A stretch of DNA of 54,527 nt from SAR202 cluster bacterium. Lineage in GTDB: Bacteria > Chloroflexota > Dehalococcoidia > Lucifugimonadales > Lucifugimonadaceae. This document shows positions 1 to 54,527 of this stretch, one piece after another. Positions within the stretch are counted from its first letter, which is position 1. Each line of letters begins with the position of its first letter. A program made the translations under genes and the position numbers. Where the stretch lies: positions 1 through 54,527 of the forward strand of contig VFGZ01000040.1 of assembly GCA_009392215.1 (NCBI GenBank). The letters run 5' to 3'. The notes under the pieces are model-generated. The model had not been told where the DNA came from. It saw nothing but the letters and a program-made list of their open reading frames with translations, and did not search any database.

Positions 1-494
1 ATCATGGCAGTTTCAAAAGGTGCGGGAGGACACTTGTATGGTGGTTTCGCGGCGGCAAGTACGATTTTGCCGCGCTTTAAACGGCCTAGTCGTCGACGTA
101 GACGACGTGCATAGTCGAAATCATAGAAAGAATAAGCACCTTTGGATCCCGGAACTGCATCCCAATCATATTGTGCGCCTAATGCGATAACAAGATAGTC
201 ATAATCCAGGGTTTTGACTGATGTAGTCACTTTTTGGTCATGGAGGTTAATTGAACTGATATGCGCCTCTAGGAACTTTATGCCTCGATTTGAAAGTCTG
301 CCAAGTGACCTTCCGGTCTTGCTGGCATCTTGTTCCCCAACTATCAGTAAAGGATTCATTCCGCATAGGTGTGTGATTCGATGTTGGTCGACGATCGTGA
401 CTTCATGCGTTGAATCGAGGGCAGCGCGTGCGGTTATTGCTGCTTGTACTCCTCCGAAACCCCCGCCCAAAACCAAAACTTTGCTCCCCGCCAT
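1..494 (-). CDS. FAD-dependent oxidoreductase, sulfide:quinone oxidoreductase-like (partial)
   Basis: The first 164 codons of a leftward gene whose 3' part lies outside the window. The start is the ATG whose complement is at 492-494. A dinucleotide-binding glycine motif (GGGFGG, residues 10-15) lies in the N-terminal beta-alpha-beta unit. The frame stays open to the edge and ends in a PPYKCPPAPFE segment with one cysteine near residue 152. That Cys-Pro-Pro-Ala-Pro signature is typical of the sulfide:quinone oxidoreductase / flavocytochrome c sulfide dehydrogenase / type II NADH dehydrogenase superfamily, whose members pass electrons from sulfide or NADH through FAD to quinone at the membrane surface. 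Family placement is firm. Sulfide as substrate is inference, because the second catalytic cysteine and the C-terminal membrane anchor are not visible. Confidence 0.8.
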   Translation of the reverse strand, partial: MAGSKVLVLGGGFGGVQAAITARAALDSTHEVTIVDQHRITHLCGMNPLLIVGEQDASKTGRSLGRLSNRGIKFLEAHISSINLHDQKVTTSVKTLDYDYLVIALGAQYDWDAVPGSKGAYSFYDFDYARRLRRRLGRLKRGKIVLAAAKPPYKCPPAPFETAM

Positions 495-673
495 CTAAAT
501 TCGCTCCTGCACTTTTCGATAAATAAATATTTGAAAAAGCTTACCGATTTTTCATGCTATTGGTAGATCAAAACCCATTTGTACCTTAATTAAACTTGAT
601 GAGTTTTGAGTTTCTAGTTGAAAGACCATTCGAGTTACCTGATTCGCAAGGAGTTGGATAAATTTATAACTGG

Positions 674-787
674 ATGGACAGCATGGGTATTACTCAAGTT
701 GGAGAAGTGATTATTTTAGGCTTAAGCGTGTATGGTTTAGTTGTTATTAGTTCTCTTGTTAATCCAGGAAGATATTTAGGGGATTAA
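674..787 (+). CDS. Possible 37-residue single-pass membrane peptide
   Basis: Short open frame in the gap between the flavoprotein and the peptidase. It starts ATG at 674 and stops TAA at 785-787, one base before the GTG start of the peptidase gene. The product has one hydrophobic stretch (about residues 12-28, VIILGLSVYGLVVISSL) followed by a short polar tail ending NPGRYLGD. The abutting stop and start suggest translational coupling. The nearest purine-rich site (AAGGAG, 648-653) is too far away to be ideal. It could be chance: there is no homology evidence. Confidence 0.3.
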   Translation: MDSMGITQVGEVIILGLSVYGLVVISSLVNPGRYLGD

Positions 788-788
788 A

Positions 789-2126
789 GTGAAGACCCGA
801 CAGATTTCTTTACCGGAAAGCGTTGGTTGGTTTGAATCGTGTGACACGATGGTTGCGCTTGGGAGCGCAACCCGTGGCCGAAATACAGTTTTCGCAAAAA
901 ATAGTGATCGCCCGCAGGAAGAGGCTCAGCCATTAGTAATGGTTGCTGGCTCTGATCATTCAGGGGGATATTCAGGCACACAATTTGTTGACGTCCCACA
1001 GATTGGCCATACTTATCGTCACGTAGGATCAAAGCCATATTGGTGCGCAGGTTATGAACATGGCTTCAATGAGCACCAAGTGGTTATTGGGAACGAAGCA
1101 TTACCCTCGAAACTGAAGGAGGCTAAGACCCCCAAACTCGTAGGTATGGAAGTTCTCAGAATAGGCCTTGAACGTTCAAGCTCAGCCGAAGAAGCAGTAG
1201 ATGTCATAACAGATCTTGTTTCGGAGTTTGGTCAGGGTAAATTTGTAAATGCAGATGGTGTTAGAACATATGACAACATATATTTGATAGCTGATCCCAT
1301 TTCTGCGTATGTTGTTGAGTGTGTTGGGCATGAATGGGCAGTGAGTCAAGTTAAAAGCCTAAAATCGATCTCTAATGTTTCTCAAATAGGAGATGACGGG
1401 GATAGAGTTTCCCCCGGAGCTGAACTGCAAGCTTTTGACCAGGGATTATTTGATCGTGGCACTAATGCCCAATTTAGTTTTTCACGTGTATTTGGTGATT
1501 TAAATGATTCTGCTAGTGGCATTAAAAGGCAATGCCGCTCTGAGTCAATGTTGAGTCGTGGATATGGCAAATTAGATGTTCGGTCAATGATGGAGGTATT
1601 GTCTGATCACTCTGATTGCGAAGATTTCGACGAGCTACCAGTTTTAGACATAAAAGGTGATGTTTCCATTTGTTTACACCGAACCTCGGGAGAGTCCATG
1701 GGAGCTTCGACCGCGAGTTTGATTGCCGATCTATGTGCTACTGGGGATCGGTTGCCAGTTTATTGGACAGGGATGTATTCACCTTGCATGACGGTTTTTA
1801 TGCCTATGTTTATTGAGGGTGATTTGCCACCTATGCTTGCAGTTGGCGGGCCGGTGGAAAGCTATGAGAGTCCTTGGTGGGATTTTTATAGATTGACCCA
1901 CTATGGGTTGCAGGCTGGTATCGAAGCCAGGAAGGAAATTCGATCTGAACTGTCCATCCTCCAGGCCGAGTTGTTCGAATCAGCCTATGAAATTGCCCAA
2001 CAAGGCCGCGTCTTGGCGGTAAATGGAGATATTGCGTCATTAAGAATTTTGCTTACGAATTACATGTCCGAAAATGCGAGAACCGTGGTTTCGAAAGTAA
2101 AATCTATGGTCCCCGTGGATATATAG
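789..2126 (+). CDS. Secernin-like peptidase, family C69
   Basis: A 445-residue protein with a GTG start. C69 peptidases are N-terminal-nucleophile hydrolases whose catalytic cysteine becomes the first residue after removal of a short propeptide. Here that cysteine is C18 in the segment CDTMVALGSATRG, followed by the family's KNSDRP motif at residues 37-42. Length and N-terminal layout fit secernins and dipeptidase A-like enzymes rather than penicillin acylase types. The likely role is cytosolic cleavage of dipeptides or other small amides. If the GTG is the true start, a 17-residue propeptide precedes the nucleophile. Neighbouring genes are catabolic but not clearly linked in function. Confidence 0.85.
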   Translation: MKTRQISLPESVGWFESCDTMVALGSATRGRNTVFAKNSDRPQEEAQPLVMVAGSDHSGGYSGTQFVDVPQIGHTYRHVGSKPYWCAGYEHGFNEHQVVIGNEALPSKLKEAKTPKLVGMEVLRIGLERSSSAEEAVDVITDLVSEFGQGKFVNADGVRTYDNIYLIADPISAYVVECVGHEWAVSQVKSLKSISNVSQIGDDGDRVSPGAELQAFDQGLFDRGTNAQFSFSRVFGDLNDSASGIKRQCRSESMLSRGYGKLDVRSMMEVLSDHSDCEDFDELPVLDIKGDVSICLHRTSGESMGASTASLIADLCATGDRLPVYWTGMYSPCMTVFMPMFIEGDLPPMLAVGGPVESYESPWWDFYRLTHYGLQAGIEARKEIRSELSILQAELFESAYEIAQQGRVLAVNGDIASLRILLTNYMSENARTVVSKVKSMVPVDI

Positions 2127-2167
2127 TTTCTATATTCCGTCGGTGATCAAGAATGATGGGTTTTTAG

Positions 2168-2980
2168 TTGAACATGCATAATGAGATCGACGTTCATCAG
2201 ATTCAGGTTGCTGCTGATTCCGCAACAGCGGCGGCAGCAGAAGCCTTGCTTGATCGATTTAGACCTGAAAATATCGATTCACTAGAGGCGTTTTACAAAT
2301 CATCTAACGCCCTGGTTACTGGTGCGGATCTTGCTAGTGATAAGGCGATTATAGGAATTTTAAAAGCTGCTGGTGTACCTGGTAGGATCCTCTCTGAAGA
2401 GAGTGAAACTAGCCTTTCTTCTGATCAGTCACTTACCTGGCTTGTGGATCCTTTATGTGGAACCGTGCCATTTAGTACGGGTATGGATCACTGGGGTGTG
2501 AGTGTTGCCCTGAGGCGACATCGGGATTTGATTGCTGCATCGGTTGTATTGCCTTCTTTGGGTGAGCGTCTCTCAGGAGTAAAGGGGGGAGGAGTCATTG
2601 TTAACGGTAGTCCATTTTCCTCTTTTTCACCTCGCGAAAAGTTATCTGAATCTACTGTTGGACTTGAAATTGATGGACCAGACGAGTGGAGACGTAAATT
2701 GGCGTCAGGCCTTGAGTGGATACCCTCTGTTAGTCAGATCAATACGTTTGCTTCGGCTGCATATCCACTTTCCTTGGTTTGTCTGGGTCGTTTACCTGCT
2801 GCTGTGTTTTATGGGATTGAACCGGTTCATTTGGCGGGCGGTGCTTTGATTGCGGCCGAGCTGGGGATAAAAGTCACGGATGAAGATGGAGAGGCAATAG
2901 ATTGGTCTTCAGATATGGAATTACCGGCAGTAGTTGTAGGTTGGCCGAAGATTCATGATCAATTGATAAATGCCATGTAA
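2168..2980 (+). CDS. Inositol monophosphatase-family protein with altered metal ligands
   Basis: About 270 residues, the usual length for the Mg-dependent inositol monophosphatase / HisN / CysQ superfamily. The start is TTG 2168 or ATG 2174. The SEES motif (residues 76-79, first metal ligand) is kept. The hallmark DP(L/I)DGT motif reads DPLCGT (D94, C97), so the second aspartate ligand is cysteine. The C-terminal WDxAAG box reads VHLAGG near residue 222, so its aspartate ligand is also missing. The fold is confident. Phosphatase activity is doubtful: the protein may be a divergent enzyme using other ligands, or a binding protein. It lies 41 bases after the peptidase and 41 before a lactonase gene, so the three may share a transcript. 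Confidence 0.75.
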   Translation: MNMHNEIDVHQIQVAADSATAAAAEALLDRFRPENIDSLEAFYKSSNALVTGADLASDKAIIGILKAAGVPGRILSEESETSLSSDQSLTWLVDPLCGTVPFSTGMDHWGVSVALRRHRDLIAASVVLPSLGERLSGVKGGGVIVNGSPFSSFSPREKLSESTVGLEIDGPDEWRRKLASGLEWIPSVSQINTFASAAYPLSLVCLGRLPAAVFYGIEPVHLAGGALIAAELGIKVTDEDGEAIDWSSDMELPAVVVGWPKIHDQLINAM

Positions 2981-3021
2981 TTGAGTTCAATTTATTTTGT
3001 TTAATATTCCCTTGCAAGATT

Positions 3022-3894
3022 ATGGAAACTATCAAATCACTTTTCATATCTACAAAACCAGAGTTACTAGTAACGGGGTTTGTTTTTACAGAAGGGCCAC
3101 TATGGCATCCTGATGGCATCTTGTACGTATCAGACGTTGACGCGCAGGTACATTACAGGGTTCGACTTGAGCAGAAGGTAATTGCAGAAGTTATAAGAGA
3201 TGGTTCAGGTGGTGCTAATGGGGCTGTTTTCGATAAAGATGGATCCCTAGTAATTTGCGAGCAAGATGCACGTAGAGTAGTCAGATATGAACCAGATGGT
3301 TCTATTACGGTTCTAGTCGATAAATATGGCGATAAACGCCTCAACCGTTCTAATGACATTATTCTTCATCCTGATGGTTCGCTTTATTTCACTGATCCCG
3401 ATAAAAAAGGCCTTGAGGATTCAGACAAAGAACTTGGATTTGCTGGCATATTTAAGATCAATGTTGACGGAGATTTAGTGTTGTTGGCAAATGACATGAA
3501 TCATCCCAATGGATTAGGTTTTTCAGCTGACGGAAAGACTTTGTATGTGTCGAACAGCAGACCTGATCCCCATCTTCATGCATATTCAGTCGATAGCAGC
3601 GGCATGTTGAATAATTCTAGAATTGTTGCGGAGATGCCATATGGCAATCTAGGTGAGTTGAGTGGCGTTCCGGATGGTCTTAAACTCGATGTAGAGGGCA
3701 ATATTTACGTTACTGGTCCAGGTGGAATATGGATATGGGATAAATATGAACAATTTCTTGGAGTGATTGAACTCCCGGAATTACCAGCTAACATCGGTTG
3801 GGGGGGAACTGATAATTGCACAATGTTCGTAACGGCAAGGACGTCTGTGTATACGTTCAAAATGGCAACACCTGGCATTCCAAAAGTGTTTTGA
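3022..3894 (+). CDS. SMP-30/gluconolactonase-family lactonase
   Basis: A 290-residue six-bladed beta-propeller of the SMP-30/gluconolactonase/LRE family. The single-metal ligand set can be read off: E24 in EGPLW, the asparagine in NRSND (108-112), N163 in HPNGLGFS and D218 in GVPDGLKLD. All are present, so hydrolysis of a sugar lactone (gluconolactonase EC 3.1.1.17 or a related aldonolactonase) is plausible. Repeated blade motifs of the form PDGSLYFTDP and DGKTLYVSNS occur throughout. No signal peptide is evident, so it is likely cytosolic. It would follow a sugar dehydrogenase and feed an enolase-type dehydratase, both classes of which occur in this window. Confidence 0.87.
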   Translation: METIKSLFISTKPELLVTGFVFTEGPLWHPDGILYVSDVDAQVHYRVRLEQKVIAEVIRDGSGGANGAVFDKDGSLVICEQDARRVVRYEPDGSITVLVDKYGDKRLNRSNDIILHPDGSLYFTDPDKKGLEDSDKELGFAGIFKINVDGDLVLLANDMNHPNGLGFSADGKTLYVSNSRPDPHLHAYSVDSSGMLNNSRIVAEMPYGNLGELSGVPDGLKLDVEGNIYVTGPGGIWIWDKYEQFLGVIELPELPANIGWGGTDNCTMFVTARTSVYTFKMATPGIPKVF

Positions 3895-4001
3895 AATAGC
3901 TTGATGCCTTAGGTGTTTGACGAGTACGGTGTTTATCAGTAGTCTCAACGAGCAATTCTTCGACGACATCTTGACGCACTAATTACAGTACGAGATAAAC
4001 A

Positions 4002-4391
4002 ATGCCATTTAATGTAAATCACATTCACCTGAAATCTACTGATCCTAAGAAGACTGCCGATTGGTTTGTTCAAGCTTTCAATGTTGAAATAACCTCAGAT
4101 AGCGTTCGTCCTGTTGGAGATCGATTTATTACGACCATGACTGAAGGTGGCCTGGCTATAAATATTTCTTCCGAAAGGACTGATGAAAAACTGGGGCCTG
4201 CTGATGCTGATCCTCATTATGGGCTTGAGCATTTTGGGTTCGATACTGATGATATGAACGGTGATATTGCCCGGCTAGAAAGCATGGGGGCTGTTCTTAA
4301 GGAAGGCCCCATTAACAATGGGGGTGGCGTAACCATTGCATTCATTGCCGCTCCGGGTGATATACGAATTGAATTAATTCACCGAGAGTAG
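4002..4391 (+). CDS. VOC-superfamily (glyoxalase/dioxygenase fold) protein
   Basis: A compact 129-residue vicinal-oxygen-chelate protein. The opening strand NVNHIHLKST carries a likely metal-binding histidine (H8), a second histidine lies in the LEHFGFDTDD strand, and the C-terminal strand DIRIELIHRE supplies the usual glutamate. This is the paired beta-alpha-beta-beta-beta layout of glyoxalase I, methylmalonyl-CoA epimerase and extradiol dioxygenase relatives. The reaction cannot be assigned. It is separated from the lactonase gene by 107 bases with no obvious site in them, and converges with the amidohydrolase that follows. Confidence 0.8.
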   Translation: MPFNVNHIHLKSTDPKKTADWFVQAFNVEITSDSVRPVGDRFITTMTEGGLAINISSERTDEKLGPADADPHYGLEHFGFDTDDMNGDIARLESMGAVLKEGPINNGGGVTIAFIAAPGDIRIELIHRE

Positions 4392-4426
4392 TCGTTACTT
4401 TTAAGTTTCTGCTTCTTGATGGTTGA

Positions 4427-6019
4427 TTATGGAATTGCATATCCAGCCAATATGCCGGTTACCGATTCGTTTTCAACCGCTATCTCACCGTTAACTATCA
4501 CATAGGGCACACCTTCGGGGTGCAGGTTGGGATCCTCGAATGAGGACCTGTCATTTACCTTTTTTTCATCGAATATGACGAGATCCGCGAATTTATCTTT
4601 TTTGATCACCCCGCGATCTGTTAGGCCAAACCTTTCCGCAGGATTTTGGGTCATTCGTTGCACTACTTGCTCTAATGGGTAGTTGTATCTACGTCGCAAC
4701 CGTCCAACTAGTCGAACAAAGCAACCATAGGCACGCGGATGAGGCATGCCGCCAACTGGAATGGAGTCAGATCCAACCATGTAATCTGTGCGTGCCATTA
4801 AGCTCATCACATCTTCTTCTACCTGCCTCCACAATCCAACGTTACCCGGAGGAGCAACTCGCATTCCGCAAGTGAGAGACGTTTCAACCATCATTCGGCA
4901 CATCATTTCTTCCACACTTACTTCCCATTCTTCAGCAACATCCTTAAATAACCACCCCTCAAACCTCTGGTCTCCCTTGTCTCCTATATGCGTCCAGACG
5001 TTTTCTCTTGGGTCTGTATAGTCGATTTCGCTCATTTTGTCGATTAATATTTTTCGGTCCTCTGTATCGGTGAGAATTTTTAGCATTGCTTCCGGTCCGC
5101 CTTCATGGAAATAGCTAGAAAAGAAGGCTTGCGGGAATGATGAACCGACAGGATACGGGTACGTTTCAAGAGTGATATCGACTCCTGATGACTTCGCTTC
5201 GTCGATAGGTTCCATGAGCTTGCCTATTTGCCCAGCTGAATCAGCGGTAGTTCGGTAGTGTTCGAAGTGTAGTTTTGTATCGGTTCGTCGGGCGATTTCT
5301 ATTGCTTCTGGTATACCACCCCCACCATATGCCCTGTCGATATTGTGGTTTCGCAGGTGAATAGACATAGGTCGATCGAACTCTTTTGTAATCTTCATTA
5401 ATTCACATAGTTCGTCGGTGTTGGACCAGCTGTTCGGGTAATAAGAGAGGCCGGTGGAGAATCCAACAGCGCCCTGCTCAAGAGATTCTCTCAGTAAAAT
5501 TTTAGCGGTCTTTAACTCATCATCGATCAATGGGACATCATTCATCCCAGCCGATTCGAGTCTTATAGGGCCGTGACCAGCGAATGTAGCAACGTTGCAT
5601 GAGGTTTTACGGTGGTAATGTTTTTTTGACATTTCAATGGAAGACATGTCAAGTTGCTCTGGAGCCAGCCCGAGAATTCCTGATAAATACCATCTATACA
5701 TTTCGTAGTTTTTCTTTGAAAGTGGAGCAAGAGACAGTCCGTCAGGACAAATAATTTCAGTTGTGACTCCCTGGCGAATACCGTTGCTGTGTTGGCCATC
5801 ATTCAACAGCGCAGCATCTGCATGAGAATGGACGTCTATAAAACCGGGTGAAATATGGAGGCCTGAGGCGTCTATTGTTCTGGTGGAGTCGGTGCTCGAA
5901 TCCGGAATGATGTCGAGAGCTTTAATGCGGTCGCCACTTATTCCGATGTCTGTACGTCTGGGAGGCGTTCCAGTTCCGTCAACAACGGTTCCACCTTTAA
6001 CGACTAGATCAAATGTCAA
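4427..6019 (-). CDS. N-acyl-D-amino-acid deacylase-like amidohydrolase
   Basis: A 530-residue metal-dependent hydrolase of the D-aminoacylase branch. The N-terminal beta-sandwich (KGGTVVDGTGTPP) leads into the barrel with HSHAD at residues 64-68, the HxH metal pair. Later come the histidines of HLRNHN and HFEHYRT and the catalytic aspartate in VGSDSIPVGG followed by PHPRAYG, a set typical of D-aminoacylases and related dihydropyrimidinase-like enzymes. The expected reaction is hydrolysis of an N-acyl-D-amino acid or cyclic amide in the cytosol. Many environmental paralogues of this group have unknown substrates, so the substrate is left open. Confidence 0.85.
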   Translation of the reverse strand: MTFDLVVKGGTVVDGTGTPPRRTDIGISGDRIKALDIIPDSSTDSTRTIDASGLHISPGFIDVHSHADAALLNDGQHSNGIRQGVTTEIICPDGLSLAPLSKKNYEMYRWYLSGILGLAPEQLDMSSIEMSKKHYHRKTSCNVATFAGHGPIRLESAGMNDVPLIDDELKTAKILLRESLEQGAVGFSTGLSYYPNSWSNTDELCELMKITKEFDRPMSIHLRNHNIDRAYGGGGIPEAIEIARRTDTKLHFEHYRTTADSAGQIGKLMEPIDEAKSSGVDITLETYPYPVGSSFPQAFFSSYFHEGGPEAMLKILTDTEDRKILIDKMSEIDYTDPRENVWTHIGDKGDQRFEGWLFKDVAEEWEVSVEEMMCRMMVETSLTCGMRVAPPGNVGLWRQVEEDVMSLMARTDYMVGSDSIPVGGMPHPRAYGCFVRLVGRLRRRYNYPLEQVVQRMTQNPAERFGLTDRGVIKKDKFADLVIFDEKKVNDRSSFEDPNLHPEGVPYVIVNGEIAVENESVTGILAGYAIP

Positions 6020-6195
6020 TAGAATTCTTCTTTCACTTGATAGCAGATTCCAATCGAGGTTGGCCTCGGCGGATCTGCGTCTACAACGCGTCTTGTCCGG
6101 GTATTATATGGCGGTTGGTAGCCCCCAAGTTATGTAGTTGCATTCGGTTTAGTCGATAGTGGGTATTTCAAAAATTTAGTAGCGAGGCAAAATTT

Positions 6196-7137
6196 ATGGG
6201 AAGGTTTGATGATCGAGCCGCGATTGTTACTGGTGGTGCGCTGGGTATTGGCGGTGGATGTGCGAGACGATTAGCAGGGGATGGCGCCAGCGTTTTGATT
6301 GTTGATATTAATGAAAAATCGGGATTGGAAACGGTCAAAGAGATTCGTGCGTCAGGTGGCAAAGTTGAGCTGATGATCGGTGATGTCGCTAACGAGTCAG
6401 TGTCTTCTGAAATGGTTGAAAAAACGATGTCTTTGTTTGGACGGCTAGATCTACTGGTACAGAATGCTTACGGAGGTGGTTCAGACGTTGCGGGCTCTGC
6501 GGTTGATGTTACCAAAGAGGCGTGGAATAAAGGGATGGATCTTCTCGTGGGGGCTTTGTATCTCGGAGCAAAGTTTGGTGTGCCTGCAATGGAAGAATCA
6601 GGAGCCGACCCGAATTTTGTACCTCCTGTGTGGGTAGGTGCTGGCCGTCGCCATGGGCCGAGACCAAGAGAGAATGTCGGACGGATAGTAAACATGTCGT
6701 CTGTTCATGGTTTGTTGAACGCACCTCGCTCTTTGGTATACGAGTCTGGAAAAGCTGCAGTGATAGGTCTCACTCGACAGATGGCTGTCGATTTCGGTCC
6801 TATGGGCATTACAGTCAACGCTATCGCACCGGGCCATATTGTTACCGAAAGAGGGGATGAGATGTGGAATGAGGTCGGAAACGATGCCGGGTTTAAGTTG
6901 TTTGAAATTCAATACCCTGTTCGACGTACCGGTATTCCAGCTGATATCGCCAATGCTGTTGGCTTCCTTTGTTCGAATGAAGCATCGTTTATTAATGGTC
7001 AAATCTTAGCTGTCGATGGTGGGTTGTCCATCCAATTGCAAGAAGACATTGTGATGGATACTAAAGATTATATTGTGTCTAACCCCCATCTACGTACACA
7101 TTTTGACAATAAACCTGAAAAGAGCGATCGCTGGTAA
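6196..7137 (+). CDS. Short-chain dehydrogenase/reductase
   Basis: A 313-residue classical SDR. The cofactor motif TGGALGIGGG is at residues 12-20, an acidic residue (D37) ends the second strand and suggests NAD preference, the catalytic serine is in NMSSVHG (about S168) and the YxxxK pair is Y182/K186. The NAG motif reads QNAYGG. A loop of about 30 residues (roughly 133-160, rich in Gly, Arg and Pro) is inserted before the catalytic-serine strand, and a 40-residue tail follows the usual VDGG end. Both make it longer than typical SDRs of about 250 residues. A GAGG ribosome-binding site precedes the ATG. Substrate is unknown; an alcohol or sugar is likely. Confidence 0.87.
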   Translation: MGRFDDRAAIVTGGALGIGGGCARRLAGDGASVLIVDINEKSGLETVKEIRASGGKVELMIGDVANESVSSEMVEKTMSLFGRLDLLVQNAYGGGSDVAGSAVDVTKEAWNKGMDLLVGALYLGAKFGVPAMEESGADPNFVPPVWVGAGRRHGPRPRENVGRIVNMSSVHGLLNAPRSLVYESGKAAVIGLTRQMAVDFGPMGITVNAIAPGHIVTERGDEMWNEVGNDAGFKLFEIQYPVRRTGIPADIANAVGFLCSNEASFINGQILAVDGGLSIQLQEDIVMDTKDYIVSNPHLRTHFDNKPEKSDRW

Positions 7138-7231
7138 CTTATATATATAACTTTTGAGTTCTAAGACATCTATCGATGTTTGAAGTGCAATACATTTTCA
7201 TTCGATCATTAATTTGGTTTGGTTTCACCTT

Positions 7232-8029
7232 TTGACAAAAAAAATATCTAAAGTAATCGAGTTATATCGTCATCCAGTGAAATCGTTCACGCCAGAGCGT
7301 CGCGATGCACTGCAGGTATCAAATGGGAAGATCGAAGGTGATAGGGTTTTGGCTTTTCGTTTTGCTGATAAAGGCGCGCCGGATGATTTTTCGTGGCAAA
7401 AGAAACATAATTTCGTTGCTTTGGTAAATACTCCTGGAATATCACGACTTGGAATGAGATTTGATACAGATTCCAGGATCCTTTCATTGAAACTTGGGCG
7501 TGAGCTTTTGGCGTCTGGGTCAATTGATTTAGAGGAGGACCGATCAGATCTGAGTGAAGCGGTGAGTGAGTTCGTCTCTTCTCTTGAAATAAATCCTCTA
7601 GTTGGACATCCGGAGAGACTCCCATTAAATCTAATAGGAGACGGGCGCCAGGCCTTGTTTCATGATTCGGAAATAGGTGGCGTCACACTCCATAGTTCAG
7701 AATCCTTAGCTGCGCTACAAGTATTTCTCGGTGCGGATGTAGATGGTCGCAGGTTTCGTACTAATGTTGTAATTAGTGGTGTCGAGGCCTGGGAGGAGCT
7801 TTCTTGGAATGGCCGTTTGATTATAGGTAATGGTGAATATGAAGTTGAGAAAAACGTCACTAGATGCCTGGCTACACACGTTAACCCGCTAGATGGTTAT
7901 CGTGATCATGAAATTATGAAGAGCCTGATTGAAGCTAATCAATTCAAAATACCGACGTTTGCTATTCGTTTGAAGCCGTTAAATGTCGATGCTGTGATTC
8001 GCGCAGGTGATGTTGTTTCTACTAGGTAG
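7232..8029 (+). CDS. MOSC-domain protein with N-terminal MOSC beta-barrel
   Basis: About 265 residues. The N-terminal ISKVIELYRHPVKSF stretch is the characteristic opening of the MOSC N-terminal barrel, and the second half is the MOSC domain with the conserved cysteine in TRCLATHVNP. MOSC proteins bind molybdenum cofactor and include mARC-type N-hydroxylamine reductases and YcbX-like proteins; the cysteine normally binds Mo. No ferredoxin or reductase domain is attached, so an electron partner would be encoded elsewhere. The start is uncertain: TTG 7232 fits the family N-terminus best, TTG 7214 is an in-frame alternative, and neither has a clear Shine-Dalgarno sequence. Confidence 0.82.
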   Translation: MTKKISKVIELYRHPVKSFTPERRDALQVSNGKIEGDRVLAFRFADKGAPDDFSWQKKHNFVALVNTPGISRLGMRFDTDSRILSLKLGRELLASGSIDLEEDRSDLSEAVSEFVSSLEINPLVGHPERLPLNLIGDGRQALFHDSEIGGVTLHSSESLAALQVFLGADVDGRRFRTNVVISGVEAWEELSWNGRLIIGNGEYEVEKNVTRCLATHVNPLDGYRDHEIMKSLIEANQFKIPTFAIRLKPLNVDAVIRAGDVVSTR

Positions 8030-8157
8030 ACTGCTGTACTAATGAATCAAAGTGTTGATAACAATGGGATAAGGTCTGGCTAAAAAATTTAGTATTAGCT
8101 TGTCATTTATGTGGTTCACTTATACAAGTAATTCCTAGAACGAGAATCAGAAAACAT

Positions 8158-9360
8158 ATGAAAATCGAAAAAATCCGTATCCGACATGTATTTGGAACAA
8201 TAGAGACAAACGGTCCTTTTTGGGAAGAGCGTCTGGTAATGCCGCTTGACGTGTACTCAGAGTTTCGAGAGAGCGACAATCGAGTTAAATGGAGTGATCA
8301 GACTGCTGATGATCACATGCCTCACGACGCATATTTTGTTCAAATCGAAACGGATGAAGGGGTTATAGGAATTGGTGGGCCGATGGATAGGTCGGTTGCA
8401 TTTATTATTCAAAACGAGCTTGCCCATTACTTAATAGGTCGAGATCCTTTAGCGACGGAATTTATTTGGGATATTTTGCACCGCGCGATGGTTCATGGCC
8501 GTCAGGGCAATACGATGATCGCGATTAGTGCGATAGACAATGCACTTTGGGACCTTAAAGGGCGCTATTTGGGATTGCCGGTTTATTCAGTTATTGGTGG
8601 CCCTACTCGTTCAGAGATTCCTGCATATGCTTCTATGCTTGGATTCAGTGTCCTTGATATCGGATTGGTTAAGGAACGAGCGAAGCAATATCAGGAGATT
8701 GGATATACCGCCCAGAAATGGTTTTTCCGACACGGACCAATGTCCGGTTCTGAAGGACTAAAGAAAAACGTTGAAATGGTTGAGGCGCTGCGTAATACAC
8801 TGGGCGATGATGACGACATCATGCTTGATTGCTGGCAGTCCATGGACGTGAATTATGTCATCAGATTGGCTGAAGAGATTGAAGAATTTAATCCTCGATG
8901 GCTTGAAGAGTGTGCAATGCCAGATCGTATCGATTCTTACAGAAAAATTCGTGAGTCTACAAATATTCCCTTGTCTGGTGCAGAGCACCACTACACACGT
9001 TGGGGCATGAAGCAATTTATAGAGGCAGAAGCTTTGGATATTCTCCAGCCGGATATTTATTGGGCGGGAGGGTTGTCTGAGGTGTTGAAAATAGCAGCGG
9101 TTGCTACAACCGCTGATCTCATTACCATTCCACATGGTCACTCAACCAATGCTGGTATTCATTTTTCTGTAAGTCAGTCTCCGATTCACACTCCGTATCA
9201 AGAGTATTTGATCAAGTGGAATATAGTTCATCAGCACTTCTTGAAGGACCCTGTTACTCCTGAGAATGGAATGATTCACGCCCCAACCGGCGTTGGAATG
9301 ACCATGGATCTTGATCTCGACAAGATCGAACGAGAAGAGGAACCAAACTTCGGGACCTGA
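8158..9360 (+). CDS. Enolase-superfamily sugar-acid dehydratase, L-rhamnonate dehydratase-like
   Basis: A 400-residue mandelate-racemase/muconate-lactonizing-type enzyme. The metal ligands read D224 (LDCWQ), E250 or E251 (LEECAMPD) and E276 (GAEHHYTR), and the general base is H326 in IPHGHS. The GAEH(H)YTR box and the long N-terminal lid with H-rich DHMPHDAYF are hallmarks of the rhamnonate dehydratase subgroup, which removes water from L-rhamnonate to give 2-keto-3-deoxy-L-rhamnonate. All catalytic residues are intact. Rhamnose mutarotase-like genes and a COG3618 lactonase about 12-14 kb away would fit the same pathway, but L-lyxonate, L-mannonate or a related acid cannot be excluded. Confidence 0.88.
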   Translation: MKIEKIRIRHVFGTIETNGPFWEERLVMPLDVYSEFRESDNRVKWSDQTADDHMPHDAYFVQIETDEGVIGIGGPMDRSVAFIIQNELAHYLIGRDPLATEFIWDILHRAMVHGRQGNTMIAISAIDNALWDLKGRYLGLPVYSVIGGPTRSEIPAYASMLGFSVLDIGLVKERAKQYQEIGYTAQKWFFRHGPMSGSEGLKKNVEMVEALRNTLGDDDDIMLDCWQSMDVNYVIRLAEEIEEFNPRWLEECAMPDRIDSYRKIRESTNIPLSGAEHHYTRWGMKQFIEAEALDILQPDIYWAGGLSEVLKIAAVATTADLITIPHGHSTNAGIHFSVSQSPIHTPYQEYLIKWNIVHQHFLKDPVTPENGMIHAPTGVGMTMDLDLDKIEREEEPNFGT

Positions 9361-9409
9361 ACGATATGTTGCAAGTAATTTGCATCTTCATTGCTCGCTA
9401 TTTCACTAG

Positions 9410-9880
9410 CTAGCCTTTACTCAGCAGTTGTTTCGCGTACTTAAGCTCCATTTGGCTAAGCTTACCGACTCTACGTTTGAAGTTGGGATCACTTGAAAAC
9501 TTAGCGTTTAGGAAAGCGTCCAACACTTCTTTTGCTACCGACAACCCTATGATCCAGGCACCCATACATATCAAATTGACATCATCATGCTCAACGCCTT
9601 GGTGTGCACAGTAGGTGTCATGGGTTACAGCTGCCCTGATTCCCGGGACTTTATTTCCTGCAATCGCAGCCCCTACTCCTGTTCCGCAAACAAGGATGCC
9701 ACGCTCTACCTTGTTGGACAGTATTGCTGAAGTTACCTGCTCGGTGATATCTGGAAAGTCTACCGGGTCTTCAGAATATGTTCCGTAATCTATAACTTGG
9801 TGACCTTTCGACTGCAAATACTTAATGACAGGGCCTTTCATCGAGAACCCTGCATGATCACCCCCTACAGCTAACCGCAT
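9410..9880 (-). CDS. rpiB: Ribose-5-phosphate isomerase B (RpiB/LacAB family)
   Basis: A 156-residue sugar-phosphate isomerase. The opening GGDHAGF (residues 6-12) carries the catalytic-site aspartate and histidine, and the active-site cysteine is C65 in CGTGVG. The usual AR(x)HN segment is replaced by CAHQGVEHDDVN, which still ends in the expected Asn before the ICMGAW strand. It interconverts ribose 5-phosphate and ribulose 5-phosphate in the pentose phosphate pathway; some members of the family act on allose or galactose 6-phosphate. An AGGAG site sits upstream of the ATG. It converges with the rhamnonate dehydratase-like gene. Confidence 0.88.
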   Translation of the reverse strand: MRLAVGGDHAGFSMKGPVIKYLQSKGHQVIDYGTYSEDPVDFPDITEQVTSAILSNKVERGILVCGTGVGAAIAGNKVPGIRAAVTHDTYCAHQGVEHDDVNLICMGAWIIGLSVAKEVLDAFLNAKFSSDPNFKRRVGKLSQMELKYAKQLLSKG

Positions 9881-9921
9881 TTCGCTTTCTCCTGTGTATA
9901 AATTGGTGAAAATATATTTGG

Positions 9922-10431
9922 CTAGTTGATATTGTCAAAAAGCCCTTTTGGGTCGGTCCATCTATCAGGAACTCTTAGCGATAACACGGTTGCATCGCAC
10001 GTCAACTCACCTCTGTGCGAGAACAGGTCAACACAAATAAGTGACTTCTTGCTCGTCTTCTCTGTTAATCGTGCTCGGGCAATTATGGGGCCATCAATTG
10101 GTGTTGGCTTACGATAGTTCACAGTTAATGACGCTGTGGCATACCAAATTTTTTTACCCTCACCAATCTCCCTTCCTTCTGCCTTATATGCCTCGGCTAT
10201 TGACGTGCAGACGCCGTGGCAATCTATAACGGCAGCGATGGTTCCACCGTTCATGACATCTGGAGGCATCGCAGCGTGATGCGGTTCTGGCTGGAAAGTG
10301 CATACAGCTTCATCGCCGTCCCAGTATGACTTAATACGTAGCCCTTGATCATTCCACGCTCCGCAACCGTAGCAGTGATTACCGTGAAGTCCGTCTTGAA
10401 AATACGTGCGCTTAAGTTCACTTTGGCCCAT
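9922..10431 (-). CDS. Hotdog-fold thioesterase, PaaI type
   Basis: A 169-residue protein with the hotdog thioesterase signature NGGTIAAVIDCHG at about residues 61-73, where the central helix packs in the fold, and a following strand KPTPIDGPIIARARL. Acyl-CoA thioesterases of the PaaI/YbgC group share this layout. The short Cys-rich segment HCYGCGAWNDQGL near residue 20 is common in PF03061 members of this subgroup. Substrate is unknown, probably a short or aromatic acyl-CoA. A GAGGAG ribosome-binding site precedes the ATG. The gene lies 41 bases upstream of rpiB in the same direction, a likely two-gene unit. Confidence 0.82.
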   Translation of the reverse strand: MGQSELKRTYFQDGLHGNHCYGCGAWNDQGLRIKSYWDGDEAVCTFQPEPHHAAMPPDVMNGGTIAAVIDCHGVCTSIAEAYKAEGREIGEGKKIWYATASLTVNYRKPTPIDGPIIARARLTEKTSKKSLICVDLFSHRGELTCDATVLSLRVPDRWTDPKGLFDNIN

Positions 10432-10565
10432 ACTGCTCCTCGAACATCATTTATTGACTCTTAGGTATTTAACTACACCACAAGATAAGGCTTTCGGATC
10501 GTGGTGCAAGTGATTTGAATGAGTTTGGCGGCATGATTTATTTTGATTCGCGTACATAACACTTA

Positions 10566-11786
10566 ATGAGCATGATAAAACCTCGATCAAAACACTTTTC
10601 ACTTTTGTTGGTGACACTTGCCACGTTGTTATCACTTTCTGTTTGGTTTTCTACAAATGCTGTATCAACCGTACTGGAAACCGAAAAATCGATTGATCAA
10701 TCTTCTATCGCTGTTCTAACTATTGCAGTTCAGATTGGATTTGTGTTTGGGACACTGTTTATATCTTTTACTAATTTGTCGGACCTTATAAACGCCCGAA
10801 CACTTTTTGCGGTTTCATCAATACTGGCAGCTATAACAAATTTTTTGGTGATCCCTTTTGATTCGACTGATGCTTTGGTTGTTGCGCGATTTGCTACAGG
10901 TGCATTTTTAGGTGGCGTTTATCCAATGGGTATGAAAGTCATATCTGGCTGGTATGTTTCAGGTCGGGGATTTGCAATTGGAACATTGGTTGGTGCCGTC
11001 ACATTAGGTTTGGGAACTCCCCATATTTTGATGTCGGTATTCAGTGAAAACTGGCAAATGGTAATTATTTTAAGTTCGATATTGACTATCACGGGAGGAG
11101 TCATACTCAAGGCATTTGTTAGTGATGGCCCACATGATGTTCCTGGTGCGAGATTTAATCCTCGATACCTTATTTCGGCATTATCTGAGCGCGGTCCTAG
11201 GTTGGCATTGATTGGATATCTTGGTCATAACTGGGAGCTTTACGCGATGTGGGCTTGGATCGGAAATTTTATGTTTTATGTATTGGAGGAACGATCACTT
11301 TTTGGTGATGGAGTTCAACTTGCCAGCTTAATCACATTTCTTGTTTTTGCTGTAGGTGCGGTAGCCAGTTCTGTTGCTGGTGCTTGGTCTGAAAAAATAG
11401 GTAGAACAGCTGTGGCGACTATTGCAATGGTTATTAGTGGTTCTGTTGCACTTTTTATTGGGTTTATACCTGTTCAATGGAGCGTATTGATTGTTATTTT
11501 TGCGTTGATTTGGGGTGCGTCGGTTATTGCAGATTCTGCTCAATTTTCAACCGCGATAACGGAGCTTAGCGATCCTGTTTATCGTGGGACGATGCTCACA
11601 TTTCAAATAGGGGTAGGATTTGCCATTACAGCTGCATCAATTTGGCTTTTGCCGGTGGTTAAAGACCTATCAGGATGGGGTTGGGCCTTTGCAATTCTTG
11701 CGTTAGGGCCAGCAGTAGGAATTATCGCTATGCTCCGTTTACGTTCGCTTCCCGAATCAAGAAATCTTGCAGGTGGAAAGCGTTAA
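10566..11786 (+). CDS. MFS transporter
   Basis: A 406-residue integral membrane protein with about twelve hydrophobic segments in two six-helix halves. The basic N-terminal stretch precedes the first helix at about residues 12-32, and the inter-domain loop contains DGPHDVPGARF around residue 190. The layout matches major facilitator superfamily permeases related to nitrate/nitrite and CynX-type or organic-anion transporters, but no substrate motif is decisive. It is divergent from the thioesterase/rpiB pair and convergent with uvrA. Uptake or export of a small organic solute is the safest statement. Confidence 0.82.
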   Translation: MSMIKPRSKHFSLLLVTLATLLSLSVWFSTNAVSTVLETEKSIDQSSIAVLTIAVQIGFVFGTLFISFTNLSDLINARTLFAVSSILAAITNFLVIPFDSTDALVVARFATGAFLGGVYPMGMKVISGWYVSGRGFAIGTLVGAVTLGLGTPHILMSVFSENWQMVIILSSILTITGGVILKAFVSDGPHDVPGARFNPRYLISALSERGPRLALIGYLGHNWELYAMWAWIGNFMFYVLEERSLFGDGVQLASLITFLVFAVGAVASSVAGAWSEKIGRTAVATIAMVISGSVALFIGFIPVQWSVLIVIFALIWGASVIADSAQFSTAITELSDPVYRGTMLTFQIGVGFAITAASIWLLPVVKDLSGWGWAFAILALGPAVGIIAMLRLRSLPESRNLAGGKR

Positions 11787-11835
11787 TAACTTCTATCTTA
11801 TTTGGTGTTTTAGCCACGATTTAGAGGTCTTAGCT

Positions 11836-14800
11836 TCAGGCTATCGCAGAACGGCGCCTGCGCCTGAATCTCCGTGAGCGTCTTCGCGATTTACTTGCAC
11901 CGTTCAATGAACTTGCAGGTCTTTCTGGTAAATAGAAAAAATCGTCTTGGGTTTGCTTTTTAGATGACTTAAATTTTCTAGATTTGGTAGTTCCTGGTGA
12001 CTTTGAATTGGGTGTGATGCCTTGTATTTTGGCTAGGTATTGCCCTGTATGTGAGGTTTTTACGGATGACACGTATTCGGGCGTCCCTTCTGCGACAAGA
12101 TGTCCGCCTTGTTCGCCTGCTTCCGGGCCTAAATCAATAATCCAATCAGCATTTTTGATCAGATCTAAGTGATGTTCAATTAAAATCACTGAATTTCCAG
12201 CGTCTGTTAAACGGTGAAGAACCAACATCAATTTGGAGGCATCATCAAAGGAAAGTCCAGTGGTCGGTTCATCCAGGATGTACACGGTTTTTCCTGTTGA
12301 TCGTTTCGATAATTCAGATGCTAGCTTGATGCGTTGGGCCTCACCTCCTGACAAGGTTGTAGCTGGCTGCCCAAGATGAACATAGCCGAGACCTACGTCA
12401 CTCAGTGTTTTCATTCGATTAGCGATCGCGGGGACGTTTTCGAATAATTTACTCGCCTCTGAAACGGTCATATCGAGCACTTCGGCTATGGATTTACTTT
12501 TAAATTTGATTTCAAGTGCTTCTCGGTTATATCGGGCACCAAGGCAGATCTCGCAGGGCACGGTGACGTCTGGCAGGAACTGCATTTCGATTTGGACGTA
12601 ACCGGCGCCACTGCATGCTTCGCAACGACCACCTTTGACGTTGAATGAAAAGCGACCTGCTTTGTAGCCGCGAGCTTTAGCTTCTGGCATTGAAGCGAAA
12701 ATTTCTCGTATGTTTGTGAAAACGCCTGTGTATGTTGCAGGATTGGATCGCGGCGTTCGTCCAATCGGAGATTGATCAATATTTATGACTTTGTCGATGT
12801 TTTCAAGACCTGTTATCTCTTCGTGATCTCCGGGACGATCTTTTGCTCGATAAAAATATTGCGAAAGCTTTTTGGAAAGGATTTCGTTAACCAAAGTACT
12901 TTTGCCAGAGCCTGAAACTCCTGTGATGCAGGTCAGAATTCCTAATGGTATGGCGACTGAAATATTCTTAAGGTTGTTAGCCTTTGCGCCAATGATCCTT
13001 ATTTCATTTCCATTTCCTGTACGTCGCTTCTTCGGAACAGGAATTGACTTTCTTCCACTTAAATATGCGCCAGTTAGGGATTGTTTGTTTTTAAGTACCG
13101 TTTCAATTGGGCCCTCGACAACCACATTTCCACCAAGTTCCCCGGCGAGCGGACCCAGATCAACAATATGATCAGCTGCCCGCATAACTGCTTCGTCATG
13201 CTCAACGATCAAAACAGTGTTTCCTACATCCCGTAGATTCTTGAGAGTTCCGATTAGTCGGTCGTTATCTGATGGATGCAGCCCAACAGATGGTTCATCG
13301 CATACGTACAAGACTCCCATTAATCCTGAACCAATTTGAGTGGCAAGTCTAATGCGTTGTCCCTCACCGCCCGAAAGCGTTGACGCGGCTCTGTCCAGCG
13401 TCAAATAATCTAGGCCTACTCGTGACAGGAAGCCTAACCGTGCTTCAACTTCTTTCAATATTTGGGTTGCAATAGTTTGCTCCCGATTGTTGAATGGGTC
13501 TTCTGCTTGTAGATTTTTCTTACCAGGCCAAACACCCGTTCGACAGGCTTCAACCCACTTCAGGGCGTTTTCTACAGACAGACCAGTGACTTCTATAATA
13601 TTCATCCCGAGGACAGTGACTGCTAACACTTCCGGCTTTAATCGTGCTCCTTCACAGGTTACGCATGGTTGCTGGGTCATATATCTGGCGATGTCTTCTC
13701 GTACGCTGTCAGATTCTGTGTCTACGTGTCTACGCTCCATGTTTGGTATGACACCGTCAAAAGCGGTGTGCCATCCATATACACGACCTTTTTGAGTTTG
13801 ATGTGAAATTTCCAGTTTTTTCCCGCCGGTGCCGTACAAAATGACACTTAAATGGGATTGATCTATATCCCGTATGGGGGCTTCCATTGAAAATCCAAAA
13901 TGCTTGGAAAGTGATTGCAGGGTTGAGTGATACCAGGGGGAGTTGGAACCAGATCTAGCCCAGGGAGTAATTGCTCCATCATTTAGGCTTAAAGACTTGT
14001 CTTGAATTACAAGGTTTGGGTCCACCTCAAGTTTGTATCCGAGGCCGGTGCAGGTTGAGCAGGCGCCGAATGGGGTATTGAAAGAGAAATTGCGTGGCTC
14101 AAGTTCTGATATCGAGAGATCGCAGTGAACGCAGGCAAAGTGCTCAGAATAAACGATATCTGTGTCTTTATCGCCGTTTCGAGTGAGTTTAGAGGCAATG
14201 AGATTGCCTCCAGTAAGGCGTAACGCTGCTTCAACAGACTCAGTTAGTCGACCGGGGTCTGTGTCATCACGAACGATTATTCGATCCACTACAACATCAA
14301 TGTCATGCCACTTGGTTTTTGCTAACTTAAATTCTTCTGAAAGATCATGGGTTTCTCCATCGATTCGTACGCGTACGAAACCATCTCTTCGGGCTGATTC
14401 AAACACTTGGGCATGCTCGCCCTTCATGTGGGTGACCATAGGGGCGAGGATTTGTAATCGAGTTTCATTTTCCATCGAAAGTATTGAGTCGACGATCTGT
14501 TGAATCGTTTGGCGTTGAACTGGTCGACCGCAATTATGGCAATGTGGTCTTCCGGCCCTGGCGAATAGCAAACGCAGGTAATCGTAAATTTCTGTGACGG
14601 TTCCCACGGTGGATCGGGGATTCTTGGAAACGCCTTTTTGATCTATAGATATTGATGGACTCAATCCTTCGATGTGATCGACGTCGGGTTTTTCCATGCG
14701 ACCCAAGAATTGCCGTGCATAAGCAGAAAGGGATTCAACATATCTTCGTTGTCCTTCGGCAAATATCGTGTCAAAAGCAAGACTACTTTTACCTGAACCT

Positions 14801-14904
14801 GAAACCCCTGTAATCACAGTTAAGGTATCTCTTGGGATGCGAAGGTTGAAGTTTTTTAGGTTGTGCTCGCGTGCGCCGCGAATAACGATATCTGAGTCAG
14901 GCAT
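11836..14904 (-). CDS. uvrA: Excinuclease ABC subunit A
   Basis: A 1022-residue UvrA, the damage-sensing ATPase of nucleotide excision repair. Two ABC modules are complete: Walker [10 protein letters not shown] (33-41) with signature [10 protein letters not shown], and a second Walker [10 protein letters not shown] near residue 650 with [10 protein letters not shown]. The zinc modules are intact (CHNCGRP, CVHCDLS with CSTCTGLG, and CEACSGAGY with CEICLGARY). The last 70 or so residues are unusual: they are rich in Lys, Arg and Ser and end in a run of arginines ([17 protein letters not shown]), about 60-80 residues more than typical UvrA. This is the last gene of the leftward replication/repair block, 116 bases after recO. 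Confidence 0.97.
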
Positions 14905-15020
14905 ATTTCAGATTGTAGAACCGTACTTTGATAAGGATGTACTGTATAGCGATCAATGCTTTTCAACGAAACTTCAACCGAGTGTAACAATCTCTCGCAG
15001 ATCCTTAGGTTTTTTTGGCA

Positions 15021-15830
15021 CTAATCTGAGCCTGAACGATCAATATGTTTGCTTATATAGAGATTGCGAGAACGTATCTCGTCCATGAAAGGCTCGGATC
15101 TTAATCGTCGATCAAGCACATGATGGATTTGTTCTCGCAATATCCGTGAAAGTTGTCGAATATCATTCTCCTTAGCTTTCACATTTCCGGCTTGTGTTAT
15201 ATCGGTTTTAGACAGGAACCGTAATAATTTTATTGTGTTCAAGCTTGCTGGCAGGACTGCGGTTTCCCCTGACGGTTGATAATTATTGTGAATGAGTCCA
15301 CCTTGATCTGGTGAATAGAAATGATTATTTGGCTCCAGTTCAACCCCCGTTTCGACGCATCTAGAAAGTTCGGGAGCGAAACCGTTAAGCTGCAGGAGTC
15401 TCATTTCAAAAAATCGAACAATCAATTCTTCTTGTGTCGTTGTTTCTAGTGAGTCCAATACATTTATCAGTAATTGGAATAATGGTCGGTTTGCACCGCT
15501 CTCAACGGAAAAACGTTCTGATAATTCTGAAACGTATGCAGCGTGCGAAAATCTTTGCAGATTGTCACGTAGGCCGCGGAAGCCATTTATTGTCGAAACC
15601 TGACTTAAACCATGTAGGGAGCGAGTCTCCCGAACAGAAACGATTACATGCCTGAAAAGGTCTAAATGACCTCCAAGTTTTGAATTAGGTTTTCGGGCAG
15701 ATTTTGCAACACCTCGTATCAATCCATGAACGGGTGTGATGAGGGTCACGATACGATCAGCTTCCCCAAGATTGCTTATTCGCAGCACAACAGCATCGGT
15801 TGTGTAGGTGAATGGGCGCTTGGATGTCAT
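15021..15830 (-). CDS. recO: DNA repair protein RecO, zinc cysteines mostly lost
   Basis: A 269-residue RecO, which anneals SSB-coated single strands and helps load RecA with RecR. The N-terminal OB-fold reads [20 protein letters not shown] and continues to [15 protein letters not shown], diagnostic for the family. The C-terminal domain normally holds a C-x2-C...C-x2-C zinc site. Here only the first cysteine is present (C158); the others read T161, H181 and Y184 in otherwise alignable positions (SRCVETG and GGLIHNNY). So the zinc site is gone or heavily altered. recR and ybaB lie just upstream in the same direction, giving a RecOR set in one locus. Confidence 0.93.
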
Positions 15831-15973
15831 TTTATTTGGTCATCGTGATTCTGAGTATTGCGTTTGGTGGTTCCCTAATTGTAGATATCATGCTCAGCCC
15901 TACACGTTTAGAGGTATTTGTTTTCCGTGTAATGTTGGCATTAGTCATTTTTCGATCTATTGATAGCGTGTAG
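15824..15973 (+). CDS. Possible 49-residue small membrane protein
   Basis: Open frame from ATG 15824 to TAG 15971-15973, on the opposite strand to recO and overlapping its first 7 bases, filling most of the gap upstream of recO. The product is very hydrophobic with two candidate membrane segments (about residues 3-22 and 30-43) separated by LSPTRLEV. No strong ribosome-binding site is visible. It may be chance, since intergenic AT-rich sequence readily gives hydrophobic frames. Confidence 0.22.
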   Translation: MSFYLVIVILSIAFGGSLIVDIMLSPTRLEVFVFRVMLALVIFRSIDSV

Positions 15974-16041
15974 TTCGGATCAAATCTCTACTGTATTTCA
16001 CCGATTTCGATACCGTGTATCAAAGTTATCTTTGTCGCAAC

Positions 16042-16686
16042 TTAGCCAGATGTATTATCTGGGCTGAGAGGTATTTCTGTCCTGCTTTCTAGAGCATGGG
16101 CTAATGTGGAATCATCGGCATATTCTATGTCTGAACCGCTTGGAAGCCCGCGCGCAAGTCGCGTTATAGTTATTCCTAAGGGACCGATTAATTTTTGTAT
16201 ATACATAGCGGTCGCATCACCCTCTAGATTGGGGCTGGTTGCGATGATGATCTCTTCAATGGTTTGATTTTGTAGTCTTGAAATTAGTTCTCGTAATTTT
16301 AAGTCTTTTGGACCAATGCCATTAACAGGTGAGATTATTCCATGCAGTACGTGGTACTGGCCGGAGAAAACATTTGCTCTTTCAATAGCGATGACATCAA
16401 GTGGTTCTTCAACCACACAGATTCGAGTTTGATCTCGTTGTAGATCACTGCATATTGCACATTCTTCACCCTCAGATATATTGGCACATATATTGCATAG
16501 AACAATTTTTTCTTTGACGCCAAGAATTGCAGCGGCAAACTCATTAGCTTCTTCTTGTGGCATTCGTATCAGGTGATACGTTAATCGCTGTGCGCTCTTG
16601 GGCCCAATTCCAGGCAAACGGTGAAAGGCCTCTATCAAACGGGCGACCGGAGGGGCAGCCGATCGGGCTATATCCGAAGAAGTCAT
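16042..16686 (-). CDS. recR: Recombination mediator protein RecR
   Basis: A 214-residue RecR. The helix-hairpin-helix region reads LPGIGPKSAQR (24-34). The four zinc cysteines are intact (C64, C67, C76, C79 in CNIC...CAIC), followed by the Toprim domain opening ICVVEEPLDVIAIE and ending with SGSDIEYADDSTLAHAL. It forms a ring that clamps DNA and works with RecO in loading RecA at gaps. Its ATG lies 2 bases after the ybaB stop, a classical conserved pair. A 211-base gap separates it from recO. Confidence 0.97.
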   Translation of the reverse strand: MTSSDIARSAAPPVARLIEAFHRLPGIGPKSAQRLTYHLIRMPQEEANEFAAAILGVKEKIVLCNICANISEGEECAICSDLQRDQTRICVVEEPLDVIAIERANVFSGQYHVLHGIISPVNGIGPKDLKLRELISRLQNQTIEEIIIATSPNLEGDATAMYIQKLIGPLGITITRLARGLPSGSDIEYADDSTLAHALESRTEIPLSPDNTSG

Positions 16687-16688
16687 AA

Positions 16689-16997
16689 TTATGTCAGGCC
16701 AGGAATGTTCATTCCGCCTGTAATTGCAGCCATTTTTTCCGACGCTAATTTTTGTGCTGTATCCATCGCCTCGTTGACGGCTGCTAGGATTAGGTCTTCG
16801 AGCATCTCTACGTCTTCAGGGTCGACGACTTCTGGGTCGATAGTGATTGATTCGACCTTTGAGCCGCCTATTACACAAACTTTCACCACTCCGCCACCCG
16901 AGGTGGCTTCTGTTCGCGCCTGAGAAATTTCTTCTTGTACAGCGGCAAGTCGAGCCTGCATTTGCTGAGCTTGCTTGATCATATTCCGATTCATCAT
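16689..16997 (-). CDS. YbaB/EbfC-family nucleoid-associated protein
   Basis: A 102-residue protein matching the YbaB/EbfC family: an N-terminal amphipathic helix (NMIKQAQQMQARLAAVQEEI), then a three-stranded sheet with EATSGGGVVKVCVIGG, then an acidic helix LEDLILAAVNEAMDTAQKL. Family members are dimers that bind DNA like small tweezers. The position between dnaX and recR, 2 bases from recR, is conserved across bacteria and supports the call. There is no unusual residue use. Confidence 0.93.
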   Translation of the reverse strand: MMNRNMIKQAQQMQARLAAVQEEISQARTEATSGGGVVKVCVIGGSKVESITIDPEVVDPEDVEMLEDLILAAVNEAMDTAQKLASEKMAAITGGMNIPGLT

Positions 16998-17159
16998 TAG
17001 AAGGTGATCCTAGATAGCTTGGTTGATTGTCCAGAGTTTTTAGTAAAACAGGACTTGATAATCATACGTCGTTACCACTGAGCTCGAAATCTTTATTTGG
17101 TGATTAAATTCAATACTGGTAAGTGGGGATTAATGTTGTTACAACGTTTCGGCGTATTG

Positions 17160-18800
17160 TCAGTGTTCTTCTTGATCTTCATTGACAATAGTTCCGCCTA
17201 CTTGAATCGCAGCTCGAACCAATGCACTTTCTTCTTCAGGTGAAACTGATCGTTCGTTTTCTGACTCTATGTCGGAACTTTTAGTGGAGTTTATTTCACG
17301 AGGCGAGATAATTTGCAATTCAAGTTCTGTTCCGTATGTATCGGATATTGCAACTTTCAGTGCTTCTTTTGAACGCTTGTCTTCCATTTCTTCAATGAAG
17401 TTGTTTTTAAGGGCGTTGCTTTTGAAGCGTAGTGGAATCTTTCCACCAACAGGTTCTGGTATCTGTACGTTTCGTAATAGAGGGCCAACGACAAAACGAC
17501 GGTTTTTGGTCCGTCTCATCGCTCTCACGACTTTGTCCCATTTTTCTTCGGATGGAGTTCTATCCCGTCGCTGAGTCGGTTTTTCAAATTCCGAATTACC
17601 TATAGTAGGTTCAACAGAAACCTGCGCTTGAGGATTAACTGGTTGTGGATGATTTGTTCTGGGCTCAGTATTGGTTTTTGAATCAATCCTATTAGTAGCG
17701 GGATTGGTAGTTGCCTGTAATACGGATAACTCTAACGGCAACGGAGATGATGAACTAACTTTCATGTCGGCTTTTCCTAGCGACGTGAGAATATGCAAAA
17801 TTTGGTTTAATTTTGCTGGTCGTGCAGCTGCTGACATTGTTGCAGCGAATTCAGAACCCTGACTAACGGAATCTTCCACTCCTGCTTTCATTAAAAGTGC
17901 GACGCGCAAGGCGTCGATTGTTCCTGAATGCAATGCTCTTAGATCTGAACCTATTTGAGCTTCGCGGTTTATAACTGTTAATGCTTGAGCAGCATCTTTA
18001 GCCAGAAGCGCTGTAGCTAGCTCAGCGCTGGTTGCTGTATCTCCAAGTCCTAGAAGCTCACGTGCTTGTGATTCGGTTATTTCGGAGGGTTCTGCATTTT
18101 CACCAGATTGTCCGTATGAAACGAATAATTGCTCAAGAAGATTCTCTGCGTCACGCAAGCTACCCCATGCGGATCTGGCGATCATTTCTAGTACTACAGG
18201 CTCCGTTTCGATCTCTTCAGCGTCGCAAACTTCGATTAGTCTATTGATTACGTCTTCATTGGATAATCTTTTAAAGTCGAAGCGTTGGCATCTGCTTACA
18301 ACTGTGGCCGGCAGCCTGTAAGCATCTGTAGTTGCCAGGATCATTACGATGTTTGGTGGTGGTTCTTCGAGTGTCTTGAGCAGAGCGTTGAATGCTTCTG
18401 TCGTAAGCATGTGTACTTCATCAATGATGTACACCTTGTATTTACCCAAAACGGGCCTGAATTCGGTCTTTTTTTGTAGTTCTCTTATATCATCGATTCG
18501 ACGGTTTGATGCTGCGTCGATTTCAATGAGATCCATATAACGTCCTTCGTCGATGGCAATAGAAACGTCTGAATCTGCGACAGGTTCACCTTCTTTTGTG
18601 ATTTCAGAGTTAAGCGCTTTTGCGAGTATGCGTGCGGTTGAGGTTTTACCAACGCCCCGTGGTCCGTTGAACAGGTATGCGTGTGCAACGCGATCTGAGA
18701 CCACAGCACGTTTGAGCGTTTTGGTGATGTGGTCTTGACCTGCAACCTCATCGAAACGGGTTGGGCGCCATTTTCTATAAAAAACTTGATTATTAGTCAC
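17160..18800 (-). CDS. dnaX: DNA polymerase III subunit gamma/tau, zinc module lost
   Basis: About 546 residues. The GTG at 18800 gives the usual start (TNNQVFYRKWRPTRF); an upstream in-frame TTG at 18842 would add 14 residues that do not match the family. The clamp-loader AAA+ module has Walker A GPRGVGKT, Walker B YIIDEVHM, sensor 1 LATTDAYRLP and the SRC motif (VVSRCQRF, arginine finger). The zinc module between Walker A and Walker B, normally four cysteines, has none: they read S65, V74, S77 and S80 at positions matching E. coli C64, C73, C76 and C79. The C-terminal third (Pro/Thr-rich linker plus a globular end) is tau-like. No clear slippage site for a gamma product was seen. Confidence 0.95.
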   Translation of the reverse strand: MTNNQVFYRKWRPTRFDEVAGQDHITKTLKRAVVSDRVAHAYLFNGPRGVGKTSTARILAKALNSEITKEGEPVADSDVSIAIDEGRYMDLIEIDAASNRRIDDIRELQKKTEFRPVLGKYKVYIIDEVHMLTTEAFNALLKTLEEPPPNIVMILATTDAYRLPATVVSRCQRFDFKRLSNEDVINRLIEVCDAEEIETEPVVLEMIARSAWGSLRDAENLLEQLFVSYGQSGENAEPSEITESQARELLGLGDTATSAELATALLAKDAAQALTVINREAQIGSDLRALHSGTIDALRVALLMKAGVEDSVSQGSEFAATMSAAARPAKLNQILHILTSLGKADMKVSSSSPLPLELSVLQATTNPATNRIDSKTNTEPRTNHPQPVNPQAQVSVEPTIGNSEFEKPTQRRDRTPSEEKWDKVVRAMRRTKNRRFVVGPLLRNVQIPEPVGGKIPLRFKSNALKNNFIEEMEDKRSKEALKVAISDTYGTELELQIISPREINSTKSSDIESENERSVSPEEESALVRAAIQVGGTIVNEDQEEH

Positions 18801-18834
18801 TGGAATAATTTTAGTATTGGAGAATATGGGATCA

Positions 18835-19356
18835 CTAATCAAAAACCTTTGACAAAATTACTTCAGTTTTACCAAACATGACAGTCTCTTCTTCAGGGTT
18901 GCGATGGTCATAACCTAGCAGATGCAACACTCCGTGGATTGTTAACATAGCCAACTCAGTATTCGTGGTCTTTCCGTTTTCTTTTGCTTGACGGGCTACC
19001 TGTGGAAGAGAGATTGCAATATCACCTAGTTGCTCTCCATTAGCTTGACTTCCAATAGTGAAATCAGGCCACTTATCCTTATATGTACTTTCATCGTTGG
19101 TGTAGGTGTTGAATGCAAGCACATCGGTAATTTCATCTTCACCCTTGAATTCCCGATTTAATTTTCGGATTTGCTTATCGTTAGTAATCATAACCGTTAC
19201 ATCGATAGGCCCAGTCTTGTGTTCAGCCTTAAGGGCAGATTCAGCGGCTTTCTTTACCATGGAAATTATAGGATCCGAAACAGGTTCTGTATCCAATATA
19301 ACTTCTACATGGTCATTTCCAATGTGAGGTGGATTAGTGTTGGATGAAGGTGTCAC
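18835..19356 (-). CDS. ybeY: Endoribonuclease YbeY (rRNA maturation)
   Basis: A 173-residue zinc metalloprotein with the family's catalytic motif HGVLHLLGYDH at residues 141-151 (three zinc histidines) and the preceding ITDVLAF box near 76-82. YbeY processes the 3' end of 16S rRNA and takes part in 70S quality control. The N-terminus is about 15 residues longer than usual and begins with a Pro/Asn-rich stretch, so an internal start is possible. It lies 34 bases upstream of the preferred dnaX start and is the first gene of the leftward repair/replication block. Confidence 0.94.
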   Translation of the reverse strand: MTPSSNTNPPHIGNDHVEVILDTEPVSDPIISMVKKAAESALKAEHKTGPIDVTVMITNDKQIRKLNREFKGEDEITDVLAFNTYTNDESTYKDKWPDFTIGSQANGEQLGDIAISLPQVARQAKENGKTTNTELAMLTIHGVLHLLGYDHRNPEEETVMFGKTEVILSKVFD

Positions 19357-19402
19357 TGTGACGTCATCCTAGCACGGGTTGACTCAAAATTGAGCTTTAG
19401 TG

Positions 19403-19735
19403 TCAGCCTATTCTAGATGCGGCGTCAGCTTCTTCTGCAAGTACGCGTAATTTGGAATAAAGAGGCGCATATCTTGAGTCGGTGTCTGCGAGTTTCCCGG
19501 CTTCGGATCGTGCACCTAAGATACCCAGTCTTATCTCAGGGGAAGACATGAGCCCGACTTCTAGATATGTACGTGCGTCGTATAGGCTCGGAATTAATTT
19601 ATCGCTTATAGCGCGAGCGACCCATCGCTCTGCTGGTGGTGCAGCAACTTCTTCTGCCATCTGTACGGCCTCATCAAGTGTGTTTAGGACGTCCTGCCCC
19701 AAAGGCCAGAGTTCTTCGGCTTCTTTGATTACCAT
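19403..19735 (-). CDS. Conserved-looking protein of unknown function, helical
   Basis: A 110-residue product read from the ATG at 19735; the longer upstream frame only overlaps the vanZ-like gene in another frame and is not believed. The start overlaps the vanZ stop by 7 bases (ATGGTAA), which implies coupled translation. The sequence is soluble, mostly helical and Ala/Glu-rich (EEVAAPPAERWVARAI, YLEVGLMSSPEIRLGILGARSEA), with no Cys. I do not recognise a domain. Position suggests it is made together with the vanZ-like membrane protein. Confidence 0.6.
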   Translation of the reverse strand: MVIKEAEELWPLGQDVLNTLDEAVQMAEEVAAPPAERWVARAISDKLIPSLYDARTYLEVGLMSSPEIRLGILGARSEAGKLADTDSRYAPLYSKLRVLAEEADAASRIG

Positions 19736-20136
19736 TTTTGTGTTTTTGATGGAAATTTTTTTAACAAAAGCCAAAATACCACAATAAGAATAGATCCGAA
19801 AATATCGGATACCACGTCTATAGTTTCCGATGTACGGCCTTCTATCTTGGATTGGTGGATTTCGTCCAAGATCCCATATGCTGAGGTTATAACTATCGTT
19901 AAGTAGGCTATCAATGGTTGAGAAACCAATCGTGATAAGACAAGTGTCCGCAGAACGAATACGCTTAGTACCATGAACAGTCCAATGTGAACTAGCGAAT
20001 TTGCAAATGGCAACCACTTGATGGTGCTTCTTGCAACATCGAAATCTTTAGCCGGGGTATCCGATAGTGTGTATATGAATGCCATCCACGCTATGCTCAA
20101 GGATCCCCAGAGCCAGGGTTGGTCAATATGTTTCAT
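19729..20136 (-). CDS. VanZ-family membrane protein
   Basis: 135 residues from the ATG at 20136. Four hydrophobic segments are visible: WGSLSIAWMAFIYTLS, the segment after SLVHIGLF, PLIAYLTIVITSAYGIL and DIFGSILIVVFWLL. The third and fourth flank the VanZ signature DEIHQSKIEGRTSETIDVVSD, which contains the conserved Asp-Glu-x-His-Gln and Gly-Arg. VanZ proteins raise teicoplanin resistance in enterococci, but most bacterial relatives are of unknown function in the envelope. The gene sits 12 bases after the rhaM-like gene and overlaps the next gene by 7 bases. Confidence 0.85.
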   Translation of the reverse strand: MKHIDQPWLWGSLSIAWMAFIYTLSDTPAKDFDVARSTIKWLPFANSLVHIGLFMVLSVFVLRTLVLSRLVSQPLIAYLTIVITSAYGILDEIHQSKIEGRTSETIDVVSDIFGSILIVVFWLLLKKFPSKTQKW

Positions 20137-20147
20137 AGATAGTTTTT

Positions 20148-20492
20148 CTAGTTGAACCACTCTGAATCGAATGCTAGTGACATTGGGCACCACCAGTCGT
20201 TTTCGGTTGCTTCAGGGACTTTTTGTTGGAAAGTGGACATTAGATCGTTCCATTCTTCGGCTCGCTTTGATTCTGTGTAACCTTGGAAATCTCTACGAGG
20301 ATCGAATTCGTCTGGAACCGTGCAATACATGAACAGGTGGTTGCCGCTTCGGAAAATCTCCATCCGTTCAATTCCGATTCCTTTTAGTGCCTCAATAACT
20401 TCTGGCCAGACGTTTCGATGGTATTCCTCGTATTTGGCAATTATTTCGGGGTCATCTTTTAGATCCAGCACTTGAGCTATTGATTTTGACAT
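20148..20492 (-). CDS. L-rhamnose mutarotase-family protein (leftward copy)
   Basis: About 114 residues from the ATG at 20492 (MSKSIAQVL). It has the RhaM fold features: a ferredoxin-like alpha/beta barrel with the histidine in EYHRNVWPEVIEALKGIGI, the IFRSGNHLFMYCTV strand, and a tryptophan pair near the end (ENDWWCPMS). RhaM interconverts the alpha and beta anomers of L-rhamnose; relatives act on L-fucose and other sugars. The usual C-terminal EVFH is replaced by SLAFDSEWF. A divergent paralogue starts 124 bases away on the other strand, with a shared upstream region. Confidence 0.82.
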   Translation of the reverse strand: MSKSIAQVLDLKDDPEIIAKYEEYHRNVWPEVIEALKGIGIERMEIFRSGNHLFMYCTVPDEFDPRRDFQGYTESKRAEEWNDLMSTFQQKVPEATENDWWCPMSLAFDSEWFN

Positions 20493-20616
20493 TCGTTTTC
20501 TCTCCACTTCAAAAGGGATGGGTGTGTTGTATTAGGCTGATTTCGATCGGCGCATGGCCTACACTTTGCAGCATATGAAATATCGCCCAATTGTAAGCTT
20601 GTAAAGGATGAATGTT

Positions 20617-20940
20617 ATGCAGCGCGTGGGATTTGAGATGAAAATTCACCCCGAAATGGTGGAAGAGTATAAACAGCGTCACGATGATATATGGCCTGAA
20701 ATGTCAGATGCTCTGGTCCGTACGGGATGGCGGAACTATACGATTTTTTTTAAAGATGACGGGACATTATTCGGATACGTTGAATGTGAAGAGTCATTTG
20801 AAGTGTCACTGGATGGAATGTCTAGGGAGGAAGTGAATCAGAAATGGCAAGACGACATGTCACCTTTCTTTCAACTTCCCAAAGGGGCTCATCCTGATAA
20901 AAATATGATCCAATGGCGAGAAGTTTTTCATGCTGATTAG
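20617..20940 (+). CDS. L-rhamnose mutarotase-family protein (rightward copy)
   Basis: 107 residues from the ATG at 20617, chosen because AGGA lies 8 bases upstream and MQRVGFEMKIHPE is the normal RhaM opening (an ATG at 20608 is in frame but lies inside the ribosome-binding region). The catalytic histidine is in KQRHDDIWPEM, the YTIFFKDDGTLFGYVE strands follow, and the C-terminus ends WREVFHAD, as in authentic L-rhamnose or L-fucose mutarotases. It is closer to classical RhaM than the leftward copy. It opens the run that contains the selenoprotein, 28 bases before the next gene. Confidence 0.88.
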   Translation: MQRVGFEMKIHPEMVEEYKQRHDDIWPEMSDALVRTGWRNYTIFFKDDGTLFGYVECEESFEVSLDGMSREEVNQKWQDDMSPFFQLPKGAHPDKNMIQWREVFHAD

Positions 20941-20968
20941 TCATTAATGCTAGATAAACTTTGATTCT

Positions 20969-22006
20969 ATGAATAAACCGAAACGCCTCCACTCTGAATT
21001 AATAGAAACTCCAGACGCACTTGAAGCTATCGAAATTTACTTTAATAAAGGCTGGTCAGACGGGCTTCCTGTTGTACCAGCCACACCTGAATCGGTATGG
21101 GCAATGCTTGAAACGGCTAATCTGTCTCCGGAGTCGATACTTGGTATAGAGCCTGTAAAAGGTGCTGTAATCACAGCTGAAAAAGCGGCGATCAATGCGG
21201 TGATGGCAGGTTGTAAGCCGGAGTACATGCCCGTAATTGTTGCTGCGGTCGATGCAATCACAAAACCAGAGTTTAATCTCCATGGAATCACGGTCTCCAC
21301 GATGGGGGCCGCAATAATGATTATTGTGAATGGTCCCATCACCAAACAACTTGAGATTAATTCAGGAGTTTCGGTATTTGGCCCAGGCTATAGAGCTAAT
21401 GCGACCATTGGTCGTGCGGTCAGATTAATTGTCATGAATGTGCTCGGAACCCATAGTAAGGATGGACTTGATAAAGCTACTCTTGGCCATCCTGGAAAGT
21501 ACACATGGTGTATCGCCGAGAATGAAGAATTCTTACCTGCTACATGGGAGTCGTTGAGTGTAACTAGAGGTGTTGTTGAGACACAAAGTGCCGTAACCGT
21601 AGTTTCCGGACTAAGCGCAACCCAGTTTGGCGAACATGAAGCTAATACACCCGAAGCAATTCTTGATGCATTTGCCGAGCGTCTTTATCCGATGGGTCCA
21701 GGAGTGGAGGAGGTTGTCCTGGCTATCTGTCCCGAGCATATTGCTCACTTCGATAAGGCGGGTTGGAGTAAACAACAAGTCGGGCAGTATTTATTCGAAA
21801 ATGCATGTAAATCAGGTTCGGATTGGGCTGCCATGGGTCTTCCTGCAGGTCAAGACGACCAGCCAGTAAGTGTCCTGGCTTCACCTGAATCGGCAATTCC
21901 TATTGTTATTGGCGGTGCAGGAGGGGCTTGGAGTGCGGTCATACCAACCTGGTCACTAGGAACACGATCCAAAGTTGTTACGCGCTCTATCATCACAAAC
22001 GGGTAA
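20969..22006 (+). CDS. Protein of unknown function encoded directly upstream of the UGSC selenoprotein
   Basis: A 345-residue soluble protein that I cannot place in a named family with confidence. Conserved-looking blocks are GWSDGLPVVPATPESV (28-43), MAGCKPEYMPVIVAAVDAI with one cysteine, VNGPITKQLEINSGVSVFGPGYRANATIGRA, GHPGKYTWCIAENEE, and a C-terminal IVIGGAGGAWSAVIP. The Gly-rich GPGYRANATIGRA block and WCIAENEE look like ligand-binding or active-site loops. There is no signal peptide and no membrane segment. The 22-base gap to the selenoprotein gene and the common direction suggest that the two proteins work together. A metal- or thiol-dependent enzyme is possible but unproven. Confidence 0.75.
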   Translation: MNKPKRLHSELIETPDALEAIEIYFNKGWSDGLPVVPATPESVWAMLETANLSPESILGIEPVKGAVITAEKAAINAVMAGCKPEYMPVIVAAVDAITKPEFNLHGITVSTMGAAIMIIVNGPITKQLEINSGVSVFGPGYRANATIGRAVRLIVMNVLGTHSKDGLDKATLGHPGKYTWCIAENEEFLPATWESLSVTRGVVETQSAVTVVSGLSATQFGEHEANTPEAILDAFAERLYPMGPGVEEVVLAICPEHIAHFDKAGWSKQQVGQYLFENACKSGSDWAAMGLPAGQDDQPVSVLASPESAIPIVIGGAGGAWSAVIPTWSLGTRSKVVTRSIITNG

Positions 22007-22028
22007 TATGGCATTATAGGAGTCGAAA

Positions 22029-22574
22029 ATGGCAGAAGAAAAATCATTTCAAGTCTTAGATCCGACAGCAACGCTGTCTGTAGCTACTGCTGGCATGGCT
22101 GATCGGCCCAATTCTCTTGAGGGCATGCGCATTGGACTCTTGCGCAATGATAAATTGAACTCAGAATCACTTTTGGATGCTATTTATGATGTTCTCTCAG
22201 AACGTTTTGAATTCGCAAACGCGTATCGAGTAAATAAAGGTGATGCATCTCGTCCAGCAGATCCTGATTTTCTATCTGATTTTTCTAATGAAGTTGATGT
22301 TGCACTCCTGGCAAATGGGGACTGAGGAAGCTGTTCGTCGTCCAGTGTGTACGACTCACTCAAGCTAGAAGCACTAGGTGTACCTGCGATCGCAATTTGT
22401 ACCGAGCCATTTGAATCCGGCGCTCAAGCTATGGCGAATCTGGGTGGAATACCGGACTATCCATTTGTAATAATTCAGCATCCGATTGGCAGTCTAACAC
22501 CTGAACAAATCAGAGAACGAGCTATTGAAGCTGCACCGCAGATCATACAATCTTTGATAGCTCGTAGAGTGTAG
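22029..22574 (+). CDS. UGSC-family selenoprotein (in-frame TGA read as selenocysteine)
   Basis: One 181-residue protein if the TGA at 22323-22325 (codon 99) is read as selenocysteine. Conventional calling would split it into a 98-residue protein and an unstarted fragment. Around the TGA the codons read Gly-Asp-Sec-Gly-Ser-Cys-Ser-Ser, the U-G-S-C motif that names a selenoprotein family known from marine metagenomes; homologues without selenium have Cys there. The frame continues without other stops through LKLEALGVPAIAICTEPF and ends at a normal stop. A hairpin of bacterial SECIS type begins 11 nt after the TGA. An AGGAG site precedes ATG 22029. The Sec-x-x-Cys pair suggests thiol/selenol redox chemistry; the reaction is unknown. 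No selA, selB, selC or selD is in the window. Confidence 0.93.
22329..22366 (+). promoter_or_regulatory. SECIS-like hairpin for selenocysteine insertion
   Basis: An upper stem GTCGT (22337-22341) pairs perfectly with ACGAC (22351-22355) around a 9-nt loop CCAGTGTGT. If T22350 bulges and C22342 pairs with G22349, the loop becomes CAGTGT with a central GU, as in SelB-binding hairpins. A lower stem AGCTG (22329-22333) can pair with CAAGCT (22361-22366, one bulged A). The upper stem begins 11 nt after the TGA, the spacing known for the E. coli fdhF element. It lies inside the coding frame, as bacterial SECIS elements do. Confidence 0.75.
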
Positions 22575-22627
22575 TCGGCGCAACTGTTGATGACTATCCG
22601 TTAGAAAACGCAGAGGAAACCTATTCA

Positions 22628-23533
22628 GTGATCCCTCCATTCATAGATACGCACCACCATCTCTGGGACCTTGAGAACAACCCCTATCCGTGGCTTGTCG
22701 AACCCATTGATCATTTTGTCGGCGACTACTCGGCCATTCGCAAATCATGGCTTGTTAGCGACCTTCACGAGGGAGCGAAAAACGTGCCGCTTATAAAGTC
22801 CGTTCACGTTCAGGCTGAATGGGACCATAACCTAGATCCAGTTGGTGAAACTATCTGGTTGCAGTCTGTAGCTGACGATCCTGGCTCGCGTGGTATGCCA
22901 AACGCTATCATCGGATTTGCAGATCTCTCGGATCCCGATGTTGAATCGACTCTTGAAAGGCATGCTGATAATGCCAACTGGCGTGGTATCCGCCATATGC
23001 TCAATTGGTCTGACGATAAGGTGAACTTTCGATTCGCCGGATCTGGCGGATTGATGTCGGATAGTCAATGGAGGGAAGGGTTTAAATTAATCGGAAAATT
23101 TAACGGCTCATTCGATCTGCAAATTTGGCCTTGGCAACTTGAGGAGGCAGCCAGACTCGGGAATGACATTCCTGAAGTACCCATTATCCTCAACCATACC
23201 GCAATGCCCATCGGCCGATCTCCTGGTGAGCTACGGGAGTGGCGTAAAGGGTTAGAGTCACTGGGTGAAGCGCCCAACGTATCTGCCAAGATATCCGCTT
23301 TAGGAATGCTGGATCAGACTTGGGATGCTGAATCGATTGCTCCGTTTGTATTAGACATCATCGATATTTTAGGTGTGGATCGTTGTATGTTCGGGTCTAA
23401 TTTTCCAGTGGACAGTCTTTTTAGTGACTACGAGACAGTCTGGAAGGCATACGACGAAATAACGTGTGACTTTACAGACTCTGAACGTGCCAAACTCTTT
23501 TGTACAAACGCCGAAAAGTACTACAGAATCTGA
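22628..23533 (+). CDS. COG3618-type amidohydrolase (sugar lactonase-like)
   Basis: A 301-residue TIM-barrel hydrolase with a GTG start. Active-site features are IDTHHHLWD at residues 6-14 (HxH), HVQAEWD, the histidine in NHTAMP and the catalytic aspartate in FGSNFPVD. This is the amidohydrolase subgroup that holds L-fucono-1,5-lactonase, L-rhamnono-gamma-lactonase and 2-pyrone-4,6-dicarboxylate hydrolase. Next to a rhamnose/fucose mutarotase gene, hydrolysis of an aldonolactone from a deoxy sugar is the most economical reading. It lies 53 bases after the selenoprotein gene in the same direction. Confidence 0.85.
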   Translation: MIPPFIDTHHHLWDLENNPYPWLVEPIDHFVGDYSAIRKSWLVSDLHEGAKNVPLIKSVHVQAEWDHNLDPVGETIWLQSVADDPGSRGMPNAIIGFADLSDPDVESTLERHADNANWRGIRHMLNWSDDKVNFRFAGSGGLMSDSQWREGFKLIGKFNGSFDLQIWPWQLEEAARLGNDIPEVPIILNHTAMPIGRSPGELREWRKGLESLGEAPNVSAKISALGMLDQTWDAESIAPFVLDIIDILGVDRCMFGSNFPVDSLFSDYETVWKAYDEITCDFTDSERAKLFCTNAEKYYRI

Positions 23534-23535
23534 TA

Positions 23536-24015
23536 ATGCCAGTAGTTCAAAGTATCTATCACACAGGCTTTATTGTTGAAAACCTTGACAGGGCTCTTGA
23601 GTTTTATACACAGGTTTTGGGGATGGATATCGAACGGGAGCCTACCCTTTCTGATACCCCTTGGTTATCTGAGGTAGTGGGCTATCCAGATGTAATCATG
23701 CGTCAGGCATATGTAGGTGTCGGAGATGGACACTCAATAGAGCTCATCGAATATATCCACCCAAGGGGCGAAGTTAGATCCGATCAGATTGATCGCAATA
23801 GGCCCGGATCGGCACACGCAGCCATGGTGGTTGACGATGTCCCGGCATGGCGGGAACGGATTGAGGCATTAGGAATCAAGGTTTTTGGCCCTAAATACGA
23901 ACGAGATCTTGGGTATCCATGGGCAAGGTATGCAATATATTTTCAGGATCTTGACGGAAATTGGTTAGAAATGGTGTCACGTGATTCCAAGCCCGAAGAT
24001 TCTAAAGCGAACTAG
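23536..24015 (+). CDS. VOC-superfamily protein
   Basis: 159 residues from the ATG at 23536, 2 bases after the stop of the amidohydrolase gene. An earlier in-frame TTG inside that gene is not favoured. The fold is read from SIYHTGFIVENLDRALEFYTQVLGM, GHSIELIEYIHP, SAHAAMVVDD and the final DGNWLEMVSRD. Metal-ligand candidates are the first-strand histidine, H in SAHAAM, and the glutamates in IELIEY and NWLEM. It resembles glyoxalase-type dioxygenases and epimerases; the reaction is not assignable. Tight spacing puts it in the same transcript as the selenoprotein. Confidence 0.85.
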   Translation: MPVVQSIYHTGFIVENLDRALEFYTQVLGMDIEREPTLSDTPWLSEVVGYPDVIMRQAYVGVGDGHSIELIEYIHPRGEVRSDQIDRNRPGSAHAAMVVDDVPAWRERIEALGIKVFGPKYERDLGYPWARYAIYFQDLDGNWLEMVSRDSKPEDSKAN

Positions 24016-24017
24016 CA

Positions 24018-24551
24018 GTGACTATCCCAAGCTTGCTATCGAAGTTGTTTAACCTAATTGGTTACTCAAAGCCATCATCGGCCGAAAAATCTTTGGGTTT
24101 TTATGAAAAGGGTGTAAAAGCGGCAGGTCAAGGGAAGATGATAGACGCAGTTGAGCATTTCACCGCCGCTATTTATCAGGCTCCAAATGTATCTAAGCTG
24201 TTTCATCACCGCGCTGATGCATATGCCAAAAGCGAACAACATTCTGAAGCGATAATGGACTACGACACAGCTGTGCGTATGAATCCTGACTATCCTGATA
24301 CATATTTAGATCGAGGTAATTCTCGATACGCAATAGGCGATCTTGAAAAAGCAGTGAAAGATTTTTCTGAGGCAATCCGTTTAAATGATTCTTGGGCTGA
24401 AGCGTACGCTAATCGTGCTGTGGTTTATGCAGAACAGGGTGATACCGCGCGATCAGATCAAGATGTGGAAAAAGCCAGGCTGCTTGGGGTCGACCAGAAT
24501 CGACTGGATGAAATGTTAAGTGCAGTTCGTTCTGGTACCGCATCAGGTTGA
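24018..24551 (+). CDS. Tetratricopeptide-repeat protein
   Basis: 177 residues with a GTG start two bases after the preceding stop. After a short N-terminal stretch come about three TPR units: GVKAAGQGKMIDAVEHFTAA, ADAYAKSEQHSEAIMDYDTA and the pair DRGNSRYAIGDLEKAVKDFSEAI / NRAVVYAEQGDTARSDQDVEKA, each with the Gly/Ala-x3-(Tyr/Phe) spacing of the helix-turn-helix repeat. TPR domains bind protein partners. No signal peptide or membrane segment is seen. It is the last gene of the rightward run and converges with the cupin gene. Confidence 0.85.
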   Translation: MTIPSLLSKLFNLIGYSKPSSAEKSLGFYEKGVKAAGQGKMIDAVEHFTAAIYQAPNVSKLFHHRADAYAKSEQHSEAIMDYDTAVRMNPDYPDTYLDRGNSRYAIGDLEKAVKDFSEAIRLNDSWAEAYANRAVVYAEQGDTARSDQDVEKARLLGVDQNRLDEMLSAVRSGTASG

Positions 24552-24568
24552 TATTTGCACCTAAAAAA

Positions 24569-24916
24569 TTAATCTAAGGTTATAAACATCGAATGTCGTA
24601 TCTTGCCGTCCACGGCACGGCTTATGTGACCTTGGCCCGTAGTGTCTTCTGCCAGGAATACTTCACCTTGCTCGAGTATTCGTTTTTCACCACTTCCCAC
24701 GGTGATTTCTACAGCAGCATCCAGGTTGATAACGTACTGGCGACGTGGCGCTGTATGAAAGTCGTAATCGTAGTCACCGCCAGTTTCTCTAAAAATCACG
24801 CCTGTTGCAGGGAAAATTTCCGAAATGAGGCCCGATTTACTGGGTGCTATGTCAATTTCGATGTCTTCGAAATGTGAGCGATTATCATCCCCAGTATAAA
24901 TTCTAGTTACCTTCAT
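24569..24916 (-). CDS. Cupin-fold protein
   Basis: 115 residues from the ATG at 24916; a 25-residue longer frame lacks a plausible ribosome-binding site. The strand pattern is cupin-like: PATGVIFRETGGDYDYDFHTAPRRQYVINLDAAVEITVGSGEKRILEQGEVFLAEDTTGQGH, with metal-ligand candidates in DFHTAP and the C-terminal GQGHIS. The motif order (HxAPR, then GEVFLAEDTTGQGH) is typical of small single-domain cupins of unknown function. Binding of a small sugar-acid or organic ligand is a guess. Confidence 0.75.
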   Translation of the reverse strand: MKVTRIYTGDDNRSHFEDIEIDIAPSKSGLISEIFPATGVIFRETGGDYDYDFHTAPRRQYVINLDAAVEITVGSGEKRILEQGEVFLAEDTTGQGHISRAVDGKIRHSMFITLD

Positions 24917-25050
24917 TTTGTTCAAGTCTGCCTCTCTTTCTAATTTAAAATTAAACGCATGTTTTGGCGAATTCAGGAATCGGCAAGACATGACTGCGTG
25001 TGCAACGGAATGGTTGGGTTGCCGCCAAAAATCATCGATGTGCTATCCAT

Positions 25051-26460
25051 TTAGAAATGTATAGCTTCGTTGGATACTGCGGCTCCGGCTTCTTTGACAG
25101 CTTCGGACAATGTCGGGTGCGCATGTGTCATCTTATGCAGTTCAAGGTTTGTACCCTCAAGTAGCTGTAGCATTCCGATTTCAGCTATTAGTTCAGTAGC
25201 TTCGGGCCCGATGATATGTGCTCCAATTACCTCTCCTGAATCATCATCTGTGATCACTTTTGCGAAACCGTATGGCTCGCCAATTGCTACTGATTTTCCA
25301 GCTACTTGGAACGGAACTTTGCCGATTTTTATATTGATTCCTTGTTCTTTAGCTTGAGCTTCAGTAAGACCGATCGAAGCTATTTGTGGCTGGCAGTACG
25401 TGCATCTGGGCATATTGGTGTAATTGTCAATGGGAGTTGTTTCGTGACCAGCAATTGTTTCTGCCGCCACCACACCTTGATCGAACGCTACATGCGCTAA
25501 CTGCAGCTTGCCGTTTACGTCTCCTACAGCGTATACGCCACCAACATTGGTTCTCATGTTCCCGTCTACTTCGATATATCCAGCATCGTTTGTTTTGATG
25601 CCCACGTTTTCAAGACCAATTTGATCGGTGTTGGGTTGGACTCCTACGCCAAGAAGTACTTTGTCACATATGAATTCTTGTTTTTTGCCTGAGACTTCGT
25701 ATTGAACAGCGAGTCGTCCGTCTTTTTTTTCAACTCCTGAAACGCCAGCGGAAGTTGCAAATTCGATTCCCTGTTGGCCGAACTGCCGTTCAAGTTCGAT
25801 AGAAACGTCTTCATCTTCTCTTGGGACAAGATGTTGGAGCATTTCAAACATCATCACATTGACGCCGTACGAGTTGAAGTAGTAAGCGAATTCACAACCT
25901 ATCGCGGAAGCTCCGATAATGGCAACGGCTTCTGGCTTTTCACGAAGTTCAAGGGCATGACGGGAGGTGATGATGTCAGTCCCATCTATTTGCAGGCTTG
26001 GTAGGCTTCGTGCTCGCGCACCGGTCGCGATAACTATATTCTTGGCTGTTAGCGTTTCACCGCCTTCAATGTCGATTTGCGTTGAGGACTTTATAATGCC
26101 TTTACCGGTTATCAACGTGATTTTGTTTTTTTTGAACAAGAATCCGATACCGCTGGTAAGAGATTTGGAGACTTTTCGACTTCGATCAATCGCCTTGCCC
26201 ATGCTAGCGGACCACTCACCGACTTCGATGCCCCAATCTTGTGCGTGGGCCACATGGTTGACTATTTCGGCGTTTTTCAAAAGTGATTTTGATGGGATGC
26301 ATCCCCAGTTTAAGCAGACTCCACCGAGTCCTCCGATTCCTGTGCCATCATCTTTTTCAACTACCGCTACACTTAGCCCCAATTGCGCACCTCTAATAGC
26401 GGCGTGATAGCCACCTGGACCTGCACCTATGACGATGATATCGAAGCTCGTTTCTGACAT
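25051..26460 (-). CDS. lpdA: Dihydrolipoyl dehydrogenase
   Basis: 469 residues from the ATG at 26460. It is the E3 flavoprotein shared by the pyruvate, 2-oxoglutarate and branched-chain 2-oxoacid dehydrogenase complexes and the glycine cleavage system; it reoxidises dihydrolipoyl groups with NAD. The FAD motif IGAGPGGYHAA is at 11-21, the redox disulfide is C49/C54 in GGVCLNWGCIPSK, the second nucleotide motif is VAIIGASAIGCEFA, and the catalytic His-Glu are in HAHPTLSEAVKEA near residue 445. No E1 or E2 gene is adjacent, so it is an isolated copy serving complexes encoded elsewhere. Confidence 0.94.
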   Translation of the reverse strand: MSETSFDIIVIGAGPGGYHAAIRGAQLGLSVAVVEKDDGTGIGGLGGVCLNWGCIPSKSLLKNAEIVNHVAHAQDWGIEVGEWSASMGKAIDRSRKVSKSLTSGIGFLFKKNKITLITGKGIIKSSTQIDIEGGETLTAKNIVIATGARARSLPSLQIDGTDIITSRHALELREKPEAVAIIGASAIGCEFAYYFNSYGVNVMMFEMLQHLVPREDEDVSIELERQFGQQGIEFATSAGVSGVEKKDGRLAVQYEVSGKKQEFICDKVLLGVGVQPNTDQIGLENVGIKTNDAGYIEVDGNMRTNVGGVYAVGDVNGKLQLAHVAFDQGVVAAETIAGHETTPIDNYTNMPRCTYCQPQIASIGLTEAQAKEQGINIKIGKVPFQVAGKSVAIGEPYGFAKVITDDDSGEVIGAHIIGPEATELIAEIGMLQLLEGTNLELHKMTHAHPTLSEAVKEAGAAVSNEAIHF

Positions 26461-26630
26461 TCGAAATATTCCTACGATTAGCCCGGTCAAGCCAGACAAT
26501 CAATTTAAATGTGTATCTAAGTTGAAGAAATTTACTGGATTATCTATTGAAATTGTTTTGTAACTTACAAAATCAACCTCGAGATTATACGTTTGAATTC
26601 AACCGGCAAACAATGCTAATCCTAACTTAT

Positions 26631-26660
26631 CGCCCTATCTCTCAAGTCTCAGATAGGGTG
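26631..26660. terminator. Ten-base-pair hairpin, possible terminator
   Basis: CGCCCTATCT (26631-26640) and AGATAGGGTG (26651-26660) form a 10-bp stem with one G-T pair and a 10-nt loop. It lies 51 bases beyond the stop of the leftward membrane-protein gene, a natural place for a terminator of that gene, but no long T-run follows on either strand. Otherwise the 250-base stretch 26461-26711 shows nothing. Confidence 0.35.
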
Positions 26661-26711
26661 TTTAAGTGGAGACCATAAACAAATGCAATTGAATAAAACT
26701 TATTGCGTGAG

Positions 26712-26990
26712 TTAATCGTCCAGTTCGTTATCGCCTGTGTACAACGCTGTGTCAAAAATTTTATACAGTCGAGCTCCGATAACCGCCACTGCTACACCGA
26801 TCGGTGCAATTACTATGAAAATAATTGCTGCTACAACAGCAAATGGGATCCAGCTTTCAGGACATTTTCTGATACCTGAACATAGCCAAACACTAGTCAG
26901 GCCGTAGCCCAATGCAATCATCAAGCCTACCGTTGAGCCCAGAATCAATCCCACTATCGCCGGACGTCTTTTATGAACAAAATTAAACAT
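26712..26990 (-). CDS. Small two-helix membrane protein of unknown function
   Basis: 92 residues. A basic N-terminus (FVHKRRP) is followed by a first membrane segment (about 12-36, IVGLILGSTVGLMIALGYGL), a short loop with two cysteines (LCSGIRKCPES), a second segment (about 49-74, FAVVAAIIFIVIAPIGVAVAVIG) and an acidic tail ending NELDD. No family is recognised. The two cysteines in the loop could form a disulfide. Divergent from the aminotransferase gene. Confidence 0.6.
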   Translation of the reverse strand: MFNFVHKRRPAIVGLILGSTVGLMIALGYGLTSVWLCSGIRKCPESWIPFAVVAAIIFIVIAPIGVAVAVIGARLYKIFDTALYTGDNELDD

Positions 26991-27135
26991 CGCAATTCAA
27001 CCGTATCGTGAACTTTGCCAAACTGCACCATTTAACTAGTACCTATATTCACTGCAACACTGCTAGCTATATTTCTTTTTTTGATTAACAATCAGTATTC
27101 AAATAATTAAAAGCTTAGACCCGAACTGAAATTTG

Positions 27136-28515
27136 ATGACAATTCCAGCAGCTAACGACCCAAAATCCTTACGCCAAGCCGTACTTGATCACATGCATGT
27201 TGGCATGACCAATCACACTATTCTTGCGGAGGAAGGCGGACCTCTTTTGATGGAGTCGGCCGACGGTATATATGTAACTGATGTTGAAGGCAATAAATTT
27301 ATTGATGGCATATCAGGTATGTACTTTCGTAACGCTGGCCATGGTCGTGAGGAAATTGCTAAAGCTATTTACGACCAGCTATCCAGCGTAAGTATGAATG
27401 TATATTCAGGTGCCACCCCAAAGACTATCCAACTTGCTGCCAAGTTATCTGAAATAACTCCGGGTGACCTTACACGCACGTTCTTTTGCCAGGGTGGCTC
27501 AGAGGCTAATGAGTCATCACTTAAAATGGCCCAGGCATATCATGTGCGTAGAGGGGATGCTGGCCGTTACAAAGTGATTTCTCGTCGTGGCTCGTACCAT
27601 GGTTCGACTTATGGAACTATGTGGTTAGGTGGGCACCCCGGATTTCCACGCATCGATTATCAGCCTAAACCAGCAAATGTTGTGACCGTTGGACAGCCTC
27701 ATTATTATCACGATGAATATGGAGCTGCATCACCAGAAGAAAATGGTGAGCGCGCTGCCGAGGAAATTGAGCAGGCGATTATATTTGAAGGACCTGAGTC
27801 TGTTTCGGCAGTTATTGGAGAGCCTGTATCGCAACCTCTTGGAGGTGTTGTACCGCCGTCCAATTACTGGCCGATGGTACGTGACATATGTGACAAGTAT
27901 GGTGTGTTGTTGATTTTTGATGAGGTGATTACGGGTTTTGGACGCCTTGGTGAATGGTTTGGTGCGGATTTTGTAGGAGTTACTCCTGACATTATGAGCT
28001 TCGCTAAGGGCATCACATCGGGTTACTTCCCTGTGGGCGGTTCGATCTCCACACAGCAGGTGGCTGATGCCTTCGCTGGTGGACCCGAAAAGGTGTGGAG
28101 TCATATGTATACGTATTCAGCTCACCCAGGTGGAGCAGCAGCAGCATTCGCAAATTTAGCTATAGTTGAGCGAGAGAATTTAGTTGATAACGCCCGTATC
28201 CGAGGTGAGCAAATCTCCGAAAGTTTACTTGCCATGAAAGATAAACATCCAATTATTGGTGATGTACGTGGAGTGGGGCTTATTCAGGGCATTGAATTTG
28301 TGAAAGACCGTCAAACGAAGGAGCATTTTGATTCCTCAGTTGGCGTAAACGCCATGCTCACTGAAGAACTAAGAAAACGCGGGGTTTGGATACGAGTTCC
28401 AGCCTATATTCTGCCGATTGCTCCACCTCTCACAATTACGGCTGATGAGGCTGAGACTCTGTGTAGCGTTATTGACGAATCGCTTGGAGCGGTTGAGCAG
28501 CGGTTGGGCTTGTAG
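27136..28515 (+). CDS. Class III pyridoxal-phosphate aminotransferase
   Basis: 459 residues from the ATG at 27136. This fold-type I omega-transaminase has FCQGGSEANESSLKMA (cofactor phosphate loop), RRGSYHGSTYG, the cofactor-ring aspartate in LIFDEVITGFGR and the Schiff-base lysine in SFAKGITSGYFPVGG. Family members (beta-alanine:pyruvate, taurine:pyruvate and related enzymes) move an amino group from a terminal amine to pyruvate or 2-oxoglutarate. The donor is not evident. The adjacent rightward MFS transporter gene, about 140 bases on, may import the substrate. Confidence 0.9.
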   Translation: MTIPAANDPKSLRQAVLDHMHVGMTNHTILAEEGGPLLMESADGIYVTDVEGNKFIDGISGMYFRNAGHGREEIAKAIYDQLSSVSMNVYSGATPKTIQLAAKLSEITPGDLTRTFFCQGGSEANESSLKMAQAYHVRRGDAGRYKVISRRGSYHGSTYGTMWLGGHPGFPRIDYQPKPANVVTVGQPHYYHDEYGAASPEENGERAAEEIEQAIIFEGPESVSAVIGEPVSQPLGGVVPPSNYWPMVRDICDKYGVLLIFDEVITGFGRLGEWFGADFVGVTPDIMSFAKGITSGYFPVGGSISTQQVADAFAGGPEKVWSHMYTYSAHPGGAAAAFANLAIVERENLVDNARIRGEQISESLLAMKDKHPIIGDVRGVGLIQGIEFVKDRQTKEHFDSSVGVNAMLTEELRKRGVWIRVPAYILPIAPPLTITADEAETLCSVIDESLGAVEQRLGL

Positions 28516-28652
28516 ACTGTGGTTTTAAGGCATTATTCAGTCGTGCTTTCACCTTCATATAGTGGAGGTGAACGATTCATGCGCTTCATTGTTTGGTTGT
28601 CCATATACTCCGTTCAACTCATTCGTTTATTGCGACGTAAAGTTTGTTTGCT

Positions 28653-29957
28653 GTGACAGAAAACACTTCTCATACTGCACAGTACGATGGCAGTACTTCC
28701 GATAACCAACCTAAAGATTCCGGGGATTTACATCCTTCTGATGATCAAAAACCTACATCGCTTGGCTTGATGTATGGGTTGTCTGCAGGTCATGGGATCA
28801 AGCATTTTGGTCAAGGCGCGCTATTAGTCATGATTCCGAGCATAAGGGCAACATTAGGACTTTCAGATGTTGCTGTGGGCGGTATGTCTTCGGCTCAATC
28901 GATATCGTCGGGGATCGCAAATATTCCAGCTGGCATTCTTACGGATATGTTTCGTAAAAAGATTGCATGGATTCTGTTCGCTTCGATGATGATGGTTGGT
29001 ATTGGATATCTGCTGATTGCTATATCACCTGTTTACTGGGCACTCCTGGTTGGAGTGGTGATCGTCGGATTCGGGACTTCTATGTGGCATGCGCCTGCGT
29101 TTGGCACGTTGGCGGCTAGATATCCTGAACGTCGCGGTTTTGCTATGGCAGCACACTTGACGGGCGCGCAGATAGGTAATACCGCTTCTCCATTAATCAT
29201 CGGATTCTTATTGGCGGGGACGATCGGGTCCTGGGTTATTTTTGGCGGAATAGAGTGGAGATGGATTGCTGCATTTATATCCGTTCCGATGGTTGTGACA
29301 GCTTTAGCGGTTATTTCCAGATTCAAAACTGCAGGTATTGAGGCTAAAGAAGATGTCACGCTTTCGGATTACTTTAGATCCGCAGGGCGCCTTGTCAGTA
29401 ATCGTGGTGTTTTAGGTATGGCTTTATTGGGTGCCATGCGTGGAGCAGTACACACGTCATTTCAAGTATTTCTCGTTATATATATGCGTGAAGAACTTAG
29501 CTACTCGGATACTTTTGTTGGCTTGCATGTTGCATTGATAACCATGGCGGGAATTATTTCGACACCAATCATGGGTAACGTATCTGATCGGGTGGGACGC
29601 CGGCCTGTAATAGCGTTCGCAATGACTGCGATGACGATCTTGATATTTCTTTTCTTATTATTTGACTCAGGATGGAGCATGACTGCATTAATCGCAGTGC
29701 TGGGCCTCTTTTTCTTTTCAGTAATGCCGATCATAAACGCTGCTGCGATGGATATGATTGATAAAGGATCCGAAGGGTCTGGAACCGCTTTGATGTTCAC
29801 AGGAGGAGCAGTTATTGGATCGTTGACACCGATTGCAGCTGGTTTTATCAATCAGTCAAATGGATTTCAGGGGGTGGTGATCTTTGCAGGAATTATAGCT
29901 GCGGCCGGAGCGATACTTTCACTAGTTTTACCAATGAAAGCCCAAGCTAAGGCTTAG
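28653..29957 (+). CDS. MFS transporter
   Basis: About 434 residues. The start is GTG 28653 or TTG 28644; neither has a clear ribosome-binding site. A 40-residue polar, acidic N-terminal stretch precedes the first membrane helix (GLMYGLSAGHGIKHFGQGALL). Twelve hydrophobic segments are visible, with the MFS loop motifs GILTDMFRKKIAW after helix 2 and GNVSDRVGRRPVIAF after helix 8. It resembles sugar/organic-acid exporters and fosmidomycin-resistance-like permeases. Substrate is unknown. Confidence 0.83.
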   Translation: MTENTSHTAQYDGSTSDNQPKDSGDLHPSDDQKPTSLGLMYGLSAGHGIKHFGQGALLVMIPSIRATLGLSDVAVGGMSSAQSISSGIANIPAGILTDMFRKKIAWILFASMMMVGIGYLLIAISPVYWALLVGVVIVGFGTSMWHAPAFGTLAARYPERRGFAMAAHLTGAQIGNTASPLIIGFLLAGTIGSWVIFGGIEWRWIAAFISVPMVVTALAVISRFKTAGIEAKEDVTLSDYFRSAGRLVSNRGVLGMALLGAMRGAVHTSFQVFLVIYMREELSYSDTFVGLHVALITMAGIISTPIMGNVSDRVGRRPVIAFAMTAMTILIFLFLLFDSGWSMTALIAVLGLFFFSVMPIINAAAMDMIDKGSEGSGTALMFTGGAVIGSLTPIAAGFINQSNGFQGVVIFAGIIAAAGAILSLVLPMKAQAKA

Positions 29958-30066
29958 GTGCCTTTTTTGCTCAAGTGAGCGTAATTTAATACCTATTTGT
30001 CGACGTAATGGTTAAAAAGTTTTACTTTTCTAAGTGGAAGAAAATTAGTCTTATCAGGATTTATTT

Positions 30067-30909
30067 ATGAAAGCCATCGATATACATGCTCATATTCCTC
30101 GAATGCCGGGTCTTTCTGAATACGGTATTGAGCCAGGTCTGCGTCAAATGTTCCGCATGACTGAGGAATCAATCAGTATTGAGAAGATGGCCGAGACCTA
30201 TCGCGCTATAGATACCATAGCGGTGATATTTTCTGTTGATGCTGAAACAGAAACCGGAGATTTACCTGACCCGAACGATTATGTAGCTCAAACAGTAGAT
30301 TCTTATTCGGATGTGTTCGTTGGATTTTGCAGCGTGGATCCTCGTAAGGGTAAAGCAGCGGTTGAAGAATTGGAACGTTCGGTACTATCTCTCGGGTTAC
30401 GGGGTTTGAAACTTCATCCGATCCATCAGGCTTTTTTTCCTGACGACCCTACATTTACTCCATTATTTTCTAAAGCTGAAGAACTTGGAATCCCGGTACT
30501 AATGCATTCTGGATACGCTGCAGCAGGAGCCAACGCACCGGGTGGGGGAGGTTTTGAGCTTGCATATTCACGCCCAATACCCCATGTGGATTCCCTGGCG
30601 GCAAGACATCCTGATTTGACTATTATTATGGCTCATCCCGCATGGCCGTGGATCCAGGAGCAGGTCGCGGTTGCTCTACACAAAGCGAATGTTTTCATAG
30701 ATCTCTCAGGTTGGGCTCCACGTTACATTCCCAAAGAACTGATCGTCGAAGCTAGCGGTCGATTAAGGAAAAAGGTTTTATTTGGGTCTGACTATCCTTA
30801 TATTTCTCCGGTGACTTGGCTGGAGCAGTTTCAGGATCTCGATATCCGTGAAGAGGCTCGTCCACTTATTCTTCATGATAATGCTGCCAGAATTTTGAAT
30901 TTGGGCTAG
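30067..30909 (+). CDS. Amidohydrolase family protein (COG2159 type)
   Basis: 280 residues forming a metal-dependent TIM-barrel hydrolase/decarboxylase. Active-site residues are H7 and H9 (IDIHAHIP), the KLHP loop, the histidines in LMHSGYA and IMAHPAWPW, and the catalytic aspartate in FGSDYPYISP. COG2159 contains aminocarboxymuconate semialdehyde decarboxylase, gamma-resorcylate decarboxylase and many unassigned hydrolases. The set is complete, so it should be active. It is followed by a cluster of strong hairpins and then by the convergent ParB-like gene. Confidence 0.85.
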   Translation: MKAIDIHAHIPRMPGLSEYGIEPGLRQMFRMTEESISIEKMAETYRAIDTIAVIFSVDAETETGDLPDPNDYVAQTVDSYSDVFVGFCSVDPRKGKAAVEELERSVLSLGLRGLKLHPIHQAFFPDDPTFTPLFSKAEELGIPVLMHSGYAAAGANAPGGGGFELAYSRPIPHVDSLAARHPDLTIIMAHPAWPWIQEQVAVALHKANVFIDLSGWAPRYIPKELIVEASGRLRKKVLFGSDYPYISPVTWLEQFQDLDIREEARPLILHDNAARILNLG

Positions 30910-30972
30910 ATTTCAGTTTTTGTATATTAATTTATACTGTGTGGTGAATGTTCTTCTGTCGTCTTAACTTAA

Positions 30973-31006
30973 TGCGCCCCTCCGGAGGCTTATTTGGAGG
31001 GGCGCA
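30973..31006. terminator. Perfect 11-bp GC-rich hairpin
   Basis: TGCGCCCCTCC (30973-30983) and GGAGGGGCGCA (30996-31006) are perfect complements with a 12-nt loop. It is placed 63 bases after the amidohydrolase stop, between convergent genes, so a terminator role is likely, yet no T-run follows it on either strand. Confidence 0.5.
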
Positions 31007-31027
31007 TGGGCTCTTAGCGGAGACTGT

Positions 31028-31059
31028 GTAAGTAAGTTTTGAGCCATAAAATTACTTAC
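31028..31059. repeat. Second hairpin of the cluster
   Basis: GTAAGTAA (31028-31035) pairs with TTACTTAC (31052-31059). With one bulged G the stem extends through TTTT/AAAA to 12 bp, leaving the 7-nt loop GAGCCAT. It is AT-rich, unlike the hairpins on both sides of it. Confidence 0.5.
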
Positions 31060-31063
31060 GGCG

Positions 31064-31091
31064 TGAGGTTTGTGTGTCCGCACAAACCTCA
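31064..31091. repeat. Third hairpin of the cluster, perfect 11 bp
   Basis: TGAGGTTTGTG (31064-31074) and CACAAACCTCA (31081-31091) are perfect complements around the loop TGTCCG. A short T-run (31102-31106) follows ten bases later on the + strand. It lies 74 bases beyond the stop of the leftward ParB-like gene. Confidence 0.5.
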
Positions 31092-31164
31092 GCATTTCAT
31101 GTTTTTGTCTCTACGCGATATCTGGTTTTGTCGGCGTTCTCCCTACGTTACGTCGTGTGGTTTG

Positions 31165-32073
31165 CTATACACGTACTTCAGTTGTTGTTGATAATTGTTG
31201 TGGTACCGATGTTGCTGCTGCCATGCCTCCGTTTAGAGTCATGAGTGCGGACTTAAGCCGGCTGTCGAGAATCCGCAGACTGCTGATCAGTTTTAGTCGT
31301 CTGTATTCAGGGATAACTTGTAATTGCAGCGCATCAAGCTCACCAGCGATTTTTAGTACAGCATTTTCAATTAGCGCTGTATCTGCTTCGACAGGTCTTG
31401 CCCTTTGAAACACCGGAACTGGCTCTGGCTCGGCTTCGGCTGCTCGCTTACCATTGACTACTTCTTCAATGATGTCTTCAATTGAAAGGGTACTTGCAGT
31501 TTTAGCTCGCCCTACGATTCTCTCGACATGAACACTAGAGAGGCGACCCTCGATAAACGGTTGTGCTATTTCTCGTTGTCTGACATGGTCTTCGATATCT
31601 GCGATAGACCGCGCTTCTTTGAATGTCAGCTCTCCAGTATTTACCTTTTCGCCTAGACCCGGATCTAATGTGCGTATAAGACTTTCGTAATGGTGAATGG
31701 TGCCAGGTGTGATTCCTGTTCTTCGAGCAAGTTCTTGTTGTGTGACATTGTGAGAATCCCTGTATTCCATGAATGCCTTGCCCAATTCCATCGCTGGTAC
31801 AAGTGATGAGTGGTACTGTTCAGCCAGTGAGAATTCCCAACGTTCTTGTGCTGTAACTTCTTCTTTAACGGTGCATTCAACGGTTAATTCGCCAGCCTCT
31901 TTTGCGGCAGTAAGTTTTCGCTGACCTGATAAGAGGAAATATCCGTTGTCTTTGAATAAAACTACTGGATCACGTTTCGAGCGGACAGACCGAGCGCTCT
32001 CCCGTCTTCCGATTTGGTTTGACGATTGTGGAAGGTCTGGGTCAGGGAAGATCTGATCTATTGGAATCTTCAA
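31165..32073 (-). CDS. ParB/RepB/Spo0J-family DNA-binding protein without adjacent ParA
   Basis: 302 residues with a TTG start; AGGA lies 8 bases upstream. The N-terminal ParB CTPase fold reads MKIPIDQIFPDPDLPQ with the GERR-like box SGQRKLTAAK at 49-58, where Glu-Arg are replaced by Gln-Arg. A helix-turn-helix follows (VTQQELARRTGITPGTIHHYE, 110-130). The C-terminal part is helical. No parA is adjacent, and its neighbour is a divergent DUF5343 gene, so a role as a transcriptional regulator of the Noc/KorB kind is as likely as chromosome segregation. It may bind the repeated TTCCAA motifs in the shared upstream region. Confidence 0.85.
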   Translation of the reverse strand: MKIPIDQIFPDPDLPQSSNQIGRRESARSVRSKRDPVVLFKDNGYFLLSGQRKLTAAKEAGELTVECTVKEEVTAQERWEFSLAEQYHSSLVPAMELGKAFMEYRDSHNVTQQELARRTGITPGTIHHYESLIRTLDPGLGEKVNTGELTFKEARSIADIEDHVRQREIAQPFIEGRLSSVHVERIVGRAKTASTLSIEDIIEEVVNGKRAAEAEPEPVPVFQRARPVEADTALIENAVLKIAGELDALQLQVIPEYRRLKLISSLRILDSRLKSALMTLNGGMAAATSVPQQLSTTTEVRV

Positions 32074-32169
32074 GTTGCTGTCCTGTTCTTATTAAGTTGA
32101 GCGGTGAACTGTTGATATTGAAAGCCTTTCAGAACTTACTAATCGCACTATCGAACATTGCTTATATTT

Positions 32170-32401
32170 CATTCCAAAACGCTGGATAGTATTCTCCGCG
32201 TTCCAAAAAGAAGTTTCATAAACTGTCCCCGACGGGGAAACGGCATTCCAAAATATATTTGACTTTGGAATTGCTGGGAGATACCGTAGTCATGCGATAA
32301 CCTTGGAATGTGTAAATACGAGTTCAAATGACACCTCAAGAACAAACTCCGGCTATTCCCCCATACGTCCCCTATCGTACGTTCCAAACTTTTTTGGAAT
32401 T
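32170..32401. repeat. Seven copies of a TTCCAA(A) motif between and into the divergent ParB-like / DUF5343 genes
   Basis: Direct copies (A/G)TTCCAAA lie at 32171, 32200, 32245 and 32381; inverted copies TTGGAAT lie at 32265-32271, 32303-32309 and 32394-32400. Two pairs form larger inverted repeats (32245-32272 and 32381-32401), and the last two copies are inside the DUF5343 coding start. Seven copies in 230 bases is far above chance. They look like operator sites for a DNA-binding protein. A small hairpin, TCCCC-gac-GGGGA, lies between at 32226-32238. Confidence 0.7.
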
Positions 32402-33089
32402 TCTGCTTGAAGAAGGTATTCCTGGAAGAATCGATAAAACGGTTTGGGGTCCAAGATTTTCAGGTAGCTCAGGTACTCAATTGATGACCGCTTTGAAAGT
32501 CCTTAAGTTGGTTGATTCGGAAGCCCATCCAGACGATAAGCTTGATCGACTTGTACATGCTGAAGGTGAAGACCGACGAACATTGCTGCGCAATATTCTC
32601 GAGGGTTTTTACACGCCGGTTTTCGAATTGGATTTGTCTCGTGCGAGTAAAGGCCAATTTCGTGATGCATTTAGAAGGTTTGGAACCAAAGAAGGCGTAT
32701 TAACGAAATGCGAAGCCTTTTTTATACGTGCAGCTCAGGCGGCTGGCATAAAGCTTTCACAGCGAATTCTCGCCGGTCGCCATGGGTCTGGAAGATTACG
32801 AAATTCCGGAACTTCTGCTCGTCCACGTGCTTTGATTTCACAGCCGGTTAGTTCTGCAAAAAATGAACGTGTCGTGGATGCTGAACCTGCGTCACAAGAA
32901 CTTTCGACGCAATTGGAACTGGCCGATCGTATTCTAGCGAAATACCCTGATTTTGATCCAACTTGGGATCCATCTGTGCAGGCTCGGTGGCTTGAGGGTA
33001 TGACTCGTCTATATGAGGGATTGTCTGTTACCGGATCAGAGCGCCTGAGTGATCGTGAAGTAATTGACGAAGAGATGCCCTTGGCTTAA
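32328..33089 (+). CDS. DUF5343-family protein
   Basis: 253 residues. The first 125 residues match the DUF5343 pattern: YRTFQTFLEFLLEEGIPGRID, then FSGSSGTQLMTALKVLKLVD, then LVHAEGEDRRTLLRNILEGFY and RASKGQFRDAFRRFG. That region resembles a winged-helix-like unit. The C-terminal half is a Ser/Arg-rich linker and an acidic end (LAKYPDFDPTWDPSVQARWLEGM). DUF5343 has no established function. Divergent arrangement with the ParB-like gene and the shared TTCCAA motifs suggest co-regulation. A strong terminator follows. Confidence 0.75.
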   Translation: MTPQEQTPAIPPYVPYRTFQTFLEFLLEEGIPGRIDKTVWGPRFSGSSGTQLMTALKVLKLVDSEAHPDDKLDRLVHAEGEDRRTLLRNILEGFYTPVFELDLSRASKGQFRDAFRRFGTKEGVLTKCEAFFIRAAQAAGIKLSQRILAGRHGSGRLRNSGTSARPRALISQPVSSAKNERVVDAEPASQELSTQLELADRILAKYPDFDPTWDPSVQARWLEGMTRLYEGLSVTGSERLSDREVIDEEMPLA

Positions 33090-33150
33090 TACCCGTTGTT
33101 GTTGTGGATCAGGATTTGCATAACGGTGAAAGATTGTTGGGAAAAGAAAA

Positions 33151-33180
33151 AAAGGCCGCTCCAGATTGGAGCGGCCTTTT
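33151..33180. terminator. Bidirectional rho-independent terminator
   Basis: AAAGGCCGCTCC (33151-33162) and GGAGCGGCCTTT (33168-33179) make a perfect stem with the 5-nt loop AGATT. It is flanked by an A-run on one side and T-run on the other, so it can end both the DUF5343 transcript and the groEL transcript, whose stop is 25 bases away. Confidence 0.92.
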
Positions 33181-33204
33181 CAGAATACCTTTGAAAGGGA
33201 GAGG

Positions 33205-34836
33205 CTAGAAGCCCATGTCTCCTCCAGGAGGTCCTCCTGGCATTGGAGGCATTGGTGGCTCGTCTTGTTCACTGATGAGCGCCTCAGTTGTGAGGATCAT
33301 TCCAGCGACAGAGACTGCATTTTCGACTGCTGCACGAGTTACCTTGGCAGGGTCAACAATGCCCATCTCAACCATGTCGCCGTACTCACCCTTGTGGGCG
33401 TCGAAACCGTAGTTGTTATCAGCGTTATCAGCGACTTTGTTCAAGATGACAGCGCCTTCGTGACCGGAGTTAGCGGCTATGACCCTGATTGGTTCCAAAA
33501 GCGAGCGTTTTAGTACTTCAATTCCAGTCTGTTCGTCATTATTGTCTGACTTCACTTCGTTGAGTGATCCAGATGCTTTGATTAAGACTGTTCCGCCACC
33601 TGGAACGATTCCTTCTTCCACTGCTGCCCGCGTGGCTGACAGGGCGTCTTCCATCCGTTGCTTTTTCTCTTTCATCTCGATTTCGGTTGCTGCACCGACT
33701 TTGAGAATTGCAACTCCACCAGAAAGCTTAGCTAGGCGTTCTTGAAGTTTCTCGCGATCATAATCGGATGTTGTGTCAGCGATCTGTGTTTCGATCTCCG
33801 CCTTTCGGCCATTTAGAGCATCGATTGAGCCATCACCATCTACGAAAGTTGTTTCGTCTTTGCTGACTACTATCTGCTTACACTTACCGAGGTCATCCAG
33901 GGTCACAGTTTCTAATTTGCGACCTATCTCTTCTGAAATAACCGTGCCGCCAGTGAGGATAGCGATATCTTCAAGCATAGCTTTTCGTCGGTCACCGAAG
34001 CCAGGAGCCTTGACGGCCGCAACGTTAAGCGTCCCGCGAAGCTTATTTACTACCAGAGTCGCAAGCGCTTCACCTTCTACATCTTCAGCAATCACCAAAA
34101 CATTCTTGTTGGTTTGTAGAACCTTTTCAAGAACTGGTAGAAGGTCTGAAATTGCAGAAATCTTCTGGGAAGTGATTAAGACGTAAGGATCAGTTAGAAC
34201 AGATTCCTGTCGTTCCGAGTTAGTTACAAAGTAGGGAGATAGATATCCGCGATCTATTTGCATACCTTCAACGAACTCGGTCTCGTATGAAAGAGACTTT
34301 GATTCATCAACGGTGATAACTCCGTCCTTACCAACCTTGTCCATAACGTCGGATATGAGGCTGCCCATCTCGTCATCATGTGATGAGAGGATTGCAACAC
34401 TTTCAATCTGATCTTTCGAATCAACCGGGGTTGATTGGCCAGCTATTGAGTCACGAACAGCTGCCATACCGATGTCCATGCCGCGCTTCAATGCCATTGG
34501 ATCGGTACCTGCTGCAACGTTCTTAAAACCTTCGGCGATTATGGCCTGAGCGAGAACAGTTGAAGTAGTTGTACCATCACCAGCGTCGTCGTTTGTCTTC
34601 TTTGAGACTTCTTTAAGTAGCTGGGCACCCATGTTTTCGAAGGGGTCTTCGAGGTCGATTTCCTTTGCGATGGTTACACCATCAGAGTTGACCTGTGGAG
34701 GGCCAAATTTTTTGTCGACGATAATGTTTCGACCGCGTGGGCCGAGCGTCGGCTTAAGAGTGTCAGCGAGAACGTCGATGCCTGCTTTAAGGCGAGATCG
34801 AGCATCGTCGCTGAACTTAAGTTCTTTTGCTGCCAT
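33205..34836 (-). CDS. groL: 60 kDa chaperonin GroEL
   Basis: 543 residues, the normal length for GroEL. Family blocks are clear: [16 protein letters not shown], the ATP-site motif [38 protein letters not shown] and the hinge [12 protein letters not shown]. It folds cytosolic proteins in the double-ring chamber capped by GroES. The C-terminal tail is [17 protein letters not shown] rather than the usual GGM repeats. It lies 42 bases after groES in the same operon and ends in a bidirectional terminator. Confidence 0.98.
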
Positions 34837-34878
34837 TAGGTATTTATCTCCAATATTAGACGGCTAATCTAAAATCAA

Positions 34879-35175
34879 CTAGCCAACAATTGCAAGAATG
34901 TCGCTCTCTCGAACGATTAGATAATCTGTTCCGTTTTCTGCATATTCAGTACCTGCGTACTTCGAGTAGATAACGGTTTGACCTATTTTGACTGGCATGT
35001 CGATGACTTTGCCTTCGTCAGTTGTTCGACCTGGGCCAGCTGCTACTACAGAACCCTGTTGAGGTTTCTCTTTCGCAGTATCGGGAATGATGATCCCGCC
35101 AGATGAGGTTGATGCCTCTTCGTCAGCGGGCTCGATGATTACCCTGTCACCGAGCGGTGTTAGGTTCAGTGCCAC
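34879..35175 (-). CDS. groS: 10 kDa chaperonin GroES
   Basis: 98 residues from a GTG start at 35175. This start is preferred because AAGGAG lies 10 bases upstream and the protein then begins ALNLTPLGDRVIIEP as the family does; a longer frame to 35244 has no support. The mobile loop SSGGIIIPDTAKEKPQQG is at about 23-40. It caps the GroEL cavity. First gene of the groESL operon, with a CIRCE-like element upstream. Confidence 0.97.
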   Translation of the reverse strand: MALNLTPLGDRVIIEPADEEASTSSGGIIIPDTAKEKPQQGSVVAAGPGRTTDEGKVIDMPVKIGQTVIYSKYAGTEYAENGTDYLIVRESDILAIVG

Positions 35176-35301
35176 TGAATATCTTCTCCTTAGTAGTGAC
35201 TTGAGCGTTCGGTCATTTGACTGTTTTTTGAATGATGCGGACACATCAAATCAAGATCAAATTAGACCGAATTAATTATTAGCATCCGACCTTTTTAACT
35301 G

Positions 35302-35328
35302 CTAGCAGTCGAAAGGGTAGAGTGCCAG
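35302..35328. promoter_or_regulatory. Degenerate CIRCE-like element upstream of groES
   Basis: CTAGCAGTC - 9 bases - GAGTGCCAG at 35302-35328 matches the HrcA operator TTAGCACTC-N9-GAGTGCTAA at 7 of 9 positions in each half, with the exact 9-base spacer. It lies 127 bases upstream of the groES start, a usual distance. HrcA repression of groESL is the inference; no hrcA is in the window. Confidence 0.55.
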
Positions 35329-35410
35329 TTAGTGAAATTTTATTAACCGTTTTACCTTGCGTCAACTGTTAGGGAACGGACATATGGTGAATACACACCG
35401 AATTAGATAT

Positions 35411-36604
35411 CTAAGGTTGTGATGACTTGAACAGTATTTGGCCATCGATTTCGATATGTACTGAACGCTGGAATTTTCTAATAGTTTCTAGGTTTACATC
35501 TACTCCAAGACCAGGAGCGTCAGATGCTTGAACAAAGCCATTTGAGTCTCTGAAAATACCGGATGGTGCGGTGAGATCGAGAATTAACGGTGAATTTCCT
35601 GCAGGGTATTCGATAATGTCGAAACTTTTGTAGCCAGCGAAAACATGTATTGAAGCCGCAATAGACAGATGGCTTTTAAAAGTGTGATTTACGTACTGAA
35701 TGCCCAGTGCTTTTGCACGATCTGCAACTCGTTTGGCTTCAGTAATACCTCCAATACGGCCAACATCAATTTGGACATAATCAAGTCCGCCGTTTGTCAT
35801 CATGTCGTCGGCTGATCGATAAAAATCTGCACCTTCGCCACCAGCAATGCCGATATTTATGTTATTCGCCTTTATTCGCTCACCTAACTTTTTGTAAGCA
35901 TTAACTTCTTCGGTTTTCAGAGGTTCTTCAAGCCAGGTTACTCCCAGATCAGCGAATTTCACTGCCCGTTCATATGCAGCATCGACGTTGTCACCCCAAA
36001 TGACGCCTGCATCGACCATTAACTTTGTGCTGGGTCCCAGACCATCACGCGCAGCTTGAACCAACGCTATATCATCAGCGAGTGATCCACGTCCCATTGG
36101 GCCCCATCCAAATTTGGCAGCCTGAAAATTACGCTCGACAATAGAAGTTGCAATGGCATGTGTTTCATCGGGGTCGTTACCGAATAGTACACTTGCATAA
36201 GGGAGTTTCTTGTGTGATGAGGAATGGCCAATTAATTTCCAAACGGGCTCATCTAAGTACTTACCCAGTACGTCCCACATGGCAATATCTGCACCCGATA
36301 TAGCGTGATCTAGCTGTTGTATATCGAGGCCGTAATCAGCGGCCTTTTTCCTCAGGTGTACAAGATCTTCCGGTGAATTGAGCGTCTCGCCGATAAGCGC
36401 TTCCGATATATTGATGATGTTTGAATGTGACATTGGCATTACGTAAGCGGCCATCGAGATTAATGGTGATGCATCGCATTCGCCCCAACCCTCTAGCCCA
36501 TTATCCGTGCGCACGCGCACGACTAGCGAATCTTGTGTGCCGTCCGCGGTTCTGGTGATAACAGGTAACGCTACGTAAAAAAGATCTATAGCTTCGATTC
36601 TCAA
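35411..36604 (-). CDS. Enolase-superfamily dehydratase/racemase, mandelate racemase type
   Basis: 397 residues with a TTG start. Ligands and catalytic groups can be read: K164 (AAKFGWG), D198 (MVDAGVIW), E226 (LEEPL), E257 (GGEGAD) and the His-Asp dyad H307 (NHTFKS) with D280 (QIDVGRIGG). The final histidine base and single lysine fit the mandelate-racemase subgroup, whose bacterial members are mostly sugar-acid dehydratases. Its stop lies upstream of a 5' DapA-type aldolase gene by only 3 bases in the same transcript, so a dehydratase-aldolase pair cleaving a sugar acid via its 2-keto-3-deoxy form is likely. Confidence 0.87.
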   Translation of the reverse strand: MRIEAIDLFYVALPVITRTADGTQDSLVVRVRTDNGLEGWGECDASPLISMAAYVMPMSHSNIINISEALIGETLNSPEDLVHLRKKAADYGLDIQQLDHAISGADIAMWDVLGKYLDEPVWKLIGHSSSHKKLPYASVLFGNDPDETHAIATSIVERNFQAAKFGWGPMGRGSLADDIALVQAARDGLGPSTKLMVDAGVIWGDNVDAAYERAVKFADLGVTWLEEPLKTEEVNAYKKLGERIKANNINIGIAGGEGADFYRSADDMMTNGGLDYVQIDVGRIGGITEAKRVADRAKALGIQYVNHTFKSHLSIAASIHVFAGYKSFDIIEYPAGNSPLILDLTAPSGIFRDSNGFVQASDAPGLGVDVNLETIRKFQRSVHIEIDGQILFKSSQP

Positions 36605-36607
36605 GTT

Positions 36608-37525
36608 TTACGACGCTTTCCACGTGATCAGATCGTTAATTGAGCCTAAAAGGATGTCCAGTTCTTCCATATCGTATTTATCGAGATGCTTTTTGCCGGG
36701 TGAGCGAGTAGTTGGTGATGTAATAACGCCGCGGCGGTATAGAACCTCCTTGAATGCTCTTACGCCGTGTAGGCTCTCAAAATTGTTTAGGGGTGCCATT
36801 CGAGTGTGAATTTCTCTTGCGATCGATTCTTCGCCCTCCTCGAGAAGATTCCAGATTTTTGAGTGAATGTCACCATAGTGTGAAGCAGGCATGTTGCCGC
36901 ACATACCACGGTTGTAGTCGGCAATTAGGAATTTACAGCCGGCGCCACCCATAACACCTTCTACGGAATTCGTTTCGTGTTCAATTAATGCGGTTGCAAC
37001 ATGACCAGCTGATGGCCCTTCTTGTTTGACATACCCAATATTTTCAAACGTTTCACATATTTGGATAACTTGAGGTGCGGATAGCGTTACTCCCGCAGGG
37101 TGATTTTGTATCCATATGGGAATGTTTAGAGCTGCATTCAGTTGATCGAAGTAGTTTAAATTTTCACTGTTGGAGGGGGTCAGACTATGAGGTGGCATAG
37201 TTATTACGGAGTCAAATCCTACATCCTGCGCATATCTTGCAAGTTCGATTGAATGGATATTTGAAACTCCGGTGACTCCAGCGACGGTTGGAACCCTGCC
37301 GTTAACGATGTTTATGGTTACGTCGAAGATCTTCCGTCGTTCTTGGTCGGTAAGTGACTGGTATTCACTTGCCATGACTGGCATAACGATTCCATGGCAC
37401 CCGTTCTCAACAGAGAAATTGAGAACGCTTTCTAGAGAGTGAACATCGAGTGTTTCGTCTTCGTTAAAAGGTGTGGCTGGGATTCCATAGATCCCACGAT
37501 ATTGATTGCTAGAGTTTGTGGTCAT
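36608..37525 (-). CDS. DapA-family class I aldolase/lyase with altered active site
   Basis: 305 residues from the ATG at 37525. The TIM barrel of the dihydrodipicolinate synthase/N-acetylneuraminate lyase family is clear (GIYGIPATPF, GVTGVSNIHSIELARYA), and the Schiff-base lysine is K167 in YVKQEG. Other catalytic residues differ: the Thr-Thr motif (GTTGE) reads VMASE, and the tyrosine that precedes Asn-x-Pro is glutamine (Q140 in WIQNHPAG). This argues against lysine biosynthesis and for a specialised aldolase or dehydratase. It lies 3 bases before the enolase-superfamily gene and 19 bases after the methyltransferase gene. Confidence 0.83.
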   Translation of the reverse strand: MTTNSSNQYRGIYGIPATPFNEDETLDVHSLESVLNFSVENGCHGIVMPVMASEYQSLTDQERRKIFDVTINIVNGRVPTVAGVTGVSNIHSIELARYAQDVGFDSVITMPPHSLTPSNSENLNYFDQLNAALNIPIWIQNHPAGVTLSAPQVIQICETFENIGYVKQEGPSAGHVATALIEHETNSVEGVMGGAGCKFLIADYNRGMCGNMPASHYGDIHSKIWNLLEEGEESIAREIHTRMAPLNNFESLHGVRAFKEVLYRRGVITSPTTRSPGKKHLDKYDMEELDILLGSINDLITWKAS

Positions 37526-37544
37526 TGGGGTTTTATTAATCTCC

Positions 37545-38231
37545 TTACTTTTTTCGTAATCGCATGATGTAATGGCGACCGCCATGGGTGTACGGAGCTA
37601 CGCTTTTGTTCATGATGTCGATCAACTCACGAGCATCGATTAAATCAGACTCGTGGAGTAGCCTGGCTTCGGTTTCCTTAGCTCGATTGAACGCAAACGC
37701 TAGATCTGTAATATCGAGTGAAGTTTCCAGTTCCAGGCCCCATGTTTCTGCGAGCTGCAGAGGAGTGATTTTTGGATCTTCGAAAAGTGAAATAACGATG
37801 AAACTTCCCTGCGGCTTGAGAACCCTTTTCACTTCGCTAGAGTTGAAAATGTCTGTTGTCACCACAATATCGAACGTATTGTTATCGAAAGGCAGTGCTT
37901 CAACGGGAGCTTCTACGAACGTGCAAAGTTCAGAGATGTTTTCTATTTCAGCAAGGTCCCTCGCGACTTTCAGTGCTTCTGAGTCAATATCGTTACCCCA
38001 AACCTTGCATCCGAATAAAGATGCCATCCATCGAGCGTTACCACCAACCGCGCAAGCGGTGTCGAGTACTTTTGTGTCGGTGCTAATTTCCTGTTCTTCC
38101 AATGCAATTTGGAAAATGGTTTGATTTGCACCAATGTGCATGAACTCTCCATATGAGGCGTGATCCCACCTAGGACGTTCATCGAACCACTGTTGCAGTC
38201 GCTGTGTTTTGTTGTTTGAGCGTTGATCCAT
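37545..38231 (-). CDS. Class I SAM-dependent methyltransferase
   Basis: 228 residues with a Rossmann methyltransferase core. Motif I is VLDTACAVGGNARWM (about 55-69), the acidic end of strand 2 is VWGNDIDSEAL, and the post-motif reads DNNTFDIVVTTDIFN then VLKPQGSFIVIS. This resembles UbiE/Methyltransf_11 enzymes acting on small molecules. Target is unknown. The motif I variant LDTACAVGG replaces the common LDLGCGTG. It is the first gene of a leftward three-gene unit with the aldolase and the enolase-type enzyme. Confidence 0.82.
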   Translation of the reverse strand: MDQRSNNKTQRLQQWFDERPRWDHASYGEFMHIGANQTIFQIALEEQEISTDTKVLDTACAVGGNARWMASLFGCKVWGNDIDSEALKVARDLAEIENISELCTFVEAPVEALPFDNNTFDIVVTTDIFNSSEVKRVLKPQGSFIVISLFEDPKITPLQLAETWGLELETSLDITDLAFAFNRAKETEARLLHESDLIDARELIDIMNKSVAPYTHGGRHYIMRLRKK

Positions 38232-38374
38232 GAAAGAGATTCCTGGGCCGAGCGTAGGTGAATACTGTTAGGACGTTTTTGCAAATTGTTTTTCGAACCG
38301 TTTATTGCACACATATTATTAGTCTTTATTCATTTTCGTGTCGGCACTAGTCGGGTTTTTGAAGTGGCTGTAAG

Positions 38375-38410
38375 AAAAACTCCTCTCAATTATTCGAGAG
38401 GAGTTTTTTT
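38375..38410. terminator. Bidirectional rho-independent terminator
   Basis: AAAACTCCTCTC (38376-38387) and GAGAGGAGTTTT (38396-38407) form a 12-bp stem with an 8-nt loop, followed by T-runs on both strands. On the minus strand it ends the secreted-protein gene, whose stop is at 38476. The rest of the 244-base gap shows nothing. Confidence 0.88.
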
Positions 38411-38475
38411 AGGGGGCACTAGAAACCTGTAGTGAACCCGACGGATATGTGACTAAACGTTTAGGTCATTAAACG

Positions 38476-39027
38476 TTATCGAGAGGGAAGAATGTGTCGG
38501 CTCCATCTTTGACCACGTCGGACTTTTGTACCTCTAACATCACGTTCACCTCTGAGCTCTTCACGAAGTTCATCGAGGTAAGTTGGTTGGCCGTCTTTCC
38601 AGACGATAATTTCGTTGGCCTCTGCCTGTGTGATTACTTCTTTTTCTACCAAAATGTTTAGCGTGGCTTCCAGATTGCCTCTGATTCCTCCATATTGGCG
38701 AGCGAGCTTCTTCAGACGATCCATGATCTCAGGCTTGGCGTCTTTCCAGGCATCAATCTCATCAGCCTGTTCCTGCGTGATCGTCCCTGCCTTTACTATC
38801 CCCGCAAGATGCTCATCCTGCTTAGCTTCACGATGTTCCTTGTGAGCAGTCTGGATTGCGGAGTCGAGACTTTCTCGGTCGATGCCGAGTATGTCGGCTA
38901 TTCGGTCATTGATTGAATTATGGGCTGTACCATCGGCTGGTCTCTCTTGAGCGAGTGCAGTGCCTGCTAGAGCGAATACACCAAGGATCCCAGTGATGAC
39001 ACCGAGAGTGATTTTTCGTTTGAACAT
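38476..39027 (-). CDS. Secreted protein with two WKD repeats
   Basis: 183 residues. A clear signal peptide (KRK, then LGVITGILGVFALAGTALA) ends in ALA-QE near residue 26, so the protein is exported. Two related segments follow: ITQEQADEIDAWKDAKPE and ITQAEANEIIVWKDGQPT, each an amphipathic helix with a Trp-Lys-Asp, separated by about 40 residues, as in DUF2680-like (YckD-type) repeats. The C-terminus is Arg-rich. Function is unknown. Two tandem 12-bp copies lie over its ribosome-binding site. Confidence 0.75.
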   Translation of the reverse strand: MFKRKITLGVITGILGVFALAGTALAQERPADGTAHNSINDRIADILGIDRESLDSAIQTAHKEHREAKQDEHLAGIVKAGTITQEQADEIDAWKDAKPEIMDRLKKLARQYGGIRGNLEATLNILVEKEVITQAEANEIIVWKDGQPTYLDELREELRGERDVRGTKVRRGQRWSRHILPSR

Positions 39028-39050
39028 TTTCTAAAACCTTTTCTAAAACC
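39027..39050. repeat. Two tandem 12-bp copies upstream of the secreted-protein gene
   Basis: TTTTCTAAAACC occurs twice without a gap at 39027-39050. On the minus strand it reads GGTTTTAGAAAA and runs up to the start codon, duplicating the purine-rich ribosome-binding region. It is probably a slippage-type duplication that could alter translation strength. Confidence 0.6.
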
Positions 39051-39138
39051 TTTGACCGGAAAACCGACCAGATTGATTGGCTATTGACCAATTTAGAAAA
39101 TGACTGTGTAGAACCTGTCCAGAGAATGTGTAGAAATC

Positions 39139-39546
39139 TTAAAGAACTGGAGTCCACTTACCTGAGCATTTGATAGCTTCTTCGTCTCCTGGCCATGGTG
39201 GAGTAGTTGTGATTATGATTTCCAATGGAGTTTCTCCGTGATCGGCTTGGAATTGGAATTTAGTTCCAATGAGAATATTGCACTCCACTCCTTGTTTCAG
39301 GGTAATCACAGATTCTTTATGCCCGCTCGAACGCCATAGTCTGCCTTGACCGGCGATACAAATCCAACGTTCACTAACCGTTCGATGATGAACGGCCTGT
39401 GTGGTGCATCCTGGGCCAAGCAGTGTGTGTACCATGCTGGAGCCTTTGTTAGGCGAGCTTAGAAATCGTATCTCAGACCCGTCTGGCGCGATCGTATCCG
39501 GTAGATCTGGTAAGTCTGTTAACGAAAAAGAGTGGTGCATTTCCAA
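39139..39546 (-). CDS. Cupin-domain protein
   Basis: 135 residues with a cupin pattern: a first metal motif TTQAVHHRTVSERWICIAGQGRLW (His-His and Glu), then VECNILIGTKFQFQADHGETPLEIIITTTPPWPGDEE, where GTKFQFQADH is the second motif. The PPWPGDEE end is common in a group of cupins that bind small carbohydrates or acids. It could be a sugar isomerase/epimerase or sensor; function is not assigned. It is divergent from the next enolase-superfamily gene. Confidence 0.78.
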   Translation of the reverse strand: MEMHHSFSLTDLPDLPDTIAPDGSEIRFLSSPNKGSSMVHTLLGPGCTTQAVHHRTVSERWICIAGQGRLWRSSGHKESVITLKQGVECNILIGTKFQFQADHGETPLEIIITTTPPWPGDEEAIKCSGKWTPVL

Positions 39547-39736
39547 ACCTTGTAAAGTGTTAATTTATCTTTGGTTGAATTTAGATGGCAACGTTATTTA
39601 AATTGATTAATCCGTGATGTTGGCATGAGTGCTAAATCCATGGGTAACGGATATTGATAGCTTATGGGAGAATAGTTTTTAGCGAATCGACTTTTAATTT
39701 TAAGATTACTGTCATGTGTTTTCTTGGAGTAACTGA

Positions 39737-40882
39737 ATGAAGATCTCTGATGTCAGAACAGTAATAGTAGGCAATCCCTGGAAGAACTGGATTTTTGTTG
39801 TTGTAGAAACAGACGATGGATTGATTGGGGTAGGAGAAGCGACCGGGGGCTCCGAAACACAGCCACGTGTGGCGGCTATCGAAGAGATCAAACACTTGGT
39901 AATCGGGATGGATCCCAGAAATGTCCACGAAATATTTCATAAGCTGTATCTGACCGCTTTCTTGAAAGTGACTCAGGCGATGGCTGGAATAGAGATGGCC
40001 TGTTGGGACATTCTTGGTAAGTCGCTTGGTGTTCCTGTTTACAGTCTATTGGGAGGGAAAGTACGCGATAACGTTCGTGTATACGCGAATGGCTGGTATT
40101 CGGGGGAGCGAACTCCTGACGGTTTTGCCGAGAAAGCCTCAGAAGTTGTTGCTAAGGGTTACACTGCCTTGAAGTTTGATCCATTCGGTGATGCTCATAT
40201 GCAGATGTCTCGTAAAGAAACAAACGAGGTCAAATCACTGATAGGTGCTGTGCGGGAAGCTGTGGGTGATGATGTTGACATACTGATTGAAGCTCATGAT
40301 CGGTTCAGCACATACGCTGCAATAGAGATTGGGAATTGGTTGAAGGATTACGACGTAACTTGGTTTGAGACACCGGTGCTGTCAACGGATGTGAGCGCCC
40401 TAGTTGAAGTAGCACGTAGAATTCCAGTACGTATGATCGCGGGTGAACGCATGCACGCTATTCATGAATTTGGTGAATTTCTATCACATAACGTTACGGA
40501 TGTGATCAATCCTGAACCTCTCGGCGTAGGTGGGATATGGCGATCTCTCCAGATTGCTGGAATTGCTGAGGCACATCACGCAGAAATCGCCTTACACAAT
40601 GCGGAAAGTCCATTCAAAACTATGGTGGCCTTGCACATTGATGCGGTTACGCCCAACGTGTTTATTCAAGAATGTTTTGATGATTTTTTGGAACCTTGGG
40701 TGCCCGAGGTGCTTAATGGTTTTTTACGTGTGGAAAACGGGTATCTTCAAATGCCAGACGCCCCAGGTATTGGAGTTGAATTGAACGAATGTGAAGCAAG
40801 AAAGCACCCATATGGTAAAAGTAATTTCTTGCGTATGTTCCGACCTGGTTGGGAAAAACGAGATACGGCTCAACAGGAGTAG
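39737..40882 (+). CDS. Enolase-superfamily dehydratase, galactonate dehydratase-like
   Basis: 381 residues. Residues match the galactonate-dehydratase (DgoD) subgroup position by position with a +2 shift: E185 (for D183) and H187 in IEAHDRFS, E211 in FETPV, E237 in AGERMH, and H287 in LHNAESPF. K146 is in ALKFDPFG. The first metal ligand is Glu, not the Asp of D-galactonate dehydratase, so substrate could differ. The expected reaction is syn or anti dehydration of an aldonic acid to a 2-keto-3-deoxy acid. It converges with an SDR gene, 3 bases apart. Confidence 0.87.
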   Translation: MKISDVRTVIVGNPWKNWIFVVVETDDGLIGVGEATGGSETQPRVAAIEEIKHLVIGMDPRNVHEIFHKLYLTAFLKVTQAMAGIEMACWDILGKSLGVPVYSLLGGKVRDNVRVYANGWYSGERTPDGFAEKASEVVAKGYTALKFDPFGDAHMQMSRKETNEVKSLIGAVREAVGDDVDILIEAHDRFSTYAAIEIGNWLKDYDVTWFETPVLSTDVSALVEVARRIPVRMIAGERMHAIHEFGEFLSHNVTDVINPEPLGVGGIWRSLQIAGIAEAHHAEIALHNAESPFKTMVALHIDAVTPNVFIQECFDDFLEPWVPEVLNGFLRVENGYLQMPDAPGIGVELNECEARKHPYGKSNFLRMFRPGWEKRDTAQQE

Positions 40883-40885
40883 TTT

Positions 40886-41632
40886 TTACCTAGTTCGAAC
40901 ACTTCCTCTAATCATGTTTGCATCGTCGCTGGCCAAGAACGCGTAAACTTTGGATACGTCGTCTGGTGATACAAGAGCGCTGATCTTTTCTTCGAGGTTG
41001 CCTTTTTTGCCACCAGCCTCATGCATGTCTTGGACATTTGCCACCTTTAGAGGTGTAGCGACCGAACCAGGCATTACATCATTTACTCGAATATTGTATT
41101 TTTCTAAGTGTGATTCCATCACAAGGGACAATCCGTGGACACCCCCTTTTGATGAGCCGTAAGCGAGCGATGAACTCCCGCCAGTAACCCCTGCACCTGA
41201 AGCAGTCAGGATGATTACACCTGATCCATACTTTTTCATGACTGCTGTCACATATTTACATATTGTGAATGATCCTCGTAGATTTATATCTAGTACAGTG
41301 TCCCAAGTATCTTCAGGAAATTCATCTAATTCGACTGCTGCACCTTGCAGCACTCCTGCGATATGAATTAATACATCGACGCCCCCTAACCATACTTCCG
41401 CCGCAGCCACAGCCCCAGCTACAGCTGTTTCGTCTCGTACGTCCACATGCCAGTAACGTGCATCACCACCAGATTCGTTTACATCACTTATAGTTGCCGC
41501 GCCGTCGGCGTCGTTGATATCAAATGCAGCGACTTTTGCCCCGTTGGCAGAAACGCGTAGTGTTGTTGCACGTCCTATACCGGTAGCTGCTCCAGTGACA
41601 ATTATTCGCTTGCCGGAAAGATCAGATGCCAT
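40886..41632 (-). CDS. Short-chain dehydrogenase/reductase, sugar-dehydrogenase type
   Basis: 248 residues. Classical SDR features: TGAATGIGRATT cofactor loop, D38 ending strand 2 (AAFDIND; NAD preference), HIAGVL, the catalytic serine in LTASGAGV and the YxxxK pair in YGSSKGG. The C-terminus ends MIRGSVRTR and lacks the usual VDGG, as in a subset of SDRs. A CAGGAG site precedes the ATG. It would oxidise a sugar or polyol and pair with the dehydratase that converges on it. Substrate is not determined. Confidence 0.86.
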   Translation of the reverse strand: MASDLSGKRIIVTGAATGIGRATTLRVSANGAKVAAFDINDADGAATISDVNESGGDARYWHVDVRDETAVAGAVAAAEVWLGGVDVLIHIAGVLQGAAVELDEFPEDTWDTVLDINLRGSFTICKYVTAVMKKYGSGVIILTASGAGVTGGSSSLAYGSSKGGVHGLSLVMESHLEKYNIRVNDVMPGSVATPLKVANVQDMHEAGGKKGNLEEKISALVSPDDVSKVYAFLASDDANMIRGSVRTR

Positions 41633-41751
41633 GTTTAACTCCTGAGATTTGTGAAAGGAAAACCGTGCGTGTGCTCAATAAGAGAAGAGATTCAAACCTG
41701 TTCTACGTATAGTTTAATTTTTCTGCATGGAAACGAAAATAATGGTGTTCG

Positions 41752-42615
41752 TTAGTCCCATTTGATACCTATGCGTTCGGCAATTTCACGTATTCCTGCT
41801 GCTGCCAACGGAATTTTGTCATCTGGAAGGTGCTCTACAAGAACGTGGGCATTTGGATTAACCTGTTGAAGCCCCAAAAGAAGCGCTTCGTTGTCGAGCA
41901 TGCTTTTTGGTTGACCAATGATAGATTCTTCGAAGTGGGGAAGTAATCCGTCGACGACTGTGAAATCCTTTGCGTGGGCCCCTAGGATACGATCTGGAAT
42001 CAGCTTGTAGAACTCATTAATTAGTGAGGTTGTGTCATATGCGATATCTAAAGACCCGATGAAATTTACAGGATCCATGTTCAGTCCGAGATTTTTCGAC
42101 CCAACATCATCGATTAGATCTTTCATTTTCTGAGGTGTATCGACGGGGCACACTGTTCCCCCTTCGACCGCTATCATCACCCCTTCGTTTTCCGCAACGT
42201 GGCAAATCTGTTTTGTGCTGTCCACTAGTCGATCCCACACTTCAGTAGAGTGGTTTTTTGGATGTGGCGTCCATCCGCCTTTAGGGTTCAGGCTGCCTGG
42301 GCGTAAATATGTGTTAGGGCAGCCGAGGCGTGAACTGACGTTTACCATCCGTTTGACGAATTTGATTTCGTTTTTTCTTATGTCTTCGTCTTCAGCAATC
42401 AGATTTCCACCATAGTTACCTACAGTTTGTGGCATTGGAAATCCTCGGCTATCGAACATAGATTTCAATCTGATAATGTCTTTGTCGTTGATTGATTGAG
42501 GGTCATCAACTCGAATCTGTACTGTTTTGAAACCGTGTTGGGCGACATTATCAAGCACGGCTCCATCGATAGATTTCCAGTCTCCGGGAACCAGACCTGC
42601 GACACCTAGCAGCAT
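41752..42615 (-). CDS. Xylose isomerase-like TIM-barrel protein
   Basis: 287 residues from the ATG at 42615, preceded by AAAGG; a TTG at 42633 would add six residues. The sugar phosphate isomerase/epimerase (AP endonuclease 2) fold is supported by VEGGTVCPVDTPQKMKDLID (Glu at strand end), LGLNMDPVNFIGSLD (Asp ligand) and GAHAKDF (His). These are the divalent-metal ligands of ketose 3-epimerases and hydroxypyruvate isomerases. The reaction is likely an epimerisation or isomerisation of a free sugar. It lies 116 bases upstream of an SDR gene in the same direction, so co-transcription is likely. Confidence 0.8.
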   Translation of the reverse strand: MLLGVAGLVPGDWKSIDGAVLDNVAQHGFKTVQIRVDDPQSINDKDIIRLKSMFDSRGFPMPQTVGNYGGNLIAEDEDIRKNEIKFVKRMVNVSSRLGCPNTYLRPGSLNPKGGWTPHPKNHSTEVWDRLVDSTKQICHVAENEGVMIAVEGGTVCPVDTPQKMKDLIDDVGSKNLGLNMDPVNFIGSLDIAYDTTSLINEFYKLIPDRILGAHAKDFTVVDGLLPHFEESIIGQPKSMLDNEALLLGLQQVNPNAHVLVEHLPDDKIPLAAAGIREIAERIGIKWD

Positions 42616-42731
42616 GAGAATACCTTTCCGCAAATATCAGATTGAATGCTAAACACTTTAGCAACTTGTTCGTTTGTTGCAATCAGATTTATATGTGACA
42701 TGTCACCAGCTTTGGCAAATAGGAAGAACGT

Positions 42732-44240
42732 TTATCCCAGTTTAGTGAATGCCTCTACCATGTGTCGGCGTTGAATTTTGCCGGTTGCAGTCCTCGGAAG
42801 TTTATCGGTTATGTAAATGGTATCGGGCACTTTAAAGCTTGCCATCTCATCTCTACAGTAAGTCCGTATGGCATCTTCATCAGTTTCGCTTTTCAGAACA
42901 ACCGCTGCATGAACCACTTCGCCGTATTTTTCATCCGGCACAGCGAAACAAACTGCTTCAGCAACCGCAGGGTGTTTCAGCAGGATGCCATCGATTTCTA
43001 GAGGAGATATCTTTTCTCCTCCGCGATTGATCAACTCTTTTATGCGACCCGTAAGCGACAGATAACCTTCAGAATCTAGGAAGCCCTGATCACCTGTTCT
43101 GAACCAGCCATTCACAAAAGCCTCAGCATTGGCTTCAGGATTATTGTTATAACCATGCATGACGTTGTCGCCTTTGATAACCACTTCACCTATATCACCG
43201 GTATTTTGTAATTTTCCAGTTGACTCCATGTCCATAATTGCAATATCAACTCCAGTTGCCTGCCCTACTGTTCCCGGGATTCGTTTTCCGGGAGGCATTG
43301 GGCTGGAAGACATCTGGTGAGAGGCTTCCGTCATTCCGTAGGCTTCTAAGACAGGCGCACCGAAACGTTTCTCCAGACGCTCAAATACTGCAGGAGCCAA
43401 TGCCGATGAACAGGACCGTATAAATCGAAAAGACTCATGTGGTGCATTTTCTTCGTCGGCTCGCATAAGTAGGATCTGGTGAATGGTGGGTACAGCGGAG
43501 TACCAGGTTGCGGAGTTGATTTTCTGCAATTCCCAGAAGTTAGATGCCGAGAAACGTGGAGGTATAACAAGCGAGCCACCAGAGTTGAGAGTTGAAAGTG
43601 ACGCGCCCATCAGACCATGTACATGAAATAGGGGCATTACGATTATAGATGTGTCTTCTGGTGTGAGTTCGTAGTGAGTTTTTATGTTGTCGATTGACTT
43701 CATTAAGTTGGCGTGGGTTAGCGGAACGCCCTTGGGTCGGCTTGTTGTACCAGAGGTGTGTAGAAACAGTGCTACGTCTTCTTCTGAGGGAGGTTTTGGG
43801 TCAGAGGATTTGGTCCAGGGTTTGCCATTTTCCTCCAGTACGAGCGATCCATTGTCAAGAGATGTGTCAACAACCGTAATGCCAAGTTCATTCGCTGCAT
43901 CTCGGCCTTTATGAGCGCCTTGAGGGACAATTGCTAGCTGAGAATTCGCGTCTTCCATGAAAAATTTGAACTCTTCTATTGTGTATTCCGAGTTCAAGGG
44001 TGCCGCTACGGCACCTGCTTGCGCCACCGCCAGGAAGAGGATCATGAACTCGAGTGAATTTGGCAGGATAATTGACACCGGTCTTCCGGGTATGACTCCT
44101 GCTCCGGCGAGGATCCCGGCTACACGTTCGATTTCGTCTGCGTATTGTGAATAAGAGATCGTTGGGCCATCGGGGATGATAATTGCATCATTGGATGGAT
44201 TGGATGGGTTGAGAAGATGTGGGAGTGTGTTTGAAGACAT
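42732..44240 (-). CDS. Acyl-CoA synthetase, oxalate-CoA ligase-like (AAE3/Pcs60 type)
   Basis: 502 residues from the ATG at 44240. An adenylate-forming enzyme: A3 motif LHTSGTTSRPKGVPLTH, MPLFHVHGLMG, A5 EAYGMTEASHQM, A8 FRTGDQGF...GRIKELINRGGEKISPLEI and the catalytic lysine in PRTATGKIQRR. The VPLTHANLxxS..PLFHVHG combination is typical of oxalyl-CoA synthetases, which activate oxalate with ATP and CoA; medium-chain acyl relatives exist. Substrate is inference. Two-carbon sugar-acid cleavage products would be a sensible source. Confidence 0.82.
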   Translation of the reverse strand: MSSNTLPHLLNPSNPSNDAIIIPDGPTISYSQYADEIERVAGILAGAGVIPGRPVSIILPNSLEFMILFLAVAQAGAVAAPLNSEYTIEEFKFFMEDANSQLAIVPQGAHKGRDAANELGITVVDTSLDNGSLVLEENGKPWTKSSDPKPPSEEDVALFLHTSGTTSRPKGVPLTHANLMKSIDNIKTHYELTPEDTSIIVMPLFHVHGLMGASLSTLNSGGSLVIPPRFSASNFWELQKINSATWYSAVPTIHQILLMRADEENAPHESFRFIRSCSSALAPAVFERLEKRFGAPVLEAYGMTEASHQMSSSPMPPGKRIPGTVGQATGVDIAIMDMESTGKLQNTGDIGEVVIKGDNVMHGYNNNPEANAEAFVNGWFRTGDQGFLDSEGYLSLTGRIKELINRGGEKISPLEIDGILLKHPAVAEAVCFAVPDEKYGEVVHAAVVLKSETDEDAIRTYCRDEMASFKVPDTIYITDKLPRTATGKIQRRHMVEAFTKLG

Positions 44241-44411
44241 AAGTACCAAAATGAGTGTTTGTTAATCGAAACTCAAGTCACCATGTAGCAGGGTTGAAAA
44301 TATGCACATGGGATTTTCAGAATTGTAGTACTGCGAGGATTGTCTTGGGTTAGTTATATATACCGAGTAGCCAAAATTTTGGATTTATGTAATCACCTTG
44401 GAGCTACACGG

Positions 44412-45305
44412 TTATTCGTCCCATGTCCATGTTGTTGTGGCTATTAATGGGTGTTCGCGGTCGACAAGAACATGACCTGTACGGGCGATACCATTTTCAG
44501 CTAATCGTGCGGCATCAACCGTCGATGTTTGTGGCTCGACGCAAATAGCATGTTCTGGTGAATAAAGCATAAAGTGTGTGATGGTATCTGATCCTGAAAT
44601 TTCTAGGCTCAGCTCAGGCCAAGTTAGTGTCACTTTGCCTTTTGGAGCTCGAAGAAAACAACCATCGATATCTCCTGGCATTAAACGGATTCCTTTTCTA
44701 AGTTGATTCGTCATGTTCGAATCAACCAAATTACCTGTGGCAGTCATAGTTTTATCGAGTTCCCATTGATCAGATACTTCCGCATTGATCTTGACCGTAT
44801 CTGACCCCAGGGATCTGTTAAACCATGGATGCCAACCTAGGCCTCCAGGGAATGATTTATTTTCATCATTGTCAGCAAACATTTGCATTGTCTGAACAAG
44901 AGATTGTCCTTGGAGGTAGATAGAGTATTTTATGTGTCCTTTGAACGGCCATGGCTTCGACAAATTGATCGACATTTCAATAGAGAGATCAGTAATTGAA
45001 TCGATTTGCCATTTGGATTCTCTAACTAAACCGTGGATAGCATGGGGGGGAGAGTTTAATGGAATTTGGTGAATACCGTTAGGTGTGACAAGTTTGCCGT
45101 TCCTGATTCTGTTAACCCAAGGAGCCATCACGAAGGATCCTTCACCGGGAGGGAGTCTCGTTGGATTGTGGTTGTTAGCATCACCAGAAAGTAACTCATA
45201 ATGCCGATCACCTTTTTTTACTTTTATCGACCGGAGAGAAGCTCCGGCTTCAGGAGATATAGTTACCTGTGCGTAATTGTTTTTAATCTTGATGTTTTCG
45301 GGCAT
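44412..45305 (-). CDS. Aldose 1-epimerase (GalM-like)
   Basis: 297 residues with a beta-supersandwich. Catalytic motifs are HAIHGLV (His), GWHPWF (His) and CVEPQTS (Glu), plus MAPWVNRIRNGKL early on. It equilibrates alpha and beta anomers of aldohexoses such as galactose or glucose. The sequence is divergent from GalM but the three catalytic groups are in place. No signal peptide is seen. It is divergent from the hydroxyacid dehydrogenase gene. Confidence 0.86.
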   Translation of the reverse strand: MPENIKIKNNYAQVTISPEAGASLRSIKVKKGDRHYELLSGDANNHNPTRLPPGEGSFVMAPWVNRIRNGKLVTPNGIHQIPLNSPPHAIHGLVRESKWQIDSITDLSIEMSINLSKPWPFKGHIKYSIYLQGQSLVQTMQMFADNDENKSFPGGLGWHPWFNRSLGSDTVKINAEVSDQWELDKTMTATGNLVDSNMTNQLRKGIRLMPGDIDGCFLRAPKGKVTLTWPELSLEISGSDTITHFMLYSPEHAICVEPQTSTVDAARLAENGIARTGHVLVDREHPLIATTTWTWDE

Positions 45306-45473
45306 TATTGATTCTTAAGGTCAATTCGGAGCTATTATTTGGGGGGTATATAGGTTTTACGGGTATATCGAGAGCATAGCTTCTATACGCCTACATACAA
45401 GGTCAAACACATGTATTTTGAGTAATTGACCGTGGCAGATAAATATATCGGATCAAAAAACGAGGAGAGACGG

Positions 45474-46451
45474 ATGTTCGAAGTATTTCCATCCCCGGTG
45501 AACACGACTGTTCACTTCGCTCATGTGGCGTATCGAATGGAGGAACGTTACGCTCTTCGAGATCCAGAAGTGAACTACTTTCAAACTTGGACCTCCGAAG
45601 AGACGATGCGTCGCATCGATGATGCAGACGTGTTTGTTGTGTCTGGATTCTGGGATGACGATTTATTGGAACGAGCTCCAAAACTTAAGTACATTCAGTC
45701 GGTTGGAGCCGGTTTCGACCAGTTTCCCCTAGATGAGTTGTCGAGGCGTGGAATCGTGCTTGCAAATGCAGCAGGAGTTAATCAGAACGCAGTAGCCGAA
45801 CATGCTATGTCGTTGATGCTTGGATTGAATCGGCATATTCACATTGGACGCGATAACCAAAATACTCACACCTGGCGCGGAATGCTTGGTGATATCACAA
45901 AGCGGGAAGATGAGTTAATTGGTAAGACTCTTCTGATAATTGGCATGGGGACTATAGGGTCAAGATTGGCGCGTTTTGCTAAAGCATTCGATATGCGTGT
46001 GGTTGGTACTAAGCGTAATCCCGGTACAGTAGCTACACAAATAGATGAAGTATTTACTCCTGATAAGTTGGATGAATTAGTTCCACAAGCCGACTTCGTT
46101 GCGTTGACTTGCCCACTTACCACTGAGACTAAAAACATAGTAGATGCACGGGTTTTGGAAGCGATGAAATCTACAGCTTACTTAATCAATGTTGCTAGAG
46201 GACAATGTGTTGAAGAACCAGTGTTGGCAGAGGCATTGAAGTCTGGTCAGATCGCTGGTGCAGGTCTTGATCATTTTTGGGATGAGCCACTTGGCGAAGG
46301 ATCAGTCTTGTGGGACCTGGAGAATGTGATCATCACACCCCATACCGGGGGAGAAACTCGAATGTATGAAGAGCGTTTGATAGATATCTTGGATGACAAC
46401 CTTGCTCGTATATGGAATGGCCGTTCAGATCTTCGTAACCAGATCGTTTAA
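45474..46451 (+). CDS. D-2-hydroxyacid dehydrogenase
   Basis: 325 residues from ATG 45474, preceded by GGAG at 6 bases; an upstream TTG at 45426 and GTG are less likely. Rossmann motif GMGTIGSRLARFA is in the nucleotide domain, the catalytic Arg is in VARGQ, and the acid/base His in TPHTGGETR; the Glu/Asp is in AGLDHFWDEP. The family reduces 2-keto acids to D-2-hydroxyacids with NADH (glyoxylate/hydroxypyruvate reductase types). It may recycle keto acids from sugar-acid cleavage. Confidence 0.86.
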   Translation: MFEVFPSPVNTTVHFAHVAYRMEERYALRDPEVNYFQTWTSEETMRRIDDADVFVVSGFWDDDLLERAPKLKYIQSVGAGFDQFPLDELSRRGIVLANAAGVNQNAVAEHAMSLMLGLNRHIHIGRDNQNTHTWRGMLGDITKREDELIGKTLLIIGMGTIGSRLARFAKAFDMRVVGTKRNPGTVATQIDEVFTPDKLDELVPQADFVALTCPLTTETKNIVDARVLEAMKSTAYLINVARGQCVEEPVLAEALKSGQIAGAGLDHFWDEPLGEGSVLWDLENVIITPHTGGETRMYEERLIDILDDNLARIWNGRSDLRNQIV

Positions 46452-46522
46452 TTGTTGTTCCTGCGTGCTGGCGTATGGTCTGCAATAGAGCGTTTATTTA
46501 CATCAATCTAGGGGTAAGCAAA

Positions 46523-47326
46523 ATGGCAAATAGGCTTGACGGTAAGGTCGCTTTGATCACAGGGGGTAATAGCGGCATAGGCGAAGGTACAGCTCAACTA
46601 TTTGCACGTGAGGGTGCGAGGGTGATTCTGATGGCTAGACGTGAACAGGAAGGCATGGCGGTTGAAGCTTCTATCAGGAGTAAAGGTGGAGATGCCAAAT
46701 TTATTGAATGCGATGTATCTGATGAAAATGCGGTTGATGCGGCTGTGATAGAGGCAATTCGTACATATGGGACTATAAATATATTGTTCAATAACGCAGG
46801 TCATGGAGCAAGTGGCAACTTTCCTGACGAGGTAGCTGAAGATTTTCAGCGAGTAATTAACGTTAATTTGAATGGAACTTTTTATATGAGTCGCGCTGTT
46901 TGGCCTCACCTCATTGAAGCAGGTGGCGGTGCCGTAGTAAATATGTCATCACTTGCTGCTCAAAGAGGCGCAAGTCCGAGAATGGTTGATGAATTCGGCT
47001 CGACATCGTCTTCATATTGGGCCGCTAAGGCTGGAGTAGATGCTTTAACTCGCTATATGGCAGGAGTTGGTGGTAGAAGCGGAATAAGAGTCAACGGAGT
47101 AAGGCCGGGTCAGATAATGACCCCTCAAGCGACACGTGGAACAATTAACGATCCGGATGGAGGGCATCACGCTTTCGAGAAGATGTTTGATTTAATGCAA
47201 ATTACACCCGGTCCGGGCTATCCAGAGGATGTGGCGAATCTTGTACTTTTCCTAGTTTCCAATGAATCTCGTTTCATTACAGGAGAAATTATCAATGTTG
47301 ATGGAGGTGTGGCGGCAAAGTTATAG
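46523..47326 (+). CDS. Short-chain dehydrogenase/reductase
   Basis: 267 residues from ATG 46523, with AGGGG upstream; an earlier in-frame start adds 16 unsupported residues. Motifs: TGGNSGIGEGTAQLF, NNAGHG, NMSSLAAQRG (Ser) and YWAAKAGVDALTRY (YxxxK). The C-terminal end EIINVDGGV is standard. The strand-2 end reads LMARRE, Arg-containing, which favours NADP. Located 71 bases after the hydroxyacid dehydrogenase in the same direction, likely one transcript. Substrate unknown. Confidence 0.86.
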   Translation: MANRLDGKVALITGGNSGIGEGTAQLFAREGARVILMARREQEGMAVEASIRSKGGDAKFIECDVSDENAVDAAVIEAIRTYGTINILFNNAGHGASGNFPDEVAEDFQRVINVNLNGTFYMSRAVWPHLIEAGGGAVVNMSSLAAQRGASPRMVDEFGSTSSSYWAAKAGVDALTRYMAGVGGRSGIRVNGVRPGQIMTPQATRGTINDPDGGHHAFEKMFDLMQITPGPGYPEDVANLVLFLVSNESRFITGEIINVDGGVAAKL

Positions 47327-47350
47327 AGGCCGCCACTATTAGAATTCACA

Positions 47351-48145
47351 TTAATCGCGGCGTGTATATTTGCGTCTAATAAAGTTTGACCCAGCTCGAT
47401 CCTCGGGTATGTAGCCAAGTGTTTTTTTCAAATGTTTGATATCGAATATCTTCCAGGCGTTATCAGAAGTTGCATTGAAAATGTCATATCGGTGGGATAG
47501 AGGAGCCTCAATACAAAGATCCATGATTTGTGCTGTGTCTCGGTGACTCAGCCATAGTGAAAGAGCGTAGGGAGAAAATGTGGGGTCATCATCTTCAAGT
47601 ACCCATCCAATCCTTAGGTGGAACGAGCTCAATTCGTGATAGTCGTTATAGTAGCTACCTAGAGATTCGCCGTATGCCTTAGAGACGCCGTAGTAACTGT
47701 CGGGTCGTATCATGCACTTTTCAGTTAAGAGTTCATAGTTGTCTTGTTCTAACAGATGGAAGTTGCCGTCGTTTATGTGCTTCCAAGGTGCATCAAGGTA
47801 AAATCCGCCTTCGGCATGGTTGGAGCTAGCGCATATGACTCTTTTCACACCTGCCAGTTTTGAAGCTTCGAATACATTGTAAGTGGCGATTAAATTGTTT
47901 TTCAGTATCGAGTCCCAAGACCCCTCCGGTGACCGATCGGCTGCTAGATGAATAACAGTATCGATTAAATTGAATGCAGGAATGATCGCTTCTAGGTTAT
48001 CGAGATTCGCTACCGTTGATGGCACGCCATCAGCAGCGCGGAGGTCTAGGGATGAAAACTCATATTTATTGCCGAGCCTGTTGATTATGATCGAACCAAT
48101 CAGGCCAGCGCCTCCGGTAATCAAAACTTTTTTTGTATCAGTCAT
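47351..48145 (-). CDS. NAD-dependent epimerase/dehydratase family, uronate dehydrogenase-like
   Basis: 264 residues. N-terminal TGGAGLIGSIII cofactor loop, HLAADRSPEGSW, the ASSNHAEGGFY block and YYGVSKAYGESLGSYY (YxxxK). The ASSNHA.G.Y and DSYYGVSKA blocks are hallmarks of uronate dehydrogenase (EC 1.1.1.203), which oxidises D-galacturonate or D-glucuronate to the aldarolactone. It is shorter than UDP-sugar epimerases and lacks a nucleotide-binding tail. An attractive source of substrate for the dehydratases nearby. Confidence 0.8.
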   Translation of the reverse strand: MTDTKKVLITGGAGLIGSIIINRLGNKYEFSSLDLRAADGVPSTVANLDNLEAIIPAFNLIDTVIHLAADRSPEGSWDSILKNNLIATYNVFEASKLAGVKRVICASSNHAEGGFYLDAPWKHINDGNFHLLEQDNYELLTEKCMIRPDSYYGVSKAYGESLGSYYNDYHELSSFHLRIGWVLEDDDPTFSPYALSLWLSHRDTAQIMDLCIEAPLSHRYDIFNATSDNAWKIFDIKHLKKTLGYIPEDRAGSNFIRRKYTRRD

Positions 48146-48227
48146 TTAATTGAAAATAAGCTACTACATCATGCTATTTTTGTTCGAGCTTTAGTTCGTC
48201 ATCCTGTTCAATATTTGGTATGCAGTC

Positions 48228-49232
48228 CTAGAAGCGGTGTTCGTTTGGTTTGAAACTGGCTTCATAGTAATCAGTGACGTTTGTTCCAGGTTGAGCCAAT
48301 TCGTCAATCAGATTTAGTTCGTCATTACTCAGCTTTAGATTTATGGCTCCAAGATTATCTTCTAGTTGTTCGATTGTTCGCGGTCCAATGATTGGAGCCG
48401 TTACACCAGGTTGATCCATGACCCATGCTAATGCGATTTGAGCAACTGTTGCTGCATGCGCTTCAGCAATTGGTTGAAGCGCGTCTGTTATGTCCATGAC
48501 CTCATGACTAAACCGCTTCAGTTTTCCTGGATCTGTTTCATCACCGAATCTAGTACCTGTACGTTGATTTTTTGTCCGTTTGTACTTTCCAGTTAATCCT
48601 CCTCCAGCCAGCGGCGACCATGGGATGAATGCCATCCCATAGGTTTGGCACATTGGTATGTGCTCGCGTTCAGCTCGCCGATCGGTCAAATTAAAAGGTG
48701 ATTGGTCGCTTGCAAATCGTACTGTTGAGTGTTTTTCTGATGCCCAAAGGGATTCTACTACTTGCCATGAACCGAAGTTGCTTGTTCCTGCATATCGAAT
48801 TTTTCCTGCTGAAACCAGATCATCCATGGCTCTAAGCGATTCATCTATAGCGATATGGGAGTCTGGTCGATGTAATTGATATAGATCAATGTATTCAGTT
48901 TTTAGGCGCCTTAGGCTATTTTCGCAACCTTCTATGATGTGCAGTCGGCTATTCCCTATGTGATTAGGGTGCTCTGACATCCGACCATTTACTTTGGTAG
49001 CAAGAAAAATTTTGTCACGGCTAGCGTTACGTTTCAGCGCCTCGCCCACGAATTCTTCAGATGCACCTTTGCCATAAACATCGGCGGTGTCGAGAAAATT
49101 TATTCCATGATCGATAGCTTGATCTATGATTTCACAGGTGTCATTTTGGTCCGTTTTTTGACCGAACATCATACAGCCCAAAACCAGAGGACTTATGTAT
49201 ACCCCTGTTCGTCCGAAAAGCCTGTAATTCAT
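48228..49232 (-). CDS. Aldo/keto reductase
   Basis: 334 residues from ATG 49232, preceded by AAGGAC. The AKR tetrad is visible: Asp and Tyr in DTADVYGKGASE, Lys in LATKVNGR, and His in YQLHRPD. The C-terminal half carries the AKR signature SPLAGGGLTGKY and PIIGPRTIEQLEDN. It resembles tas/YghZ-like NADP-dependent enzymes acting on sugars or small aldehydes. Substrate is not determined. Confidence 0.87.
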   Translation of the reverse strand: MNYRLFGRTGVYISPLVLGCMMFGQKTDQNDTCEIIDQAIDHGINFLDTADVYGKGASEEFVGEALKRNASRDKIFLATKVNGRMSEHPNHIGNSRLHIIEGCENSLRRLKTEYIDLYQLHRPDSHIAIDESLRAMDDLVSAGKIRYAGTSNFGSWQVVESLWASEKHSTVRFASDQSPFNLTDRRAEREHIPMCQTYGMAFIPWSPLAGGGLTGKYKRTKNQRTGTRFGDETDPGKLKRFSHEVMDITDALQPIAEAHAATVAQIALAWVMDQPGVTAPIIGPRTIEQLEDNLGAINLKLSNDELNLIDELAQPGTNVTDYYEASFKPNEHRF

Positions 49233-49345
49233 ATTGTCCTTTTCTTGAAATAAACCCGGATATAACGAATTATCAAACAAGAATAGTTTAATTATTTGTA
49301 TTTACGTTGCTAGTCACTTTTTCAATTGCTGTCGTGATTAACTAG

Positions 49346-49996
49346 CTAGGGTAGCCGTTCTTTCACCATTAACGCAGCAGCCGTCAAACCTCCGGCGTCC
49401 AATAGTGTGTTTCCTTCTGAATCAGCTGTCGAGCTCATCGATATGAAAGCCGTTTCATGAACATAGACCGCCATTGCTCCTATGCCACCGGTTTTCACAT
49501 CCATTAAGTAAGAATCAGATCCGATTAATCCTTGCTGAATCACAGCTAGATCCCCTATTTGTTCCTGTAGTTGCTCTGTAGTGATTAAAGCGGACGCGAG
49601 GGCTGAGTTATATAAAAGCAGGGCTTGTTCATTTGTTTCAAACTGAACAATTTGTATTATTAGTGAATCTCCAGGTGATGGTTCATCTGTGCTATCGACG
49701 GTACGGAAAACCTCGATTATGCAGTTGTTGTCGGCACCACTTTCCGCGAGTCCTGGAATAGCGTTACTGTCCAAGGCCTGCGCACGTTCTATCAATCCGG
49801 CTACTCCAGTTAGATTTTCTATCATATTGGAGTCTATAAATCCTTGGCATGATTCATAGGTTCCAGCAGAGGTATCTGAAGGTGCCGATTGGTTTGCACA
49901 TGACATTGCAAGTAGCACGATCACACAGATCATACTCATAAGGATGATCTGTGTGTAGCTGTTAGCTATATGTTGATAGGTATCAGAGTTTTTCAA
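49346..49996 (-). CDS. Secreted or lipid-anchored protein of unknown function
   Basis: 216 residues. Hydrophobic segment IILMSMICVIVLLAMSC, about residues 17-33, precedes a possible lipobox (LLAMSC, C33), then a Ser/Ala/Asp-rich linker and a globular acidic domain with two more cysteines (YESCQGF, NNCIIEVF). The lipobox is non-standard (Met-Ser before the Cys), so lipidation is uncertain. No family recognised. It sits 24 bases before acs in the opposite reading order, i.e. downstream of acs on the same strand. Confidence 0.65.
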   Translation of the reverse strand: MKNSDTYQHIANSYTQIILMSMICVIVLLAMSCANQSAPSDTSAGTYESCQGFIDSNMIENLTGVAGLIERAQALDSNAIPGLAESGADNNCIIEVFRTVDSTDEPSPGDSLIIQIVQFETNEQALLLYNSALASALITTEQLQEQIGDLAVIQQGLIGSDSYLMDVKTGGIGAMAVYVHETAFISMSSTADSEGNTLLDAGGLTAAALMVKERLP

Positions 49997-50021
49997 ATAG
50001 ATTCACCATAAGTTGTGTGGC

Positions 50022-52001
50022 TCATTTACCTTTTCGGGATATTAGATCCTCAACTACTTCTGGTTCGGCTAAGGTGGATGTGTCTCCAATTGTGTCTATT
50101 TCGTCTGTCGCTATCTTTCGCAGAATTCGCCGCATGATTTTTCCTGATCGTGTTTTAGGTAAAGCTGGAGCCCAGTGAATTACATCCGGGGATGCGATGG
50201 GTCCTATGACCGACCGAACCTGTCCTCGGAGAGTTTGTTTGAGTTCCTCCGAATATTCTTCGCCAACGTTTAATGTCACGTACGCGTATATTCCTTGCCC
50301 TTTTATGTCATGTGGGAATCCGACTACGGCGGCCTCGGCTACGGTGTTGTGGAGCACAAGGGCGCTTTCTACTTCAGCGGTGCCCATTCGGTGTCCAGAT
50401 ACGTTTATAACGTCGTCTACTCGTCCGGTCACCCAGTAATATCCATCTTCGTCACGGGTCGATCCATCTCCAGTGAAGTAGTATCCCTTGTAAGTATCAA
50501 AGTAAGTGTTTTCAAATCGTTTATGGTCTCCGTATAAAGTTCTCATCTGCCCAGGCCAACTGGCTTTGAGGGCAAGAACGCCTGAAACACCGTCACCTTC
50601 AAGAGGATTGCCGCTTTCTGGATCGAGAATCTCCGGTTCTATACCGAAAAATGGAACCGTTGCCGCACCTGGCTTAGTTGCAATGGCACCTGGAATCGGG
50701 GTTATCAAGATTCCTCCAGTTTCGGTTTGCCACCATGTGTCGACTATTGGACAGCGCTCTTTTCCTACATGAGTGTAGTACCACCGCCATGCTTCAGGGT
50801 TTATCGGTTCTCCTACAGAACCTAGCAACCTTAATGAGGGCATTTCATATTGATCCGGATACTCGTTTCCAAGTCGTGCAATTGCTCTGATTGCTGTTGG
50901 GGCTGTGTAGAACTGATTCACATTCCATTTTTCTACAATCTGCCAAAATCTATCTGGTCCAGGGTATGTCGGTATACCTTCAAACATGATCGTTGTTGCG
51001 CCATTGGCTAGTGGCCCGTAGATGATGTACGAATGTCCGGTTACCCATCCGATATCCGCGGTGCAGAAGTAAATATCGCCATCGTGGTAGTCGAAAACGT
51101 ACTTGTGGGTTTGAGATGCATAAACCATGTAACCACCCGTAGTGTGCAATACTCCCTTGGGGCGGCCTGTCGAACCGGAGGTATAGAGAATGAATAGAGG
51201 GTCTTCTGATTCCATTGCTTCTGCTTCAGATTGATCTGATGCATCTGCCATGACATCTGCGTACCAGAGGTCGCGACCGTCTTTCATGTTGTGTTCGACA
51301 TTTTTACTTCCCGTAATTCTTTCGACGACTATGCACGTATCCACAGCTTTGCCCATTTGTTTTTCAGCCGATTCCATTGCTTCGTCTGCAACAGTTTTCA
51401 TTTGAACTGGCTTGTCGCCTCGGTAGGTTCCATTGCATGTTATGAGAGTAGTGCAAGATGCGTCGGCAATACGATCTGCAAGAGCATCGGCTGAGAATCC
51501 TCCGAACACAATGGAATGAATAGCCCCGATATGTGCACAGGCCAACATTGCAACAGCAAGTTCAGGAATCATCGGGAGGTATATAGAAACTCGATCGCCC
51601 TTTTTCACACCACGAGACTTTAGGACATTGGCGAATTTACTTACTTCTTTGTGGAGTTCCTTGTACGAGATTTCACGTTGCTCTCCGGGTTCATTGCCTT
51701 CCCATATAATGGCAGTTTGGTCGCCGCGAGTGCTTAAATGACGGTCGAGGCAGTTGTAAGCGATATTAGTCTGTCCGCCTTCGAACCACTTTATTGATAC
51801 AGGACCTTTGCGTACGTCATAGTTAAATTCCCGCACCCTGTCCCATTTCTTGAACCAGTGATATTCATTTGCTTTTTCTGCCCAAAATGCATCAGGATTG
51901 GAAATCGAACGATTGTATTCAGACTTGTATTCATCCAGGCTCTTTATGTGGGCGTCCGCGCTGAATGATTCTGAGGGTGAATAAAGTTTTAAATCAGACA
52001 T
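50022..52001 (-). CDS. acs: Acetate--CoA ligase (acetyl-CoA synthetase)
   Basis: 659 residues from ATG 52001, with GGAG upstream. Motifs: [20 protein letters not shown], the acetate-pocket block [39 protein letters not shown], and the adenylation lysine in [13 protein letters not shown]. It converts acetate, ATP and CoA to acetyl-CoA and AMP in the cytosol. In many bacteria that last lysine is acetylated as a control; here the local context is conserved. The usual N-terminal domain ([13 protein letters not shown]) is present. Length is normal. Confidence 0.97.
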
Positions 52002-52202
52002 CAGTATCTCCAGTTTTATAAAGGTCACTTTTTGTTTTAGTGAGTTTGATGTTCAAAAAGATTATTGAATTATTAGGTTATTTGTATGATTTTCAAGCGA
52101 AGGATACAGATTCACGGAGCATTTGCTAAGTCATAAAACATATTTTGAAGTCTTCAGTGATCGGTTATAGCGGTTACCAGTCTTGTGTTGCAAACAATCT
52201 TT

Positions 52203-53306
52203 TCACGACTGGACGCCCATTAGACGAGCCGATGTGTTTCCAAGGATTGCGTCCATTTGGTCGGCATCAAGAAAATTGCAGTATTGTCGGATGAAATCTA
52301 TATTTTGGCGGTAGCTCCAATAGCGCATGATCATCGGCATGTCTGTTCCCCACATCAGACGGTTAGCACCCAGGCGTTCTACACATTCCAATATCGTAGG
52401 ATGTACCTGGGTCATTGGATAGTCCCATATAGTTCCGAGCGAGATGGGGAACAGCATTTGCAGATGCAGGTTTGGATTTTCAAATGGAGCCCAGATTTCT
52501 TCAGGCAACACGAGTTTGTCTTTTTTTATGAAGTGTGGCCATTCAAGTCCATGTGTTAGTACAACTCTGACGTCTGGATACCTGTTTACCCATCGTCTAA
52601 GTGTTTTGAGTTCTTCGATATAACTTTCCAGCCTTGGATCTACCCGGCCTTTCAGTGAGAAGAAGACCGGTATTTTGAGCTCGGAAATGCGGTCCCAGAA
52701 TGGACGAAAATCATCACCGTCCCAAGTTCCAGTCTGGCCATAAAGGTTTAGTTGCGGGGAGAGAAACTGTAAACCTGAGAGACCTTGCTGAAGGATTGCC
52801 TTTTCGACTTTCTGCACTGATTTATCTGGATCGGCGGTGATCAGCCATTCCTCCACATGGGCTAAACCCATCAAGCGTCCTGGAAACCGTTTTACACAAC
52901 TTGCAATGAAGTCATTACCTATTCCCAGATACGGCGTCCGGTGTAGGAGTGCCTTTTCAACACCGGCGTAATCCATTTCTGCTACCAACCTATCGGGAGG
53001 GTATGACATGTCATTGATTTGTGGAGGTAAATACTGTTTAGTGTAGGTTTCGCCGTTGACAGTCCATTCGAATCTACCATTTTCTGCAGCGTGAAAATCT
53101 GAGTTTTTGACTCCAGATAATTCGGAACTGTTGGCCGAATCAATCAATGCTTCATTATCACCGATAGCACCATCTCTGACTCTCCATACCGGTTGATGGT
53201 TGCCGGAAATAGCTAGTTGCAGGTGTCGCCGGAGCTGGTTTGGATCTGAGAACCCTGCTGAACCCCTCAGTGAAGGAAAGCAGTATGCATGTCCATCGAA
53301 AATCAT
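52203..53306 (-). CDS. Amidohydrolase family protein (COG2159 type) with altered HxH
   Basis: 367 residues. TIM-barrel hydrolase with the first-strand motif FDGHAYCFP, so the second metal histidine of HxH is tyrosine. Other groups are present: THGLEWPHF (His), and MWGTDMPMIMRYW (Asp). An insertion of about 70 residues follows strand 1. Such enzymes may use a single metal or none. Substrate unknown. A sugar isomerase-like gene is just upstream in the same direction, so they may be co-transcribed. Confidence 0.8.
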   Translation of the reverse strand: MIFDGHAYCFPSLRGSAGFSDPNQLRRHLQLAISGNHQPVWRVRDGAIGDNEALIDSANSSELSGVKNSDFHAAENGRFEWTVNGETYTKQYLPPQINDMSYPPDRLVAEMDYAGVEKALLHRTPYLGIGNDFIASCVKRFPGRLMGLAHVEEWLITADPDKSVQKVEKAILQQGLSGLQFLSPQLNLYGQTGTWDGDDFRPFWDRISELKIPVFFSLKGRVDPRLESYIEELKTLRRWVNRYPDVRVVLTHGLEWPHFIKKDKLVLPEEIWAPFENPNLHLQMLFPISLGTIWDYPMTQVHPTILECVERLGANRLMWGTDMPMIMRYWSYRQNIDFIRQYCNFLDADQMDAILGNTSARLMGVQS

Positions 53307-53341
53307 CGGAATCTTTCAGTTGATTTGCGAATCCGCCACAC

Positions 53342-54283
53342 CTACAGTGGTGGCAGTTTTACGCCAAGTATTACCCTTAGGTAGTTGATGTTATGGGCTA
53401 GGTAGTCGTCTATAGCTAGATCGAGATTTCCGCCGATCGCTTCGAAGCCATCATCACCTTCGCGTGGGCCATCCATATCCAAGACGACCCAGCCTTTATA
53501 GTGTCGGCTTCTCAATAATTCCATTACAGATGGGAAGTCCACACCTCCCCCGCCCATATTGTGATAAACGCTAGCTTTAGTATGCTGTTCGCGTGTTGGG
53601 GTAGTGTTGTTCCCGCGATACTTTGCGTAGGTGTCCTTAAGGTGTACTTCGGCGATGCGAGGTAGGTAATCACTCATGACTTGGACCGGGTCCATTCCGC
53701 CAAGGCAAAGGTGTCCGGTGTCAGGGGTGAACCAGACGTAGTCAGGGTCTGTGCGGTCGAGCATAGCTCGGACCTCGTGTTCGCGTTCTACAGGACCCCA
53801 GATGTGTGGATGAGGGGCAAGCCGAATACCCATATCGATCGTCTGGCGACCAATTTCGTTTAGGGTGTCGGCAAGAGTTTTTAGCTGTTCTTCTGTAGTT
53901 TCACCTTCCGGGCGAGCACCCATGTTGCATTTCCAGAGATCACAGCCCAAAGGTTGAAGGAAGTCACGGGCGAATGCCACGTGATCTTCGATTGTTTTTT
54001 CAGTTTCTTCCGGGTCGATGAAATTTGTCGACTGGTCCTTTGCTCCATTTGAGACATCTATAAGCGTGATGTTCGCTGCGGTGAATTTTTCCTTGAGTGC
54101 CAGTGGGTTAGAACGGTGTTGTTCTATTTGTTTCGCATATGGTTCTATACCTTGTAAGCCAAGGGCAGCAATTCGTTTGATTCCCCATTCAATAGAGTGG
54201 CGGGCGTCCCAAAGAGAACTGGTAGAGCCATAAAGTATGTCCGGGTTTTCAGGATCTAAGGACTGGTGAGATGCCGTGGACAT
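53342..54283 (-). CDS. Xylose isomerase-like TIM-barrel protein (sugar isomerase/epimerase)
   Basis: 313 residues from ATG 54283, preceded by GGAGG at 8 bases. AP-endonuclease-2 fold: GIEPYAKQIEQHR, the strand-end motif RLAPHPHIWGPVE (two His, Glu), WFTPDTGHLCLGGMDP (Asp, His) and EVHLKDTY (His), then YKGWVVLDMDGPR near the end. These are the metal ligands of the IolE/IolI and hydroxypyruvate isomerase group. Acting on a free keto-sugar or inositol derivative is likely. It is 35 bases upstream of the amidohydrolase gene. Confidence 0.83.
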   Translation of the reverse strand: MSTASHQSLDPENPDILYGSTSSLWDARHSIEWGIKRIAALGLQGIEPYAKQIEQHRSNPLALKEKFTAANITLIDVSNGAKDQSTNFIDPEETEKTIEDHVAFARDFLQPLGCDLWKCNMGARPEGETTEEQLKTLADTLNEIGRQTIDMGIRLAPHPHIWGPVEREHEVRAMLDRTDPDYVWFTPDTGHLCLGGMDPVQVMSDYLPRIAEVHLKDTYAKYRGNNTTPTREQHTKASVYHNMGGGGVDFPSVMELLRSRHYKGWVVLDMDGPREGDDGFEAIGGNLDLAIDDYLAHNINYLRVILGVKLPPL

Positions 54284-54451
54284 GAGTGCTTCCTCCAACT
54301 TGTTCTGAGGTCGAGGGACGATCTAGCTTTATTGACCATTGCTGAATGGAGCGATACTAACACCTGATTCGCCTATATATGTGAAGCTAACCTTTTGATT
54401 ATTAGAAGAAAAGTCTTGGCGTTGTGAAGCGGTGGAACCCAAAGCAATTAT

Positions 54452-54527
54452 TGGTGGAGCTGGAGGGATTCGAACCCTCTACCTCTTCAATGCCATTGAA
54501 GCGCTCTCCCAATTGAGCTACAGCCCC
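54452..54527 (-). tRNA. tRNA-Ala (GGC anticodon)
   Basis: A full cloverleaf reads on the minus strand, with its 5' end exactly at the right edge. The acceptor stem GGGGCTG pairs with CAGCTCC, the D stem is GCTC/GAGC, the anticodon stem CTTCA/TGAAG encloses loop ATGGCAT (anticodon GGC, alanine), and the T arm GAGGG-TTCGAAT-CCCTC is standard. The discriminator A is followed by an encoded CCA (54452-54454). Confidence 0.96.

Follow-up and report, generated by a model that had tools for sequence, protein, structure and literature searches.

What does the UGSC family of selenoproteins do, and with which protein does it act? A gene in the 54,527-nucleotide stretch of SAR202 cluster bacterium DNA that we analyzed (the window) raises this question, with a reading frame that runs on through an internal TGA. 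In the available portions of the literature cited here (PMC2398784, PMC13188914, PMC9312934, PMC10298544, PMC7539508, PMC9402790 and PMC5029168), the GOS table lists UGSC in 255 forms with Sec and 21 with Cys, and the family makes up 8.2% of the selenoprotein genes in a 2021 set. A May 2026 review counts it among proteins with functions largely uncharacterised, and both that review and the 2008 GOS paper place it as thioredoxin-like in the portions available. We propose, with a probability of about 0.6, that the gene at 22029-22574 encodes the selenocysteine (Sec) subunit of a two-subunit, thioredoxin-linked reductase, and that the partner subunit is encoded at 20969-22006. The argument draws on the following features.

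20608-20940, forward strand: RhaM-like gene (PF05336, L-rhamnose mutarotase family), 28 bp upstream of the partner gene and present in 7 of 7 near relatives
20969-22006, forward strand: putative partner subunit gene, 345 aa, ending 22 bp before the UGSC gene
22029-22574, forward strand: UGSC-family selenoprotein gene, 181 aa, from ATG 22029 to TAG 22572-22574, with Sec predicted at residue 99
22323-22325, forward strand: TGA, predicted to be read as Sec; in alignments it lies opposite the Sec of GrdB/PrdB-type reductases
22337-22355, forward strand: SECIS-like stem-loop of 8 pairs (nt 15-22:26-33, numbering from the T of the TGA) with a GTG loop
22628-23533, forward strand: Amidohydro_2 hydrolase gene, directly 3' of the UGSC gene, with a downstream counterpart at 5 of the 7 near-relative loci
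23500-24015, forward strand: glyoxalase/VOC-fold protein gene, shared by 5 of the 7 near-relative loci

The frame proved to be exactly as the earlier note had given it, from the ATG across the TGA to the final stop, and the family that the note had named was confirmed, as the joined 181-residue protein exceeds both curated cut-offs. PF24696 matches residues 8-176 at 180.2 bits (cut-off 25; E 5e-53) and NF041046 matches residues 32-176 at 139.9 bits (cut-off 125). Both matches continue across the TGA, and UGSC is the only Pfam family found in the protein. AGGAG (22018-22022) lies 6 nt 5' of the ATG. Translation through the TGA gives ...LLANGD-U-GSCSSSS... around Sec99, and the U-G-S-C motif and Sec/Cys alternation are common to this protein and the family known from GOS as 'UGSC-containing protein'. 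Recoding is local, as had also been claimed, because TGA is the usual stop of 9 of the 44 non-overlapping window ORFs of at least 150 codons, including the next gene at 22628-23533.

Taken as a true stop or a sequencing error, the TGA would leave a truncated gene or a pseudogene. The open tail of 82 codons has a chance probability of about 0.01 (1%) from base composition, which alone is weak evidence against that reading. However, the TGA is kept in all seven of the nearest relatives recovered by contig search (SAR202 and other Chloroflexota MAGs, 81-98% identity). Substitutions after the TGA, counted at codon positions 1/2/3, number 1/1/20, 4/1/36 (L062), 5/1/36, 3/1/37, 3/3/35 and 4/2/35 in six of these loci; the seventh, L060, has none. 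Judged from these sequences, purifying selection is acting downstream of the TGA, with changes mainly at third codon positions. Among 400 genomes of the phylum, the UGSC profile gave at least 90 matches in 42 genomes, where copies per genome are lower bounds (the best 8 candidates at most were scored in each). Judged by profile coordinates, the Sec position is reached by 88 of these 90, and exactly one TGA is present in 85 of the 88. Wide flanks were read for all of the 90 but five (both G164 matches, G241, G065 and G305:C174). Across the 93 copies read at E <=1e-10, a single TGA lies within the domain in 90, at the aligned position and in a U-x-x-C context. Homologues on plasmids of haloarchaea, Proteobacteria and Actinomycetota have Cys at the Sec position in six of seven cases and TGA in one.

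The machinery for Sec insertion, to which the earlier note had tied its claim, is complete. The host genome, an assembly of 1.81 Mb in 69 contigs with 85% completeness, yields a single match above cut-off for each of selA (513 bits), selB (330 bits) and selD (374 bits), together with a tRNA-Sec for which ARAGORN reads the anticodon tca; a second match above the Rfam tRNA-Sec cut-off is an ordinary tRNA-Ser. We therefore regard the probability that TGA simply ends this gene as minimal, and the codon at 22323-22325 is almost certainly decoded as Sec. The host selD (G000:C22:5859-6788) itself has one in-frame TGA inside the gene, as in Sec-containing SelD. The plasmid homologue with TGA is that of Acidovorax sp. 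T1 (L183:4992-5282; NZ_CP021650.1:70245-70535), where the annotated product, a short hypothetical protein, ends at the TGA and the same stem-loop sequence pattern lies 3' of it. TGA is missing from the Sec position in three copies (L124:6308-6808, L144:10391-10882 and L146:433-933), and L124 has Cys there with the rest of the GSC motif absent. Activity may have been changed or lost in some of these copies.

A SECIS-like element could be traced at the level of the family, where we found both covariation and position-specific folding. The 45 nt directly after the TGA have a mean folding z of -1.01 (sem 0.11, n = 81 copies), and ten other offsets gave -0.39 to +0.20. This test used 40 mononucleotide shuffles each for 81 of the 90 TGA copies (80 at downstream offsets), leaving out the 3 copies without exactly one TGA. 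For covariation, 72 of the 90 copies were kept after a 90% identity filter and aligned without gaps on the TGA. The family stem-loop begins 11 nt past the TGA; in the register 15-22:26-33, standard pairs fill 78% of cells on average, and shifting the 3' side by 1 to 4 nt lowers this to 22-51%. Four of the eight pairs covary (19:29, 20:28, 21:27 and 22:26) to an extent unmatched by 2000 column shuffles, where both folding and column shuffles ignore kinship among copies. The outer pairs 15:33, 16:32, 17:31 and 18:30 gave no significant covariation in the 72 copies (p 0.07 to 1). Both bases of pair 21:27 stand at third codon positions; the pair is C-G in 37 copies and G-C in 27, a flip beyond what protein coding alone explains. 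In the window stem-loop the register is intact but for a single C-U mismatch. Its own 50 nt after the TGA fold no better than their shuffles (z +0.97); thus, the case for the element comes from the family.

The earlier note had held the reaction of the family to be unknown. Literally this still stands, but the note had overlooked the gene upstream and the link to glycine and D-proline reductases. The upstream gene has no Pfam or NCBIfam family, and 50 members of its own family gave only scattered chance matches to these collections. It accompanies UGSC almost everywhere. We examined 94 UGSC copies, or 93 without the partial L093, including that of the window and its seven close relatives. In 83 of the 93 the partner is part of the same chain or lies next door: fusions number 28, all with UGSC first, and in 55 copies the two genes adjoin on one strand, in either order and with a gap of at most 251 bp. 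Among the remaining 10, the partner is further off in five, on the other strand in one and absent from the stretch examined in four, two of which are close to a contig start. Within the 400 genomes, UGSC and partner each occur in 42 and both in 41 (Fisher p 1e-53, phylogeny ignored; partner copies per genome are likewise lower bounds, the best 5 candidates at most having been scored in each). Only G251 had UGSC without a partner match, and only G073 the reverse. On plasmids, too, the two genes are neighbours in each of the 7 records found, which come from Halobacteria, Alphaproteobacteria, Betaproteobacteria and Actinomycetota; altogether, the taxa bearing the pair here are Chloroflexota, Proteobacteria, Actinomycetota and haloarchaea. 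Very probably, then, to judge from gene order and co-occurrence, UGSC and its partner form a two-component unit with near-obligate pairing.

The sole other UGSC match in the host genome is a 556-residue chain with a C-terminal part homologous to the partner (G000:C37:25753-26259; L030:5739-7409). This fused paralogue has a UGSC domain with TGA and a UGTC motif, and differs from the window unit in being one chain rather than two genes and in having an Ldh_2 family gene next door. A UGSC/Unknown_1 fusion is reported in the portion of the 2008 GOS paper available. In a fused subfamily of twelve loci (L131-L136 and L138-L143), H-U-S-T-C replaces D-U-G-S-C. Cysteine C82 of the partner is not invariant, being present in 55 of 59 separate and 10 of 23 fused partners. 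Two haloarchaeal plasmids have different partner genes on both sides of a Cys-type UGSC gene (L181:3929-4921 and 5590-6591; L184:3840-4865 and 5541-6539), a layout that suggests a three-subunit version.

We find that the Sec domain itself is probably homologous to that of the GrdB/PrdB selenoproteins, as far as profile comparison can tell. The GRDB genes of the phylum, translated across their TGA, have a collinear motif, GVDAVILTAT-U-GTCTRCGATMAKEIERAGIP, with EVDVALLANGD-U-GSCSSSSVYDSLKLEALGVP as its counterpart in the window protein. Aligned with hhalign, the UGSC and GRDB profiles score 63.3 (Prob 95.6; E 1.2e-8, which refers to a single pair and not to a database) over 84 columns at 23% identity, with Sec on Sec. 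The highest scores among the controls were 24.3 for 100 column shuffles, 37.6 for 100 shuffles with the motif kept and 25.2 for 30 other neighbour families; the real UGSC profile scored 41.6 with its motif masked and 19.6 when reversed. Masking was applied to the real profile, and shuffled columns were run with the motif either shuffled or kept. Against the PrdB-like genes of the phylum, the UGSC profile gave Prob 76 (77 on repeat). Furthermore, 50 UGSC members gave weak matches to TIGR01917 GrdB (24 members, best 2.2e-4), GrdF (14), PrdB (9), TIGR01918 (8) and GrdH (6); besides UGSC and the GrdB/PrdB-type families, none was matched by more than 4 of the 50. The UGSC profile comprised 47 of 70 representatives and 3 near relatives, without the fused HUSTC subfamily. 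From 20 GRDB loci, 7 rows went into the GRDB profile and 8 into the PrdB-like profile; L151, L155, L156, L164 and L166 were left out of both.

The kinship is remote. The window protein falls far below the family cut-offs (10.9 against 602.2 bits for TIGR01917 and 13.7 against 300 bits for TIGR04483), so UGSC would be kin of selenoprotein B and not a member. What it shares with GrdB/F/H (PF07355, TIGR01917/01918) is a remotely homologous Sec-bearing C-terminal domain with a U-G-T/S-C motif, whereas the N-terminal half of GrdB is missing from the 181-residue UGSC protein, as is a GrdE-like partner. PrdB of D-proline reductase (TIGR04483) is likewise a short Sec protein, but the PrdB-like genes of the phylum have a UPxC motif in place of UGSC, and the UGSC partner gave no match to a PrdA/GrdE-type family. 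The PF07355 match stops just 5' of the in-frame TGA in L147-L150, L152-L154, L157-L163 and L165, so the GRDB Sec domain lies outside that model. In the available portions of the literature, we found no text linking UGSC to GrdB; those naming both treat them as separate families.

Other origins for the two subunits were considered and rejected. By profile comparison, the partner is not GrdE (hhalign Prob 0.1 against GrdE-type genes of the same phylum; their profile was built from 6 ORFs picked by eye, and Pfam confirmed the 1 that was checked), nor is it part of GrdB (Prob 0.3), and UGSC is not a duplicated partner domain (Prob 0.6). PF09338, the GrdE-type proprotein, is absent from the 12 families matched by the 50 partners at E <=10; it weakly matched 1 of 50 UGSC members (E 0.065), but the UGSC and GrdE profiles show no match to each other (Prob 0.8).

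A thioredoxin-like fold has been presumed for UGSC in the literature portions available, whereas the fold predicted here is not that of thioredoxin. The AlphaFold model (50-row alignment, Cys for Sec) has a pLDDT of 93.7 and alternating beta/alpha structure, in which residue 99 comes after the third strand (91-97) and before helix 100-115. Foldseek returned 1615 PDB matches for it, and the 50 listed are all weak, include flavodoxin-like proteins and lumazine synthases, and contain no thioredoxin. A fused pair was modelled with pLDDT 85.8 and pTM 0.88; its Foldseek matches were also weak (4 of 1730 at E <=0.001), with no recognisable partner fold among the 50 listed. Searches of PDB sequences with UGSC, partner, GRDB and PrdB gave no convincing relative. 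One of them returned no match at all; in the others, dehydrogenases, a ketoreductase, a pelota protein, a protein disulfide oxidoreductase and designed or coiled-coil proteins came up at chance level, and the PrdB-like profile matched glutaredoxins at chance level (E 0.26 to 1.2).

Where would the electrons come from? Ten partner ORFs have thioredoxin-like N-terminal extensions, with CxxC in eight; of the others, L105 has CPTS, and L085, possibly incomplete, has no CxxC. Nine extensions were compared with Pfam. Two pass, L105 clearly (AhpC-TSA, Redoxin) and L076 narrowly (Redoxin), six have sub-threshold matches (thioredoxin, glutaredoxin, AhpC-TSA or TraF among them) and L112 has none. Thioredoxin-reductase-type genes with CxxC adjoin the unit in five Chloroflexota loci (L090, L134, L136, L142 and L143), and in Roseovarius UGSC is followed by a gene annotated as trxB. 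All but L090 of these five loci belong to the fused H-U-S-T-C subfamily. Among those neighbours in the window that were compared with Pfam, none is a thioredoxin gene. The available portion of PMC10298544 describes glycine reductase as using a thioredoxin dithiol, with a selenoether as the proposed intermediate, and says that thioredoxin was ruled out for D-proline reductase. Kinship alone is therefore no proof of thioredoxin for UGSC. Dithiol supply is pointed to by the extensions on some partners and the thioredoxin reductase genes beside some units, and we lean, with some reserve, toward a thioredoxin-type reductant for the unit.

The surrounding genes hint at the setting. Upstream of the unit, two RhaM-family genes stand back to back and divergent (20148-20507, reverse strand, and 20608-20940, forward strand), both in 7 of 7 relatives. 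The VOC gene at 23500-24015 is probably in the same operon, and one of the two near-relative loci without the hydrolase and VOC genes, L064, is a short locus. Together, the hydrolase, VOC and RhaM-like neighbours suggest a catabolic pathway. Elsewhere the neighbour families include CoA transferases, TRAP transporters and luciferase-like monooxygenases. A tally over 92 of 95 neighbour ORFs (without L100:4369-5703, L105:4738-5271 and L117:7446-8546) gave Pyr_redox_2 5, SBP_bac_5 3 and Amidohydro_2 3, with some of the ORFs in GC-rich loci probably spurious; no single conserved pathway was seen among the 92. Because neighbour genes vary between clades, one reduction serving several catabolic pathways is suggested.

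These observations can be assembled into a reaction scheme, for which our degrees of confidence are judgements and not computed values. The partner would bind and activate a substrate that is small and probably a carboxylate. The selenolate of Sec99 would then attack carbon and displace a leaving group, giving a selenoether, after which Cys102 of U-G-S-C would attack Se, releasing the reduced product and leaving a Se-S bond. A thioredoxin-type dithiol would restore the selenol. For carbon-selenium chemistry at Sec99, we consider the odds to be even. A bolder reading, tentative and in our estimate somewhat more apt to fail than to hold, is that UGSC and its partner constitute a third, largely aerobic branch of the glycine/D-proline reductase superfamily, in which a new substrate-activating subunit replaces GrdE and stubborn organic acids are cleaved. 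The conserved MAGC cysteine of the partner would perhaps provide a cofactor, and under the same tentative claim carbon-selenium (or carbon-sulfur) chemistry would bring about the reductive cleavage of diverse organic acids. The habitat of the organisms bearing the pair is one that we take to be largely aerobic.

Two other assignments of roles have to be weighed against a substrate-cleaving reductase. UGSC could be a thioredoxin-like thiol or peroxide oxidoreductase, with the partner serving it either as a specific substrate protein or as a docking domain. The UxxC motif, typical of redox selenoproteins, would fit this, as would the Redoxin-type domains fused to some partners and the chance-level glutaredoxin matches of the PrdB-like profile. 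However, the confidently modelled beta/alpha fold, without a thioredoxin among the structural matches listed, and the match of UGSC profiles to GrdB/PrdB both speak against it, and we consider this assignment quite improbable. Alternatively, the partner could be the catalytic enzyme, with a cofactor or substrate site of its own, and UGSC a dedicated electron donor working as a selenol-thiol relay. The distribution of invariant residues favors this division of labor: in profiles of 50 rows (for the partner, 50 of 82 domains), the partner has six (A80, G81, G122, E184, G201 and G315) and UGSC one, with mean column identity alike (37% and 39%). So do the two haloarchaeal plasmids, in which one Cys-type UGSC is flanked by two different partners. 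Yet UGSC aligns with no carrier protein but with GrdB, which the available source text describes as a substrate-binding, NH3-releasing selenoprotein, and separate thioredoxin-type domains exist as possible carriers. A mere donor role for UGSC thus appears unlikely.

A two-subunit, thioredoxin-linked reductase, if correct, is of consequence well beyond this locus, as few selenoproteins are as common as UGSC in ocean metagenomes. The pairing tells what to co-express, and the probable kinship of the Sec domain with enzymes that form carbon-selenium bonds tells which adduct to seek. An upstream gene outside every Pfam and NCBIfam family gains a context, and a long-known but unexplained family gains a reaction that can be tested.
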